From positions 1 through 58,423 of the forward strand of contig JALOOM010000013.1 of assembly GCA_025454395.1 (NCBI GenBank): a DNA stretch of 58,423 bases. Reading direction: 5' to 3'. The notes beneath the pieces were generated by a model, which saw only the letters and a program-made list of their open reading frames with translations, was not told where the DNA came from and ran no database searches. Below are positions 1 through 58,423 of the stretch, piece after piece. This stretch comes from Elainella sp. Prado103. Lineage in GTDB: Bacteria; Cyanobacteriota; Cyanobacteriia; Elainellales; Elainellaceae. Each line of letters starts with the position of its first letter. Positions within the stretch are counted from its first letter, which is position 1. The position numbers and the translations under genes were made by a program.

Positions 1-321
1 GTTGAGTACATGCTCCAAATAATCAGGGGCAAGCACATTATCATCATCAGCGAATATCAAAATTTCCGCTCTGGCTTCCCGAAAACCACAAAGACGAGCT
101 GCTGTTAAACCCAACTTCTCTTCTCGAATGCATTGCGCACGGCTATGCCAGCTCAAATCAAGGTCTCGTGCCAAGTCAACATTACTAGCATTATCAATTA
201 CCAGTAACTCCCACTGATGTTGCGGTAACGTCTGATCTGATAAGGAGGCTAAGACACGCTGTAGGTAACTCTGCCGAGGGTTATGCGTACAGATGATAGT
301 ACTAATAGAGTAAGTAACCAT
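1..321 (-). CDS. Family 2 glycosyltransferase, N-terminal part (cut by window edge)
   Basis: The reading frame starts at an ATG at 319-321 and runs off the left end, giving 107 residues. The visible part is a typical GT-A nucleotide-sugar fold: a start with STIICTHN, then LLVIDNAS, then FADDDN at about residues 90-95, which is the DxD-type metal and nucleotide-sugar site. Such enzymes transfer a sugar from a nucleotide donor during glycan assembly at the cytoplasmic membrane face. It lies 6 bp downstream of the sulfotransferase-like gene on the same strand, so it is probably the next gene of the sulfated-polysaccharide operon. Donor and acceptor cannot be told, and the C-terminal half is not visible. 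Confidence 0.85.
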   Translation of the reverse strand, partial: MVTYSISTIICTHNPRQSYLQRVLASLSDQTLPQHQWELLVIDNASNVDLARDLDLSWHSRAQCIREEKLGLTAARLCGFREARAEILIFADDDNVLAPDYLEHVLN

Positions 322-327
322 CAGGTT

Positions 328-1020
328 TTATTTTAGGAAAAGTTTTTTGGCTGACAATTCGTTTATAAGCTCAATGTCATCTGCATACAAGTTCTGCAGA
401 ATTGAGTTAGAAAATGATGAGAGCCGAATCGTTTCACTTACATCATCTGTATGATTTACCTTATGGCACGTATCTATTCCCGTGAGTTTTCCAAATTGTT
501 CCAGATGATCATCCTGATCAATCAAGAACATCTTATATATATTTAGTTTAATTTGAATATTTCGCCAGCAGGCTAATAAGCAATAGTATTGAGGAAGAGT
601 ATGAGCATCATTCTTATATGCTTCAGGAAGCCACTCAACTACTGAGTCAACTGGCGTACGAATTAATTCATGGCAACACAATTCTATATTATCTAAAGGT
701 ACTCCAACATGACTCAACCATAAGCGCTGGCACTGTTGCAAATTATGAGGCTGCAATCGCCCTTCACGTATCATTCTTAAAGGTTCTTTTCTAAATTTAT
801 CTTTAAAGTAAGATATAAACCTTGCTTTTGGATCTCTCAACAGTGCAACTGCTCTGGGTCGATTAATGGCTTTATTGAGAATCGCCAAACTCATCGTTCT
901 CTTATTCCAAAAAATTCGACTGACCTCTTCCTGCTTTTCTAAAAAGGAATACATGACCTTAAAGCTAGTCAGAATGAGAAGTGAATCTTTTTTATAGGCT
1001 GGTAGCTGAAATGAATGCAT
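328..1020 (-). CDS. Sulfotransferase-family protein (divergent)
   Basis: A 230-residue protein that I place in the carbohydrate sulfotransferase superfamily. The clearest motif is the 3'-phosphate-binding segment LLRDPKARFISYF at about residues 60-72, the RDPxxRF...S pattern used to bind PAPS. The N-terminal 5'-phosphosulfate loop is weak: only LILTSFKVMYSF at residues 15-26 resembles it, with a Lys at 21 in place of a clear PKxGxTS. The product would move sulfate from PAPS to a sugar. It sits 45 bp after a GT4 gene and 6 bp before a GT2 gene in the same operon. The divergent P-loop leaves some doubt about activity. Confidence 0.65.
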   Translation of the reverse strand: MHSFQLPAYKKDSLLILTSFKVMYSFLEKQEEVSRIFWNKRTMSLAILNKAINRPRAVALLRDPKARFISYFKDKFRKEPLRMIREGRLQPHNLQQCQRLWLSHVGVPLDNIELCCHELIRTPVDSVVEWLPEAYKNDAHTLPQYYCLLACWRNIQIKLNIYKMFLIDQDDHLEQFGKLTGIDTCHKVNHTDDVSETIRLSSFSNSILQNLYADDIELINELSAKKLFLK

Positions 1021-1065
1021 AGATAGTCTTTAGGCTTTGAGAGAGTGAAATTCACATCTGACTCA

Positions 1066-2322
1066 TTAACGGAGAGTAGAGTCTCTTTCAAAATGTCTTT
1101 CACCTGCTAATCGGCGATACTCAATTGCTCTTTGATAACTAGCTTCTTGTAATGCACCAATTCGATCGGTGTTGTATTCTGATAAAATACGATCACGTGC
1201 TGCTTTTCCTAACTGCATCCGTAACCCTGGATGCTTGAGCAATTCAATGATAGCCTCAGCAATTGCTCGATAGTCATGTGGGGGAATCAAACGTCCAACT
1301 CGCCCTTGGTCAAGCATTTCCACCATCCCCCCTGCATCACTACCTACAACCCCTCGTGCTGCTGCCATGGCTTCTAAGCAGACATTTGGGAAGTTCTCCC
1401 AGCGGCTGGGAAATACGCAAACATCAGTTTTAGCCAGCAAGGAAGGAATACAATCTGAAGAGACCCCGCCAGTGAACTCCAATGAATTCTGATGCACTTT
1501 GAGATATTTCTCCAGATACTCTCGCATATCTAGATTGCGCTGAGGGGAGGGAAGGGCAGTACCCACAAACCGAAATTTTGCCTCTGGACAGTACTTCAAA
1601 ATTATGGGAATTGCCTTGGCCAGATCAAGAATTCCCTTGCGTATCTCCAGCCTACCAATAAAGGTGATAACATTCGTCTGTGTTGCAACAGGAATTTCTA
1701 GTAAAGCTGGGGATGGAATATAGGGGTACGGAATATGAACAACTCTTTCAGGTGGAAGTAACCAAGTTTCAACTAACTTACTACCAAGAGATACAGAAGG
1801 TGTCACAATTTCATCGGCTTCCAATGTATGTAACCGTTCTATATCAGAGCTGGGATCATATTGCCATTTCGGGAAGCGGTTCGGAATTTTGCCTTGACGC
1901 AGGGCTCCCAAAACCCAACGAGTTTTACCTGCTAAAGACAATTCTACAAAGTTACTCTTTCCGACCAAAAAAGTGGGTGTGTGGAGCTTAACCACGAGAG
2001 GGATATCCGGAACTTGCTTCACAACTCCTCTAGCAGAGGCAGAAAATTCAGTTCCTTCAACCACATCAAACTGTACAATTTGATGCCGTTCATGAAAGAC
2101 TTTACCAATACACTCTGAAAAATCTAATCCTTTCTTACTGACCACACGGTGCACCCAAATTCCACCCTCCTGCTGAGACTTAGAACAGTGAGGACTAGCA
2201 CAAAATACCTCTACGTGATGCCCTCGTCTATATAGGACTTTAACAATTTGTGCAACATAGGTAGCGATCCCCCCAAAAGCTGTATCAGGAGGATACTCAT
2301 AGCTGATAAAAGCAATTTTCAT
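1066..2322 (-). CDS. Family 4 glycosyltransferase (GT-B)
   Basis: A 418-residue retaining GT-B glycosyltransferase. The N-terminal Rossmann half begins with FISYEYPPDTAFGGIATYV, the glycine-rich acceptor-side loop common in GT4. The C-terminal half carries TFIGRLEIRKG near residues 220-230, and the E-x7-E motif in SRWENFPNVCLEAMA near residues 305-318, which contacts the sugar nucleotide. It would add a sugar to a lipid-linked glycan at the inner membrane face. It lies between two sulfotransferase genes, 10 bp after the upstream one and 45 bp before the downstream one, so the operon interleaves chain building and sulfation. The sugar specificity cannot be read from the sequence. Confidence 0.9.
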   Translation of the reverse strand: MKIAFISYEYPPDTAFGGIATYVAQIVKVLYRRGHHVEVFCASPHCSKSQQEGGIWVHRVVSKKGLDFSECIGKVFHERHQIVQFDVVEGTEFSASARGVVKQVPDIPLVVKLHTPTFLVGKSNFVELSLAGKTRWVLGALRQGKIPNRFPKWQYDPSSDIERLHTLEADEIVTPSVSLGSKLVETWLLPPERVVHIPYPYIPSPALLEIPVATQTNVITFIGRLEIRKGILDLAKAIPIILKYCPEAKFRFVGTALPSPQRNLDMREYLEKYLKVHQNSLEFTGGVSSDCIPSLLAKTDVCVFPSRWENFPNVCLEAMAAARGVVGSDAGGMVEMLDQGRVGRLIPPHDYRAIAEAIIELLKHPGLRMQLGKAARDRILSEYNTDRIGALQEASYQRAIEYRRLAGERHFERDSTLR

Positions 2323-2332
2323 TGTTTACCAA

Positions 2333-3256
2333 TCAATTCCAATTGAAGTCCTCTTGAAGCAACTTTGAAAGCTCAATATTGTGCAGGTAAAAATAATCTA
2401 TTAAATAATTTTTTATGCAGGGATTCATGCTATTTCCATAACCGCCAACATTCATCTTTCGAGATATATCAACTTGGATTTCTGGCAGGTTTAAAAACTG
2501 GAAAACCTGCTGCATCGCCAAATCTGTTTCTCCAAAGAAGAATTCACTTTTGAGAGCCAAAATATTCTCCCTTTTATAAAACTTTAACCATCGACTAATT
2601 TGATTGGCATAGAGTCCTCTTGCAAGATAGGAATATCTGGCATAATCACTTTTGAAGCCAATACTGGTATCACCAGCATTCTTCAAAAAAACATCGAGAA
2701 ATGGTTCAAGGCGAGCAGCTTCTTGAGAAATCGCTTCTTCGAAAGTGAGTTCCTCAACACCGCGACGGCAATTCATCTTGTAATGTGAATAAGCTCTATC
2801 CACCGGATTCCGCAATAGAACAATTAGCTTAACATTCGGCAATAAATTGAAAGCTCTTTCAGGAACAAGGGGATGAAAGAGGTAAAATGGAGTAGCTTCT
2901 CCCGTCAATAATGGTCTTCCATAGCTCTCTTGGTATCGAAGAAGTTTTTGTTGAGTCACAAAGTGGGAGCGATACCAGTTCAGCCCTTTTGTATAGTTCT
3001 CACAGTCGAAGAAATGAACTTCCTTTTGGCTAGCTGAAACTACATCCGGATGTGAGCAAATGTAGTGGTACAACGTACTTGTTCCACCCTTATGTGCGCC
3101 AATAATTATAAAATTTGGCAGAGTCCTCGTGAAGCTGCTTGCATATCTAAACGCAGCACTGAGGAGGGACTTGGGTTTTGAGGTTGTATGATACAGTATT
3201 TTCCCTAATCCTCGTTTCTTAGAAAAGGGTTGAGCTTCATCAGAAGTAGTACTCAT
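2333..3256 (-). CDS. Sulfotransferase, heparan-sulfate N-sulfotransferase-like
   Basis: A 307-residue PAPS-dependent sulfotransferase of the Sulfotransfer_1 type. The 5'-phosphosulfate loop is intact, FIIIGAHKGGTSTLYHYI near residues 48-66, with the catalytic Lys in HKGGTST. The 3'-phosphate site follows as LLRNPVDRAYSHY near residues 147-159, and GRPLLTGEATPFY lies between them, as in bacterial and animal glycan sulfotransferases. The first 45 residues are basic and show no clear signal peptide. The protein should sulfate a hydroxyl or amino group of a glycan precursor in the cytoplasm. It is the third of four sulfotransferase-family genes in transcriptional order, and unrelated in detail to the two Stf0 genes before it. 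Confidence 0.85.
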   Translation of the reverse strand: MSTTSDEAQPFSKKRGLGKILYHTTSKPKSLLSAAFRYASSFTRTLPNFIIIGAHKGGTSTLYHYICSHPDVVSASQKEVHFFDCENYTKGLNWYRSHFVTQQKLLRYQESYGRPLLTGEATPFYLFHPLVPERAFNLLPNVKLIVLLRNPVDRAYSHYKMNCRRGVEELTFEEAISQEAARLEPFLDVFLKNAGDTSIGFKSDYARYSYLARGLYANQISRWLKFYKRENILALKSEFFFGETDLAMQQVFQFLNLPEIQVDISRKMNVGGYGNSMNPCIKNYLIDYFYLHNIELSKLLQEDFNWN

Positions 3257-3299
3257 TCAGGAGATTCCTATCACTTTTACTTAAGCGTAAATATTGAGT

Positions 3300-4094
3300 T
3301 CAGCCACTTGGTATAACTCGCTTAATTTTTAATTTAAAATCTCTTAACCAGCAGATGAAAGAAGAAGGTAAAATCCCAATTAAAGCGAGGTAAAGTCGAT
3401 ATTGAGTCACTAAAATATAACTGTAAAAATCAGCTTGTTTCTCTAGATCGGGAACAGGAATTTTGTCAATCTGCTCAAGAATGCCTAAAAACTTTAAAAC
3501 ACCAGAAAGATTCGTTCTATAGTCAGATATTAGATCCTCATAAACAACCGTATAGACATCAATTGAATTCTTTCGAAAAAACTCTTGCCAGGCACTCTCC
3601 CAGCTTTCTATGAGTTTCAGATTTCTATCAATATGAAAATTTGTAATTCTAGGGAGCGAGAAATCCTTGATCTCATTCCGATTCTTTGTCCAAGTTTTTG
3701 TTCTCTCAGCACGACATAAAGAGATTGCTTGTGCTAATTTATTTCTTCTAGTAATGAAAATAAATTTTGTATTGGGAAAAACTTGTCCTAAGAGCTCTCT
3801 CTCTGTGAGAGCCTCAGATGGACTTGCAGCATTGCGAAGCCTCTTCAACAATAAATCAATATTCCACCACATCAACTTTACGCCACTGACTCCATTAGAA
3901 GAAGCGCTCCCCAACATTTTTTGCTCGACAAATTCTATATATTCACTATCGCTGATCTGTATGTCACCACGCAGATAGTCTCTTAAAAATTCCCTGGGTT
4001 CTCCAGCGCAGCGCGTCTTCTGCAGCAAATTGCATAATAAACTACTGCCACTACGCATCGTTGCACAAACAATATAGGTCTGCATTGAAGTCAT
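3300..4094 (-). CDS. Stf0-family sulfotransferase (copy 2 in operon order)
   Basis: A 264-residue protein of the Stf0 family, whose best-known member is mycobacterial trehalose 2-sulfotransferase. The PAPS loop YIVCATMRSGSSLLCNLL lies at about residues 7-24, followed by the family-typical GEPREFL and, later, GVSGVKLMWWN. FITRRNKLAQAISLCRAE near residues 114-131 supplies the 3'-phosphate contacts. It shares this layout with the gene immediately upstream (4113-4913), so the two are tandem paralogues, probably with different acceptor positions. An alternative start three codons later is equally possible. The spacing to the upstream gene is 18 bp. Confidence 0.88.
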   Translation of the reverse strand: MTSMQTYIVCATMRSGSSLLCNLLQKTRCAGEPREFLRDYLRGDIQISDSEYIEFVEQKMLGSASSNGVSGVKLMWWNIDLLLKRLRNAASPSEALTERELLGQVFPNTKFIFITRRNKLAQAISLCRAERTKTWTKNRNEIKDFSLPRITNFHIDRNLKLIESWESAWQEFFRKNSIDVYTVVYEDLISDYRTNLSGVLKFLGILEQIDKIPVPDLEKQADFYSYILVTQYRLYLALIGILPSSFICWLRDFKLKIKRVIPSG

Positions 4095-4112
4095 TGCTCA
4101 ACCTCTCAAAAC

Positions 4113-4913
4113 TTAGAGATACTGATTCTTAAAACGTTGTGCAAGTTGCCATATTGGTTCAGGTAGCAGATGCCTTAGAAGAAAGTAGCTTCGATAGTAA
4201 AGAATTAGGAATTCTGTATAAAAATCAGCCTGTCTTCTGAGAGTAGGAGAAGAAACTTCAACCTCTGTCACGTTGGGAATTTCCAGGAAATCCAAAATTT
4301 TGTGAATATGAAGCGTTGGATTTCTAACCAGCTCTTCATAAGTGATAATGTAAGGTGTAATTCCATTATCTTGAAAGAAATTTCTCCACTCTGCTTCACG
4401 TTTCAAGACACGTTGAACAGCAGATTTAACATAAAAAGGAGTAATGAAAAATCGCTGGTTCTTTTCTGTAGATGAGATAGAGCAAGCATGTTTTTCCCAT
4501 TGGTTAGTTTGTTCAGCGCGTGATAGCGATATTGCTTGTCGGAGTTTATTTCTGCGAGTTATGAAGATAAATTTCACCCCAGGAAATACATCGCGTAAGG
4601 TTTCAAGGTGAGAATTGCCAGCAATATGATGGGAACTATGCAGCCGCTTTAACAGGTCAGAAAAATTTTTTTCCATCATTTTGACCCCGCTGACACCATT
4701 TGCTGATGCATAGGCAGCTAAATTACCCTTCACATACTGCAAGTAATTTTCGCCATCAAACGGGATTTGACTTTTATAAGCTGGCAACAAATATTCCTTA
4801 GGAGATCCAGCTTGATGGGTACTTGCTAACAAATGGCACAACAAAGTGCTACCACTGCGCTGGGTGGCACAGATAATGTAAGTCTTCTCAAGATTCATCG
4901 ACTGGTTTTCCAA
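4113..4913 (-). CDS. Stf0-family sulfotransferase (copy 1 in operon order)
   Basis: A 266-residue Stf0-type sulfotransferase. The PAPS loop TYIICATQRSGSTLLCHLL lies at about residues 11-29, then GSPKEYLLP, then ANGVSGVKMMEKN near residues 70-82, and FITRRNKLRQAISLSRAEQ near residues 116-134. It is a paralogue of the following gene (3300-4094): motif order, length and the closing QADFY segment match. It begins 3 bp after the stop of the ABC ATPase gene, so translation is likely coupled to the exporter. This tight spacing is the best evidence that sulfation and export act on the same glycan. Confidence 0.88.
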   Translation of the reverse strand: MENQSMNLEKTYIICATQRSGSTLLCHLLASTHQAGSPKEYLLPAYKSQIPFDGENYLQYVKGNLAAYASANGVSGVKMMEKNFSDLLKRLHSSHHIAGNSHLETLRDVFPGVKFIFITRRNKLRQAISLSRAEQTNQWEKHACSISSTEKNQRFFITPFYVKSAVQRVLKREAEWRNFFQDNGITPYIITYEELVRNPTLHIHKILDFLEIPNVTEVEVSSPTLRRQADFYTEFLILYYRSYFLLRHLLPEPIWQLAQRFKNQYL

Positions 4914-4916
4914 AAA

Positions 4917-6176
4917 TTAGATCGCTTCAATTTGAATTTGAGGTCGAAGTACAACCGTACCAAAGTCTTCATAGCTACATGGCACCCCATTTGGATAGAT
5001 GATTTTTGCAGGTAAATGGAACTCACCTGCATACTCTAAAAAAGCAATTCGATCCACTTTGGGTCGCAGCAGCGCAAATGAGACTAGATAGTCACCACCG
5101 GCTAATACTTGATCAATGGCCGGAAAGTGGAAACTGTAAGCTTGTTTGCCCTTAAAGGGAGGAAGCATTTTTCGGTGCAGTCTTGGCCCGATCGAAGCGA
5201 TACGACTTCCATACTGAGTAGATATGGTTATGGCCACTCCAACCCCGCCTTGTGGATGCATAGACTCAACAATAATTGATGCCTCCAGATCTAATTGTCC
5301 AGCATTTTCCTTCAATTGAATAACTGGACAGGCAAGCCCCATTTGATGCATTTCTGAAAAGGAGCGTAACTCTTGCATTGATTTCTTGAAGGAGCTAGAT
5401 TCACTCATGTACAGCTTTAAAATATCCAGAGCAGAACCATTTGCTCGGAGTTCACCTTGCTGGAGTAAGACAGCTTTTGAACAAAGCTGCTCTACAACTG
5501 ACATATTATGACTCACAAACAGAATGGTTCGCCCCTCTCGACCAACCGATTCCATTTTGCCCAAGCACTTTTTTTGAAATTGGGCATCCCCAACGGCTAG
5601 CACTTCATCCACAATCAAGATCTCTGGTTCTAGATGAGCTGCTACTGAAAATGCAAGACGAACATACATGCCTGAGGAATAGCGTTTAACCGGCGTATCG
5701 AGAAACTTTTCAATTTCAGCAAACGCTACAATCTCATCAAACTTACGTTTGATTTCCACCTTGCTCATTCCTAAGATTGCACCATTGAGAAAAATATTTT
5801 CTCGCCCAGTTAGCTCAGGATGAAACCCTGTACCGACCTCCAATAAGCTAGCGATCCGCCCTTTGATCTGAATTCTACCCTTTGTCGGTTCCGTAATCCG
5901 ACTGAGGATTTTCAGCAGCGTTGACTTGCCTGCACCGTTACGGCCAATAATCCCAACCCGATCGCCCTGCCTGACCTCGAATGATACATCTTTTAATGCC
6001 CAAAATTCTTCATGAGTCGAACTGGAAATTCTAGATTTTGGTCTTTGATGCGGTTTGAGTATATTCCTCGTAGTTTTGATTAGACTATCTCGTAGTGTGG
6101 CATAGCGTTCATTTCGCTGATGAGCAATCACATATTTTTTACCCAGATTCTCGACTCGAATGACTGTATCAAACAT
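4917..6176 (-). CDS. ABC transporter ATPase for polysaccharide export (Wzt/TagH type)
   Basis: A 419-residue ATPase of an O-antigen/teichoic-acid type exporter. Walker A is GRNGAGKST at residues 78-86, the signature YSSGM at 166-170, Walker B ILIVDE at about 186-191, and the switch His near 223. After the ATPase domain (about 1-255) there is an extra domain (about 270-419) rich in beta strands, the position of the carbohydrate-binding domain of Wzt, which recognises a finished or modified chain end. It pairs with the permease gene 108 bp upstream. With a C-terminal domain present, export may depend on a non-reducing-end modification; sulfate from the neighbouring enzymes is one candidate, but this is inference. 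Confidence 0.92.
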   Translation of the reverse strand: MFDTVIRVENLGKKYVIAHQRNERYATLRDSLIKTTRNILKPHQRPKSRISSSTHEEFWALKDVSFEVRQGDRVGIIGRNGAGKSTLLKILSRITEPTKGRIQIKGRIASLLEVGTGFHPELTGRENIFLNGAILGMSKVEIKRKFDEIVAFAEIEKFLDTPVKRYSSGMYVRLAFSVAAHLEPEILIVDEVLAVGDAQFQKKCLGKMESVGREGRTILFVSHNMSVVEQLCSKAVLLQQGELRANGSALDILKLYMSESSSFKKSMQELRSFSEMHQMGLACPVIQLKENAGQLDLEASIIVESMHPQGGVGVAITISTQYGSRIASIGPRLHRKMLPPFKGKQAYSFHFPAIDQVLAGGDYLVSFALLRPKVDRIAFLEYAGEFHLPAKIIYPNGVPCSYEDFGTVVLRPQIQIEAI

Positions 6177-6284
6177 GCAAAAAACACCGCCTCAATGAAC
6201 TTCATCAGAAACGATCGCTTTTAGAAGAACAATCGAATTTGAGATTAGCCAGTAGATAATTGATTCAAAATCACCTGCGCAGCC

Positions 6285-7124
6285 TTAAATCACATCCGCA
6301 AATGTTCGTTCCGTCCTACGAAAATACCAAATACCACTAAAAAACAGTAGCCCAACTAAACCCAGCGATAAGATAAAACCAGGCCAATACAGCCGTGACT
6401 CACTCCCTAAAATTGCCCAGCGAAACCCATCAATCACGCCCACCATTGGATTAAGAGAGTAGACTAACCGCCATTCCTCCGGCACAATACTACTGCTAAA
6501 TCCGACCGGCGAAATATACAAACCGAATTGCACAATAAAAGGTACAATGTAGCGAAAATCACGATACTTGACATTTAGTGAGGCTAACCACAACCCCACT
6601 CCCATGGAGGCGGCAAAGGCAATCCCAATAAATAGCGGCAAAGTAACTACTCGCCAACTTGGTACAAAGTTATACCAGGCTATTAGTCCCAATAGAATGA
6701 TTCCAGAAAACATAAAATCAACAAATGCCACCACGATCGCACTTGTTGGCACAATCAAACGTGGGAAATAAACCTTGGAAATTAGATTAGAATTCGAAAT
6801 AAGGCTAGTACTACACTCCGCCAGTGAATTGGCGAAAAATTGCCAAGGCAACATTGCTGAAAACACTAGGATTGGATAGGGAACCCCTTCAGACGGTAGC
6901 TTTGCCAGCTTACCAAACACAACTGAAAACACCACCATGGTGAGAAAGGGGCGGATTAAAGCCCAAGCAACCCCAATTACGGTTTGTTTATAACGCACCA
7001 AAATATCTCGCCATGCCAGGAAATAAAACAGCTCCCGATAGCGCCATAAATCTCTCCAGTATTGCCGCTCTGTCCGTCCTGCTTCAATGATTAGTTCCTG
7101 CTTTTGAGCAGTGGGATAGCTCAT
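6285..7124 (-). CDS. ABC-2 type polysaccharide export permease (Wzm type)
   Basis: A 279-residue integral membrane protein of the ABC-2 family. A cytoplasmic N-terminus carries the usual YRELFYFLAWRDILVRYKQT segment at about residues 29-48, which leads into the first membrane helix. Around six hydrophobic segments follow, and the VKYRDFRYIVPF loop near residues 195-206 is typical of Wzm/TagG proteins. Together with the ATPase at 4917-6176 it forms the half-transporter pair that moves a lipid-linked glycan across the cytoplasmic membrane. Its start lies 7 bp after the stop of the small zinc-ribbon-like gene, so the two are likely co-transcribed. Confidence 0.92.
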   Translation of the reverse strand: MSYPTAQKQELIIEAGRTERQYWRDLWRYRELFYFLAWRDILVRYKQTVIGVAWALIRPFLTMVVFSVVFGKLAKLPSEGVPYPILVFSAMLPWQFFANSLAECSTSLISNSNLISKVYFPRLIVPTSAIVVAFVDFMFSGIILLGLIAWYNFVPSWRVVTLPLFIGIAFAASMGVGLWLASLNVKYRDFRYIVPFIVQFGLYISPVGFSSSIVPEEWRLVYSLNPMVGVIDGFRWAILGSESRLYWPGFILSLGLVGLLFFSGIWYFRRTERTFADVI

Positions 7125-7131
7125 ATTGGGC

Positions 7132-7560
7132 TCAACCTATAAACCTAAACTGTTTGATGCCACCATAACTTAATGTTCTGGATTGTCTGCGTGTAAACTC
7201 TCCAACCGACGGATTACCTTGCGGATGAATCACCCCAGTAGCCTGCTGCCAAAGTTCCGGTGGGGCCAGCACAACCCCATAAGTCGAGTTGCGGCATTTA
7301 CGAACGTGATACCAACTTGTTTTCTGACATTCTTCACACCAAAATGCCTCTAACCATTCTCCCTCCAGGGGTACAGCAGTTTGAGAGGCTACCAACATCA
7401 AAGCTGCCCGCCGACCTACACCTCGTTGTTGCAGTTGACCCGCTCGATCGGCAAACAGGGAGTATTTCTGGCTAGTGCTATCCAAATGACAACCATGAAT
7501 TGGGCAGTAGATCGCCCGCCGTTTAGAACGCTTCCGATTTCGGTCACACCTTCTCTGCAA
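7132..7560 (-). CDS. Small Cys-motif (zinc-ribbon-like) conserved protein
   Basis: I recognise this only as a protein type recurrent in cyanobacteria, with no assigned function. From a TTG start at 7558-7560 it is 142 residues. It opens with a very basic stretch, then CPIHGCHLD, and later CEEC, so two Cys/His pairs could hold one zinc. Between them lies RGVGRRAALMLVAS, which looks conserved. The start is chosen because GGGAGG lies 5 bp upstream; the open frame continues to a GTG at 7644, but that start has no such site and adds a segment unlike the rest. It is 222 bp after the exosortase gene and directly before the export permease. A nucleic-acid or regulatory role is only a guess. Confidence 0.7.
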   Translation of the reverse strand: MQRRCDRNRKRSKRRAIYCPIHGCHLDSTSQKYSLFADRAGQLQQRGVGRRAALMLVASQTAVPLEGEWLEAFWCEECQKTSWYHVRKCRNSTYGVVLAPPELWQQATGVIHPQGNPSVGEFTRRQSRTLSYGGIKQFRFIG

Positions 7561-7565
7561 TTCGA

Positions 7566-7572
7566 CCTCCCT
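7566..7572 (-). promoter_or_regulatory. Strong ribosome binding site deciding a TTG start
   Basis: On the minus strand AGGGAGG precedes TTG by 5 bp. Few other genes here have so good a site, so it favours the internal TTG over the upstream GTG for the Cys-motif protein. Confidence 0.55.
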
Positions 7573-7866
7573 GACTCCAATGAAACAACAACGGAAGAAG
7601 GTTACGGGGGAGAGACTGAGATCTAAAAGACCATCGAAGCCCACTCCAGACCAATCTACTCTTAAGCAGTCATTTGTCTATCGTTCAGAGCAATCTCACA
7701 ATCAAAGGGGAATTATTCCACTTTCAATTCAACCCCTAGCATGTCATAGCGCTTTAAGTATCAAACTTATTCCAATCTACTTCTCTATGCAGGGTTTATT
7801 AGTCTCATCAGGACAATTCACAACGAAAAACACTGAACTTTGCAAAATTGAGACTTTGCAAAATTA

Positions 7867-8769
7867 TTAAGCAACTGATTTTGATGAGCGTTGTTTGATC
7901 AGAGCCATCACAACATAATAGTAAACTGTAAACAAAACCCCTGAAAAGATTTGTCCACCCCACATCCCATGCCAGAAATCAAAAGTTGCTCTGCCCCAAT
8001 ACGCTTCTGATAAAGCCAGGAGCATAATTCGAGGCACGTTAAACAGCAGTGCCAGTACTACTCCAACGGTGACCATGCCAACAACTTTGAGCATACTTTG
8101 TTTCAAAAATAGGCCTAGCAGTAAACTGGCAACCCCCATGGTTACTGCCATATCAAATCCATTACACCCCCATCTCACATCAACCGTACCACCGGGCAGG
8201 GCAATAATCGTATCTTCCAATGTGGCAGGTTGACCAATTGCTCGTAACCCTAAGTTTCCTCCCCAGGCCATCAATCGTTCTAACATGAGGGGGGGCAAAA
8301 AAGCTTCCCACAATGCTTGCCCAAGGCGAAAGGGTTCCGGAATTAAGCCGATGGCGATCAAAAAGACTGGCAACGGGTTCATTCTAAAAAAGCCCAGCCC
8401 CCAACAGCTACAAGCAATGCCCAGGAGAATGATTGTCCAGTCCAGTCTTTGAGACCATTCAGCCCCAAAAGCAACTGGAGCTAGAATCACACCACCTATG
8501 ATCAGCATGTGTCCGAAGAGTTGATCCGCCTCTGAGACTTGCAGTTTCGCCAACTGATATCGCTTGAGCCAGAGCATGTGCAAACCTAGACCGATCGAGC
8601 AAGTCATGAGAATACTAGGCATTCCCCGCAGGGTCGCATTGATCAGATCAAGCAATCGGCCAGGCAAATAGCAGAATCCTACTAAGAGCCCACAACTGAC
8701 AATTCGGTTGTGAGGAGTTCTCAAGCTTTCACGCCAGATATTTTTAGTGATTTGCCTTACCTGTTTCAC
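7867..8769 (-). CDS. Exosortase (cyanoexosortase, probably type C)
   Basis: A 300-residue polytopic membrane protein of the exosortase/archaeosortase family, which cleaves and sorts proteins carrying PEP-CTERM-like tails and often sits beside exopolysaccharide genes. The three conserved catalytic positions are visible: Cys202 in RWGCNGFD, Arg247 in FNVPRIMLL, and His267 in DFWHGMWGG. About eight hydrophobic helices cover the rest. The start is GTG, 6 bp after the stop of the HpsJ-like gene, so translation is likely coupled. The adjacent target-like protein with a PTPA tail and the HpsJ-like partner point to one of the cyanobacterial subtypes; type C is my best memory-based guess and needs a profile search. 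Confidence 0.88.
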   Translation of the reverse strand: MKQVRQITKNIWRESLRTPHNRIVSCGLLVGFCYLPGRLLDLINATLRGMPSILMTCSIGLGLHMLWLKRYQLAKLQVSEADQLFGHMLIIGGVILAPVAFGAEWSQRLDWTIILLGIACSCWGLGFFRMNPLPVFLIAIGLIPEPFRLGQALWEAFLPPLMLERLMAWGGNLGLRAIGQPATLEDTIIALPGGTVDVRWGCNGFDMAVTMGVASLLLGLFLKQSMLKVVGMVTVGVVLALLFNVPRIMLLALSEAYWGRATFDFWHGMWGGQIFSGVLFTVYYYVVMALIKQRSSKSVA

Positions 8770-8775
8770 GTTATA

Positions 8776-9384
8776 TCACACTCTACTTCTACGAAGGTTG
8801 ATCCCATAGCGTCCCAAGCTAACCAGACCCAAACCAACAACGATTAAGTTAGCGATACTGGCTGCACCTGTTTTAAGCACAGTGGCTTTGGCATTTTGTT
8901 TCAGTGAGCTGGTCTGATTTGCTAACAGCCGCGAAGCTTCTCTTAAATCCTCTGAGGTCACATTTTCACCTACAGCACTAGGATTATCTTGAGCATTTTG
9001 AATTTGAGTTTGTAGCTGGGAAGCCTGGTTGCTAATATTAGTGATCGCTTGCTGTTGCAGCTTCAATCCATCCGCAATAACTAACAAGCAAGACAGGAAG
9101 AAAATCACGCCTGTGATCAAACAAAGCGTAGAAATCCGCTTCAACCAACGTCGATTTTCGAGGTTACCAAAAATTAATAATGCCGCCCCTATAAACAAAA
9201 CAATGCTGCGATCCGACATTTGCTGAATAATGCTAATTCGCCATTCCACATTTCCTAGTTGGGGAGGTAAGGCCAAAATCAGCATGCCCATTAGGAAACC
9301 CAATAAGCAAACTAAACCGACGATCTGGCAGATGGCTTTAGCACCATAAGAGGCATTGGGGGTAGAAGAAGAGACAGATGCCAT
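8776..9384 (-). CDS. hpsJ: HpsJ-like membrane protein, exosortase partner
   Basis: A 202-residue membrane protein that resembles HpsJ of the cyanobacterial hormogonium polysaccharide locus and the HpsJ-like proteins encoded next to cyanobacterial exosortases. It has four hydrophobic segments (about residues 16-41, 58-72, 86-106 and 171-190). A polar, Gln/Asn-rich, probably coiled-coil stretch at about residues 108-165 lies between the third and fourth. Its role is not known at the reaction level; its constant pairing with exosortases suggests help in sorting or in coupling to polysaccharide. It is followed by the exosortase gene after 6 bp. Similarity was judged by layout and neighbourhood, not by a search. 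Confidence 0.72.
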   Translation of the reverse strand: MASVSSSTPNASYGAKAICQIVGLVCLLGFLMGMLILALPPQLGNVEWRISIIQQMSDRSIVLFIGAALLIFGNLENRRWLKRISTLCLITGVIFFLSCLLVIADGLKLQQQAITNISNQASQLQTQIQNAQDNPSAVGENVTSEDLREASRLLANQTSSLKQNAKATVLKTGAASIANLIVVGLGLVSLGRYGINLRRSRV

Positions 9385-9630
9385 AACAAGAATTGTGGTT
9401 GTAAATGAATTAAACGTTGAATGAGGAGGAGCGCAGAATGATCGACGAACTCAATTCGAAACAAAATCAAACAGAACCTAAGGAATTCAGACAGACTACT
9501 CAAGCCTGTCTGAATTTTAAGATGAATGCAACCGTTAGATAGTCATTGCATCCACATCCAGCTATGTAAAGGCTTCAGAAACTTCAGCTCCTCCTCCGGA
9601 TATTATCCGAAGATATTACCTTAGTCTCAT

Positions 9631-10263
9631 CTAAGCATTCACAGTTTCAGGCTGTTCTACCTCTTTCTGCTTACGCTTACGCAACGTAGCTAGCGCCATT
9701 CCCGCCAAACCGGGCAGTAATGCAGGAGTTGGCACGGTTACAGTGCTGGAGAAAGCAGAACCTCGTCTTTGAATGAATGACCGGCCTTGAGCAGTAAACT
9801 CTCCCACACCAGGATTAGGCAAATTGCTGAAGAAGCCCGAATAATCAGCTTGGAAAATGTTGTTAGTCCTTGTTAGCACAAACGACTGTAATGAGTAGGT
9901 TGCTCCACCTAAAAGCCCACTGATAAAATCGACTCCATCAGCGACACTTGCAAGTTGCCAGGTATTGGCACCCGTTTTGGTCAGTTTCAGATCTTTTAGC
10001 GTAATCGCATCACCCGCATTGCCAAATAGTGGATCCGTAGGATTGACAATTTCTCCTGTTCCGGTTCCAACAGTAGTGCTGTTGATGCCATTATCGAAAG
10101 CTGCAAAATCTAGAACACTGGTGCCAGGAGCTACAACATTTGCATTCTTCAATCGGGCTGTACCCGTAAAGTTGAGCGTGAACGCATCCGCTGGTGCGGC
10201 TGTAACCACACCGGCTACTGAAGCAGCTAACGCTGCGCCTACTGCAAACTGTTTAAAGTTCAT
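9631..10263 (-). CDS. Secreted protein with PTPA-type C-terminal sorting signal
   Basis: A 210-residue exported protein. A signal peptide covers about residues 1-27 (AAPADAF at the cleavage region). The C-terminus has the three-part sorting signal: PTPA at residues 178-181, a short hydrophobic helix LLPGLAGMALATL, and a basic cluster RKRK at 195-198. A polar tail of about 12 residues after the cluster is longer than usual. This is the PTPA variant of the PEP-CTERM signal; the likely processing enzyme is the exosortase two genes downstream. The body is beta-rich without a recognised domain. TAGGTAGGTG upstream of the ATG gives a good ribosome binding site. Confidence 0.85.
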   Translation of the reverse strand: MNFKQFAVGAALAASVAGVVTAAPADAFTLNFTGTARLKNANVVAPGTSVLDFAAFDNGINSTTVGTGTGEIVNPTDPLFGNAGDAITLKDLKLTKTGANTWQLASVADGVDFISGLLGGATYSLQSFVLTRTNNIFQADYSGFFSNLPNPGVGEFTAQGRSFIQRRGSAFSSTVTVPTPALLPGLAGMALATLRKRKQKEVEQPETVNA

Positions 10264-10639
10264 GGTTTCACCTACCTAAAGATGTATCAATCATTCACAA
10301 ATCATGGAACTGGATAGGCCACCAATTAAGATTACAAAAGTGGATCAATCACTTCTGTGAGGTAGAGCTAATCATGAAATGAGAGCAAGGACTCATCACC
10401 TCTAGCCTGATTGATAGTCAGACTCAACAACAACCCTGTTAATCATTAGCAGCCTAATAGAGCACCTAGAGTAAATCAATAGTTTTGATCCTGGTTTTAA
10501 CCAATGAGTGAAAATGGATATTCACTCATATCGCAGCAACCTTTAAGCTAGAGGTTTCCTGCATTCGTTTGCTTCACAGAGACTGTCGTTCAATCTACGA
10601 CCATGCAACCGATCAAAACTCACCCTGATTGCCGTGAAG
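10264..10639. other. Intergenic region upstream of the PTPA-tail gene
   Basis: This 376-bp gap lies between two minus-strand genes and must hold the promoter of the PTPA-tail gene and the end of the GT4 transcript. I see no RNA gene, no clear terminator and no repeat array. Confidence 0.4.
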
Positions 10640-11959
10640 TCAAACCTTGAAAACACACTGTTTCAAGACTGTTAGGTACTGATCTGCAATGATCTCGGGC
10701 GTGAAGTGAGATTGCAGATAGCGCCGCCCTGCTCTGCCCATCCGTTCAGTCATCTGCCGATCCTGCTGCAGGAGACGGATAAAATTTGCCAGTTTGGTCG
10801 CATCACCATTCTCAAAGGTGGCACCACATTTCGCCTCAGCAATGAGTTGATTGAGATAGGCCTGTTTAGGACAAATCACTGCGATCGGACGACCAGCAGA
10901 CAGAGCAGAATATAACTTACTGGGAGCCACCAAGCTATCCATCCCCGGACTAACACTTACTAAAGAGAGATCGCAGGCGGTGAGTGAGTAGGGCAATACT
11001 TCTTTATCTTGATAAGGCAAAAACAGAAAATTCGTTAAGCCAATTTCTGCGACCTTTTGCATCAGGGTTTCTCGTTTCGCCCCATTGCCAATACAGACAA
11101 ACTGGATCGGTTCATCTCGCAACAAGATTGCTGCTTCTAGCATGGTATCAATATCATGGCAACGCCCCAAATTACCAGAATAAAGCACCGTAAAGGGTTT
11201 GATCAGACGATGCTTCATGGCAAACCAGTTTTCTGTTTTGGGGATCGGCACAATGGTTTCCGAATCTGCCCAACTATGAATCACAGAAATTTTGTGGGCG
11301 ACCTCTGGACAGCAATTAGCGACTCGTTGTTGCATTGCAGGGCTGAGCACAATAATTCCTTCTGCATGTTTCCAAACCTGCTCATTTAGAGAGTGCCAGA
11401 GTCGGGTTAGCCAATGCCGACGCGAAACCACACCCAACTCAACAGCAATATCAGGATAGAGATCATACAGCAAACAAATATAAGACATCCCAAATAGCAG
11501 GTGAGCCAAATAACCAACGATCGGTAAGAAGGGCGGTGCCGTTGTCACCAAAACCAAATTACGATGGCGACAATTTCTCAGCAAATGTAACACTGCACGA
11601 ACCATAAAGAGAATGCCATTAACCGCCTTACCTCGAATTCGCTTTGGCCATAATTGGGAAGTACGGGATCGCTTGATTTTTACAGTACCCACTTGCTCAA
11701 AGGCAGGAGCTGAAGTCGATTCAAAGGCATAGCCTGGTTGACCTGTAAAGACTTTGACATCAACTCCCTGTCGTCCCAATTGGCGCACCAACTCTTCAAT
11801 TAGTTGTCCAGTGGCAGCAAAATCAGGTGGGAAAAACTGAGTTATCACAGACAGTTTCAGAGCCTGATCAATTTCCTTCAGAAAACGGGGCTTCGTTCTC
11901 GGATTTGCGGTATCTAGAGAAACGTAGGTTGCTTTTGGAATCTGGTAATTCAGTTTCAC
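10640..11959 (-). CDS. Family 4 glycosyltransferase (WcaI-like)
   Basis: A 439-residue GT-B enzyme. The N-terminal half has LSVITQFFPPDFAATGQLIE at about residues 33-52, the pattern found in WcaI-type colanic-acid glycosyltransferases. The C-terminal half has VLYSGNLGRCHDIDTML near residues 262-278 and SLVAPSKLYSALSAGRPIAV near residues 342-361, the sugar-nucleotide site. The start is GTG; a 30-residue basic leader precedes the conserved core, so a later start is possible. It stands alone, 376 bp before the PTPA gene and 186 bp after the WecA-like gene, and probably adds one of the first sugars to the lipid carrier. Confidence 0.88.
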   Translation of the reverse strand: MKLNYQIPKATYVSLDTANPRTKPRFLKEIDQALKLSVITQFFPPDFAATGQLIEELVRQLGRQGVDVKVFTGQPGYAFESTSAPAFEQVGTVKIKRSRTSQLWPKRIRGKAVNGILFMVRAVLHLLRNCRHRNLVLVTTAPPFLPIVGYLAHLLFGMSYICLLYDLYPDIAVELGVVSRRHWLTRLWHSLNEQVWKHAEGIIVLSPAMQQRVANCCPEVAHKISVIHSWADSETIVPIPKTENWFAMKHRLIKPFTVLYSGNLGRCHDIDTMLEAAILLRDEPIQFVCIGNGAKRETLMQKVAEIGLTNFLFLPYQDKEVLPYSLTACDLSLVSVSPGMDSLVAPSKLYSALSAGRPIAVICPKQAYLNQLIAEAKCGATFENGDATKLANFIRLLQQDRQMTERMGRAGRRYLQSHFTPEIIADQYLTVLKQCVFKV

Positions 11960-12145
11960 AATTCTATCAGCCTTTTACGGAGGGGCAACAATGGGCAGAT
12001 TCCTGCCAGGAGCAAAGATCCGCCAAACTTGGTAGATGTGCCCAACGAGAATTTAGTCAGTAGATAAGACAAATGTTGAGTGAAATATCAGCAATAAATT
12101 TAGAACGCATCTGATACATCAACTCGATCAAACCAAGTTCACAGC

Positions 12146-13189
12146 TTAAACTTTGATTGATTGCCAAACCCGCCAAGTGGTGCAGCCTAGCAACCCCGTT
12201 GCGCTTGCGACGATCGCCAAACTATTGGGAATACCAGCAAATGCCATAGCAAAGCTACCAGTCCACCAAGCAAGGGCATAAATCACGTAAACAGTGGATC
12301 GATGCGAAAGACCTGCTTGCAGTAGACGATGATGTAAATGACGGTTATCAGCCGTAAAAGGGGAGCGGCGATGCCATAGACGAGTCAATATCACCGCAGA
12401 CATATCTAGAATGGGAACAGCTAATATAACGAACGGTAACAGGACTGCGGTAGCAATTGCACTTTTAACCAAACCAATCACGCTCACTCCAGCCACCATG
12501 AACCCAATGAAGTAGGAGCCACCATCTCCCATAAAGATTTGGGCAGGGTTGAAGTTGTAGTAGAGAAATCCTAGCAAGCTACCTGCTAACGCCGCAATCA
12601 GAACCGCAGCTACAGGTTGATTGGTGAAGAGACAGATCACAAAAATCGTGATAGCCGCAATGCCAGACACACCAGAGGCTAAGCCGTCCAGCCCATCCAT
12701 CCAATTAATCGCATTCACGACACCCGTCAGCCAAATTACAGTCAGCGGCAAACTCAGCCAGCCCAGTTGCACAATCCCCAGGGTAGGAACCGTAACAAAC
12801 TCAATTTGCACACCTGCCCACCAAACATAGCTCGCTACTCCCACCTGCATCACCAAGCGCGTGATCGGTGCCAGTCCTAACAGATCATCCGCCAAGCCGA
12901 TCACAAAAAAGCTAAAACTTCCGCCCAAGACAACCCAAATTTCCGTAGTTTCCGCAATGGATAAGTTAGAAAATCCCTGTAGGATCCAGATAGTGATAAG
13001 TGAACAGAACGTTCCTACACAGATCGCCACACCGCCTGTCCGGACAATCGGTCGATGGTGCATTTTGCGGGCATCGGGTCGATCAACCCAACCTTGTTTG
13101 AGTGCTACCGATTGAACAACAGGGACAATTCGAAGTACTGCCAGCCCAGCAATCGAAAAGGCGAGCAGATGATACCAGGATAGAAACAT
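12146..13189 (-). CDS. Polyprenyl-phosphate N-acetylhexosamine-1-phosphate transferase (WecA/MraY family)
   Basis: A 347-residue polytopic enzyme that would start glycan synthesis by moving a sugar-1-phosphate onto undecaprenyl phosphate. Family motifs are present in order: the DD pair in GLADDLLGL, NAINWMDGLDGLASG, FNPAQIFMGDGGSYFIGF, and the cytoplasmic HLHHRLLQAGLSHRST loop. About ten hydrophobic helices fill the protein. I take the ATG at 13187-13189 (MFLSWYHLL) as the start; the frame stays open to a GTG at 13237 but that adds 16 unconserved residues. With GT4 genes around and no peptidoglycan genes, a WecA-like role in the exopolysaccharide is more likely than MraY. Confidence 0.9.
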   Translation of the reverse strand: MFLSWYHLLAFSIAGLAVLRIVPVVQSVALKQGWVDRPDARKMHHRPIVRTGGVAICVGTFCSLITIWILQGFSNLSIAETTEIWVVLGGSFSFFVIGLADDLLGLAPITRLVMQVGVASYVWWAGVQIEFVTVPTLGIVQLGWLSLPLTVIWLTGVVNAINWMDGLDGLASGVSGIAAITIFVICLFTNQPVAAVLIAALAGSLLGFLYYNFNPAQIFMGDGGSYFIGFMVAGVSVIGLVKSAIATAVLLPFVILAVPILDMSAVILTRLWHRRSPFTADNRHLHHRLLQAGLSHRSTVYVIYALAWWTGSFAMAFAGIPNSLAIVASATGLLGCTTWRVWQSIKV

Positions 13190-14090
13190 AGTGATGAAGT
13201 CAGGACTCACGTATACAGAGTACGATCGGCAATGCACTCAGCGATGCTTGCCTGCTTGTATCGGTAAGCTCTAGCCAAACCGCTTTTACCGCCAGTTTCA
13301 TGGTTGATCTGGGCGGATGGGAAATGCTCCTGAATATCAGTCAAATTGTTCAGTCAATATCGCCAAGCACCCTTTGGACTGAGCAATTCATCGAAACTAC
13401 GTTACATCAATCCGTCGTAGATCGCAAATTCTATCGAGCTTCTCCTAGATCTCCTGAAACAAGAGGGAACTGATCCAAAAATGGTTGAGCAGTCCCGTTA
13501 AGAAGGAAAATTTAGGGAGTTGATCAGCGGCCTTGTTCCAAAGCCGATTCATATTCGATCTACTGATTCGGTTTACTGATTCGATCTACTGATAGAGTGT
13601 GGATAGATGCTGTTCATCGGTGCTACTGTTGATACCTGTCAGTCGTTTCTTCAATAGCCATGAACCTAATTTGGGTAGAAGCCAAAACCTGAAGCAATAC
13701 CTGAAGCAAGCATGGAGGCATGGAACCTAGAGTGTTCCAAAGTGGTCTGCGGTAGATATCCTGTTAATCAGACGATCGGGAAATCACTAGGCTGAGCTAT
13801 CGAGCATTCAACTCCTAGCGAACCTCATTTTTGCCCTTCGGGATCGGTTTGATTCCAGTCAGTAGATTTGCTTGATATAGAGTCAGTGTAAACAGGTTTG
13901 TCTGGAAAATCTACTGACATGGCCGACTTTGCTTAATCTTTATAGAGCGAAACATCTGCATAAAGTTCCCGTCGTTTTATCCTGAATCCGGACAGTTTTT
14001 CAGTATTTGTCCTGACTGCCCCCTCTTGATCGAGTAACAGTAGTTGGTGGAGGGCGACCATTTGTCCATTTATGCTGAGGCTTCCTAAGA
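13190..14090. other. Large divergent intergenic region
   Basis: About 900 bp between the WecA-like gene (minus) and the OPX gene (plus), so it should hold promoters in both directions. No gene, RNA or strong hairpin was recognised. A short direct repeat built on TCTACTGATTCG lies near 13557-13592. The size suggests regulated expression of the two polysaccharide arms. Confidence 0.4.
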
Positions 14091-16769
14091 ATGCGTGTCA
14101 CAACAATCTCAACGGCTGCTCTCTGCTCTTTAGGGGTTCTGGCTGCCTATGGCATCAGCAACAAGGTAACGAGCACACCTCAACCTGAATCTCCAGACCA
14201 GCCACCCAGCGTTAATCCGGCAACGGCTATCCCGATCGCCCCAATTCCTGTGCCACAAACGATTGCCCCTCCTGAGGTCATTCCTGCCCAACCCCTCACT
14301 GTTACAAGAGATTTAGCTAAGGAGCGCCAACAACGAGAGTCCAGATTAGCACAGGATCTGGCTAAAGTTGCACGACCCAACCGCCCGATCGGGGTGCAAA
14401 AACCGGCGCAGATGAGGGAAATCAACGTTCCACCCACTAGCCAATTGCCGATCGATCAGCTTGTGGCCAAATCGGTCAGTGTAAGTACAGTTGCTGCGAT
14501 TCCTGCTCTACCGGCTCCGACTCCACCGACTCCGACTCCACCGACTCCGACTCCACCGGCACCTATCCAACCGGCACCTGTGATCGCTGCATCTGTAACA
14601 CCAGCATCTACAACACCGGCATCTGTGACACCCGCGCCTGTAATAACTACGATCGCCGATCAACCAGCCCATTCCCAACAAACGGAAAATTCACCGACTC
14701 AGATCGCAGCCTCTCACATCTCGACAACGATTTCTTCAAGGGCTGAGACTCCAGAAAGTAACAGTACTGTATCCGTCGCTACGAAATTACAGAATACATC
14801 TAGTCATACATCATCCAACTCTCCAGCACCTGTTGCGAGTACATTATCCGGAGCATCCACTACAACTACACCCATCCCTGCTGCTTCAAACCATCCCACT
14901 TTAGTTCACCACTCCTCTAACCCCAATCCAACCCCAGACACTCTGGCTCATTCCCCTACAAATTCACAAAATCTACTGACTGCCTTACCCACTCCTGATA
15001 TCCCTCAAACAGCAAGTGTGGCTCCTGCTTCCGCTCCACAGCCTGATTCTCCTGTGGATCCCCCTCCATCGCCAGCGCCCATTGCCACCCCACCCATTGC
15101 CACCCCACCCATTGCCACCCCACCGATCGCAGCAGCTCACGCATCAATTCCTACAGCCAAGCTCGAAGCAGCAGCGCCCACCCAGCCATCCAGGGTTCGC
15201 TCCGTCGATAGCAAGCGCGATCGAGAAAGTCCAACTCAGCTTGTAGCCCAAGCTCCCCTGGAGCATCAACCGATCACCGACTCTCCTGCTACCCTCATGT
15301 CTACGGCTCGATCCACATCTTCCCTTGCAGCGCCTATAGCCACCACCACAGTAGCCGCCACCACAGTAGCCACCACCACAGTCAATCGTCCCACTACTTC
15401 AGCGACCCAGGCTCGGATCACTCCACCGACTGTAGCCGTAGAGCCTTCTAGTCGGCCGAGGGTATCTGCCGCAATACCCGTTGAAACAAGTACGGGAACG
15501 CCCTCAGGAATCACCGTTGCTAGTGTGAATGAAACCTATACCCTTGGATCAGGGGATCGGATTTCACTCCGCTTTTTCAATACCCCAGAATATAACGGAG
15601 AAACCCAAGTTCAGTCAGATGGAACACTCAATTTACCATTGATCGGGAGTTTTTCAGTCGCAGGGATGACCCTACAGCAAGCAGAAGCCGCCATTGCCAC
15701 CCGCTATCAGTCTGAGTTGCAATATCCGATCGTCACCGTCAGCCTGGTGCAAGCCCGTCCCCTCCAAATCGCGATCGTCGGTGAAGTCCAACAGCCAGGT
15801 TCTTATACGCTGGCATTGGTGGAGGGCGCACAATTTCCCAGTGTGGTGCGAGCCATTCAAGCCGCTGGGGGTACGACCCAAGCTGCTGATTTACGCAATG
15901 TCCAGGTGCAGCGGGTTAACGCCTCAAATGCCACCCAGACGATCGCAGTTAATTTAGTCGATCTGCTCCAAAGTGGCAATTTAGGACAGGATTTAAAGCT
16001 ACGGGACGGGGATCGAATCATCATCCCCACTGCAACAACGGTTGATTTTGCAGAAGCCACGCAGTTTGCCGCCGCCAATTTTGCCGCTGCCCCCAGCCAA
16101 CCGTTTGATGTCGCCATTGTCGGCGAAGTCTTCCGTCCAGGTGCCTACAAGATCGGAGGGAGTGGCAATCGTGCCACCGTTACTCAAGCGATCCAGTTAG
16201 CAGGCGGAGTCAAACCAACCGCCAATATTCGCCAAATTCAAATTCGTCGTCCTACCCGCACCGGCACTGAACAGGTGATCAATCTCGATTTTGGTCAACT
16301 TTTGCAGACTGGCAATTTATATCAAGATGTGATGCTACAGCAGGGCGATCGGATTATGATTCCTACTGCGCCAGCCCTCACCCCAGAAGAAGTAGTGCTG
16401 CTCGCCAATGCCAACGTTTCGCCCGCAACAATTCAGGTGAACATTGTCGGAGAAGTGAAATCGCCAGGCGTGGTGAGTGTCGTACCCAGCTCAACTCTCA
16501 ACCAAGCCATTCTCGCAGCAGGCGGCTTAAATAATCGAGCCACTCGCGAACTAGAACTAATTCGGTTGGAGCCAAACGGCACGCTCACCCGTCGCACGAT
16601 CAATATGGATATTTTGCAAGGGTTCAACACGACCGAAAATCCTCTGCTGCAAAACAATGACATTGTCGTGGTCGGGCGATCGGGGTTAGCCCAATTTAGC
16701 GATCAATTTGGCCAAATCAATAACGTGATTGCACCTCTCCTGCAACTCATTCCCTTTGACCCGTTCTAG
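14091..16769 (+). CDS. Outer-membrane polysaccharide export protein (OPX/Wza-like) with long Pro/Thr-rich linker
   Basis: An 892-residue export protein. An N-terminal hydrophobic segment (about 5-21) is a signal peptide or anchor, without a clear lipobox. Residues about 25-470 are an extreme low-complexity linker rich in Pro, Thr, Ser and Ala, with in-frame repeats such as three IATPP units (15 bp each, 15082-15126) and PTPTPP runs near 14517-14564. The Poly_export domain starts near residue 478 (YTLGSGDRISLRFF). Three SLBB modules follow, each opening with a VGEV motif (IAIVGEVQQPGSY, VAIVGEVFRPGAY, VNIVGEVKSPGVV). Such proteins form the outer-membrane channel for capsule or exopolysaccharide. 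It is followed after 44 bp by the Wzc-like kinase. Confidence 0.9.
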   Translation: MRVTTISTAALCSLGVLAAYGISNKVTSTPQPESPDQPPSVNPATAIPIAPIPVPQTIAPPEVIPAQPLTVTRDLAKERQQRESRLAQDLAKVARPNRPIGVQKPAQMREINVPPTSQLPIDQLVAKSVSVSTVAAIPALPAPTPPTPTPPTPTPPAPIQPAPVIAASVTPASTTPASVTPAPVITTIADQPAHSQQTENSPTQIAASHISTTISSRAETPESNSTVSVATKLQNTSSHTSSNSPAPVASTLSGASTTTTPIPAASNHPTLVHHSSNPNPTPDTLAHSPTNSQNLLTALPTPDIPQTASVAPASAPQPDSPVDPPPSPAPIATPPIATPPIATPPIAAAHASIPTAKLEAAAPTQPSRVRSVDSKRDRESPTQLVAQAPLEHQPITDSPATLMSTARSTSSLAAPIATTTVAATTVATTTVNRPTTSATQARITPPTVAVEPSSRPRVSAAIPVETSTGTPSGITVASVNETYTLGSGDRISLRFFNTPEYNGETQVQSDGTLNLPLIGSFSVAGMTLQQAEAAIATRYQSELQYPIVTVSLVQARPLQIAIVGEVQQPGSYTLALVEGAQFPSVVRAIQAAGGTTQAADLRNVQVQRVNASNATQTIAVNLVDLLQSGNLGQDLKLRDGDRIIIPTATTVDFAEATQFAAANFAAAPSQPFDVAIVGEVFRPGAYKIGGSGNRATVTQAIQLAGGVKPTANIRQIQIRRPTRTGTEQVINLDFGQLLQTGNLYQDVMLQQGDRIMIPTAPALTPEEVVLLANANVSPATIQVNIVGEVKSPGVVSVVPSSTLNQAILAAGGLNNRATRELELIRLEPNGTLTRRTINMDILQGFNTTENPLLQNNDIVVVGRSGLAQFSDQFGQINNVIAPLLQLIPFDPF

Positions 16770-16813
16770 TCGCCCCGCTCTTCTTGGATGCAGAACCATC
16801 TACCTGACATTTT

Positions 16814-19003
16814 ATGGATTTTCCCTCGCCCCAAACTCCACCCCCCACCCTGAGCAACCCAGCCGCATTACCGGATATGCGGACATCATTTGCTCTGCCT
16901 CAAGCACCCAGCGCACCAACCGGAGGGGATTTTGATCCGCGCCGTTTTTTGCAGATGCTCCAACGCCGGATAGTGGTGGTTGCGGGAGTGGCTGGCATTG
17001 CTCTAGCCTTCACCATTCGATCGACTCTGAATCAACCCTTAATTTACCAAAGCAGTTTTCGGTTGCTGATCGAGCCGATCAATGCCGACAACAGTTTATC
17101 GAATCTGACCGAAGGTACAGGCAACCAATCGGGGCAGCTCCAATTAGATTACGACACTCAACTGCAAGTGCTGCGTAGCCCTGATCTAATGGCTAAAATT
17201 TCTGAACAAGTGGCAGCAACCTATCCAGGCAGTAATTACCAATTTTTGCCCTCCAATCTCAACGTAGTCCGTTTGGGCGAAACCAAAATCCTGGAAGTTA
17301 AATATCAGGCAGATGATCCTTCGGAAGTCAAGGCAGTGCTCGATCAAGCCGTCCAAGTTTATCTGCGCTATAGCCTATCAGAACGACAAACCAACCTGCG
17401 GCAAGGCATTCAATTTATCGAAAAGCAGCTTCCCCCGATTCAAGAACGGGTCAATGCGTTGCAAGATGAACTCCAGGCTTTTCGCCAACGCTATAACTTT
17501 ATCGATCCAGAATCCCAATCCAATCAAGTTTCTCAGCAAACTAGCACACTCGATCAACAGCAACAAACAGTCGAACAAAAACTAGCCCAAGCCCGCTTTA
17601 ATTTTTCAGTGCTGCAAGAAGAAGCAGGCAGTGCAGTCGTACTGAATGAAAGCCCCAATTACCAAAAGTTGATCGCCGATCTACAGGCGATCGAATCCCA
17701 AATTGCTACTGAATTAACTCGGTTTAAACCCCAGAGTTTAACAATTCGAGTTTTACAGGAAAAGAAACAGAATTTATTACCACTCCTGCGGCAGGAAGCC
17801 AGTCGCAGTTTAGGGGCAAAATTGGCCGGGGCAGCGATCGAAATCCGTTCCCTGGAAATTCAGCAGGCTGCGATCCTGACGGCCCAAAATCAAGTCGCGA
17901 TCCAGGCACAGCAGTTACCCATCTTGTCGCGCAATTACAATGATTTGCAACGAGAATTGGAAATTGCCAACGAAAGCCTCAACCGCTTCCAAACCGCTAG
18001 AGAAACCTTACAAATTCAAGCTGCACAGACGGAAATTCCCTGGCAAGTGATTCAAACCCCAACCTTGCCGCGATCCCCCATTGGTGCGGATACGAATCGC
18101 TCCCTCCTGATCGGCATCCTGATCAGTGCCGCCCTAGGCGCAGGAGCAGCCTTTCTCTTGGAAAAAGTGGATAGTTCTTTCCACACCGCCACCGAGCTGA
18201 AGCAGACCCGGTTGCCAGTTTTGGGTGTTCTCCCCCTATGCCCATCGCTGCAAGACCAATCCCTTTCCTGGATCGATCAAATTTCGCACCAACTGACCAA
18301 AAAGCTGACCAAGCGCAAAACCTCCCGTCGCCGCCTATCCTCAACTCAAGCGCTGAAACTAGATAGTGTGTCCGTTTCCGTGGGTTTTACAGAAGCCTTG
18401 CGCGTCTTTCATACTAACCTGCGTCTCCTCAATGTTACCCAACCCTTACGTTCGGTCGTTGTCACCTCAGCACTGCCCGGAGAAGGCAAATCAACTCTCT
18501 CATTTCATCTGGCTCAAACGGCTAGAACGATGGGACAGCGGGTTTTACTGGTGGATACCGATCTGCGCCAACCCCAACTTCAGCAGTGGTTTAATTTAGC
18601 GGAACAAAAGGGCTTGAGTGATGTCTTAGTCGAGAACGTTCCGATTAAAGAAGCCTTAGCCCAACCCTATCCAGAAGCTTCTTTCTTTATGTTAACGGCT
18701 GGCAATGTCCCGGTTGATCCGACCCAGTTGCTCGGCTCTGCTAAAATGCAGCGGTTGATGTCCCAACTCAATCAAACTTTTGATCTGGTGATTTATGATG
18801 CTCCTCCCTTATTGGGATTGGCTGATGCCAGCCTGATCGCCACCCAAACCGACGGCATTCTATTAGTCGTACGACTCGACAAAACTGATAAAACGGCTGT
18901 TCAACAAGCGGTTGAAACCTTAGCAGTCTTGCCAAATTCAACGATCGGTATTGTCGCTAATGGGCTGCGGTATAGCGAAAATGCACCAGAGGAAGTGGAT
19001 TAA
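16814..19003 (+). CDS. Polysaccharide co-polymerase / BY-type tyrosine kinase (Wzc-like)
   Basis: A 729-residue inner-membrane protein. A proline-rich start is followed by a first membrane helix (about 52-68), a long periplasmic region with coiled-coil character (about 180-410), and a second helix (about 427-445). Then comes the cytoplasmic ATPase: Walker A SALPGEGKST (about 551-560), Walker A' VLLVDTDLRQP (about 576-586), and Walker B LVIYDAPPLLG (about 656-666). BY-kinases control chain length and export with the OPX protein. The C-terminus ends NGLRYSENAPEEVD and lacks the usual tyrosine cluster; only one Tyr is near the end. So autophosphorylation there would be limited or absent. It forms a likely operon with the upstream OPX gene. 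Confidence 0.9.
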   Translation: MDFPSPQTPPPTLSNPAALPDMRTSFALPQAPSAPTGGDFDPRRFLQMLQRRIVVVAGVAGIALAFTIRSTLNQPLIYQSSFRLLIEPINADNSLSNLTEGTGNQSGQLQLDYDTQLQVLRSPDLMAKISEQVAATYPGSNYQFLPSNLNVVRLGETKILEVKYQADDPSEVKAVLDQAVQVYLRYSLSERQTNLRQGIQFIEKQLPPIQERVNALQDELQAFRQRYNFIDPESQSNQVSQQTSTLDQQQQTVEQKLAQARFNFSVLQEEAGSAVVLNESPNYQKLIADLQAIESQIATELTRFKPQSLTIRVLQEKKQNLLPLLRQEASRSLGAKLAGAAIEIRSLEIQQAAILTAQNQVAIQAQQLPILSRNYNDLQRELEIANESLNRFQTARETLQIQAAQTEIPWQVIQTPTLPRSPIGADTNRSLLIGILISAALGAGAAFLLEKVDSSFHTATELKQTRLPVLGVLPLCPSLQDQSLSWIDQISHQLTKKLTKRKTSRRRLSSTQALKLDSVSVSVGFTEALRVFHTNLRLLNVTQPLRSVVVTSALPGEGKSTLSFHLAQTARTMGQRVLLVDTDLRQPQLQQWFNLAEQKGLSDVLVENVPIKEALAQPYPEASFFMLTAGNVPVDPTQLLGSAKMQRLMSQLNQTFDLVIYDAPPLLGLADASLIATQTDGILLVVRLDKTDKTAVQQAVETLAVLPNSTIGIVANGLRYSENAPEEVD

Positions 19004-19019
19004 GTCAGAATACTCTCAG

Positions 19020-19054
19020 AGTCAGAATCAACTGATCCTGCGATTATTCTGACT
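19020..19054. terminator. Hairpin between convergent genes
   Basis: AGTCAGAAT at 19020-19028 pairs perfectly with ATTCTGACT at 19046-19054 across a 17-base loop. It lies between the convergent kinase gene (plus) and gluconokinase gene (minus), so it may act as a terminator in both directions. It lacks a U-run, which lowers confidence. Confidence 0.4.
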
Positions 19055-19091
19055 ATGATTCAGGCTATTATTCAGATGATTATTCCGATAA

Positions 19092-20645
19092 TTATTTCGA
19101 TCGCTCTCCCAGTTGAGTTCGCAAATCGGCCATCAGCCCATACTGGCAGCGTATTGCCTCCAAGACTTTAACATAGACTGGAAAAATTTGTTCGTAAACC
19201 GCAGCATTCGCAGCGATCGGTTGGTGACGATGGGTTTCGCCGATCATTTCAGTCACACGCTCAATCGAATCAATGGCATTGAGGGCATAAAGTCCCAGGA
19301 TAGCCGCCCCTAAGCAAGAACTTTCATGTTGTTCAGGAATGGTAATTTCTTGATGAAAAATATCGGCCATCATTTGTCGCCAAAGCGCCGCTCGGGCAAA
19401 GCCCCCTGTCGCCTGAATGCGGATCGACGGTTGCGTAAAATCTTGCAGCGCTTGCAACACCATCCGGAGATTAAACAGAATTCCTTCCAGGGCAGCCCGC
19501 ACTAAGTGAGCTTTCGTGTGGTTCAGCGTCAGGCCAAAAAATGAGCCTCTGGCATTGGCATCCCACAGGGGCGATCGTTCTCCCAACAAATAGGGATGAA
19601 AGATCAGACCCTCCGAGCCAACCGGAATAGTTTCAGCCATTCGCATTAATATATCATAGGGATCAATTCCTAATTGTTTGGCCGTTAGCACTTCTGCATC
19701 TGCCAACTGATCTCGCACCCAACGCAGGGCAATCCCGCCATTATTCACCGCTCCACCCACGACCCAATGGTTTTCCGTCAGGGCATAACAAAAGAGGCGG
19801 GCTTGCGGATCGGTGACGGGATGAGCAACCACCGCTCGCACTGCCCCACTGGTGCCAATTGTAGTCGCCACTACCCCCGGTTGGATCGCTCCCAAGCCTA
19901 AATTCGAGAGTACCCCATCGGTCGCCCCAATCACGACCGGCAGATCGGGCGGAATGCCCATCACCTCGGCCCATTTGCCAGACATAGACTGTAAAATATG
20001 CGTGGTTGGCACCAATGTGGAGAGGCGATCGGGCTGAATACCGGCGATCTCCAGCACGATTGGATCCCAGTTGAGTTGCACCAAGTTCAATAGCCCCGTT
20101 GCTGAAGCCATTGAATGGTCGATCACATATTGTTGAAACAGTTGGTAGAACACATACTCTTTGATGGAAATCCATTTATCTACCTGCCGAAACAGATCCG
20201 GTTGTTCATGCCGCAACCAGACCAGCTTCACCAACGGAGACATGGGATGGATCGGGGTGCCGGTGCGGCGGTAAATATCCAACCCATATTCTCGTTTAAT
20301 CCAATCGGCCCAAGCAGCACTGCGGTTATCGGCCCAAGTGATGCTACGAGTCAACCGTTGCCCCGATCGATCCATCCCAATCACACTATGCATCGCAGCA
20401 CTAAAACTCCAGCACAGGATCTGCGGCGGTGCCACCCCACTTTGCTGTATTACCTGCCAGGTTGTTTTCAGCACGGCCTGCCAAATTTCATCGGGGTCTT
20501 GCTCAGCCGTATCCGGAGTCGGAGCATGAAGCGGATACTCGATCAAGGCTTTCCGAATTACTGTACCATCTAATCCGCACAGAATCGTTTTTGTCCCTGT
20601 TGTACCAATATCGGTCGCTAATACATAACCCGGCGAAGTCACCAT
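19092..20645 (-). CDS. gntK: Gluconokinase (FGGY family)
   Basis: A 517-residue FGGY-family sugar kinase. The N-terminal ATP/phosphate loop ATDIGTTGTKTILCGLDG lies at residues 10-27, and SWTFADNR-like residues appear as ITWADNRSAAW near 104-114. The C-terminal domain has GTSGAVRAV and IQATGGFARAALWRQM near 415-430, typical of the GntK-type branch. It phosphorylates D-gluconate to 6-phosphogluconate, feeding the oxidative pentose-phosphate or Entner-Doudoroff route. It follows a gluconate-type permease gene by 150 bp on the same strand, which supports gluconate over xylulose or glycerol as substrate. The ATG start fits the family. Confidence 0.88.
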   Translation of the reverse strand: MVTSPGYVLATDIGTTGTKTILCGLDGTVIRKALIEYPLHAPTPDTAEQDPDEIWQAVLKTTWQVIQQSGVAPPQILCWSFSAAMHSVIGMDRSGQRLTRSITWADNRSAAWADWIKREYGLDIYRRTGTPIHPMSPLVKLVWLRHEQPDLFRQVDKWISIKEYVFYQLFQQYVIDHSMASATGLLNLVQLNWDPIVLEIAGIQPDRLSTLVPTTHILQSMSGKWAEVMGIPPDLPVVIGATDGVLSNLGLGAIQPGVVATTIGTSGAVRAVVAHPVTDPQARLFCYALTENHWVVGGAVNNGGIALRWVRDQLADAEVLTAKQLGIDPYDILMRMAETIPVGSEGLIFHPYLLGERSPLWDANARGSFFGLTLNHTKAHLVRAALEGILFNLRMVLQALQDFTQPSIRIQATGGFARAALWRQMMADIFHQEITIPEQHESSCLGAAILGLYALNAIDSIERVTEMIGETHRHQPIAANAAVYEQIFPVYVKVLEAIRCQYGLMADLRTQLGERSK

Positions 20646-20717
20646 ATCATACTCGAAGCCTATACAATAGTTATTTTTGCACGTATGATTGAATGAGCAA
20701 ATTGCTACAGCTTAGTC

Positions 20718-20781
20718 ATATTTAGATCCAACCACTCTATTTAGATCAAACTACTTAGATCAGACTATTTAGATCAAACTA
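20718..20781. repeat. Imperfect direct repeats in the gluconate operon gap
   Basis: Four copies of a unit built on TATTTAGATCAAACTA, some shortened, lie between the permease stop and the kinase start. Their sequence differs from the repeat arrays elsewhere in the window. Confidence 0.6.
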
Positions 20782-20794
20782 AGTCTAAGCCAAA

Positions 20795-22204
20795 CTACAG
20801 AAAAAAGCTTAGGACAAACACAACTAAAAATCCAACGAGTCCTATGATCGTTTCCATCACCGTCCAAGATCGCAGCGTTTCTTTTTCGGTCATCCCCAGA
20901 TAGCGACCCACCAGCCAGAAGCCAGAATCATTCACATGAGATAAAACCGTGGCCCCAGAGGCAATTGCAATAGTGATCGCTCCAATTAAGGGAGCCGAAA
21001 AATTTCCCAGTTGGATCGCAGGTGCAATCAATCCAGCAGCCGTTACCATGGAAACGGTGGCAGAGCCTTGACTCACCCGCACTACCACTGCCAACAAGAA
21101 GGACAGCAGGATAATTGGCAAATTCGATGCGGCCATTGCTTCAGCCAGAGCTTTACCCACCCCTGTTTCAACCAAGATTTTGCCAAATACACCACCTGCC
21201 CCTGTCACCAGAATAATCAAGCCCACGGGTTCAAAGGATTTGGTCGTCAGTCGCAAAATTTCAGCCATAGAGTAGCCGCGCCGCGTTCCCAAATAGTAAA
21301 ACGAGAGGAGTGTGGCGATCGTCAACGCTGAGAATGGATGTCCAATGAATGCCATCCAGTTACGGACTGGGTTGTCTTCCGGTAACAGCACCCCTAACGC
21401 CGTATTCAACAGAATCAGCACCAACGGAATTAAAATTAGCGTGATTACCAAACCAAAACCGGGTAGCTTATGATTGACTGCTGGACTGGCCTCAGAGGTC
21501 GCAGCCGCCAGCAACCTCTGATCTTCAGAATCAAGTTCCTGTAACGGTTCAGCAACCGCCGCATCCATTTCGGGTGGCACATCCAGGTGAATTCGTTTGG
21601 CAATATATTTCCCAAACAGCACTCCGCCTAGCGTCAATGCCGGAACACCCGCCAGTACCCCAAACAGAATCACCCAACCGAGATCGGCTCCTAAAATAGA
21701 AGCAACCGCAACCGGGCCGGGGGTAGGCGGAATAAAACTATGACCAACCGCCAACCCCGCCACTAACGGAATGGCATAGTACAGCAGTGATCGCTTCGTG
21801 CGTCTGCCCAAACTATAAACCAACGGGATGCAAATAATCAGCCCTACATCAAAAAACACGGGTGTCGCGATCGCCAACCCCGCTAGCCCCAAGGCCCATT
21901 GCGCTTGCACTTCCCCAAACTTGCGCACCAGTGTATTGGCAATCTGCTGCGCCCCACCAGAGATTTGTAGCATCTCTCCAAACATGGCTCCTAGCCCGAT
22001 CACGATCGAGATATAGCCCAAGGTCGAGCCCATGCCTTCGCGGATTTTATCAGCAATTTCAGCGGGTGGAATCCCCCCCACTACAGCCACAAACAAGCTA
22101 GCAATCAACAGCGCGATGAAGGCTTGCAAGCGAGCCCAGATCACTAAGAACAACAGGAGTGCAACGCCTAAGATTGCAATGAACAGCAAAGAAAATGTGG
22201 ACAT
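20795..22204 (-). CDS. Gluconate:proton symporter, GntP family
   Basis: A 469-residue membrane transporter with about twelve to thirteen hydrophobic segments. GntP-family signatures include GLGAMFGEMLQISGGAQQIA near residues 71-90, TPVFFDVGLIICIPL near 115-129, PPTPGPVAVASILGAD near 159-174, and LSHVNDSGFWLVGRY near 424-438. The family imports gluconate and related sugar acids with protons. It is the first gene of a pair with the FGGY kinase, so imported gluconate can be phosphorylated at once. A central hydrophilic loop (about 210-245) is rich in acidic residues. Gluconate use is uncommon in cyanobacteria, so acquisition by transfer is possible, but base composition does not stand out by eye. 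Confidence 0.88.
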   Translation of the reverse strand: MSTFSLLFIAILGVALLLFLVIWARLQAFIALLIASLFVAVVGGIPPAEIADKIREGMGSTLGYISIVIGLGAMFGEMLQISGGAQQIANTLVRKFGEVQAQWALGLAGLAIATPVFFDVGLIICIPLVYSLGRRTKRSLLYYAIPLVAGLAVGHSFIPPTPGPVAVASILGADLGWVILFGVLAGVPALTLGGVLFGKYIAKRIHLDVPPEMDAAVAEPLQELDSEDQRLLAAATSEASPAVNHKLPGFGLVITLILIPLVLILLNTALGVLLPEDNPVRNWMAFIGHPFSALTIATLLSFYYLGTRRGYSMAEILRLTTKSFEPVGLIILVTGAGGVFGKILVETGVGKALAEAMAASNLPIILLSFLLAVVVRVSQGSATVSMVTAAGLIAPAIQLGNFSAPLIGAITIAIASGATVLSHVNDSGFWLVGRYLGMTEKETLRSWTVMETIIGLVGFLVVFVLSFFL

Positions 22205-22256
22205 ATTTCATCACCCCAAGACCTGTTTTACCGAGTCTCATTCGGCACTGAGTTTT

Positions 22257-22289
22257 ATTCAGTACAGATTCAGTACAGATTCAGTACAG
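22257..22289. repeat. 11-bp tandem repeat upstream of the gluconate permease
   Basis: Three perfect copies of ATTCAGTACAG lie 50-85 bp upstream of the permease start. Position and unit length close to one helical turn would fit an operator, but many gaps here hold unrelated repeats. Confidence 0.65.
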
Positions 22290-22369
22290 CAACTATCACT
22301 CAGCAGTGAATACAAGAGAGATCGGGAAAACAGATGATTTGAGGATAAAGGGGGCGATTATCCGATCGC

Positions 22370-22489
22370 AGCCAATGTAACTTGACAGCCAATGTAACTT
22401 GACAGCCAATGTGACTTGGTAGCCAACACAACTATGACAGCCAATATAACTTGACAGCCAATGTGACTTGACAGCCAATGTAACTTGAC
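22370..22489. repeat. 17-bp tandem repeat array, seven copies
   Basis: Seven head-to-tail copies of AGCCAATGTAACTTGAC (one is 18 bp) with point differences such as GTGACTT and ATAACTT. It lies in the 510-bp gap between the gluconate permease gene (minus) and the end of the AAA-pseudokinase gene (minus). The minus-strand open frame over the array is a by-product of the repeat. No spacers exist, so it is not a CRISPR. Confidence 0.85.
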
Positions 22490-22713
22490 AGCAACAAACT
22501 GCAACTAGATCGACGAAATCGGGTAGCAATTATACCCATCTAAGGATTTGCTGATCTCAGAACCACTGAATGAGTCAATCGATAAAACATAAACTATTTA
22601 TTTAGTTAAATCCTATACGGAATCCTCTGTGGATCTATCTAGGGGGAGAGAGATAGTAAAAGGACATAAAAGTTGATGAACAGGGAGAAGTACTGCATCT
22701 ACTTGACTCCCAT

Positions 22714-25700
22714 TTACTCACATAGGGGCTGCTGTGCTTGCGCCGGATCGATCGACAAAACTGGATATTGCTGGCAATCATACAAGGGCAGCATCGGGAA
22801 AATAGCTGTCAAGGGTTGATTCAGATTCACGGGTGTTAGCTGTTCTAGGGTACAGGGGTTTTTGGACGATTTTGAACTGCCCCCTTGGAGCAAACAGTTT
22901 TCCAATTGGGTTTTATAGGTGGTGGCAACTGTATCAGTGGGTTTAATTTCTAGGGCGCGATTGAACGCATCCAAAGCATCTGGCCAGCCCGATCGCCCCA
23001 ACATTAGTGCTGCGAACCCTTGACTCAGCCAAACCCGCGAATTTTGCGATTGGGTATCCCGCGCCAACACCGCTCGAAAGATTTGAATGGCATCGCGATA
23101 GTTGCCAGCTCTGGCATTAAACGCACCATGATTAAAGCTGAGATTGGCCGATCCAGAATTGGCAGCTCTAGCCTTCTGAAACAGGGCATCTGTCTGTTCA
23201 TAGGTAGCTTGCGTTAGGTTCTGCTGGCTGAGAAAGTTGAGCAGTTCAGCTAACAATGGTAGGTCGGTGGCATTTAATACCGTTGCATCTTGCTTCAGGT
23301 AGAGATCGATCGCCTGCCGATAGGTTTCTGGGTAGATCGGATCAGCTTTTAGCAGTTGGGTAAATCCCAGATAAAACAGGGCCTGTGGATCGCTACTGCG
23401 AATCTGACTGGCAGCCTGAAAGTCTTCGATCGCTCGATCAAGAATTTTTTCGGCATCGGTCGATTCATTCTTCCACAACAGTAGCAATGCCTGACCGCGA
23501 TTTTTCAGCGCTCGATCGTTCTTGGCATCTCGATCGATCACAACATTACAGGCTTCCAAGACGCGATTGGCAGCCACCACCAGTTCCACATCGGAAGTTG
23601 CAGCCGTGATCGGCGTATTACAAACGGTGACTTGGCGAGACTGTTCCAAACTGAAATAACTCCAGAGGCCAACCCCGGCTAAACCAACTAAACCAATCAA
23701 GCCCCCGGTCAGCAACCGCCGATTGGTCAACCAGTTGGGGGGCTGGGGAGAAGCAGGTTGTTTGAGGGCTCGTAGGTCTTCCAACACTTCGGCTGCCCCT
23801 AAATAACGCTGATCCGCACCATGCCGTACCAATTTGGACAGGATACGGGCCAGGGGTTCACTCACCGCCACCATCGGTCGATCAGAAATGGTAAATCGCC
23901 AGATAATCTCACCCGTTTTGCGATCGATCGTCAGGTAATTGGGATGAATGCCGGTTAACGCCTGAATGCCCATCATGCCAATGGCATACAAATCACAGCT
24001 AAATTCGGAACGATCGCCCCGTTGATCGGGAGGATAGTAACCCGGAATACCAGAAATACGCCGAATTTGCCCAACTCGCTCGGCCAACTCAGGCGTTTGT
24101 AAAATCCCAAAGTCAATCAAAACCAGTTTGCCATCTTGCTGACGACGCTTCAGATTGGCGGGCTGCAAATTCAGGTGGGCTAAATCTTGGCGATGCACAA
24201 ATTCCAGAATCTCTAACATTTCGATCAGCAGATCGAGCACTCGAGCTTCACCCCAGAGGCGATTGGGTTTAATTTCATCACTGAGATTATGTCCTTCTAC
24301 ATATTCTTGCACAACATAAAAACATTCATCTTCGCAAAACGAAGCCAATAGCTTGGGGATTTGTCCATGTCCATTCAGTTTTTCCAGTTGCTTAAATCGA
24401 TCGCCCAACATCAGCGAGAAATCAGAATCAGCGCTCGATCGCAGCCTAATTTGCTTGATCACATATTGATTTTGACTGGGGAGATCGCAGTCTTTGACCA
24501 GATAGGTTTGGATCGACTCCGATCCTCCCAGTTTTTTGATCACCTCATAGCGTTGGCGAATAACCGGACGTTCTTGAGCAATCGCCAATTCATTCTCAAC
24601 CCATTCTGGATTAAATACACTGGCATAGATGCGATTTGCTACCTGTAGTTGTCCCGATCGATTCTCAACTAATCCTAAATTGATCAGCGATCGGAGTTCC
24701 GTACTGTCATCCGCAATCACGGTTTCCTGGCGTAAGATCCGTTGGTAAAGCCGTAACAGGTTCAGGCATTTTTCATCTAGCAGCAAGGCATCCCGGATCG
24801 ATCGGAGTGGTTCTGCTGAGATCTGGGTTTCCCAGTACTGCACCAAGCGAGTTTGAACTAAATACTGCACCCATTCCGCCTCTTGTCCAGCCGGAATCCG
24901 CGATTCAGACTCAGTAATCAACAATTGACAGAGTTGTTCCGTTAAAGCCGGTTGGGAGCCAGCCCAAGCCTGAATTTCTTGAATCACCGCAGTGGGATGG
25001 GCGGCAATTTGGGACAGTTCTGGTGCAAACCGGGTGAGAATTTTGGCTACTTCACTTTTGGCCTGCTGCGACAGCAATTCTGAAGTTTCGCGCGTGATCC
25101 GTTCTGCCAGGGTTTGGCTATTGGCAAGAAACTGCCGATCGACCTGGCTCAGTTCTTGATTTTCTGCCCAAGCCAAGGCATCTAACAGGGCCTTCCCCCG
25201 CAACAACCGTGATTCATCTTTGCCCCCCGAAGCCGTCCAGGCAGCCATCGCTTCGGCATAGGGACAGAGTTCGGACAGCGCTTCTTGCACCCACTGTTCA
25301 TTAAAGACCGATCGATAGATCGGATTAAACACCCGCAGAGAGCCATTTTGCTTCACCACCAGTCCAGACAGCCGCAGTTCGCTCTGTTCTCGACTGCCAT
25401 CCGCTCCCAATTCCTGCTGCAATACTTGTCGATAGAGGCGCAACAACCGCCCTGAAAAAAACTTGTCTTTCTCACACAGTCGGCGGGCGATCGTCTTAAG
25501 ATGATCGGGATTATCCTGCGATTCCCAATGGGTCAACACGCTCGTATGCACCAATGCTTCGATCGCCAAACTCTCTCTGCCTGGGTCGATCCAGTCCCCT
25601 GCTTTGCCTTCAGCCAACAATCGACAGAGTTTTTGGGTCAGAAACGGTTGCCCTCCAGTCCAATGCAAAATTTCCGCCAGCACTTGCTGCGGTTGAGCGG

Positions 25701-26373
25701 CTCGCGTCGCCAATCCAGGAATCAACGGCTGGGCTTCTGCTAACTGAAACCCATGTAGTTCGATCGCCCGGCCCAAATTAAAGGGGGTACGTTCCTTATC
25801 GGCAATCAGATCGGAAGGAGTGGCTACCCCAATTAAGACAAAGGTTAAGCGCTGATAGGCTATCTTTTCCGGACGTTGATTGTAGCAAGCCCGAATAAAG
25901 GCAAAGAAGTCATCGGTTGGAAAGCCCAGACTCAAAACGCTGTCAATCTCATCAATCACAATCACGATCGGTGCATCGATCCGCTTCAGCAACACCGTCT
26001 CAATGAATTCACCCAATCGTGCGAGTGGTGTGAGCATTTGTCGCGCCTGCCACCACTCTGCCAGATCAAACTCTAACCCAAAGCTGGTCGCTAAGTGGTT
26101 GGTTAAGGTGGCATACCATTGATTCGCACTGACCTGCTGGGTGCCAATCTGGGTCAGGTCAATCAGCGCACAAGCACAGCCCTCCGATTCTAGCCGTCGC
26201 CGGGTTCGCACTTCCAGACTGGATTTACCCATCTGGCGGGAATTCAACACATAACAGAACTCGCCCGCCTTTAAAGCCTGATAGAGATCGGCATCTGCCT
26301 GTCGCACCACATAGGTTGGCGCATCTGCGGGCAAAGTTGCACCAACACGATATTCATAGATTGATTGAGACAT
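22714..26373 (-). CDS. AAA-like ATPase - pseudokinase - TPR signalling protein
   Basis: A 1219-residue multidomain protein. Residues about 5-300 form an AAA-like (STAND-type) ATPase with Walker A RQMGKSS at 46-52 and Walker [10 protein letters not shown] at about 136-144. Its C-terminal helical/winged part (about 225-375) is repeated at about 460-625 without an ATPase. A protein-kinase fold follows (about 628-870): YVIKQI and DFG are kept, but the catalytic loop HRDLKPxN reads HLNLQPAN near 731-738 and the glycine loop reads LGGSES, so phosphotransfer is unlikely. A membrane helix (about 886-907) and several TPR units (about 930-1170) complete it. It follows the HTH-AAA gene after 83 bp, probably as one operon. 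The kinase fold likely works as a scaffold. Confidence 0.88.
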
Positions 26374-26456
26374 GCCAAATCAAGAACGCAAAAGATCACC
26401 GAACGATCGATCCCAGGCAGATCAATCGAGAGAATGCCATTTCAACCACAAAGTCC

Positions 26457-27971
26457 TCAGCCCGGCCAAGCATTGGCAAAGTATTGGCGGTAGAGTAAAC
26501 AGCGCGGTTTAGCCTGATTCCCTTCCAGATGCACCAGTCCCATACTTTGCAGTTTGAATGCCTGCGGCGGCTTCACTGGGATCGGCTCGGTTGCCATTAC
26601 CACCGCTCGAAACACCGCCACCAACTCAGGCGATTGCTCCAAATGGCTCAGTTGTTGACGTAGATGGTTACTATACACCCCTGATTCGGTGGCCGCAGTC
26701 AATAGGAAGTCTGATAAATTGACGGACTGGCGTTGCATTTGTTCCAGCCCCAGTTGTAGTAAATAGGGATGTCCGCCCACTAAGTGCGTCAGTTGCTCCA
26801 CTTCTGTCTGACTCCAATGCAAACCAAAGCGCTGCACCAGCAAAGTCACCTGATCGATCGTTAATTCTGGCAAATCGACTACCACGCCGACCCCTGCCAG
26901 CGGTGAGGCATTGATATCTAAAGCTCCATAGATCTCAGTGGCATGAACAATCACCAACCGTAACTTCTGCCAGATCGGACTATTGCGATCGCTCCGGCGC
27001 GGTAGATCATGCCAATTACGCAACAGCTTACAAAAATCAGTGGCAATTTCCTCATGTTCAAACACCAGATCCGTATTGTCGAGGGCCAACACCAACGGCC
27101 GATCGAGCGGATGCAAGATCGAGTCTTGAAAATAGGCAGTGGCATTATAACTTGCAGAATAAATATCCTTCCAGGTTTGATCGATTGGGTCAGCAACTCG
27201 CTGATCGCGACGGTTCAGTTCACAACTGACAACGGCACAAAACCATTGCAAAAAGCGATTCAAATCAGCAAAAACCGCCCGATCGGCCAGTTGAAAACTG
27301 AGACAAACGGTTTCGTAACCCTGTTGATCAGCCTGCCAGAGTAGCCGCGTCAACAACGTCGTCTTGCCCATCTGTTGGGGAGCTTTAATCCGCAGTAGCC
27401 CACCTGCCGCGTCTAAGGTCTGGATACAGAGGGCTTCCAGTTCCGATCGCTCTACATAAAACTGAAAATCAGGGGCTCTATCCGCCGCATCTGACCCATC
27501 TGTGACCTGTCCGATCGATGCCGGAACTGCCGATGCTTGTCCCACCGATGCCGGAACTGCCGGGTTCGATCGATTCAGATTAAGGGGAGAATCCAGAGAA
27601 GAGGTCAGCCAGTCATCCGTCTCTCTCGGTGCTGATCCATCGACCTGATCAACTCCAGACTGGCGGGCAATATCGAGCAAAGGCGGGTCTGCGATCGGTT
27701 GATCACGCACCACTGCTACCGTCTCATACCATTGGTTCCATTCCTGGGGATCCACCACATCGGTGGGATCCAGTTCTAGCACACTGACAATATCTCGCAC
27801 TGAACTGCGATCGACCCGTTCTCGCCGATTGAGACGTTTGAGCGTATCGGCGGCAATATTGGCCGATCGGGCCAGGGCTTCAAGGGTCAACCCTCGTTTA
27901 CGGCGTTCGGCTTCTAATCGTTCGATACCTTCTGGTGTTGCCTGCACGCTGCGGCTGCGACGCTTCGTCAT
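26457..27971 (-). CDS. HTH - AAA-like ATPase protein
   Basis: A 504-residue protein. Residues about 13-75 make a helix-turn-helix region (GLTLEALARSANIAADTLKR) of the XRE-like kind. A low-complexity linker with two PASVGQ/PASIGQ copies follows. Then comes an AAA-like ATPase domain from about 170 on, with Walker A QQMGKTT at 199-205. Walker B reads LVLALDNTD at about 293-301: the usual catalytic Glu after the Asp is Asn299, so hydrolysis may be impaired. The C-terminal region has VGGHPYLLQLGLEQM, typical of this group. Such cyanobacterial proteins are thought to be signal-responsive switches; targets are unknown. It is transcribed first, before the AAA-pseudokinase-TPR gene. Confidence 0.85.
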   Translation of the reverse strand: MTKRRSRSVQATPEGIERLEAERRKRGLTLEALARSANIAADTLKRLNRRERVDRSSVRDIVSVLELDPTDVVDPQEWNQWYETVAVVRDQPIADPPLLDIARQSGVDQVDGSAPRETDDWLTSSLDSPLNLNRSNPAVPASVGQASAVPASIGQVTDGSDAADRAPDFQFYVERSELEALCIQTLDAAGGLLRIKAPQQMGKTTLLTRLLWQADQQGYETVCLSFQLADRAVFADLNRFLQWFCAVVSCELNRRDQRVADPIDQTWKDIYSASYNATAYFQDSILHPLDRPLVLALDNTDLVFEHEEIATDFCKLLRNWHDLPRRSDRNSPIWQKLRLVIVHATEIYGALDINASPLAGVGVVVDLPELTIDQVTLLVQRFGLHWSQTEVEQLTHLVGGHPYLLQLGLEQMQRQSVNLSDFLLTAATESGVYSNHLRQQLSHLEQSPELVAVFRAVVMATEPIPVKPPQAFKLQSMGLVHLEGNQAKPRCLLYRQYFANAWPG

Positions 27972-28549
27972 GGGAACTACCTGGATAATAATGAATACCC
28001 TGATGGTGCGAGATGGAGTTCACCCGCTGCGATTCGGGTTACGGAAATGAACTCAGAAAATAAGAGCAATGGATGGAGTTTGGCTAGAGAATCTGGAACT
28101 CTATCGATTTGCCTTGATCTGCCCCATTCTGCCCCTACCAAAACTTCAATCAGTCCGCGTATTCTAAGTTTCAGCAGGGTCACCTGAGTTGCAATCGGGA
28201 CACCCAAGTTACCGCAAGATCACCGGAGTGCGAATTTACCCATGCGAATTCATCCATGCGAATTCATCTAGATGGACTCATCCATGCAAATCCACCCGTG
28301 CAAATCCACCCGTGAACTCATTCCATGCACCCAACCCTCTATGCATCTCAAAACATCCATTTCAACCCGGTCTTTCGCATCTTATCTTGCTGATGAGGAT
28401 CCGGGAATGTCTTCACCAAGACTTTAATTAACCCAATCCACACCCATCAACTCAGCCAATTCGTACCCATCGCATTCAGCCTGACCACAAGTCACAACAG
28501 TTGCTCCAGGTTCAAGTTTGGAGGAACGCAAGGAGAGAAGAAGGAATTG
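27972..28549. other. Divergent intergenic region with 14-bp repeats
   Basis: The gap separates the HTH-AAA gene (minus) from the first lysozyme-like gene (plus), so it should hold two divergent promoters. At 28241-28310 there are five 14-bp units based on CATGCGAATTCATC, decaying to CGTGCAAATCCACC. Open frames over the array are repeat by-products. Confidence 0.5.
28241..28310. repeat. 14-bp tandem repeat, five diverged units
   Basis: Two perfect copies of CATGCGAATTCATC are followed by three diverged copies in register. The divergence gradient suggests that the first pair is the newest duplication. Confidence 0.65.
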
Positions 28550-29065
28550 ATGAGCCGACACACCGTTAAACCTTATTTAACCCTGAACCGCCAGCGTCTC
28601 TTGCTGCAAACTCCCAGCTTTTATTTTGATCGTTCGTTCAGTAATTTAGATCACAATTTTCATGTGATTCCGATTCCTAGTAGCCGAAAGCTCCGAAATT
28701 ATGATCGAATTCATCGTAGAAGATCCCGCATTCCACGCATCAATCCTGAAGGGCTAGCCATTCTCAGGCAGTTTGAACCCATCCCTTCCTATGCGGAACA
28801 GAGCATTCGCGAAATTGAACAAGCGGTGGCGCGGCTCGTGCGCGTGCCCCTCACTTCCAATCAGTTTTCAGCGCTGGTTTCCCTCACTTACAACTTGGGA
28901 GAAGCCAACCTGAGACGATCGCAGCTCTTACACCACCTCAATACCTGCAACTATCAAGCCGCAGCCCATGAATTTGATAGTTGGGTTTATGTAGGTGACA
29001 CTCGTCAACCCGAACTCGTGACTAGACGCATAGCTGAGAAAACACTTTTTCTAAAAAGTGAATAG
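28550..29065 (+). CDS. Lysozyme-like (GH24) protein lacking the catalytic loop, copy 1
   Basis: A 171-residue protein from the ATG at 28550 (AAGGA lies 5 bp upstream). The second half matches the C-terminal lobe of GH24 lysozymes: VPLTSNQFSALVSLTYNLGE at about 98-117, then QLLHHLN, YQAAAHEFDSWVY and ELVTRRIAEKTLFL. The start of the domain is also present, PEGLAILRQFE, with the position of the catalytic Glu. The stretch that follows in the family, with TIGYGHT and the other two catalytic residues, is missing: only about 8 residues (PIPSYAEQ) join the two parts. The first 60 residues are basic and unlike any signal peptide I know. It is probably a non-catalytic peptidoglycan-binding or vestigial protein. 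Confidence 0.75.
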   Translation: MSRHTVKPYLTLNRQRLLLQTPSFYFDRSFSNLDHNFHVIPIPSSRKLRNYDRIHRRRSRIPRINPEGLAILRQFEPIPSYAEQSIREIEQAVARLVRVPLTSNQFSALVSLTYNLGEANLRRSQLLHHLNTCNYQAAAHEFDSWVYVGDTRQPELVTRRIAEKTLFLKSE

Positions 29066-29158
29066 AACACAGCGTTGATGGATCGTACTGATTAACCACA
29101 CCCCATTGCTCCTCTGATTAATCCAGTCGATCGTCCTCACTTAGGAGTCTATAATCAC

Positions 29159-29845
29159 ATGAAAATTCGTGATTTCAGCCGATTTTGGTATAAACCTGCT
29201 ATGCTACAACGTTCCCTAAGTCATTTGGTCAAAATATTTGGATTTCATGCCTGGGATTTCACCCAACGACCCTATTCCTTGCCGCTCAGCCATCGTTCAA
29301 TCTGGCAAACTTGGCTAATGGATCTCCGGTTTTCCCTATCAACCACGCTTGGAGTTCCGACCTTAGCTTGGCAGCCTGTTAGCCCGATCGCTAGTTTCAC
29401 CTCTGCTGCTCTGGAACCCGCTCAATCTACCCGTCTCATCATTCAGGGTTATGTTAATTGGACTGAAACCGCCCTCCCTTTCAATCCACCCCGCCTCAAA
29501 ACCAACCCACAAGGGATCGCAATCATCAAGCAGTTTGAAGGTTTTCCAGACGATGTCGATCCAAATCTGCGGGAAGCCGAACGCATTGTGCTTCAAGTGG
29601 TGACTGTGCCCCTCACCGTCAACCAATTTTCAGCCCTCGTCTCTTTTACCTACAATGTCGGTGAAGCCACTCTACGCCACTCCTCTCTGCTCCGCAACCT
29701 GAATGCCGGACGCTACCAAGCCGCTGCCAAAGAGTTCGATCGATGGGTCTACATTGGCACCAGTTGTCTTACTAAATTGATCGCCCGTCGGAGTGCTGAG
29801 CGCAGTCTCTTTCTTAGTTCTGAACAGTCCGTGCTAAATCGTTAG
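29159..29845 (+). CDS. Lysozyme-like (GH24) protein lacking the catalytic loop, copy 2
   Basis: A 228-residue paralogue of the preceding gene. The GH24 parts are PQGIAIIKQFEGF, then VPLTVNQFSALVSFTYNVGE, SSLLRNLNAGRYQAAAKEF and LIARRSAERSLFL. As in copy 1, the TIGYGHT loop that carries two of the three catalytic residues is absent, replaced by about 7 residues (PDDVDPN). The Glu of QFEGF is kept. The N-terminal 115 residues do not resemble a known domain and show no clear signal sequence. AGGAG lies 12 bp before the ATG. The last codons overlap the first unit of the 14-bp repeat array, so the present stop may itself come from a repeat. Confidence 0.75.
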   Translation: MKIRDFSRFWYKPAMLQRSLSHLVKIFGFHAWDFTQRPYSLPLSHRSIWQTWLMDLRFSLSTTLGVPTLAWQPVSPIASFTSAALEPAQSTRLIIQGYVNWTETALPFNPPRLKTNPQGIAIIKQFEGFPDDVDPNLREAERIVLQVVTVPLTVNQFSALVSFTYNVGEATLRHSSLLRNLNAGRYQAAAKEFDRWVYIGTSCLTKLIARRSAERSLFLSSEQSVLNR

Positions 29846-29920
29846 TCCCGAATCGTTAGTCCCGAATCGTTAGTCCCGAACCGTTAGTCCTGAATCGTTA
29901 GTCCTGAATCGTTAGTCCTG
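29837..29920. repeat. 14-bp tandem repeat, six copies, overlapping a gene end
   Basis: Six head-to-tail copies of AATCGTTAGTCCCG; the last three read CCTG instead of CCCG. The first copy supplies the final codons and the TAG stop of the second lysozyme-like gene. Confidence 0.85.
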
Positions 29921-30387
29921 AATAGGCAATTCTCAATCAATCGTCCTTTCATCAATAGATAAAAGTCAGATTCATATATTACTCTATTCATCACGTTCCC
30001 TTCATGATAGAGTTCTGCTTTTATCTACGCTATGGCAAGTCGTGTGTTCGTTTCCTGTTCGATTTCAGTTCCGCTAGAGTGATCAAGGGTTTTGAGTAGG
30101 TAGTGATCGGCGATCGTCGAATGCTACCTCTTTTTCTTTGATTTTATAAATCTTCAATCATTGAATGCCATCCCTTCTGAAGGTGGGGCAGCCGCATGGT
30201 GGACACGCTTGATTAGAGGATCAGCGATCGGCTTTGGGAAAACCAGACTAAATTGCAACAGAAAACCTGATCATCCTCGATGTGAAGCACGAACCTCTCA
30301 AAAATTGCCGTTTTTTGATATCAGTAATCCTTTCAAGCTGACATGATTGAGATTTGTCATTTATTCCCTTGATTCCCGGCTAATGAC
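29846..30387. other. Intergenic region before the DUF1400 pair
   Basis: Apart from the repeat tail up to 29920, I see no gene or RNA in this 540-bp stretch. A 61-codon open frame at 30161-30346 has no homologue I recognise and no good ribosome binding site. The promoter of the DUF1400 pair should lie here. Confidence 0.4.
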
Positions 30388-31311
30388 ATGATGATTCTCA
30401 ATCAGATCATGCTCAATCAAATGATTTCCAATAAAATTGCTTCGCGTCTTTGCCAGCGCTATATCGCCAAATCTAAAGCGGTAGGGTTCTTGGTCGGGCT
30501 CAGTGTCACTGGAGGGATTCTCACCTCTGGCGATCCAGCTCGTGCGGTTGAAACCGTCAAACTGGTATATGAATCAGACAGCGTGGTTGTGTCATTGGAT
30601 GAAATCAGAAGTTTTGCTCGAACTGGGCAACCCCCTACTCAAATCGAGCAGTTCTTATTAGATCAGGGACAACCCGCCGAAGTCATTGCCCGACTATTAA
30701 CCGAAGAAATTACACTGTCTGAAAATCTGCGAGCCAGACTCCGAGGTAAGTTAGAAGAAAGCTCGATCGGAGAATTTGTTTTGTATCAGATCGATAAAAT
30801 TATTCAGGGTTCCGGAGATCTGACAGCCCTGAAAGTTGCGTTAGATCGATCGATGGAAGATCGAACCGTATCGATACTAGAACTGCTGGAGAATTATACC
30901 GATGCAGACCAAGTGACGGTCAATCTCGTAGGTTTACGCCAAACCTATGTTGATGTGAAAGCATTCGTTGAGCGGGTCATTCCTGTCTTAGAAGCGGCCA
31001 AAGGATATCTGCAAGATATTATTTGTGATTGTGAGACTCCGCAACAGAGCAATTCCTCTGGATCGTCTTCCTCTGGATCTTCACAAAGTCAATTACCGCA
31101 CAACCAGATTGTACCAGTGGTTGACACTACTACTCAAACAGCAACTGCCCCAATGACTGCCCCAACGACTACCCCAGCGAGCATTCCTTGCCTTGAATCA
31201 GTGACCACGCCAGCAGTTCCATTTGTATTAGAATCTAATTCACCTGACCTTCCTGCGATCACTCCTGATTCTACTGCTAGAGCATCTGCCATCCAGTCTT
31301 CTCAACGGTAA
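30388..31311 (+). CDS. Stand-alone DUF1400 exported protein, copy 1
   Basis: A 307-residue protein. After a signal peptide ending near PARAVETV it has the DUF1400 region (about residues 52-215): VETVKLVYESDSVVVSLDEI, FARTGQ, IGEFVLYQIDKII, VSILELLENY, and a closing IICDCE. In cyanobacteria this region normally precedes an alpha/beta-hydrolase domain; here none follows, and instead there is a Ser-rich stretch (SSGSSSSGSS) and a Thr/Pro/Ala tail. It is therefore a DUF1400-only periplasmic protein of unknown role. Several in-frame ATGs crowd the start (30388, 30391, 30421), so the N-terminus is uncertain. The next DUF1400 gene starts 5 bp later. Confidence 0.75.
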   Translation: MMILNQIMLNQMISNKIASRLCQRYIAKSKAVGFLVGLSVTGGILTSGDPARAVETVKLVYESDSVVVSLDEIRSFARTGQPPTQIEQFLLDQGQPAEVIARLLTEEITLSENLRARLRGKLEESSIGEFVLYQIDKIIQGSGDLTALKVALDRSMEDRTVSILELLENYTDADQVTVNLVGLRQTYVDVKAFVERVIPVLEAAKGYLQDIICDCETPQQSNSSGSSSSGSSQSQLPHNQIVPVVDTTTQTATAPMTAPTTTPASIPCLESVTTPAVPFVLESNSPDLPAITPDSTARASAIQSSQR

Positions 31312-31316
31312 CGGTC

Positions 31317-31946
31317 ATGACAGTTCTTTCTACTCGTTCCCTTCGCTCGATATCCCGTAGGGGTTTGGATCGGTTGGTCAATTTGGGTTATATTTGGCTT
31401 GGCGCAGCCGCTTTACTGTTAACCATAGGTCAATCAACCCAGGCAGCCGAACGACTTTATTTTACCTACGGGCCACTAGGACGTTCAATTGCCATTGAGG
31501 ACTTGCGCACCTTCGCAGAAACCGGCGAAACCACTCGACAACTGCGATGGTATCTCAACATTGCAAATGTAGAACCTGAGAAGTTTCGCCAAATTCTGAC
31601 TAAACAAATTCCGGCTAGCTTAGAAAGGGTCGATCGAGTCACCTATTCTTTACCCGGTGAATTTGTGTTATCCCAAGTGGGTCAGGTCATCCATACCAAA
31701 TCACGTCGAGCCAACATTCAAGCCCTGCGATCGTCCCTGATTGTCTCGGTGACTGATGATAATCGCATCTCTCTCCTGGAGTTTTTGGAGAACTACCCCA
31801 CTCCAGGCATTTACATTGATGGGGTCGTTTTGGCCCGAGTTGTCAATGACGTGAGGGGTATTGTGGATGACATTCAACCCGTCGTGGTCGCGATCGAAGA
31901 GTTTCTCGAAGGTCTGGTCTGTGATTGTGAAAACATTCAACCTTAA
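31317..31946 (+). CDS. Stand-alone DUF1400 exported protein, copy 2
   Basis: A 209-residue paralogue of the upstream gene. A membrane-crossing signal (about 25-42) ends at QAAERLYF. The DUF1400 core follows: FTYGPLGRSIAIEDLRTFAE, PGEFVLSQVGQVIH, ISLLEFLENYP, and a closing LVCDCENIQP. It ends right after the CDC motif, so it is the domain alone with no tail. The two genes are separated by 5 bp and are surely one transcript. The conserved Cys-Asp-Cys at the end of both may be of interest for metal or disulfide chemistry, but nothing else is known to me. Confidence 0.75.
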   Translation: MTVLSTRSLRSISRRGLDRLVNLGYIWLGAAALLLTIGQSTQAAERLYFTYGPLGRSIAIEDLRTFAETGETTRQLRWYLNIANVEPEKFRQILTKQIPASLERVDRVTYSLPGEFVLSQVGQVIHTKSRRANIQALRSSLIVSVTDDNRISLLEFLENYPTPGIYIDGVVLARVVNDVRGIVDDIQPVVVAIEEFLEGLVCDCENIQP

Positions 31947-31995
31947 GGCAGGCTTTGGGATGGACTTGGTCACTGGAATCGACAGATCAATTGGT

Positions 31996-32031
31996 TGATG
32001 GATTGGCTGATGGATTGGCTGATGGATTGAC
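31996..32031. repeat. 12-bp tandem repeat, three copies
   Basis: TGATGGATTGGC is present twice perfectly and once with one change (GAC end). It lies just after the second DUF1400 gene. Confidence 0.7.
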
Positions 32032-32497
32032 CTAGCCAATGAGGTCGCTTCAGGAGCTGGCGATCGGCAGATCGGAAAAGTAGGGGAGTAGGAAAAGTGG
32101 GAAATTTCTGTTCTAGCGGAGTCCAGAGGTTCGCCCTTGATCTGAAACTTGATTCGATCGCCGTCCGCAAAGCAGGTAGAGCTACCGCTGACAAAATCGC
32201 GATTTCACAACAAATTAAAATTTGATAATATTGCACGGTAACAAAATTACCTAACTGTAGAATCTGAGTATCTCTATCTATTAAGAGGATCTATTAAGAG
32301 GCTGGTCTCAGAAGGCTAATCCATTTTTCTGTTCACATGCTTTTAACCGTTAGGACGATTGCTCACGCTTGCGAACGATCGGTCTCGGTGCAGATCATCC
32401 AAGCAGATCATGGGCAGTCTGAACAAACACGCCAGCCTATTTTGGTTAAATGTAGTTTTATTACCCTCTGAGGTTTACAAAATGAATCTCTAACCTA

Positions 32498-32529
32498 GTC
32501 AAACCTCTCATATGTCAAACCTCTCATAT
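32498..32529. repeat. Perfect 16-bp tandem duplication upstream of the RND pump
   Basis: GTCAAACCTCTCATAT occurs twice head-to-tail about 110-145 bp before the pump start. It could be a paired regulator site or a simple duplication. Confidence 0.65.
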
Positions 32530-32641
32530 AAGGTCTATCACTAGGCGGGCAAATTGTAGCCTCTAGTATTTTTGGGCTGAAAAGTTCTTGGGCTGAAAAG
32601 TGGTGTTCGTCGTTCAGCCTCACCTCTAGGAGTGATCTAGC

Positions 32642-35600
32642 ATGGCAATCTTTTCAATTTCAGATGTCTTTATTCGTCGTCCTGTCTTAACGACGGTCGT
32701 CACGATTATCATTTTGTTGTTGGGCGGCATTGCCATTCCCCTTTTACCTGTCGTTAACCTGCCAGATATTGCACCGATTCAAATTCAGGTGACCAGTAAC
32801 TTTGCCGGATCGGACTCCCGCACTGTCGAAGATACGGTGACAACTCCATTAGAACGCCAAATCAATGGCTTGGAAAATATGGAATATGTCACCTCTACCA
32901 GCGGGAATACGGGTGATAGCCAAATTCGGGTTTATTTCAAGACTGGCACAAATAAAGATATCAACCAGGTCAACGTTCAAAACAGAGCAACGCTGGTCGA
33001 ACCCACCTTACCTGAGCCCGTCCGACAAACGGGGGTAACCGTTCGAGCCTCCTCCACCAGTATTTTATTAGTATATGGATTCAATGCAGCCAACGAAGAA
33101 TACGATGACATTTTTATTTCCAACTATCTAGATTTACATGTCATTGATGCGCTCAGGCGGGTACCAGGAGTCGGCGACTTGATTACCTTGGGCGATCGAA
33201 CCTATGCCATGCGGCTCTGGCTCGATCCGAATGCGATGGCCGCTCGCAACTTAACAGCCAATGATGTTGTGCGGGCCCTACAATCCCAAAACCTTCAGGT
33301 GGGCGGTGGTGCGATCGGTGGTGAACCCGCTTTAGACAATCAACCCTTCAATTTCCCCATCCGACTTACGGGCAGACTACGCGACGAAAATGAGTTTGCG
33401 GATCTAGTGTTGCGGACTGAGTCGGACGGCAGCTTACTCAGAGTGAGAGATGTGGGTCGAGTTGAACTGGGTGCCCAAACCTACACAACGGCAAGCTCAG
33501 TCAATGGCAAACCCGGCTCAGGGCTCGCCATCTATCAATTACCGGGTAGTAACGCAGTGGATGTCGGTCGTCAGGTCAAAGAAACCTTGGCAGATCTGGC
33601 CCGCGACTTCCCACCCGGACTCACGTACCACCTGGTCTATGACACGACCGAATTTATTGAAGCAGCGCAAACAGAAGTGACTGTCACCCTGCTGCAAGCG
33701 ATCGGGCTGGTGGTTTTAATTCTATTTATCTTTCTGCAAGATTGGCGCACCACCATTATTCCAGCCGTTGCAATTCCGGTGGCGTTGATTGGAGCCATGG
33801 TGTTTGCCTTCGTGTTTGGCTTTTCACTCAACAACCTGACAATGTTCGGGATCATTCTCGGTACTGGGGTGGTCGTAGATGATGCGATCGTGATTGTGGA
33901 GTCGATCGCAGCCAATATTGAGCGCGGCATGAAACCTCGTCAGGCAGCATCGGCTTCCATGGATACCCTGGTTGGGGCGACGATTTCGACTTCGCTGGTG
34001 CTGATTGCCATCTTTATTCCCGTTGCTATGTTTCCCGGTGCAACTGGCATTATGTATCGCCAGTTTGCCTTGATTATGGCTTTCTCGATCGTTGTATCAA
34101 CCTTCAATGCGCTGACCTTTACCCCCAGTATGTCAGCGCTGCTGTTGCGCCCCAAACAAGGAGAAGGACAGGGTATTCTCAGCAAATTTTTTCGGTTGTT
34201 CAACCGGGGGTTTGATTGGTTGCTGGGGCGCTACCGCAGGCTCGTCGAGTTTTTGATTCGGATTCGGTTTATTGTGATCACCCTGTTTGTTATGGGGCTC
34301 GCTGCTACCGTCTTTATGTTCCGCACCGTACCAACCGGGTTTATTCCTGAAGAAGATCAGGGGGTCTTGTTAGGAATTATTCAAGCCCCTGAGGGAGTTG
34401 CCCGCAACTATACCGATCGGATTGGGCAACAAATTTATCAGACCTTTACCCAAACCCCAGAAATTGAAGCATCCCTGATTTCGACTGGATTCGGTCTGGA
34501 AGGCAACGGCCCGAACCGGGGCACCTTCTTTGCCAAATTAAAAACCTGGTCGGATCGGCCGGGGGAGGATCAGAGTGTGCAAGCAATTGTCGATCGCCTC
34601 AATCGCGAATTCGCCCAAATTCAAGATGCGGTCGTGCGAGTCTTTAATACGCCAGCGGTACCCGGATTCAGTGCCACTGGTGGCTTTGAATTTGTCTTGC
34701 AAGATAGCTCCGGTGGCAGACTTGGCTTCGAAGAATTCTTGGCTGCGGCTCGCGAAATCATTGCCAGAGCTAACGAAAATCCAGCTTTGAGTGGTGTCTT
34801 TACCCAGTTCACCATCAACACTCCCCAACTCGAAGTTGAGCTGAACCGTAATCGACTCAATGCCCAAAATATTGACATCGGCGAAGCCTTAACCACAATT
34901 AGCACCTACTTGGGCAGCCGTTATGTCAATGACTTTACCTTTGGTCAACGGAGCTATCGCGTGCTAGTTCAAGCAGATGCGACGTACCGCAGCAAACCAG
35001 AAGATTTAGAACAACTCTATTTGCGTTCTCGAAGTGGCAATCTAGTCCGGTTGAGTGATGTGGCAACGGTTACACCCATTACCGGTCCCTCGGTGATCAA
35101 CCACTTTAACCTGTTCCGATCGATCACCATCCAAGGTCAACCTGCACCTGGATATAGCTCTGGACAGGCGGTTCAAGCCATGCAAGAGACGTTTGAGCAG
35201 GTGGCGGTTCCAGGCTTGCGCTATGAATGGTCTGGCTTGACCCGCGAGGAAATTCGATCGGGGGGACAAAGTTCGATCATCTTTGCCTTGGGCTTTGTCA
35301 TGGTGTTTTTGGTGTTGGCAGCCCAGTATGAGAACTACGTTGATCCCATCATCATTCTGCTGACCGTACCTCTGGCATTATTAGGCGCGTTGATCTTCAC
35401 GACCCTGCGGGGCTTGGTGAATGACCTGTATACCCAGGTTGCCCTCGTCATGTTAATTGGATTAGCAGCCAAAAATGCCATTTTGATTGTGGAGTTCGCC
35501 AACCAAGCACGAGCTGAAGGGTTATCGATCCCCAAAGCGGCAGTGAAAGCCGCCGAAGAGCGCTTCCGACCCATTATGATGACCGCGGTTTCGTCACTGG

Positions 35601-35917
35601 TGGGGTTCTTCCCCTTGCTGGTGGCATCGGGAGCAGGAGCTGCCAGCCGTTGGTCCTTGGGTACAGCCATTTTCGGAGGCTTGTTGGTGGCAACCGTCAT
35701 GAATTATCTCGTTACTCCCGCCCTGTATGTGGTGGTCAAAAGTTTGGTGGCAGCCGTTATGGGCAGCAAGCCTCCCAGCGAACCACCCGCCTCTTCTGAT
35801 GGGGGGGAACCTTCTGCCGAACGCAATCCCGAACAGCAGGTTGCTGCAACACATCCAGAGGCCCATGCCCCTTCCACTCCATCGACTCCTTATTTAGAGG
35901 GTGAAAATCCGGTTTAG
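32642..35917 (+). CDS. RND efflux pump, inner-membrane transporter (HAE1/AcrB type)
   Basis: A 1091-residue RND transporter. The start ISDVFIRRPVLTTVVTIIIL is the standard first helix. The proton-relay acidic pair is present in GTGVVVDDAIVIVES (about 415-429), and the relay Lys in GLAAKNAILIVEF (about 940-952). Two large periplasmic loops and twelve membrane helices fit the family. A Pro/Glu/Ser-rich tail of about 45 residues follows the last helix. Such pumps expel drugs, bile-like compounds or lipids across the envelope together with a membrane-fusion protein and an outer-membrane channel, neither of which lies next to this gene. TAGGAG lies 9 bp before the ATG. Confidence 0.95.
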   Translation: MAIFSISDVFIRRPVLTTVVTIIILLLGGIAIPLLPVVNLPDIAPIQIQVTSNFAGSDSRTVEDTVTTPLERQINGLENMEYVTSTSGNTGDSQIRVYFKTGTNKDINQVNVQNRATLVEPTLPEPVRQTGVTVRASSTSILLVYGFNAANEEYDDIFISNYLDLHVIDALRRVPGVGDLITLGDRTYAMRLWLDPNAMAARNLTANDVVRALQSQNLQVGGGAIGGEPALDNQPFNFPIRLTGRLRDENEFADLVLRTESDGSLLRVRDVGRVELGAQTYTTASSVNGKPGSGLAIYQLPGSNAVDVGRQVKETLADLARDFPPGLTYHLVYDTTEFIEAAQTEVTVTLLQAIGLVVLILFIFLQDWRTTIIPAVAIPVALIGAMVFAFVFGFSLNNLTMFGIILGTGVVVDDAIVIVESIAANIERGMKPRQAASASMDTLVGATISTSLVLIAIFIPVAMFPGATGIMYRQFALIMAFSIVVSTFNALTFTPSMSALLLRPKQGEGQGILSKFFRLFNRGFDWLLGRYRRLVEFLIRIRFIVITLFVMGLAATVFMFRTVPTGFIPEEDQGVLLGIIQAPEGVARNYTDRIGQQIYQTFTQTPEIEASLISTGFGLEGNGPNRGTFFAKLKTWSDRPGEDQSVQAIVDRLNREFAQIQDAVVRVFNTPAVPGFSATGGFEFVLQDSSGGRLGFEEFLAAAREIIARANENPALSGVFTQFTINTPQLEVELNRNRLNAQNIDIGEALTTISTYLGSRYVNDFTFGQRSYRVLVQADATYRSKPEDLEQLYLRSRSGNLVRLSDVATVTPITGPSVINHFNLFRSITIQGQPAPGYSSGQAVQAMQETFEQVAVPGLRYEWSGLTREEIRSGGQSSIIFALGFVMVFLVLAAQYENYVDPIIILLTVPLALLGALIFTTLRGLVNDLYTQVALVMLIGLAAKNAILIVEFANQARAEGLSIPKAAVKAAEERFRPIMMTAVSSLVGFFPLLVASGAGAASRWSLGTAIFGGLLVATVMNYLVTPALYVVVKSLVAAVMGSKPPSEPPASSDGGEPSAERNPEQQVAATHPEAHAPSTPSTPYLEGENPV

Positions 35918-36082
35918 TCTTAGTGGTGCTTCGTGGCAACTCAATGGCAACTTAATGGCAACTTAATGGCAACATGGAGATAGCAAAGTCTTGACGAGTA
36001 TCACAGATTTGAGTTCAACTCAATCGCTTCGATCGCTCCGCCAATCCCACAATGAACATTTGGATCAGGAGGTTTTGATGCT

Positions 36083-36298
36083 ATGGATCTCAAACGACTG
36101 TTTTTCTCAGCCCTAATTTGCGGTGGGATCGGTGCCGTGTTTGGACTGGCCGTTACCCAAATCGCACCGGCTCCCTACCAAAGTGAAAATTACACGACTC
36201 TCACCCAGCGCTACCCTCTGATTGGGGCAATTGCCGGTTTTTTTGGGGGGGGAATCATCTCGGTTGTGCAACAACTGAATGAACGAGCCGATTACTAA
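36083..36298 (+). CDS. Small two-helix membrane protein, copy 1
   Basis: A 71-residue protein. A first hydrophobic helix (about 6-27, LFFSALICGGIGAVFGLAVT) and a second Gly-rich helix (about 46-62, LIGAIAGFFGGGIISVV) are joined by a polar loop with QSENYTTLTQRYP. AGGAGG lies about 9 bp upstream of the ATG, a good ribosome binding site, which together with a similar neighbour argues that the gene is real. It starts 166 bp after the RND gene. The function is not known. Confidence 0.6.
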   Translation: MDLKRLFFSALICGGIGAVFGLAVTQIAPAPYQSENYTTLTQRYPLIGAIAGFFGGGIISVVQQLNERADY

Positions 36299-36348
36299 GC
36301 AGTCCGACTGACTCGATATTGCTCAGATCCGATTCAGGAGAACACCCG

Positions 36349-36624
36349 ATGAATGGTAGATGCATCTTGTTTTCCGCCATTGTGAATGCTGTGATCGGTG
36401 CAGTGCTAGGGTTGATTTTGGCTAAGCTGAAGCCCCAGCTTTATCCTACAAGATCTGAGCATTCCCCCCCGATCCGGACAATTCTCGTAGGCATGGCGAT
36501 CGGGGGCATGTTTGGTGCCACAGTTGAATCTGTTCGAGAATTAAAAAAGCAACAGGATCGAGAGGAAAATTTGCGGAATTATCTCCAAACCTATTTGAGT
36601 TTACGCGATATGGATCGTAAATAG
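36349..36624 (+). CDS. Small two-helix membrane protein, copy 2
   Basis: A 91-residue protein from the ATG at 36349, with CAGGAGA 7 bp upstream; an earlier in-frame start at 36319 has no such site. The layout copies the upstream gene: LFSAIVNAVIGAVLGLIL (about 7-24), a polar loop, and ILVGMAIGGMFGATVESV (about 45-62), then a charged tail ELKKQQDREENLRNYL. The two are tandem paralogues 50 bp apart. The tail suggests a cytoplasmic contact, but no function is known. Confidence 0.6.
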   Translation: MNGRCILFSAIVNAVIGAVLGLILAKLKPQLYPTRSEHSPPIRTILVGMAIGGMFGATVESVRELKKQQDREENLRNYLQTYLSLRDMDRK

Positions 36625-36647
36625 AGGCTAAAGAGAAGCTAAAGAGA

Positions 36648-36722
36648 GGCAAAGCAGTCCGTCAATCTCATCATTGGGGCGATCCCCGATCGCAGAGAGG
36701 TGATTGCCCCCCCTGCTTTGCC
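36648..36722. terminator. Long hairpin between convergent genes
   Basis: GGCAAAGCAG at 36648-36657 is the exact complement of CTGCTTTGCC at 36713-36722. A second stem, GGGG-CGAT-CCCC at 36676-36687, lies inside. The site is between the small membrane protein gene (plus) and the patatin gene (minus), so a two-way terminator is likely. Confidence 0.45.
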
Positions 36723-36727
36723 TTCTG

Positions 36728-39700
36728 TTAATTTTGGGTCGATTGAATGGAAATTTGCAGGTTGCTAAATGGCAACGGCAGATTGATCGTCCCTTCGGGT
36801 AGAAATCGCGGGGCAATCAACAAGAACATGCCGAGCAGAACCACCAGTGCGCCGAGGAGCCATGGATTGAGTTTATACCCCCCTGTAGGACGCTGTAGCA
36901 AGTTCCGCAGAAGCTGGATGATCGCCAGTGTAATGATCAAAACCAGCAGAAACTGCGGCAATCGACTGACCAAAAAGGCGACACCGCCGATGATCACCAC
37001 TGGCAAAATCCAGGACGGGATCGATCGCAGTAAGGCCGGTAGAAAGGGAGCTTTGGGATTTTTAGACTGAGTCCATAAATAAAATCCTTGCAGGAGCCGA
37101 TTGATGAAGCGAAATGTCGTGGTGTTACGAAGTCGATCCCCCGTGGGAGGAGCATTGAGAATATCACGCACCACTAATCCAGTTTTGGCCAGCAAATCTT
37201 CTAGAACAACAGTGGGAACATCTTGGGCTAGTTTCTCCGAACCGACTCGATAAGTATTGCGGAAATAATCATCAATTTGATCCAGATTTTGGACTAAATT
37301 CTGGACTGGCTCCTTGGCCAGTTCTTGGATGGCAAAGGGGGTGATTGCGCGATCGAAATAGCCCGACATCGGTTCATATTTGGGCTTCAGACGGTTCAGC
37401 ACATCCATCAATTGCTGTTCCAATCGGCTCAAAGTAGCATGTACCCTCGTATCGACATCACACTGTTTCAATTCGCATTGTTTGGCTGTATTTAATCGCC
37501 GGAAGAATTCATAGAGCTGATCGATCGATCGATCGGTCGGTAATGTTTGCATGAGCTGGCTCAAGCGCTGCAAGTTCTGCGGATCGGATTGCTGAGCATG
37601 GTAGAAAGCCGTTTCCAAGAGGGTTTGAGGTGCATTTTTCTCAAGATACTTTTGGGCCTGCTGAGGACGAGGGCTCAGTAAGCTCAACAAAAATCCGGTT
37701 AATTGATCGAGCGCCAATTGCTGCTCTGGAGGCGACACTTTCTGTGGCTCCGATCCAGTCAGTAAGGATAGGGCTTGCGGCAATACCTTTTGAGGTTGGG
37801 AAGAGTTGCCCAGGTTAGAGGCAGCGATCGGTTGGGTGAGTTTCAGTTGAGCAATCATTTTCTGGAAACCTTGCTGGTCAGGCTTCACCAACTGCTGGTT
37901 CCAGTCAATCTGCTCAGCCATCGTGTCTTGCAAAACATTCTGCAAATCTGATTTCAGGATCGATCGCTGCCCAGCCGTCACCAAGGTATTGAGGAACTGA
38001 GCGAACTCTCGATCGGTGAGCGGATCCGCCAAGCGGGCTGGGTTGTCTACGGGTAAGTCGTGAGGATCAGCAAGGGTGGCCAAGCGAGTCAGCGCTTTGA
38101 GTAGTAGCTCCCGTTCCAGGGGTAGGGCAGCGGGTAAGGCATCCTGCAACAATTGGGACAAATAAAACTCAATTTTTTCTCCTGCGCTGGCATTGGGATG
38201 ACCAGGCACTTGCACATCCGGTAATTGCCGCTGAATGAAGGCAGGAAAGCGCTGGATTGCGGCTGGAGTCAGCAATGCTTCCACAATCCGGTTGACCCCA
38301 TCTAACCGCCCCCACAAAATATCGTTGGATCGCCAGGACTTTTTGAAGAAGCCACCAAAAGCATTCAGTTGATCGCCCGCCAGTTTATCCGCCAAGCCTC
38401 TATTTTTACCAAAGCCTAGCTGAGCGGCATCTGGACTAATCTGTACCACTTCAACCTGCTCTTTCGCTTGAATATCCGATAGATATTCATAGGAATAAAC
38501 TTCTTCATCAATAAATCGGAAACTCTGAAAGGTATCTAATAATTGCTCTGACTGCAAACTGCCACAGGATCGAATTAACTGCTCTGATAATTGTTCAACT
38601 TTACGCAAAATGCTAGAGTAATACTCGCTATCGTTCTCCGAACCCGATCGATAGGTATATTTCTGATTGCGCCACAAGGTTTGCTCAGGGAGTGGATCCA
38701 GTTGATCTTTACGCCCCAATTGTCCGGCTCGCTGTAATCCCAGCATCTGATCATCTAACAGACGAGCTTTTGCTTGTAGTTGCAGCAGAACCCCTGAAAT
38801 TTCCTGGGGTGTAAGCTCACGAGTCAGGTTATGAAAGAAATCGACTGGGATCGCGGCTGGTCGATCCATCGTTGTGGGTTCATCAATCGCCAAAGCCCGT
38901 TGGGGCTGCTGCTCAGGTTCAAAGGGCACCAAGCCATCCGCATCTAAGAGAAATCGATGTAATCTCAGTAAATACTGATAGATATAGATTCGTGTATCTT
39001 TGCGAGTATTCCGATCGTCACTTTGCAACATCTCATCGGGCGAGAAGATATCTCTGGGATCGGGTAATTGATCCTGACTCGCTTCATCAATCAGGGCGTA
39101 GAAAGTGCGGCTGACTGGCTCGGAAGTCAACATTTTGTCCAGCGCAAACTGGATCACTTCCAGCAATTTGATCTGATTGCCAATTTGCGTAGCTAAGGTT
39201 TTAAGATTACCATGCTCTGTATCCAAAGCCTGCACCGATCCAGGATGACCAAGATCCGTCATGGATTGGCAGATTTTTTCTAGCAAGAAAAAGTGCTTCC
39301 GCAAAGCATAATCCACATCCAGGTTACGAATTTTCCGCCCCAGATCGTGGAGAAACTCTTCCCGCTCTGCTTGATGTTTTTGATCAGCAATGTACTTGGT
39401 AATCAGTTGTGCCGCCTGCTCCAGCAGCTTTTGTTTATCTTGACTGGTGAAACCATTGGTGGCATTCAAGTTGCCAATCTGATCAATCCGCAGCAACAAC
39501 GGCAATACCCGATCGCGCAATCGCACCAACCGACAGCGCAGATAAACCTGCTGGGACTTGGGAATCTCGTCTTCCGACACAGCCGGAGAGGCGTGGGTTA
39601 GCTGTTTCCGAGCCTGCTCCAGCTTAATTTTACCTGTCCGCTCTGCCGTACCTCGCAAAAACTTATACCGTAGCACCCGTTCATTGCGATCCTTAATGTC

Positions 39701-40855
39701 TTGCAAATCGCCCGCAATGCTTTCATAACGCGGTAGTCCCACCAGCGAATCGGCCACCGTTTCCCAAATATTGGGCTTCGCCATTTGATTAAACTTGGGA
39801 CTATTGAGGAATCGATCGGGACTGGGATCGATGTAAAACAGTTTCCGAGTCACGGGGCGATAGGCAACCCGATAATAAATTTGGCGGATCGTGTAGCTGA
39901 AAGGACGGTTATCCAGCACCCCTCCATCCACAAAATGGAGCTGATAGCCCGTTTTCGGTTTTTTCAGCGGCAATTCGCGATTGGTCAGTTGCCCCCAATA
40001 CACCAGTCGGCGATCGATTTCACTGACGGGAGCCAATTGGCTTGGATTACCCTCGATCGGGACTGGCAATTGCACACTCACAACCGGAAATGCCACCGGG
40101 AAACAGGAAGTAATGCGACACAGGGTTCCCAACGCCTGTTGATTTTGAGGGTTGGGTTGGAAGGGTTCTTTCCGTCCCTGCCGGTGCTTCAGTAAGAAAA
40201 CTGTGCGATGATCTTTGACTTCGATCAAAGAACCGGTATTATCGAAGGCTCGCGAAACTCGACCCAATGTATCTGTGCCGGTGACAAACAGATCGAGTTC
40301 ATCGGCTGGAGAATACCATTCAGACTCAATTTGATGAACATTCTCAGTTCGTTTGTCCCAGGCTTCTTTAAAGGCTCCCGCTAATTGTTGTTGATAAAAG
40401 CCTTCACCATTCAAGAGAGAATTGGTCGTTCCTTCGCCATCTTGAAAACCATTCATCCGCAACTTGAGGTCGGGAGTCCGCAGAAGCTGCTTAATATCTC
40501 CGCTATCCCGCCAGATATTGGCAAAATTCTTAAAATCAACCGCTCTTGTTTCGTTGCTGTTCGCCAAGGCATAACTTAATAGCACCCCATTAATGCCACC
40601 GGCCGATGTCCCGGAAATCACATCCACCACAATATCGGAATCCGTGAGCGCTTTGACCAGCTTATAGATTCCCCGCCCTCGGACGGCATTGTAGAACTCA
40701 CGGCAGACCCCGTTCATGTAAATCGCCAGAGACACGCCGCCATAAACGACCAATCCTAGCCGTGCTTCATGCCGAAACTCCGGTTTATCTTGCGATTGAT
40801 CCTGTCGCACTTGTGAGGAAGAGGCTGGATCGATGGCGCGGGATAGATTCTGCAT
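36728..40855 (-). CDS. Large patatin-like phospholipase (patatin/DUF3376 type)
   Basis: A 1375-residue protein. The patatin domain (about 30-330) has the oxyanion-hole region LVVYGGVSLAIYMNGV (36-51), the nucleophile elbow GTSAGG with Ser84, and the catalytic Asp310 in VDGGVLDNRPFS, so the Ser-Asp dyad is intact. It also shows YSPADELDLFVTGTDTLGR and RITSCFPVAFPVV, typical of the long patatin-related family. A helical, Gln-rich region of about 900 residues follows, then two to three membrane helices near 1285-1355. The enzyme would free fatty acids from membrane lipid. It is the last gene after the lipoxygenase and P450-like genes on the same strand, 194 bp behind the P450, and may supply their substrate. 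Confidence 0.88.
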   Translation of the reverse strand: MQNLSRAIDPASSSQVRQDQSQDKPEFRHEARLGLVVYGGVSLAIYMNGVCREFYNAVRGRGIYKLVKALTDSDIVVDVISGTSAGGINGVLLSYALANSNETRAVDFKNFANIWRDSGDIKQLLRTPDLKLRMNGFQDGEGTTNSLLNGEGFYQQQLAGAFKEAWDKRTENVHQIESEWYSPADELDLFVTGTDTLGRVSRAFDNTGSLIEVKDHRTVFLLKHRQGRKEPFQPNPQNQQALGTLCRITSCFPVAFPVVSVQLPVPIEGNPSQLAPVSEIDRRLVYWGQLTNRELPLKKPKTGYQLHFVDGGVLDNRPFSYTIRQIYYRVAYRPVTRKLFYIDPSPDRFLNSPKFNQMAKPNIWETVADSLVGLPRYESIAGDLQDIKDRNERVLRYKFLRGTAERTGKIKLEQARKQLTHASPAVSEDEIPKSQQVYLRCRLVRLRDRVLPLLLRIDQIGNLNATNGFTSQDKQKLLEQAAQLITKYIADQKHQAEREEFLHDLGRKIRNLDVDYALRKHFFLLEKICQSMTDLGHPGSVQALDTEHGNLKTLATQIGNQIKLLEVIQFALDKMLTSEPVSRTFYALIDEASQDQLPDPRDIFSPDEMLQSDDRNTRKDTRIYIYQYLLRLHRFLLDADGLVPFEPEQQPQRALAIDEPTTMDRPAAIPVDFFHNLTRELTPQEISGVLLQLQAKARLLDDQMLGLQRAGQLGRKDQLDPLPEQTLWRNQKYTYRSGSENDSEYYSSILRKVEQLSEQLIRSCGSLQSEQLLDTFQSFRFIDEEVYSYEYLSDIQAKEQVEVVQISPDAAQLGFGKNRGLADKLAGDQLNAFGGFFKKSWRSNDILWGRLDGVNRIVEALLTPAAIQRFPAFIQRQLPDVQVPGHPNASAGEKIEFYLSQLLQDALPAALPLERELLLKALTRLATLADPHDLPVDNPARLADPLTDREFAQFLNTLVTAGQRSILKSDLQNVLQDTMAEQIDWNQQLVKPDQQGFQKMIAQLKLTQPIAASNLGNSSQPQKVLPQALSLLTGSEPQKVSPPEQQLALDQLTGFLLSLLSPRPQQAQKYLEKNAPQTLLETAFYHAQQSDPQNLQRLSQLMQTLPTDRSIDQLYEFFRRLNTAKQCELKQCDVDTRVHATLSRLEQQLMDVLNRLKPKYEPMSGYFDRAITPFAIQELAKEPVQNLVQNLDQIDDYFRNTYRVGSEKLAQDVPTVVLEDLLAKTGLVVRDILNAPPTGDRLRNTTTFRFINRLLQGFYLWTQSKNPKAPFLPALLRSIPSWILPVVIIGGVAFLVSRLPQFLLVLIITLAIIQLLRNLLQRPTGGYKLNPWLLGALVVLLGMFLLIAPRFLPEGTINLPLPFSNLQISIQSTQN

Positions 40856-40868
40856 AGATGCCTCAGTA

Positions 40869-40934
40869 AGTTATCTGAATAGTTACCTGAAAGTTATCTG
40901 GATAGTTATCTGGATAGCTAGCAGTTATCTGGAT
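40869..40934. repeat. 12-bp imperfect tandem repeats
   Basis: Five copies of AGTTATCTGGAT, two with changes and one set off by AGCTAGC, lie just upstream of the patatin start. Confidence 0.65.
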
Positions 40935-41000
40935 ATATATCGATCAGGGCACAATAAAATACAAGAGAAGAACAGTCGAATAGAGACCAACCGATGTTCA

Positions 41001-41040
41001 GGAAGCCTCAGGAAGCCTCAGGAAGCCTCAGGAAGCCTCA
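41001..41040. repeat. 10-bp tandem repeat, four perfect copies
   Basis: GGAAGCCTCA occurs four times without change, followed by a broken fifth copy. It starts 10 bp beyond the stop of the P450-like gene, in the gap to the patatin gene. Confidence 0.8.
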
Positions 41041-41049
41041 GGAAACCAG

Positions 41050-42396
41050 TTAATGGCGGCGAACTTGCCCCAGCGTGATCAGCACATCGATCAACATTTC
41101 GAGAGCCACTTCTTTACCAGGACAGATGCGTCCGGCATGACGATCGCCCACCGAGTGGAACCCCATGTGATAGGGGCAGAGATTTTCCCGCTGGGGATCA
41201 AATTCGTAGGTCGTTGCCCCCCAGAAGCCCTGATCAAGGAGCCCAAGACTCATTGGGATCAAGATTTTGGTGCCAGCCGGAAAGGTGCGCTCGATCCCTG
41301 CAACTGTAGCTGTAAAAGGTTCGGTTGCTACCCGATGGCTGGCACTGACCGGAGCCCAAAGCCGCGCACATTCCAATAAAAATCCCTGGACGGCTGCTCG
41401 ATCGGTCAAATCCAGGGCATCCCATTGTTGCGTAATATCGATCGTATCTGTTTGTTGGTTTTCATAAGCGGGTAGGGGACGGAAACCCATAGCGGTGTAA
41501 CCCAGATGCAACGGCCCCTGCAAGGCAGCAATTCCCATAATCGCTGTCATCAGTTTGGCTAACTCACGACGAGACATGCCATTGTAGTCAGGGTTATTTT
41601 CCACAAAATTAGCTAAAGCCGGAGATTGCTCATAGATTGTGGCAGCTCGCTCGATCAGATCGGGCAAATCTTGATGCCCCAATAGGTTCAAGCTTTCGAG
41701 TAGTTTGCCGATTTCTGCCAGGTAATGCAACGGGCTCAGGCGAGTGTAATGCAAATCAGTCAGTAGAGTGATCGCATCACGATCATCCGGGTTGATACCA
41801 AACATCACATAGTGAAGATATCGCACTAAGAAGCCCATCCAGCCTCGTTGATCATCGGTGAAAAAAGCACCACCCGCATCATGGGGCATCGTTGCATAGT
41901 CAGCCGCCAACTGATCGAGGAGCCGACGGGCGATCGGATCGCGTTGACGATCAACCGTCGCCACATTCAACAGATAGGTCTGCAAACAGGCGCGAAAGGC
42001 GGCATGATCACTGATGGCTTTTCCCGCTTCCTCATCCGACAAAGACAACAGGAAAACATTCCGCCCTCCCCCCTCCAAGTTGGGAGCCTGATGAGCATCC
42101 AGGATGGAAGTACCCAATCGCCAAGTGCGAGCTTGCGGCGAAGTTAAGGCCGCTTCCACCGAGGCAAACTCCCCCATGACCACCTGCCCGGCGCAACAGA
42201 AGTTGGCACCCAGCGCCCGCCGTTTGGTATCTAGATAAGTCGGTTCATTCGCCACTAATCCTTCCACAAAACTGATCAGTGGCATTAGGGTCTTGCTTAA
42301 GCCCTCCTCCGGATTTTGCAATGCCCAAGCTTGAAATTCGTTGAGGGCCGGATCGAGCAGGGAGGAGAAAATACTTTCTAGATTATTGAAATTCAT
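41050..42396 (-). CDS. P450-like haem-thiolate protein, probable hydroperoxide-using type
   Basis: A 448-residue cytochrome P450-like protein. The K-helix ExxR is ECAR (Glu342, Arg345). The haem loop runs from Phe413 (FHSVG) to GDRHAGRICPGK, with the ligand Cys425. The loop has seven residues between the last Gly of SVG and the Cys, longer than the usual FxxGxxxC and equal in spacing to peroxygenases of the CYP152 kind. The I-helix region (about 282-305, AIMGIAALQGPLHLG) lacks the acid-Thr pair needed to activate dioxygen. So it probably acts on a peroxide rather than with a reductase. It follows the lipoxygenase gene by 53 bp, which would supply a fatty-acid hydroperoxide. The product (allene oxide, aldehyde, epoxide or alcohol) cannot be told. 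Confidence 0.82.
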   Translation of the reverse strand: MNFNNLESIFSSLLDPALNEFQAWALQNPEEGLSKTLMPLISFVEGLVANEPTYLDTKRRALGANFCCAGQVVMGEFASVEAALTSPQARTWRLGTSILDAHQAPNLEGGGRNVFLLSLSDEEAGKAISDHAAFRACLQTYLLNVATVDRQRDPIARRLLDQLAADYATMPHDAGGAFFTDDQRGWMGFLVRYLHYVMFGINPDDRDAITLLTDLHYTRLSPLHYLAEIGKLLESLNLLGHQDLPDLIERAATIYEQSPALANFVENNPDYNGMSRRELAKLMTAIMGIAALQGPLHLGYTAMGFRPLPAYENQQTDTIDITQQWDALDLTDRAAVQGFLLECARLWAPVSASHRVATEPFTATVAGIERTFPAGTKILIPMSLGLLDQGFWGATTYEFDPQRENLCPYHMGFHSVGDRHAGRICPGKEVALEMLIDVLITLGQVRRH

Positions 42397-42449
42397 GGGT
42401 AGAGTGCCAGTACAGTATCTGAATGAGTGTGAATATCTAAGGTTAATGT

Positions 42450-44927
42450 TTAGATATTGATACTCTGGGGAATATTCTTGGGCTTCAGGTATTCGTATTT
42501 ACGGCGATTCTGATTCCGTTTATCGATGATCTCGTTAATTTCTTCCAGACGATCCTGGAATTTCTTCAGTAGCGCACTGACCTTGGCATCCACGAAATGG
42601 TTGTCCTCATAGTATCCCAGCTTCGTGAAATAGACCGATCCCAACAAATACAGCAGATTCAACTGGGCCTGGGCCTGATCCAGAGGGGGGAGGAAGTCGA
42701 GCCAGTCGGGTGAGGGAGCCCCCTGAGTCACCGCCGGAGCATATCCCGCCGTGGGCATGGCAGGCGCAAAGCTCATAATGTCATATTGGGGAAAGTTGAC
42801 CGCTGCATGTTGAGCACTGGCAGTGAAGATCAGCATGGTGATGGCATCGATTAAATAATCAAGCGTTTCGATTTTGCCTGACTCCTGATTGCCAAAACCA
42901 GGCACCCGTCCCCCTTCAAACGACACCAACTCTGCCGCCCAGCGTTGTAGAGCCTCATCCTGCTGTACCTCCTGATCCGAGCCATAGTAAAGCCGGAGAT
43001 AGGCAGCCACCCAATCCTGGATCGCCGCCCAAACCAGCAATGCATCATCACGGTAGGGATAAATCGGTAGCACCGTTGGATCATCCACGCCCCGATCCCG
43101 CAATTGTTGCGGCAGCATATCGGCATTGAACCCACGGGACAGAAACCCTTTCACAATCAGCACTCGCGACGTATCGATCGTAGCAGAGAGCAATCGATTC
43201 ACGCCTCCCTTGGGTGCCACCAACATCCCTTTTGCTGAGTCATTGATCGCCAAGGTGCCCTGAAAATGGGGGATTAAAAGTTTGAAGAGCGGATGAGTAT
43301 CTGGAAATTGACGATGGGTGGCCACAACAAAGGGTTCGATCAGCAAATGGGTGCGGGCAAAGTGCGCCACCGCCTCATGGAAATTGACATCTGCAATCTG
43401 GACGATCGTTTTAGCCGTTAGCCAGGCCGGGTCACCCGCGGCGGGAGTAATCACAGGATACCGCTGTGGATCTTGTCCACATTGAATGGCAATCGGTCGC
43501 AGCAACCCACCATCGATCGGCACCGCAAACAGGGCCAACGGAGCGTAGAGATATTTTTGGACTTGGGGATTAGTGCCAAAACTACCACCTAGGGCTCCAT
43601 CTAAAATGCCATAGTCTGCCAGATAAACCCGTCCTGCTTGGATTGCCGCTTGTAAGGAATCTTCCGCTCCCATCACGGCCTGAAATTGGGCTGTCGTAAC
43701 CGGAAATCTGGGATCGATCGCCGTCATCCGTTTAATCATAGCTGGATTCGGGCCGGCCACCCGCAGCCAGGCAAAGGTTTCATCGGTTTGAAAGGTGTTG
43801 GCAATTTCTGGTAATTCAATATAAGCGAACAACTTACGATAATCTTCTAAGCTGGTCGGACGACCGATCGGCGCTTGTGCTTTTAGCCCTTCCAGCAAGC
43901 GATTCGCAAAGGGCTTAATAAAATCTGCTCCCAATACCTTAACGAGATTAGAAGACATAAACTTCTCAATCTCAGATTCATTTGCAGGAACATTCTGGAC
44001 TAATCGCTGGAGCGCTGTCTCTACCCCATCTGCCACCTGGGACTTCACTGCCGCCGAGGGAGCATTTTGCAGCATTGCGGCTGTTTCTGGGCTTTGAATC
44101 CGTACCGTTGGCAGGGTAGGATCCACCGCAGTCACAGCAGGAGCAATCGCAGCAGGATCTAGAGTGGCACTGGTCGTCCCAGTCTGAAGCCGCACAGAAG
44201 CCTCGATCCCTTTCGCTACTTCCAGCGCTGCATGAGTGGGCGGCATTCCCTGCAGGGTCTCAACCGCCGATTCCACCAAGGGTAATCCTTGGGCAAGTTG
44301 CTGCGCGGCCAAATCGATCCCCTTTGCCGCTTCAATCTCAGCATTGATCGGTGCAAGACGAGCAACTCCAACCGCGCTGGGATCTAACCCACTGGCATTT
44401 GTCCCACTCCCATCGCCAGTCCCTGGAACCGCAGGGGGGAGATCGTCCAACAGTTTTTCAATGGCGATCGCAATCCCCGCTTCGAGCTGCACTGCATCGG
44501 CTGGAACCCCCACTCCATCGATCGATCGGGTACTCGGTTTCGGCGGTTGTGCGGGAGACTGATTGGACTGACTTCGGAGTAGCTCCGGCAAAAACCCGAT
44601 CAGCGCCCCCACCAATTTTAATTTCAGCGCAGGCCCTTGATCTTGCAATGTATCTCGCAGGGTTTGCCGCAAAAATTCCCGCACATCATCTTCTACCCCA
44701 GCGGCTCCCTGATCACCCCGATTGGCAATGAGCGTATTAATTGCCAGATTGATCGCTTGTTTCGCCGTCAAAGCCAACCAGGGAGGTGAAAAATTTTCAT
44801 GCTGAGGCAATGTGCTAGACATCGCCACAGGCTCAATATGGGTATAGCTATAGGTATAAAGATGCGCTTCTGCGTCTAACGGAGAATGCGGCGCAGGTTG
44901 CTGGCGAGGGGAACTTGTATCAACCAT
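42450..44927 (-). CDS. Lipoxygenase with long N-terminal helical extension
   Basis: A linoleate-type lipoxygenase, about 825 residues from the ATG at 44927, which has GAGG 6 bp upstream; other in-frame starts lie at 44969 (ATG) and 44987 (TTG). Numbering from the earliest start, the metal ligands are all present: HEAVAHFARTH with His542 and His547, QHAAVN with His727 and Asn731, and the C-terminal Ile845 (SINI). ATHRQF and LIPHFQGTLAIN are family marks. No PLAT domain is seen; residues about 90-340 are Ala/Pro-rich with repeated helical units (GIDLAAQQL, GIEASVRL, GVETALQRL). It inserts dioxygen into polyunsaturated fatty acids. It is the first gene of the set with the P450-like gene (53 bp) and the patatin gene. 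Confidence 0.92.
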   Translation of the reverse strand: MVDTSSPRQQPAPHSPLDAEAHLYTYSYTHIEPVAMSSTLPQHENFSPPWLALTAKQAINLAINTLIANRGDQGAAGVEDDVREFLRQTLRDTLQDQGPALKLKLVGALIGFLPELLRSQSNQSPAQPPKPSTRSIDGVGVPADAVQLEAGIAIAIEKLLDDLPPAVPGTGDGSGTNASGLDPSAVGVARLAPINAEIEAAKGIDLAAQQLAQGLPLVESAVETLQGMPPTHAALEVAKGIEASVRLQTGTTSATLDPAAIAPAVTAVDPTLPTVRIQSPETAAMLQNAPSAAVKSQVADGVETALQRLVQNVPANESEIEKFMSSNLVKVLGADFIKPFANRLLEGLKAQAPIGRPTSLEDYRKLFAYIELPEIANTFQTDETFAWLRVAGPNPAMIKRMTAIDPRFPVTTAQFQAVMGAEDSLQAAIQAGRVYLADYGILDGALGGSFGTNPQVQKYLYAPLALFAVPIDGGLLRPIAIQCGQDPQRYPVITPAAGDPAWLTAKTIVQIADVNFHEAVAHFARTHLLIEPFVVATHRQFPDTHPLFKLLIPHFQGTLAINDSAKGMLVAPKGGVNRLLSATIDTSRVLIVKGFLSRGFNADMLPQQLRDRGVDDPTVLPIYPYRDDALLVWAAIQDWVAAYLRLYYGSDQEVQQDEALQRWAAELVSFEGGRVPGFGNQESGKIETLDYLIDAITMLIFTASAQHAAVNFPQYDIMSFAPAMPTAGYAPAVTQGAPSPDWLDFLPPLDQAQAQLNLLYLLGSVYFTKLGYYEDNHFVDAKVSALLKKFQDRLEEINEIIDKRNQNRRKYEYLKPKNIPQSINI

Positions 44928-45355
44928 GAGATGCCTCATCATACAGAGTAGTGATCCAACCGGAATCATCTGATTTACTTTAAGCAATCAGGTGACTCAA
45001 TTACAGTACCCTCACAGGTACTATTACCTCGCAATCAACCTCGCAATCAACCTCGCAGAGGATTCATGAAGGGCTCACGCAGGGCTCACGCAGGCAAGCC
45101 TGGATGAAACGAAATTCAGGAAAGCAGTGCTACCTCGATCCAAGCAGCCTTGGTGACAGATGACAAACAATTGACGTAAAAATTAAACTAGCGATCAAGC
45201 GAGACAACGCCCCTGGGATCGCAGTGGTGACCTGGGATCGCAGCGGTTGTGAGGTCATCCCCATCGCTGTCCAATTAGAACCGAGCCCAATCCATCTCTC
45301 CATTCAGCAACGCCAGAATTATCCTAAGGATAGCCAGCAATGATTTCAAAATATT
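44928..45355. other. Intergenic region upstream of the lipoxygenase
   Basis: It contains two ACCTCGCAATCA copies (45026-45049), two GGGCTCACGCA copies (45071-45092) and a CTGGGATCGCAG duplication near 45210-45245. The promoter of the lipoxygenase set should lie here; none could be assigned. No gene or RNA was recognised. Confidence 0.4.
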
Positions 45356-46156
45356 TTAAGGCGTTGTTTTGGGCTCAATATGGAGTCCGCCCCAACCCCC
45401 TGAATAGACAGTGCCATCGGGCATGATGGCAAAATCTAACCTGGCACCAGTCAAATTAGCCCCTGTGAGTGTCGCCCGGGATAGATCGGCATAGCGCAAA
45501 TCTGCCCCCGCCAAATTGGCATTCGTCAGATTCGCCGATCGCAGGAGGGTTCCGTAGAGACTCGCCTGTTGTAGTTCGGCATTCACCAACTGGGAGAAGC
45601 TGAGATTGGCATCCCGAAGTTCAACATTCGAGAGATTCGCACCTTCTAGATTGGCATCCTTCAGGTTGGCATGCATCAATTCTGCATTGGTGAGATTCGC
45701 TTGTTGCAAGGTGACCGCCTTCAGGTCAGCCCCTCTCAATTGAGCATTTTGCAGTTGAGCCTGAGAGAGCTGGGCCCCAGTTAGTTTGGCATTTAATAAT
45801 TTAGTTTTTTGCAAATTGGCACGGGTCAAGTTGGCTTCGCGTAGATCCGATCGGCTCAGATCTCGATCGCTCAAGTCCGCACCTGCTAAGTTACACTTGC
45901 GGCACTGGCGGTTAGAATGGGAGGCAGGATCGGCTTCCAGTCCGGTGTCTGCATCCGACTGATCCGGATCAAATTGATTATGGATAAACCGATCTGGCTG
46001 ATCAGCCGGTAATGAATTTAATCCCGACTTTTCAGCAAACTGCTGAAGGCGATTCGACTCTAAATTAGACTCCGAAAAAGTTGTAGAAAACCGTAGCCCA
46101 ACGGGAATCGTCGCTGCAAGTATCACAGCCACAGTGGTTAAAATTTGAGAATTCAT
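45356..46156 (-). CDS. Exported pentapeptide-repeat protein
   Basis: A 266-residue protein. An N-terminal hydrophobic segment (about 5-21) is a signal or anchor. A polar stretch (about 25-85) follows, then CRKCNLAGADL opens an array of A(D/N)LxX pentapeptides up to about residue 248, which should fold as a right-handed quadrilateral beta-helix. A C-terminal cap with GTVYSGGWGGLH closes it. Such proteins are common in cyanobacteria; most have no known function. The signal places this one in the periplasm or thylakoid lumen. It is upstream of the lipoxygenase gene by over 350 bp, so a shared transcript is not certain. Confidence 0.88.
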   Translation of the reverse strand: MNSQILTTVAVILAATIPVGLRFSTTFSESNLESNRLQQFAEKSGLNSLPADQPDRFIHNQFDPDQSDADTGLEADPASHSNRQCRKCNLAGADLSDRDLSRSDLREANLTRANLQKTKLLNAKLTGAQLSQAQLQNAQLRGADLKAVTLQQANLTNAELMHANLKDANLEGANLSNVELRDANLSFSQLVNAELQQASLYGTLLRSANLTNANLAGADLRYADLSRATLTGANLTGARLDFAIMPDGTVYSGGWGGLHIEPKTTP

Positions 46157-46322
46157 GACGATACAGGATTGGAATAGGAAATGAATACCGATAGCAATCG
46201 GCTATATTCAGGAACAAACTCAATAGATTGCTGACAACGGCTAGATGCACATAGACAGGCAGCTCTGACGATCGGCTACTCTGACCTTCTGAGTAGCAGT
46301 CTGACTTCCTACCAGCCCAGAC

Positions 46323-46366
46323 GATCGACCACCGATCGACCACCGATCGACCACCGATCGACCACC
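46323..46366. repeat. 11-bp tandem repeat, four perfect copies
   Basis: GATCGACCACC is repeated four times, followed by a broken copy. Confidence 0.8.
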
Positions 46367-46438
46367 GATCACTGGATAAGCTCCTCTATTTGAGGCTATC
46401 CTCCCTGATTGCATCTCACCTGACTTCAGATACCTCGG

Positions 46439-46486
46439 TTCAAGTACTGCTTCAAGTGCTGCTTCAAGTACTGCTTCAAGTACTGC
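46439..46486. repeat. 12-bp tandem repeat, four copies
   Basis: TTCAAGTACTGC occurs four times, once as TTCAAGTGCTGC, followed by a broken copy. Confidence 0.8.
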
Positions 46487-46605
46487 TTCAGGCACTTCGC
46501 CACAGGTTAGACAAGCCAACTCAGGTGGGCAGTCAGTCCTAGAAGTCTTAGCAGTCTATATCAGGGTTGCGTTTTGGTGAGATTCACGAGTTTTGCCTAT
46601 CTTGT

Positions 46606-47697
46606 TTAACTCAGATGTTGAAAAACAACTTTCATCAAGTCGGAGCGGGAGAAAGGTTTCGTTAAATACCCTGAAGCCCCTACCAAGCGAGCTTTAGCCC
46701 GATCGATCAAGCCCGTTTTACCCGTCACCATGATGATCGGCGTGTGCTTAAAGTGAGGATGTTTTCGGAGTAGAGAACAGAGTTCATATCCATCCAGATT
46801 GGGCATTGTCACATCCAGCAGGATTAACTCCGGTTTGCTATGAATCACCTGCATTAAAGCTTTAATCGGATCATCGATCATCACGACATTAAAGCTATGG
46901 TCATCAAGATAGGCATTGATTGCATTCAACACCGTTGGACTATCATCAATACAGGCGATCGTATAGGTTTTCCCAGCCCCCGTTGGATCAAAAGCAGGTT
47001 GGGCTGGTGGATCGGCCGGATTAACCAGGGGATTAATGAATGGCAGGGGAGTGGGTTGCGATAAATTCGGGAAAGTTGTTGGATGAACCGGCTGAGAACG
47101 CGATCGATCGAGCAGCGAAGCCACACCAGAAGCAGGAGGGCGATTTGGGAATTGCTGCCGCTGTAACTGGTGTTGACAGGACTCGATTAACGGACGCAGT
47201 TCTAACCGGCAAAGTTGCGGTAATTTCAGGAGCGGGCTATCTTCAATTAATTCATAGCTGCCTTCTTTCAAGGACAGAAATGACTCAAAAACTTCCTTAG
47301 CCAGCGCTTCAATCAAGCCAGTCGTTTGAGTAGTGGAGAGAGGCACTTGCTCTGCCAACCAGCCAATGGCTTGATATTCTTGGGCCGGCTCCATCTGATC
47401 AGCAGGTTTATCAAACAGAAGCCGCATTTGCAGACGCAGCGGTTTGGTTAAAGCCGGAATTTGGCTACTGAGGCGTTGAAGTTGACGATCGAGGCGATCA
47501 AATGGCGTGATCGAGGTCGTCGCATACAGAAACTTACCCCGCTCAAAATAGATAAACCAGGTGGTCGATCCGTGGATCACGCGAAGACAGCCGCTGTATT
47601 GACGACTAATCAGTTGAGCCAGTAGGCTGAGGGGATGCAGCTTTTGGTAGGATCGATAGCTAGACATAGAGATAGAGTTCATGGGGTTGACTCTCAT
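46606..47697 (-). CDS. PatA-like response regulator (DUF4388-type domain + receiver)
   Basis: A 363-residue regulator. Residues about 18-180 form the PatA-type N-terminal domain (LLAQLISRQYSGCLRVIHG, FIYFERGKFLYATTS), followed by a Pro-rich linker. A receiver domain lies at about 246-363: TIACIDDSPTVL at the start, the phosphoacceptor Asp near 296 in LILLDVTMPNLDGYEL, and the switch Lys in YLTKPFS. In cyanobacteria such proteins take part in two-component pathways linked to cell patterning, pili or phototaxis. It lies 385 bp after the cellulose synthase gene on the same strand; whether it governs that operon is open. Two further Met codons near the start make the N-terminus uncertain by about 10 residues. 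Confidence 0.88.
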   Translation of the reverse strand: MRVNPMNSISMSSYRSYQKLHPLSLLAQLISRQYSGCLRVIHGSTTWFIYFERGKFLYATTSITPFDRLDRQLQRLSSQIPALTKPLRLQMRLLFDKPADQMEPAQEYQAIGWLAEQVPLSTTQTTGLIEALAKEVFESFLSLKEGSYELIEDSPLLKLPQLCRLELRPLIESCQHQLQRQQFPNRPPASGVASLLDRSRSQPVHPTTFPNLSQPTPLPFINPLVNPADPPAQPAFDPTGAGKTYTIACIDDSPTVLNAINAYLDDHSFNVVMIDDPIKALMQVIHSKPELILLDVTMPNLDGYELCSLLRKHPHFKHTPIIMVTGKTGLIDRAKARLVGASGYLTKPFSRSDLMKVVFQHLS

Positions 47698-48081
47698 TCA
47701 CTTCAGGAGAGACGGACAAGAGAGATGCAATGGGAGATTAATGTAGCGCCGAGAGCCAGTGCAACGTGAATGATCGTGCAACGTGATGGTGTAATTTGAT
47801 AATCGGATGCGTAAATGTCAACCCTTGATGATTCTGACGATATAAGATCGTCTATGGCTATCTCGTCTACAACATATTAGCTAATCATTGAACACATTCT
47901 TAAGTGAAGAAGTGGTCAACGCTTAGTGACCTGTTGAAATATTGAGTGTTGCACTATAATCAGCCTATCAAATTTTTTGAGCCTAAATCTAGGCACTTGA
48001 TAAAGCCGCTTGAAGAAACGGTGAAGAATTCAGTATTATAACGGTTGTACCGGCTAACCAGGACACGCTGACCAGCGGAAA
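47698..48081. other. Intergenic region between bcsA and the response regulator
   Basis: The 384-bp gap is AT-rich in its right half. I see no RNA, no gene and no strong hairpin. It should hold the promoter of the response regulator. Confidence 0.35.
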
Positions 48082-50724
48082 TCACTCAGGCTGAAGGGAT
48101 CGCAAGACCCGCTTAATTTTGCGTTGTTGTTGAGATTTGAGGTCATCTGGAAACCTGAGTTCTAGTGCAACCCGCTGACAGGGGCTATCACCTGGAGAAA
48201 CAGCCAGCAACTCCACCTCTTGCACCTGCGCCAAGAGACTTTGACTCGTAGCCGATTGGTCAGCCAGTTCGATCGATAGGGCCAGTATGGGCTTTTCTGT
48301 CTTCAAGACATCTAAGTGCAGAATTGGGTTGCCACTGAACTCTAACCGCATATCTTGACTACCCATCTCCGTAATCTTCGCAGTATAAAAGTAGCCATCC
48401 CAATTCTCCCAGAATAACTGGGCTGAACCTCGCACTTGCTTACGAACTCTCACACCGAATTCAGGACGAAACTCATGAAAGGCCCGCTTCAGGCTAGTGG
48501 AGATAAACCGCAGCGATTCTAACGGATTATCGGTTTCTTGGCGGTGTTGAGCATACCATTCCTGCACATCAGAATAGAGCACCAAAGTTAAATCATCCAG
48601 TTGGACTCGGCTAACATTCATGAAATCAACAGTCAGGTGGGTTTGCAAAGTATCGGTCGCGATCGCTCGAATAATCTGCCCATCCAATAAAGCCTTCGCG
48701 CCCAGATCACCCGTTAATTCAACCCGAATTTGATCAGAAATATTCGGCCAGGTATCCAGCTCAATTTTTGCTCCAGTTTCACTAATATTGACCGTATAGC
48801 CTGACCAGCTTTGCCCCTCACTATGCAGCGTGACAGGAATCCGACGCGGAATCCGATGGGCCCGTCGCAGTTGCGGTTGCTCAAATGCAACCAGACAGGC
48901 AGCAACCACCAAGAGCAAATTAAAACCACACCAGAGCGCATTGATCAACACGGCCTGCATATCTTTCGGGCTAATGATCAGCCAGAAGGGGACAGCCAAG
49001 AGAGAGGCACCCGTTACCGTTCCCAAAATCACCAGATAGCGCACTGACTCCAGATCAAAGCTGCGTTTATCAACTACTAAGCCTTTACTGGTGACATTAA
49101 ACTCTCCCATGCGCGGATTGATCAGGGCCAGCAAGGTGACAATCCCAGCCTGAAAGGACATGGCAAATTCATAAATCTCATTCCAGAAGGAAAAGCGGAC
49201 ATGCTTATAAGGGATATGATTAGTCTGCATCGATAGCAAAATATGGGGCAATGCATAAACCAATGTCTCAACCCCTAGCCCTTTCACCGAGTTGATCCCA
49301 AATAGCAAAAACAGCGCGGGTGCGATCGCATACATCAGGCGAGGAAAGCCAAAGAAGAAATGGGAAGTGGCGCTAAAGTAACAGATTCGCTGCGGAATAC
49401 TGAGGTTCAGCTTGCGGTTAAATAAAGGATTTTCGATCCGCAAAATTTGCGCCATGCCGCGAGCCCAGCGCACTTGCTGCCCCACATAAGCAGAAAATTT
49501 TTCGGGAGCCAATCCGGCCACCATAATCTTGTCATAGTAGACGGTTTGGTAAGCACGGGAATGAAGCCGCAAAGCCGTATGGCAATCTTCCGTAACCGTC
49601 TCGGTAGCAATACCGCCTACTTCTAGCAGACGATCGCGCCGAATAATCGCGGCCGAACCACAGAAAAATGCAGCATTCCAATAATCATTTCCCCGTTGCA
49701 GCACCTTGTAAAATAATTCGTTACCAACGGGTATGCGTCCCCCTGTCAGCAAATTCCGCTCAAATGGATCAGGATTGTAAAACCAGTGGGGAGTTTGCAC
49801 CAAAGCCACCCGATCGCTCTCAAAAAAGCCGACGGTTTCGTTTAAAAAAGTGCGGACAGGGATGTGATCGCAATCCAAGATCATTACCAAATCACCTGTC
49901 GTTTTGCGGAGAGCAGTATTAATATTCCCTGCTTTAGCATGTTCGTTATTGTCTCGGGTCAGCAACAGGCAACCCAGTTCATCACACATCTCAGCCAGTT
50001 TCGCTCGCCGCTCTAAATCACGACGACCATCATCGAGAATATAAACCTGCTTCTTATCCAATGGGTAATCAAGGGCTAGGGCTCCCAATGCCGTCTTACG
50101 CACGATCTCCACATCTTCGTTGTAGGTCGGAATGTAGACATCGACAACAGGTAACTGTTCGGGGGGCACCTGAGAAATATCAATAGGTTTACGATTGGTT
50201 GTTTTTATCGTCTGAAAATAGGACAAAACCAGAGTTGCGATCGCATACAACTCGGCCAGGTAAAGTAATAGTGAAAATAAGCCATCTAGCCAGGTGTCAA
50301 AGTTGAGTGTATAGTTGGTTCGATAATAAAGATATCGCAGCGTAACAATCAGGCTCAACCCAATGAGCAACAGATGTAAGGCTTCACTGTGATGGCGTGA
50401 CTTTTGATCATCCAGCCGCTCCTCCAGCCGCATGAGAATCGTCCCAAAAACAACAAGGGTGATACCGACGATGGTTTGCTGCCAGATTGTGGGACGCACA
50501 ATGATCATGGGCACCGTAATCCAGATCAAGCAGATCAGCATCAACAACAGTTGTCCCTGCGTGAGCCAATATAGAAGCCTATCAAACTGGCGAGGCAAAT
50601 AATGGACTAAAAATGCCGTGAGCTGATCACTGAGCCGATTACTGAGCCAACCACTGAGGTGACCACCGAGCCGATCGCGCCAGCGTCGATTGGCATTGGC
50701 TGTTCTGGAAAATAGGTTCATCAT
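48082..50724 (-). CDS. bcsA: Cellulose synthase catalytic subunit with PilZ domain
   Basis: An 880-residue processive family 2 glycosyltransferase. Membrane helices lie in the N-terminal 175 residues. The catalytic motifs follow: DVYIPTYNEDVEIV (about 199-212), DCDH (about 285), TEDC (about 380), and QQVRW (about 419-423). More membrane helices come next, then a PilZ domain from about 620 with RAHRIPRRIPV (the RxxxR c-di-GMP site) and SETGAKIEL. So polymerisation of UDP-glucose into beta-1,4-glucan should be switched on by c-di-GMP. A C-terminal extension (about 720-880) carries beta-rich sequence without a known family. It follows bcsB by 50 bp; no bcsC, bcsD or bcsZ is seen nearby. Confidence 0.93.
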   Translation of the reverse strand: MMNLFSRTANANRRWRDRLGGHLSGWLSNRLSDQLTAFLVHYLPRQFDRLLYWLTQGQLLLMLICLIWITVPMIIVRPTIWQQTIVGITLVVFGTILMRLEERLDDQKSRHHSEALHLLLIGLSLIVTLRYLYYRTNYTLNFDTWLDGLFSLLLYLAELYAIATLVLSYFQTIKTTNRKPIDISQVPPEQLPVVDVYIPTYNEDVEIVRKTALGALALDYPLDKKQVYILDDGRRDLERRAKLAEMCDELGCLLLTRDNNEHAKAGNINTALRKTTGDLVMILDCDHIPVRTFLNETVGFFESDRVALVQTPHWFYNPDPFERNLLTGGRIPVGNELFYKVLQRGNDYWNAAFFCGSAAIIRRDRLLEVGGIATETVTEDCHTALRLHSRAYQTVYYDKIMVAGLAPEKFSAYVGQQVRWARGMAQILRIENPLFNRKLNLSIPQRICYFSATSHFFFGFPRLMYAIAPALFLLFGINSVKGLGVETLVYALPHILLSMQTNHIPYKHVRFSFWNEIYEFAMSFQAGIVTLLALINPRMGEFNVTSKGLVVDKRSFDLESVRYLVILGTVTGASLLAVPFWLIISPKDMQAVLINALWCGFNLLLVVAACLVAFEQPQLRRAHRIPRRIPVTLHSEGQSWSGYTVNISETGAKIELDTWPNISDQIRVELTGDLGAKALLDGQIIRAIATDTLQTHLTVDFMNVSRVQLDDLTLVLYSDVQEWYAQHRQETDNPLESLRFISTSLKRAFHEFRPEFGVRVRKQVRGSAQLFWENWDGYFYTAKITEMGSQDMRLEFSGNPILHLDVLKTEKPILALSIELADQSATSQSLLAQVQEVELLAVSPGDSPCQRVALELRFPDDLKSQQQRKIKRVLRSLQPE

Positions 50725-50774
50725 GGCGGTAAGAAACAGGCGTTTTGCAGGGGTTTTACAGGCATTTTGCAGAA

Positions 50775-53144
50775 TTAGCGCAACTCACCGCCGCTAATAT
50801 TTTTGGGGCGGGCTAGCCGTTTCAAGTAAAGTTGCGCTACACCATAGAGGAACAATGCCGCGATCAAAATACCGGGTGCGAGCACGAACCAATGACCTCT
50901 CAACAGGGTAAGCAGCCGATTAGACCAATCGGTTTGCACCATGTTGCGCTGGGGAGACTGCCGTAAAAACTCCAGGGTATAACTGGCCGGATCATAAGGG
51001 GATGGATTAGACTGATTGGGATGAATCAAAACGGTATCGCCCTGAATCTGATAGAACAGGGAGTCCTGATCAAACAAGTCGGTCACTTGCTCAAGCCCGG
51101 TTACGGTTTGACCACTTAATGCCAAAAACACACGATTCGGATTCCAGGGTGAAATGACTTGCTTCACCATCCCTTGAACATCAGGTGCTGTCTGAATCTG
51201 GCTCTCCTGCCATTGCCGGGAAAAGGCTTTGCCGAGGGTGAATCCATCGGCTTCCAGCACTTCTGGCCAGGGGAAGCGATCCGGCAATCCAATCGCGATC
51301 CAATGGGACTGGCTTTGCTGCTCTGCTGAAATCTGATCGGCAGTATGAACTGCGAGGTGAATCGCTTCAGATTGACTTAACCGCCCTAGCCGCTCACTCA
51401 CAGACAACATCAGGGCAATTTCGGTCAGGTTTGGCTTGGCTGGCAGAGCAATCGCGGTTGTCGAAAGATCCTGCGGGTCAGCGAAGGGGTAGCCATAGCG
51501 CAATAGCTCTAGGTTCGGTAGTCGGGCGATCGTTTCACGGTTCAGTTCAAATTTACTATCTCCATGGATCGTGCCCCAGAGCTGTTGATCGGTGACACGA
51601 CTACAGGAGCGCCGTTCACGCGGATCTAAACGAAAATTAACCTGAATTTTGGAGTTTGGTTTGATCTGTCCGGGCGGTAAGTCTACGTTAATCGTCTCGT
51701 TATTACCACCGTTTACAGAACTGAGACGCTTACCTCCCAACGCCACGCCATCCAGCGATACTTCAACCAGAGAAGTCAGGGGATTGACTTGCGGCCCATA
51801 GCTATAGCGCAGAGCCATGGTGCTGCCAGGTAGAAAATGATCGTCCGGTAAGGCCCGAAAGTCAAATTCAAGAGCTGGGGCATGGGAACCCCACACCGTC
51901 AGATCTTTGAGGGGTTGCCGATCGGAAGTCGGTAAATCACGCAATGTGAATGAGTTAGACAACGGTAAATAGCGTGGCCACTCTCGACTGGGCGGTGCCG
52001 GAATCTCCGTCAATTCGTTCACAAAGATCACATTTCCTGTACCGATTTGGCGATCAGGCGACTGCACCAAAAACTGGACTGCTTTTCGTACACCAGCTTC
52101 ACCATTACCACTGGCAATTAAGATCGGTGTTTTGCCGCCATTCGTGGTGGTCAGCATTAAAACGCCCACATCCGGCGGCAGAATAGTTTGTTTCGCATCC
52201 GTCCACTTGCCATCTTTGAGAGGCAATGGCAACGATAAGGAAGCCAAGTCAGGCTGAGTATCTGGCGTACCAATTACCACCAAACGCTCATCCGAATCAG
52301 CATCTGCCAGCGCCTGAATTGGGCGAGAGTCTAAAGCTCGATATTCAGCAGTTCGGCCCAAAGCAGCATGAATCCGAGCAGAGGCAGTCAGCCAACCTTC
52401 CTCCACCGCATCCGGCAGCAAATAAGCCACACGGTTAGGCTCCAAACTTAAGGTGTCGTAAATAGGATAAGGATATTGACTAAAATTGAGCGGAACCACT
52501 TTCGGTTTGATTTCAAAAACCAGTTTGGAATCAGGTAAAACCTCGCTCCAAAGAGATGGATCGAAAGGATCCTGAGTACAGGTTGGCGAATTATTTTGTA
52601 GCGCTGCAATAACAACTTCGTTATAGTCTTGCAATAAGTTAGTCGGTACATCGAAAACAACGCTGCCGATTTTGCCCTGAGGTTGGTTCATGGGCACGCT
52701 ACCCACACTGGTACCATTGATCAAAACGGTTAGATTCGATCGACTGGCATATAGGGCTCCAGAGTGGCGAAATCGCAGCAACACCTTAGCAGAGCTAGTT
52801 TCCCAATTGCGCGGGCGAGTAAACCAGAGTCGTCCTTCGTCATAAATACCTTCCATTCGCAGACGATTTCCGACCACCGGGCTACGGTTAAACTCCAGCA
52901 CATATTGCGTTGGCGCGGGTATGGTCGCTGTGGAAGCACTGCTAGGCAGCACATAGGTGGCTCCCATGGAATTGGTCGCATTAGAATTAGCCGCAACCGA
53001 GAAATGATTCTCTAACCGACTTTGAGCCACACTGGGAGCTGATGTTGCAATCACTAAACTGGCCGTCAAAGCAAAACAGCTAGCCAGCACAACAGGACGG
53101 CGAATGGATTTCAGGAACATCGATCGATTTTGCATCATAGTCAA
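50775..53144 (-). CDS. bcsB: Cellulose synthase regulatory/periplasmic subunit BcsB-like
   Basis: A 789-residue protein with a signal peptide (about 14-40, cleaved near SVAQS) and a C-terminal membrane anchor (about 758-777, FVLAPGILIAALFLYGVAQL). The body shows the BcsB repeat plan of carbohydrate-binding-like and flavodoxin-like domains: LRFRHSGALYASRSNLTVLI, SVGSVPM, VVIGTPD, LEFDFRALPDDHFLPGS and VNFRLDPRERRSC. BcsB guides the growing glucan through the periplasm and anchors BcsA. It is transcribed first, and bcsA follows 50 bp later. The pair suggests cellulose or a related glucan, with export across the outer membrane by an unlinked protein, possibly the OPX protein of this window. Confidence 0.88.
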   Translation of the reverse strand: MTMMQNRSMFLKSIRRPVVLASCFALTASLVIATSAPSVAQSRLENHFSVAANSNATNSMGATYVLPSSASTATIPAPTQYVLEFNRSPVVGNRLRMEGIYDEGRLWFTRPRNWETSSAKVLLRFRHSGALYASRSNLTVLINGTSVGSVPMNQPQGKIGSVVFDVPTNLLQDYNEVVIAALQNNSPTCTQDPFDPSLWSEVLPDSKLVFEIKPKVVPLNFSQYPYPIYDTLSLEPNRVAYLLPDAVEEGWLTASARIHAALGRTAEYRALDSRPIQALADADSDERLVVIGTPDTQPDLASLSLPLPLKDGKWTDAKQTILPPDVGVLMLTTTNGGKTPILIASGNGEAGVRKAVQFLVQSPDRQIGTGNVIFVNELTEIPAPPSREWPRYLPLSNSFTLRDLPTSDRQPLKDLTVWGSHAPALEFDFRALPDDHFLPGSTMALRYSYGPQVNPLTSLVEVSLDGVALGGKRLSSVNGGNNETINVDLPPGQIKPNSKIQVNFRLDPRERRSCSRVTDQQLWGTIHGDSKFELNRETIARLPNLELLRYGYPFADPQDLSTTAIALPAKPNLTEIALMLSVSERLGRLSQSEAIHLAVHTADQISAEQQSQSHWIAIGLPDRFPWPEVLEADGFTLGKAFSRQWQESQIQTAPDVQGMVKQVISPWNPNRVFLALSGQTVTGLEQVTDLFDQDSLFYQIQGDTVLIHPNQSNPSPYDPASYTLEFLRQSPQRNMVQTDWSNRLLTLLRGHWFVLAPGILIAALFLYGVAQLYLKRLARPKNISGGELR

Positions 53145-53299
53145 CTAGCCGAGGGAGATGAACCAAGTTTCAGGCAAGAGAAAAACAATCAACAAGAGGA
53201 CAATCATTAAAGATCGGTGAGAAAACCTCAGCAGATAGTTAAAAGAGCATCCATCCAATGAGATTACCCAATGAGATTGCCCAATGAAATACAGGCAAA

Positions 53300-53329
53300 A
53301 CGATGGGAGAAATTACGATGGGAGAAATT
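53300..53329. repeat. Perfect 15-bp tandem duplication
   Basis: ACGATGGGAGAAATT occurs twice head-to-tail upstream of bcsB. Confidence 0.7.
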
Positions 53330-53874
53330 ACGTAAAATGACTATCAAAAGATTATATTGATATGTTTAATTGGACTGATTGAGGTGGATCAAAAGTGGAG
53401 TGATCTGAGCACCATAGCGGAAATGAATTGTAGATTTAGGTGATGCAGTTGAAAAATAAGATCAAACAATCAAGCTGGACGATGAGATTGGACGCTCAGG
53501 CTGAATGGCGCGATCGGTTCACGGGTTCAATCATCCATCTTCTCCACTCACGGATTGCCCTGATTCATGACAGATGCACAGCCAATATCCTAGATTCTCC
53601 CCTGTTGTAACTCGATTTGGGGCTTAAATTGATAAAGGAATGATTAAGTCCTATCGAATCTCGCGTAAAGATGGGTAAAGTTCAGCTTTGAAGGGCAATA
53701 TAGTTAGATCTGAACCGCCTATTTTCCCAATCAGCAAGATCATTACCGAGTCCTTCTGAGAAGAAGTGAATCCAAAACTTAGCTAAAAATTAGCCAAAAT
53801 TGCATAAATTAAGAAGTTGGCTTAAAGCTTGATGCAGTCGATCGACTTAACCCAAAATTTGACGGAAATACCCT

Positions 53875-53902
53875 TATAGTGGAAGAACTATAGTGGAAGA
53901 AC
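53875..53902. repeat. Perfect 14-bp tandem duplication
   Basis: TATAGTGGAAGAAC occurs twice; a related, shorter pair (TATTGAAAAA) follows directly. Confidence 0.7.
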
Positions 53903-53962
53903 TATATTGAAAAAATCATATTGAAAAAGCCATACCGTCTATCATTATCACTGTATTTCTGA

Positions 53963-53994
53963 TTGCAACTATATTCTTTTGCAACTATATTCTT
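53963..53994. repeat. Perfect 16-bp tandem duplication
   Basis: TTGCAACTATATTCTT occurs twice head-to-tail in the promoter-side region of the lipoprotein gene. Confidence 0.7.
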
Positions 53995-54121
53995 TGTTAC
54001 TACCACCCGCCCTATTATCACTATTCTCTTTGTTACCCATCTTCCCCACACAATAGCAGCCTGCTCTGACATTCACTGATTCAAGCGGTTGCTCCAGTCT
54101 TTCAGCCCAGGATCGGGATTT

Positions 54122-54988
54122 ATGATACAACACCCTCACTCTCCAAATCGTTCTCAGCGTCAAAGCTTTCAACCTATCATCCTCGGTTTAAAGCTAGCTT
54201 GCCTCTTAGGAGGGCTGCCATTTCTCGCCGGATGTGAGCAAATACGATTGGCTATCCAGGAAAAGAATATCCGCTGGGATATGCAGGTGATACCAACCAA
54301 CAAACCCGGTCAGTATGAGATCGAAGGTCAAGCCAATTTACCCGATCGCACAACCCTCACGGTCATTGCCGTCCGCTATTTGCAGTCCGATCGATCGACC
54401 CAATCCAATCCTAAGCCATCCAATGCAACCCCCAATCGATCATCCGATCAACTTACCAGTTCCAATCAGACTCCATCAATCCGTACAAACTCAACACTGC
54501 CAGACGATCCAACTTACTCCATTCTGGATTATAGTCCAGTGCAAGTGATCGATGGTGAATGGCGCACCCGGTTGAATTTATGGCAGGTTGAAACAGATGG
54601 ACGCTATCAGGAGCCCTGGCAACTCGAACAGCCTCGCCTGAATCTATCCTGGCAGCCGGATGCGGAAGTTATTTTTCTCACGACCGTAACCCCCAGCGGC
54701 ACCTTACCCAACCTGGAGCAACTCCTCAGCCAACAAGGATTACAATTTCCAGCCCAAACCCTACGAGTCACCTCAGACGGAGAGCGGTTTGCTCAAATTT
54801 CTCAATCGATCGAAATCCAGTTACCGACCGGCAAGACCAATCCGGGTGCTCCATCGCTCGATGATCAAAACGATGGATGGGGAGAGCGGTATATTATCCC
54901 TAAAGAGCCCCAAAATCCGACCAGGCTGACATTTCCCGAAAACCGTCAGACGAATGCTCCACCTCGCACAGCCGAGTTCCTCCGCTAA
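54122..54988 (+). CDS. Putative lipoprotein of unknown function
   Basis: A 288-residue protein from the ATG at 54122; the frame opens at a TTG at 54089 but the ATG is preferred. A basic start and a hydrophobic stretch (about 18-35) end in the lipobox LAGC, so it should be lipid-modified. The rest has IRWDMQVIPTNKPGQYEIEG and ADLP-like beta strands with a Ser/Asn-rich insertion (about 97-140), no known domain. It resembles an envelope protein with a single beta-rich fold. It is convergent with the pentapeptide gene and divergent from bcsB, so a link with cellulose is possible but unproven. Confidence 0.65.
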   Translation: MIQHPHSPNRSQRQSFQPIILGLKLACLLGGLPFLAGCEQIRLAIQEKNIRWDMQVIPTNKPGQYEIEGQANLPDRTTLTVIAVRYLQSDRSTQSNPKPSNATPNRSSDQLTSSNQTPSIRTNSTLPDDPTYSILDYSPVQVIDGEWRTRLNLWQVETDGRYQEPWQLEQPRLNLSWQPDAEVIFLTTVTPSGTLPNLEQLLSQQGLQFPAQTLRVTSDGERFAQISQSIEIQLPTGKTNPGAPSLDDQNDGWGERYIIPKEPQNPTRLTFPENRQTNAPPRTAEFLR

Positions 54989-55009
54989 TCTCTAGCAGTA
55001 TTACAGGTG

Positions 55010-55051
55010 GGGATTGAGGGATGAGAGGAAAAGATTGATCAGTCAATCAGG
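55010..55051 (+). repeat. Left arm of a 42-bp inverted repeat
   Basis: It matches the reverse complement of 56207-56248 at 39 of 42 positions (differences only in the middle). It overlaps the stop codon of the pentapeptide gene. Confidence 0.75.
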
Positions 55052-56135
55052 CGCGATCACTAATCGAGTCAAAAACCGAGTCAAAAATGGGTGGAGAGTC
55101 AGCCTTTATCTCAGTTTCTAGAGTCTCAGTTTCTAGAGTCTCAGTTTCCAGAATCGTATCAGTCAAGTCAGCATTTTGCAGGATCGCATCTGTGAGCACT
55201 GCCTGATCGAGGTTAGCTCCTGCGAGACTCGCTCCCCACAAATTGGCCTGGCTCAGATCCGCATAACGGAGATTCGCCTGGCTGAGGTTTGCCCCCCATA
55301 AATCAGCCCCCGTCAACTGGGCATTTGCCAGATTTGCCCCGCTCAAATCGACCCCTGATAGTTTGGCATCCCGTAAATTCGCTCCCTGTAAATCCGCACC
55401 CGGCTCAAGCCGGTATGCACCCAAAGCGGATAAATTCAGGTGTTCCAACAACTGCGTTTCCGAATTATAGAGAGCACCAGTGGCAACCAAAGCAGCCGCA
55501 CTCAGCACCCGGAAGTCACTACCCAGCAGATTCGTCTGGCGGAGATCCGCTTGGGTCAGGTTGGCTTGCCAGAGGCAGGCTCGTGAGAGATCAGCCTGCA
55601 TGAGATGAGCCGAGGAGAGATCCGCCCGTTGCAGATTGGATCCCTTGAGCTGAGCCGCGCTCAAGTCACAGCCAAACAAATTCGCCCCACTGAGATCAGC
55701 CTCCTGCAAATTTGCGCCGTGCAAATCCGAGCCACTTAAATCCAATCCGCTCAGATTCGCTTCCTGTAGATCGGCACCCGGTGCAATACAGTAAGCCCCG
55801 ATCGCCGTCGGGTCGAACCCAGGAGGGAAGCAGGTCGTCTCATCATAGAGAGCTTCACGCAAATCCGCATCCTGTAGATCCGTGTCAGCTAAATGGGTTT
55901 CCCGCAAATCTGCCCGTCTCAGGTTCGCCCGCTTGAGAACCACATTGGTTAAAATCGCCTGCCGCAAACTGGCTCCTTGCAAGTTCGCCTCACGCAAATC
56001 CGCCCCGGTGAGATTAATTCCCCACAGTTCCAGCCCCGCATCACTGCCCACCTCTAGGCGAGAATTTGTCAGGCTGATTCCAGCGAAATCACGTTCTCCA
56101 GCAGCATATCTGGCTAAAAATTCGTCAGCATCCAT
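55047..56135 (-). CDS. Pentapeptide-repeat protein
   Basis: From the ATG at 56133-56135 this is a 362-residue protein starting MDADEFLARYAAGERDFAG, the usual opening of a cyanobacterial pentapeptide family. The frame stays open to an ATG at 56237, but the extra 34 residues are partly coded by the inverted repeat and look unconserved. Arrays of A(D/N)LxX repeats are broken twice by the same kind of insert, GAYCIAPGADLQ and GAYRLEPGADLQ, which follow a turn with FPPGFDP or LEHLNLS. A Glu/Thr-rich tail contains three ETLETE-like units coded by short repeats. No signal peptide, so it is probably cytoplasmic. Function unknown. Confidence 0.85.
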   Translation of the reverse strand: MDADEFLARYAAGERDFAGISLTNSRLEVGSDAGLELWGINLTGADLREANLQGASLRQAILTNVVLKRANLRRADLRETHLADTDLQDADLREALYDETTCFPPGFDPTAIGAYCIAPGADLQEANLSGLDLSGSDLHGANLQEADLSGANLFGCDLSAAQLKGSNLQRADLSSAHLMQADLSRACLWQANLTQADLRQTNLLGSDFRVLSAAALVATGALYNSETQLLEHLNLSALGAYRLEPGADLQGANLRDAKLSGVDLSGANLANAQLTGADLWGANLSQANLRYADLSQANLWGASLAGANLDQAVLTDAILQNADLTDTILETETLETETLETEIKADSPPIFDSVFDSISDRA

Positions 56136-56206
56136 AGTGGCTAGCTTCGGTTCAAGGTCAGGAACTTCAGGTGAAAAACTGTTTATCAACGAAAATTGAG
56201 ATTCTT

Positions 56207-56248
56207 CCTGATTGACTGACCCATCTTTTCCCCTCATCCCTCAATCCC
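56207..56248 (-). repeat. Right arm of a 42-bp inverted repeat
   Basis: It is the mirror copy of 55010-55051. It continues to the right into a palindromic, pyrimidine-rich stretch. Confidence 0.75.
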
Positions 56249-56340
56249 TCCTCTCACTAGGAGCGAAGGGACTTCCAATCCAATCCTGGTTTGAAAGCCT
56301 CTCACCCGCTCTGGGCGAGGGGTTGGGGTGTCGCTTGCTT
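56225..56340. repeat. MITE-like extragenic palindromic repeat
   Basis: The left part (CCTCATCCCTCAATCCCTCC) and the right part (CGAGGGGTTGGGGTG) look like imperfect mirror images around a GAAGGGACTT core. I recall closely similar elements, starting CCCTCATCCC and ending GGGTGAGG, scattered through many cyanobacterial genomes. No transposase is present. Confidence 0.45.
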
Positions 56341-56612
56341 CTGCATAGCAGTGGGCAGTTTGAGTTTGGTCAGTCAATCAGGAGATTCCTCTCACCCCCC
56401 TGCAAAGGGAGACTCATAACCTGTCACTCAGTTCCCGCTTTGTCTGCATTTTTTGTCTGCATTTGAAAGCAGGATTTAAGACACAAGCATATTTTCGATT
56501 CGTCTTTAACCCGCAGAAGAACCCTATTTATCCTTTAATACTAGAACCAATTGGGATACAAACGAGATATTCGATCGATCAATCCAGTTGATTTTCGATC
56601 GATCCTGATATC

Positions 56613-56722
56613 GACCTGACTGTGACCTGACTGTGACCTGACTGTGACCTGACTGTGACCTGACTGTAACCTGACTGTAACCTGACTGTGACCTGACTGT
56701 GACCTGACTGTGACCTGACTAT
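56613..56722. repeat. 11-bp tandem repeat, ten copies
   Basis: Ten head-to-tail copies of GACCTGACTGT, with single changes in three units (AACCT twice, ACTAT once). It is the longest array in the window and lies just beyond the stop of the next minus-strand gene. Confidence 0.9.
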
Positions 56723-56780
56723 GACCTGATATTAAACCGATCGATCAACCCAACACTGCACTCCCAATCTTTGCCTCTAA

Positions 56781-57674
56781 TCAGGCTTGACAGGGAACTG
56801 CCTGAGCCTCAAGCATCCAAACCGTATAGGAAGCATCAGGATAAGATAGATCATTGCGCGTGATCAGCACCGTATATCCTTGATCACGCAGTCGTTCCGC
56901 CATCTGCACAGCTTTGTCTTGGCTTTTGCGCGTTCGAACCAGCCGATAATATTGGTCTTGAAATACAATTGCAAACAGGCGTTTTTCCTGGTTAGGTAGT
57001 TTGATTCGACAAGTATGATAGAGACTTGCATCTTCGATGATCGGTGCCACCGAAAATTCACTCCCCTGGGGCAAAGCATGATCCGTGGCGGGAGCGATCG
57101 GTAAATCAGCCCGATCAGCAGCAGCCCGATCATCAACCCGATCAGCAGCCCGATCATCAGCAGCCCGATCATCAACCCAGTAATTAGCCCAATCATCAGC
57201 CCAATCACTCACCTGATCAGCGGCTTGATCCCCCCCTTGCCCATGGGCTACAAAATTCACCTCACGGGAGATCGAATCGCTCCAAACTAACTGGGTCACA
57301 TCGGAAGCCAATCCTCCTGCGTTAGCCATCGCCAAGGCAGTTTGTTGATTCAACCGATCGGCACGTCGAGAAGCTTGTCGCATCAACTCAGCGGTGACAA
57401 TTCCAGCGCTCACGCTCGTCACAATCGAGAAACCAATATATCGGATCGCTAATGTTTTATTACCACTTTCAAAAATATCAAACAGCGCTTGAAAGGGAGA
57501 CAACGGAGAAGCCGTATCTGTATGAATGCTTTCAAATGCTGGCGATGAAGACTCAGACTCAAATAACGCAAGAGGCAGCGTCAGAGCAGAAAACACCGCA
57601 CTCGACATGATTACCGCAGAAAAAATAATATTTCTAGATTGCAATTGGAAACTGTTCATTCTAGCCACTCTCAT
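56781..57674 (-). CDS. Membrane protein with Asp/Arg/Ala-rich repeat linker
   Basis: A protein of about 297 residues from the ATG at 57672-57674; another ATG is 15 bp later and a GTG is at 57713. Two hydrophobic segments appear (about 14-36 and 78-96). Then comes a repetitive stretch with DRAAD and WADDWAN units (about 145-187) coded by in-phase repeats at 57110-57190, followed by a compact C-terminal part. That part has FQDQYYRLVRTRKSQD and AERLRDQGYTVLITR, which resembles a SPOR-like (septal peptidoglycan-binding) fold in pattern only. The last residues are EAQAVPCQA. Function unknown; possibly a periplasmic envelope protein. Confidence 0.6.
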   Translation of the reverse strand: MRVARMNSFQLQSRNIIFSAVIMSSAVFSALTLPLALFESESSSPAFESIHTDTASPLSPFQALFDIFESGNKTLAIRYIGFSIVTSVSAGIVTAELMRQASRRADRLNQQTALAMANAGGLASDVTQLVWSDSISREVNFVAHGQGGDQAADQVSDWADDWANYWVDDRAADDRAADRVDDRAAADRADLPIAPATDHALPQGSEFSVAPIIEDASLYHTCRIKLPNQEKRLFAIVFQDQYYRLVRTRKSQDKAVQMAERLRDQGYTVLITRNDLSYPDASYTVWMLEAQAVPCQA

Positions 57675-57713
57675 CAAAAGGGGGTAGGGCAAACCCAAAG
57701 CACTGTAGAGCAC

Positions 57714-58093
57714 ACCTTGATTACACTCAGTTCGGGAACAATTGACCCGATCGATTCCATATCAGCCGGAAGCAGGATCATCAATTCCAGTTATCTCATC
57801 TTACTCTTGGGAATTCTCTCTTTTCTAGAACCTGGTATATCTATTTATAGATTCCTCATATTTCATCTGAACTAGCTCATATCAGCGTTAAAGATACCCA
57901 GTGGATTCTACGTAATACGCTATGTTTAATCCACCCGATCCGATGCCGCCCCTATCCAGCGAGTACCTTGCCCCGGCTGGATGATTTACTGAAACAACAG
58001 CATTTGTGCCAGGGATGCGCGATCGATTGACCGCAGCGAGTATGATCAAGCGAGTATGATCAAAGCAAGTCTCATTCTTCTCCCGCACTCCCT
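57714..58093. other. Intergenic region before the Uma2-family gene
   Basis: A 7-bp perfect stem, GTGGATT at 57901-57907 with AATCCAC at 57928-57934, flanks a 20-base loop. To its right two short frames (ending near 58028) look like a broken small gene but cannot be assigned. No RNA gene recognised. Confidence 0.3.
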
Positions 58094-58423
58094 ATGACAC
58101 CCGCCACCGATCGCGTCTACTGGACAACGGAAGACCTCAAGCTGCTGCCAGAGAGCAGTCATCGCTACGAGATTATTGATGGACATCTGCTGATGACCCG
58201 TGCCCCCCATTGGAAACACCAAAAAGCGATTGGTCAAACCTATAGTCTGCTCAATACCTGTGCAGCCGTGTCGCGGTTAGGAGAAACGGTGCCTACACCA
58301 GGCGTGATTTTCGACGATGCCGACAATGTCATCCCAGATGTGGTTTGGATCAGCCATGAGCGCTTGGCGGCTGGTGTAGATGAAGAAGGGCATTTTACGA
58401 TCGCCCCTGAGCTGATTGTCGAG
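58094..58423 (+). CDS. Uma2-family (DUF820) protein, N-terminal part (cut by window edge)
   Basis: The frame opens at an ATG at 58094-58096 and runs to the window end, giving 110 residues. It starts TPATDRVYWTTEDLKLLPES, then HRYEIIDGHLLMTRAP and IGQTYSLL, then DADNVIPDVVWIS and PELIVE, the pattern of the Uma2 family with its PD-(D/E)xK nuclease-like core: Glu of YEIIDG, and Asp of VIPDVVW. These proteins are very numerous in cyanobacteria and of unknown biological role; an endonuclease activity is assumed from the fold. The C-terminal part with the final Lys motif lies outside the window. Confidence 0.88.
   Translation, partial: MTPATDRVYWTTEDLKLLPESSHRYEIIDGHLLMTRAPHWKHQKAIGQTYSLLNTCAAVSRLGETVPTPGVIFDDADNVIPDVVWISHERLAAGVDEEGHFTIAPELIVE

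Follow-up and report, generated by a model that had tools for sequence, protein, structure and literature searches.

In the LOX/CYP74 cascades of plants, animals and proteobacteria, the product of a lipoxygenase (LOX) is passed to a P450 (AOS, HPL, DES or EAS) that requires neither O2 nor a reductase and carries a Cys ligand and an E-R-R triad. The features given for the CYP74 clan, in the available text of one source, are an I-helix Asn, a nine-residue insertion in the haem domain, the ERR triad, the Cys ligand and a PPV domain (PMC8124189). The bacterial members named in the parts available of that source and of a second one are proteobacterial (Methylobacterium) (PMC8124189, PMC10813956). 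Catalase-related AOS-LOX fusions, from the cyanobacteria Anabaena and Acaryochloris marina and from coral, likewise couple a LOX with a haem partner, by which the hydroperoxide is rearranged (PMC8124189, PMC11507377, available text). In fungal dioxygenase-CYP fusions (LDS, EAS, AOS), a hydroperoxide-making enzyme is coupled to a self-sufficient CYP, and the available text notes that the axial Asn is missing in some fungal-fusion CYPs or hydroperoxide-cleaving P450s (PMC13049297). For cyanobacterial LOX or dioxygenase, the hydroperoxide partners named in the available portions of four sources are catalase-related only (PMC11719350, PMC8124189, PMC13049297, PMC11507377). One of these, a review, describes the cyanobacterial mini-LOX CspLOX2, as far as its available text goes, without a P450 partner (PMC11719350). 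The main text of a survey of cyanobacterial P450s, in the form available, mentions neither lipoxygenase nor oxylipin nor CYP74 (PMC7014017). In a literature search that covered subscription journals thinly, we recognised no description of a cyanobacterial LOX-P450 pair.

The locus described here lies in a 58,423-nucleotide stretch (the window) of contig JALOOM010000013.1 of Elainella sp. Prado103. An initial annotation of this DNA had read three consecutive minus-strand genes, for a LOX, a P450-like protein and a patatin, with gaps of 53 and 194 bp, and our coordinates agree. The LOX open reading frame (845 aa, 42450..44987, minus strand) begins at a TTG; an in-frame ATG lies at 44969, the end that the initial annotation had given. 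It is followed, after a gap at 42397..42449 (53 bp), by a P450-like haem-thiolate protein (448 aa, 41050..42396, minus strand) and, after a second gap at 40856..41049 (194 bp), by a large patatin-like phospholipase (1375 aa, 36728..40855, minus strand). One promoter-like match (9/12, minus strand, 42410-42382) spans the end of the LOX-P450 gap, inside which no terminator-like site was listed. Tandem TGAGGCTTCC words and repeats of CAGATAACT occur in the P450-patatin gap, as does a single weak terminator-like hairpin at 40993-40973. Over the region there was no excess of promoter-like sites (7, against a mean of 10.0 in shuffles) or of terminator-like sites (10, against 10.8), and these counts speak neither for nor against an operon.

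The LOX is the only copy in the window genome and a clear member of its family (PF00305, E 1.4e-61, 209.3 bits against a cut-off of 23.6). PF00305 is the only Pfam family found in the 845-aa protein at E <= 0.01, and at that threshold no fused catalase-like domain was found; unlike in the catalase-related AOS-LOX fusions, the partner here is a separate protein of P450 fold. The catalytic part that matches PDB entries, residues 368-845, matches fatty-acid lipoxygenases, best 8x8f (E 2.4e-123). It contains H537, H542, H727, N731 and the C-terminal I845, which we take to be the iron ligands of a LOX (three His, Asn and a C-terminal Ile), all of them present as first proposed. An N-terminal stretch of ~165 aa (residues ~138-303, by tblastn break points) is unmatched in the LOXs L040-L042, which are linked to a second type of P450 introduced below.

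Assigning the middle gene was less direct. Against the Pfam P450 profile (PF00067) the window protein scores 12.9 bits, under the cut-off of 22.8, and two of its homologues are likewise below it (11.5 and 12.8 bits). With the single sequence, a phmmer search of PDB yielded nothing but BM3-type P450s (E 0.05 to 1.2), and no P450 was matched there by a profile of 18 window-type (A1) sequences. A second P450 type was therefore used as a bridge. Three proteins of this second type clear the Pfam cut-off (60.5-71.5 bits), and hhalign relates the window type to the second family with a probability of 97.3 and E 2.3e-11 over 357 columns. A predicted model of the window P450 is of low confidence (pLDDT 57, pTM 0.62); with it, 49 of the 50 Foldseek rows listed are named P450, CYP or AOS (best E 1.0e-3), the remaining one, 9kpu, having no family name. 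VIA on the same low-confidence model matched P450s with Z up to 14.0 (rmsd 4.7, 283 aligned), CYP74A structures (Z 13.3-13.8) being tied with other P450s such as CYP143 (14.0). The hhalign match, the low-confidence fold and the invariant ExxR and Cys support membership of the P450 superfamily. A chance open reading frame is ruled out by 17 homologues that are 59-77% identical. A P450 tree separates the two types by a very long branch (4.85 changes per column to each side of the root); the relation between them consequently rests on hhalign and on common neighbours, not on the tree.

E342 and R345 (the ExxR, 342-345), R403 and C425 are invariant in the 18 window-type sequences, and on our reading R403 would be the third residue of the ERR triad. 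The window type thus has the triad and the Cys ligand of CYP74. In place of PPV it has APV (WAPV, with P349 and V350 invariant); the second type has an invariant YPPV. In alignment, Ala-Gly of the second type falls opposite the D-T pair of CYP76AH1, and hhalign carries this position onto Gln293-Gly294 in the window type, each pair being invariant within its own type. On this alignment the O2-activating acid-alcohol pair is missing from both types, and the earlier proposal that the P450 has no oxygen-activation motif is backed in this transitive way, through the second type. The I-helix Asn of CYP74, looked for in the six-residue groove, is absent from both types (IAALQGPL at 289-296 in the window, IAGTAGTS in the second type). 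Neither type has the nine-residue haem-loop insertion: at the insertion site guayule AOS is eight residues longer than the second type, and between the conserved Arg and Cys the window type exceeds the second type by five residues. Because these two defining features are missing, we rejected CYP74 membership and do not file the protein as a CYP74. The description of the set as plant-like in the initial annotation stands as analogy only. Searched against PDB, the second-type profile meets ordinary P450s first (2.3e-8), then CYP74A2 (3dam, 1.6e-6) and then CYP152 (1.2e-5). By analogy, the window P450 most likely acts like a CYP74 though it lies outside the CYP74 definition applied here.

The neighbourhood of the P450 was compared across 22 window-type loci, counting the window and after merging stretches from one contig; L021 was retained among them though identical to L020 in both P450 and LOX. 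Homologues of 59-77% identity lie at 16 loci of the contig collection searched. Counting its own genome in each case, the window type occurs in 4 of 40 relatives (one of the relatives, G002, belongs to the same genus as the window genome in a kinship comparison) and gives strong matches in 8 of 386 cyanobacterial genomes. Three further matches in the 386-genome sample (E 2e-4 to 9e-4) are of the second type, which is itself found in 8 of the 386 at E <= 1e-30. A LOX lies near the window-type P450 at 10 of the 22 loci (the window, L006, L007, L008, L015, L020, L021, L037, L038 and L039). In L008 the LOX is split over two frames, and in L015 (Gloeocapsa) LOX and P450 are convergent with a broken hydrolase in between. 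At the other 12 loci, which count against the pairing, the fetched stretch contains no LOX; eight of them carry a gene of 185 aa and four (L016, L017, L018 and L032) neither of the two, the contigs of L017 and L018 being short (3.3 and 4.4 kb). A LOX is present elsewhere in the genome in G009, G076, G135, G368 and G386. All eight second-type genomes show the order LOX, P450, 185-aa gene, with the P450 directly downstream of the LOX; one locus, L042, has two second-type P450s in tandem. A P450 of another kind was met by chance beside the LOX in L076.

The LOX-P450 pairing is beyond chance, as it recurs in distant genomes. A LOX was found in 57 of the 386 cyanobacterial genomes and in all 16 that bear a P450 of either type (8 window-type and 8 second-type; none has both at the thresholds used). 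Fisher's test, which ignores shared ancestry, gives p = 7e-15 for the co-occurrence by genome; by genus it gives 3e-6, with the same disregard of ancestry (LOX in 8/8 genera with a P450 against 32/143). Besides the first loci, 60 more LOX stretches were fetched, several ending at contig ends. The LOX tree has 49 rows (50 before removal of one duplicate), each above 150 bits and covering more than 400 query positions, with short or split LOXs such as that of L008 left outside it. The window-type-linked LOXs fall in three branches. In one, a clade of the window, L006 and L007 sits inside a 13-row set (99% support) together with all eight second-type LOXs. In another, L015, itself on a long branch, pairs with L020 (support 90). 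In the third, L037-L039 group together, and the L037 LOX matches PDB 5med, which we take to be CspLOX2, over its full length (E 9.2e-140). The window-type label needs 4 changes on this tree, against a shuffled mean of 7.6. On account of these three branches we rejected a single origin of the pair by descent of the LOX. Counting against the pairing, for 33 of the 49 rows neither P450 type lies in the stretch fetched, L075 among them, whose LOX is nearly identical to P450-linked ones.

Two further genes recur beside the P450. The 185-aa gene adjoins the window-type P450 at 8 of 22 loci (downstream in L009-L014 and L034, upstream in L019) and, since it adjoins the second type too, it ties the two types together. 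No Pfam family was found in the three members scanned, and a profile search with the family returned a single match, at E 0.48. A model built from five rows is of low confidence (pLDDT 47) and gave no fold match, the best Foldseek E being 0.29. The gene was absent from the window genome and from G002, G009, G017, G278, G184 and G190 in a search that found it in G127, G135 and G062. The other neighbour is an alpha/beta hydrolase that follows the P450 in L032 (genome G009), with an epoxide hydrolase as best PDB match (E 8.9e-36). A broken relative, in two pieces of 64% and 72.5% identity, follows the P450 in the Gloeocapsa locus, so that an epoxide-hydrolase-like gene follows the window-type P450 in two lineages, one copy being broken. 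Within the window genome the best relative shows 33% identity and lies on another contig.

LOX and P450 are a real conserved unit, a variant of the known LOX/hydroperoxide-P450 kind. For the whole set we favour, with a probability of about two in three (0.66), a cyanobacterial oxylipin pathway predicted from sequence, in which the LOX would make a hydroperoxide, the P450 would rearrange it without O2 or reductase, and in the window's family the patatin would supply the fatty acid. As family knowledge and the intact dyad suggest, the patatin may free the fatty acid; the LOX, as its family and ligand residues indicate, would then dioxygenate a polyunsaturated fatty acid, the presumed substrate, to the hydroperoxide. 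The P450, whose fold and haem Cys are supported, would take this hydroperoxide as its only oxidant. Its product would most likely be of the epoxide type (allene oxide or epoxy alcohol), which we favour because an epoxide-hydrolase-like gene adjoins the P450; chain cleavage would be less likely. The epoxide-hydrolase-like enzyme or the conserved ~185-aa protein would probably receive the product in other lineages. Such a pathway would resemble the LOX/CYP74 cascade, from which it differs in that its P450s have neither the Asn of the I-helix nor the insertion of nine residues. It would also resemble the fungal fusions, which use a haem dioxygenase instead of a LOX and are fused instead of encoded by neighbouring genes. 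The oxylipin set first proposed thus holds for a LOX with a hydroperoxide-type P450, through conserved neighbourhood and co-occurrence; its patatin arm is weaker.

In our judgement there is somewhat less than an even chance that the unit consists of LOX and P450 only, with the patatin as a bystander or a lipase under its own regulation. The protein itself is well assigned (PF01734, E 8.1e-14; DUF3376, PF11856, E 1.6e-34; TIGR03607, 448.4 bits against a cut-off of 262.45). Its Ser84/Asp310 dyad is intact as the initial annotation had stated, with GTSAGG starting at 82 and DGGVLDN at Asp310. By eye, its C-terminal segments are hydrophobic. The patatin adjoins the P450 at only 2 of the 22 loci, the window and L006 of its congener Pegethrix, and in the other 20, some of them on short contigs, it is non-adjacent. 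The hairpin within the 194-bp gap, weak as it is, also fits independent regulation. TIGR03607 is over its cut-off in 6 of 40 relatives (G000, G002, G009, G015, G017 and G037), two of which (G015 and G037) have no P450. It is over cut-off in 3 of the 386 phylum-sample genomes, among which only the window's has the P450, and in none of the seven that carry the P450 but belong to other families. Against a bystander, in Pegethrix the patatin lies downstream of the P450 with only 28 bp from the P450 stop to its first possible start, and all four P450-bearing relatives have the patatin, against 2 of the 36 others. For this association Fisher's test, ignoring ancestry, gives p = 1.6e-4 over the 40 relatives and 4.0e-4 within the 25 of the family. 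In two of the four, however, the patatin is on another contig: G009 has LOX, P450 and patatin spread over three contigs, and the patatin of G017 is apart from LOX and P450. We conclude that the patatin is probably a lineage-limited partner of the LOX-P450 unit.

Other rivals concern the chemistry. In CYP152 peroxygenases Arg-Pro replaces the acid-alcohol pair, and the lack of that pair would fit a peroxygenase or hydroxylase here as well, one that would draw on a peroxide, either H2O2 or the product of the LOX, for hydroxylation or epoxidation of a second fatty acid. For the second-type profile, matches to CYP152A1 and to fatty-acid peroxygenases (E 1.2e-5 to 1.6e-4) are in the range of those to CYP74A (1.6e-6 and 4.6e-4). 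Where the I-helices align, however, we see no Arg-Pro in either type (Gln-Gly-Pro in the window, Ala-Gly-Thr in the second type). The link with a hydroperoxide-making enzyme is more readily accounted for if the P450 consumes the hydroperoxide itself, and we regard a peroxygenase as unlikely, even with the report, in the available text of the survey, that cyanobacterial CYP110A1 binds fatty acids (PMC7014017). Very high divergence from other P450s and unusual invariant residues could instead mark a protein that protects by destroying lipid hydroperoxides, or an inactive binding or regulatory subunit of the LOX. The haem Cys, ExxR and third Arg, invariant in 18 sequences, argue for a retained haem enzyme, and the epoxide-hydrolase-like neighbour suggests a defined product, which makes this reading improbable. 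The pair might also act on something other than free C18 acids, for example intact membrane lipids or an isoprenoid. The extra N-terminal stretch of the window LOX would leave room for this, as sequence does not reveal a substrate, but the match of residue 368 to the C-terminus with fatty-acid lipoxygenases of PDB renders it improbable.

If the favoured oxylipin pathway is taken further, these cyanobacteria might hold a complete and independent counterpart of the jasmonate route of plants, in which a LOX, a non-CYP74 P450 making an allene oxide and a dedicated cyclising or opening partner (the 185-aa family or the epoxide hydrolase) would lead to cyclopentenone-type or diol signals; we consider this extension distinctly unlikely. 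The 185-aa family is nevertheless a concrete candidate partner of unassigned fold. Should the proposed pathway be true, it would offer chemists new hydroperoxide-rearranging enzymes and would bear on the origin of plant oxylipin signalling. The phylum would gain a P450 branch of the LOX cascade, formed by a family that escapes the general P450 profile and is tied to LOX in distant cyanobacteria.

A conserved gene family of ~185 aa adjoins P450 genes of both cyanobacterial types tied to lipoxygenase (LOX), the window type and its distantly homologous second type. Its members lie at loci L009-L014, L034, L019, L040-L042, L098, L103, L104, L107 and L111, and the three that were scanned gave no Pfam match. 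At L042, two tandem second-type P450 genes (8134-10918), 73% identical to each other, are placed between the LOX and the 185-aa gene.

The window LOX (42450-44987, minus strand) carries a stretch of ~165 aa (residues ~138-303) that contains degenerate repeat-like words. In sequence matches of the window LOX, this stretch had no counterpart in the second-type-linked LOXs of L040-L042; matches to the LOXs of L006 (Pegethrix) and L007 run across it. Within the gap between the window P450 and patatin genes (40856-41049), copies of TGAGGCTTCC stand in tandem and CAGATAACT words recur.

Other arrangements were also observed. In a Gloeocapsa MAG, an epoxide-hydrolase-like gene flanked by a P450 and a convergent LOX (L015:4480-5400) is disrupted by frame changes and stops. 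The window-type P450 of genome G009 has two canonical P450s as neighbours, in surroundings (L032:3403-14972) that resemble a metabolic island. Around it, genes resembling short-chain dehydrogenases and flavin monooxygenases were also recognised by eye. In genome G311, a canonical P450 (PF00067, E 6.4e-77) adjoins a LOX belonging to another branch (L076:4220-7707), possibly representing a further kind of LOX-P450 pair.
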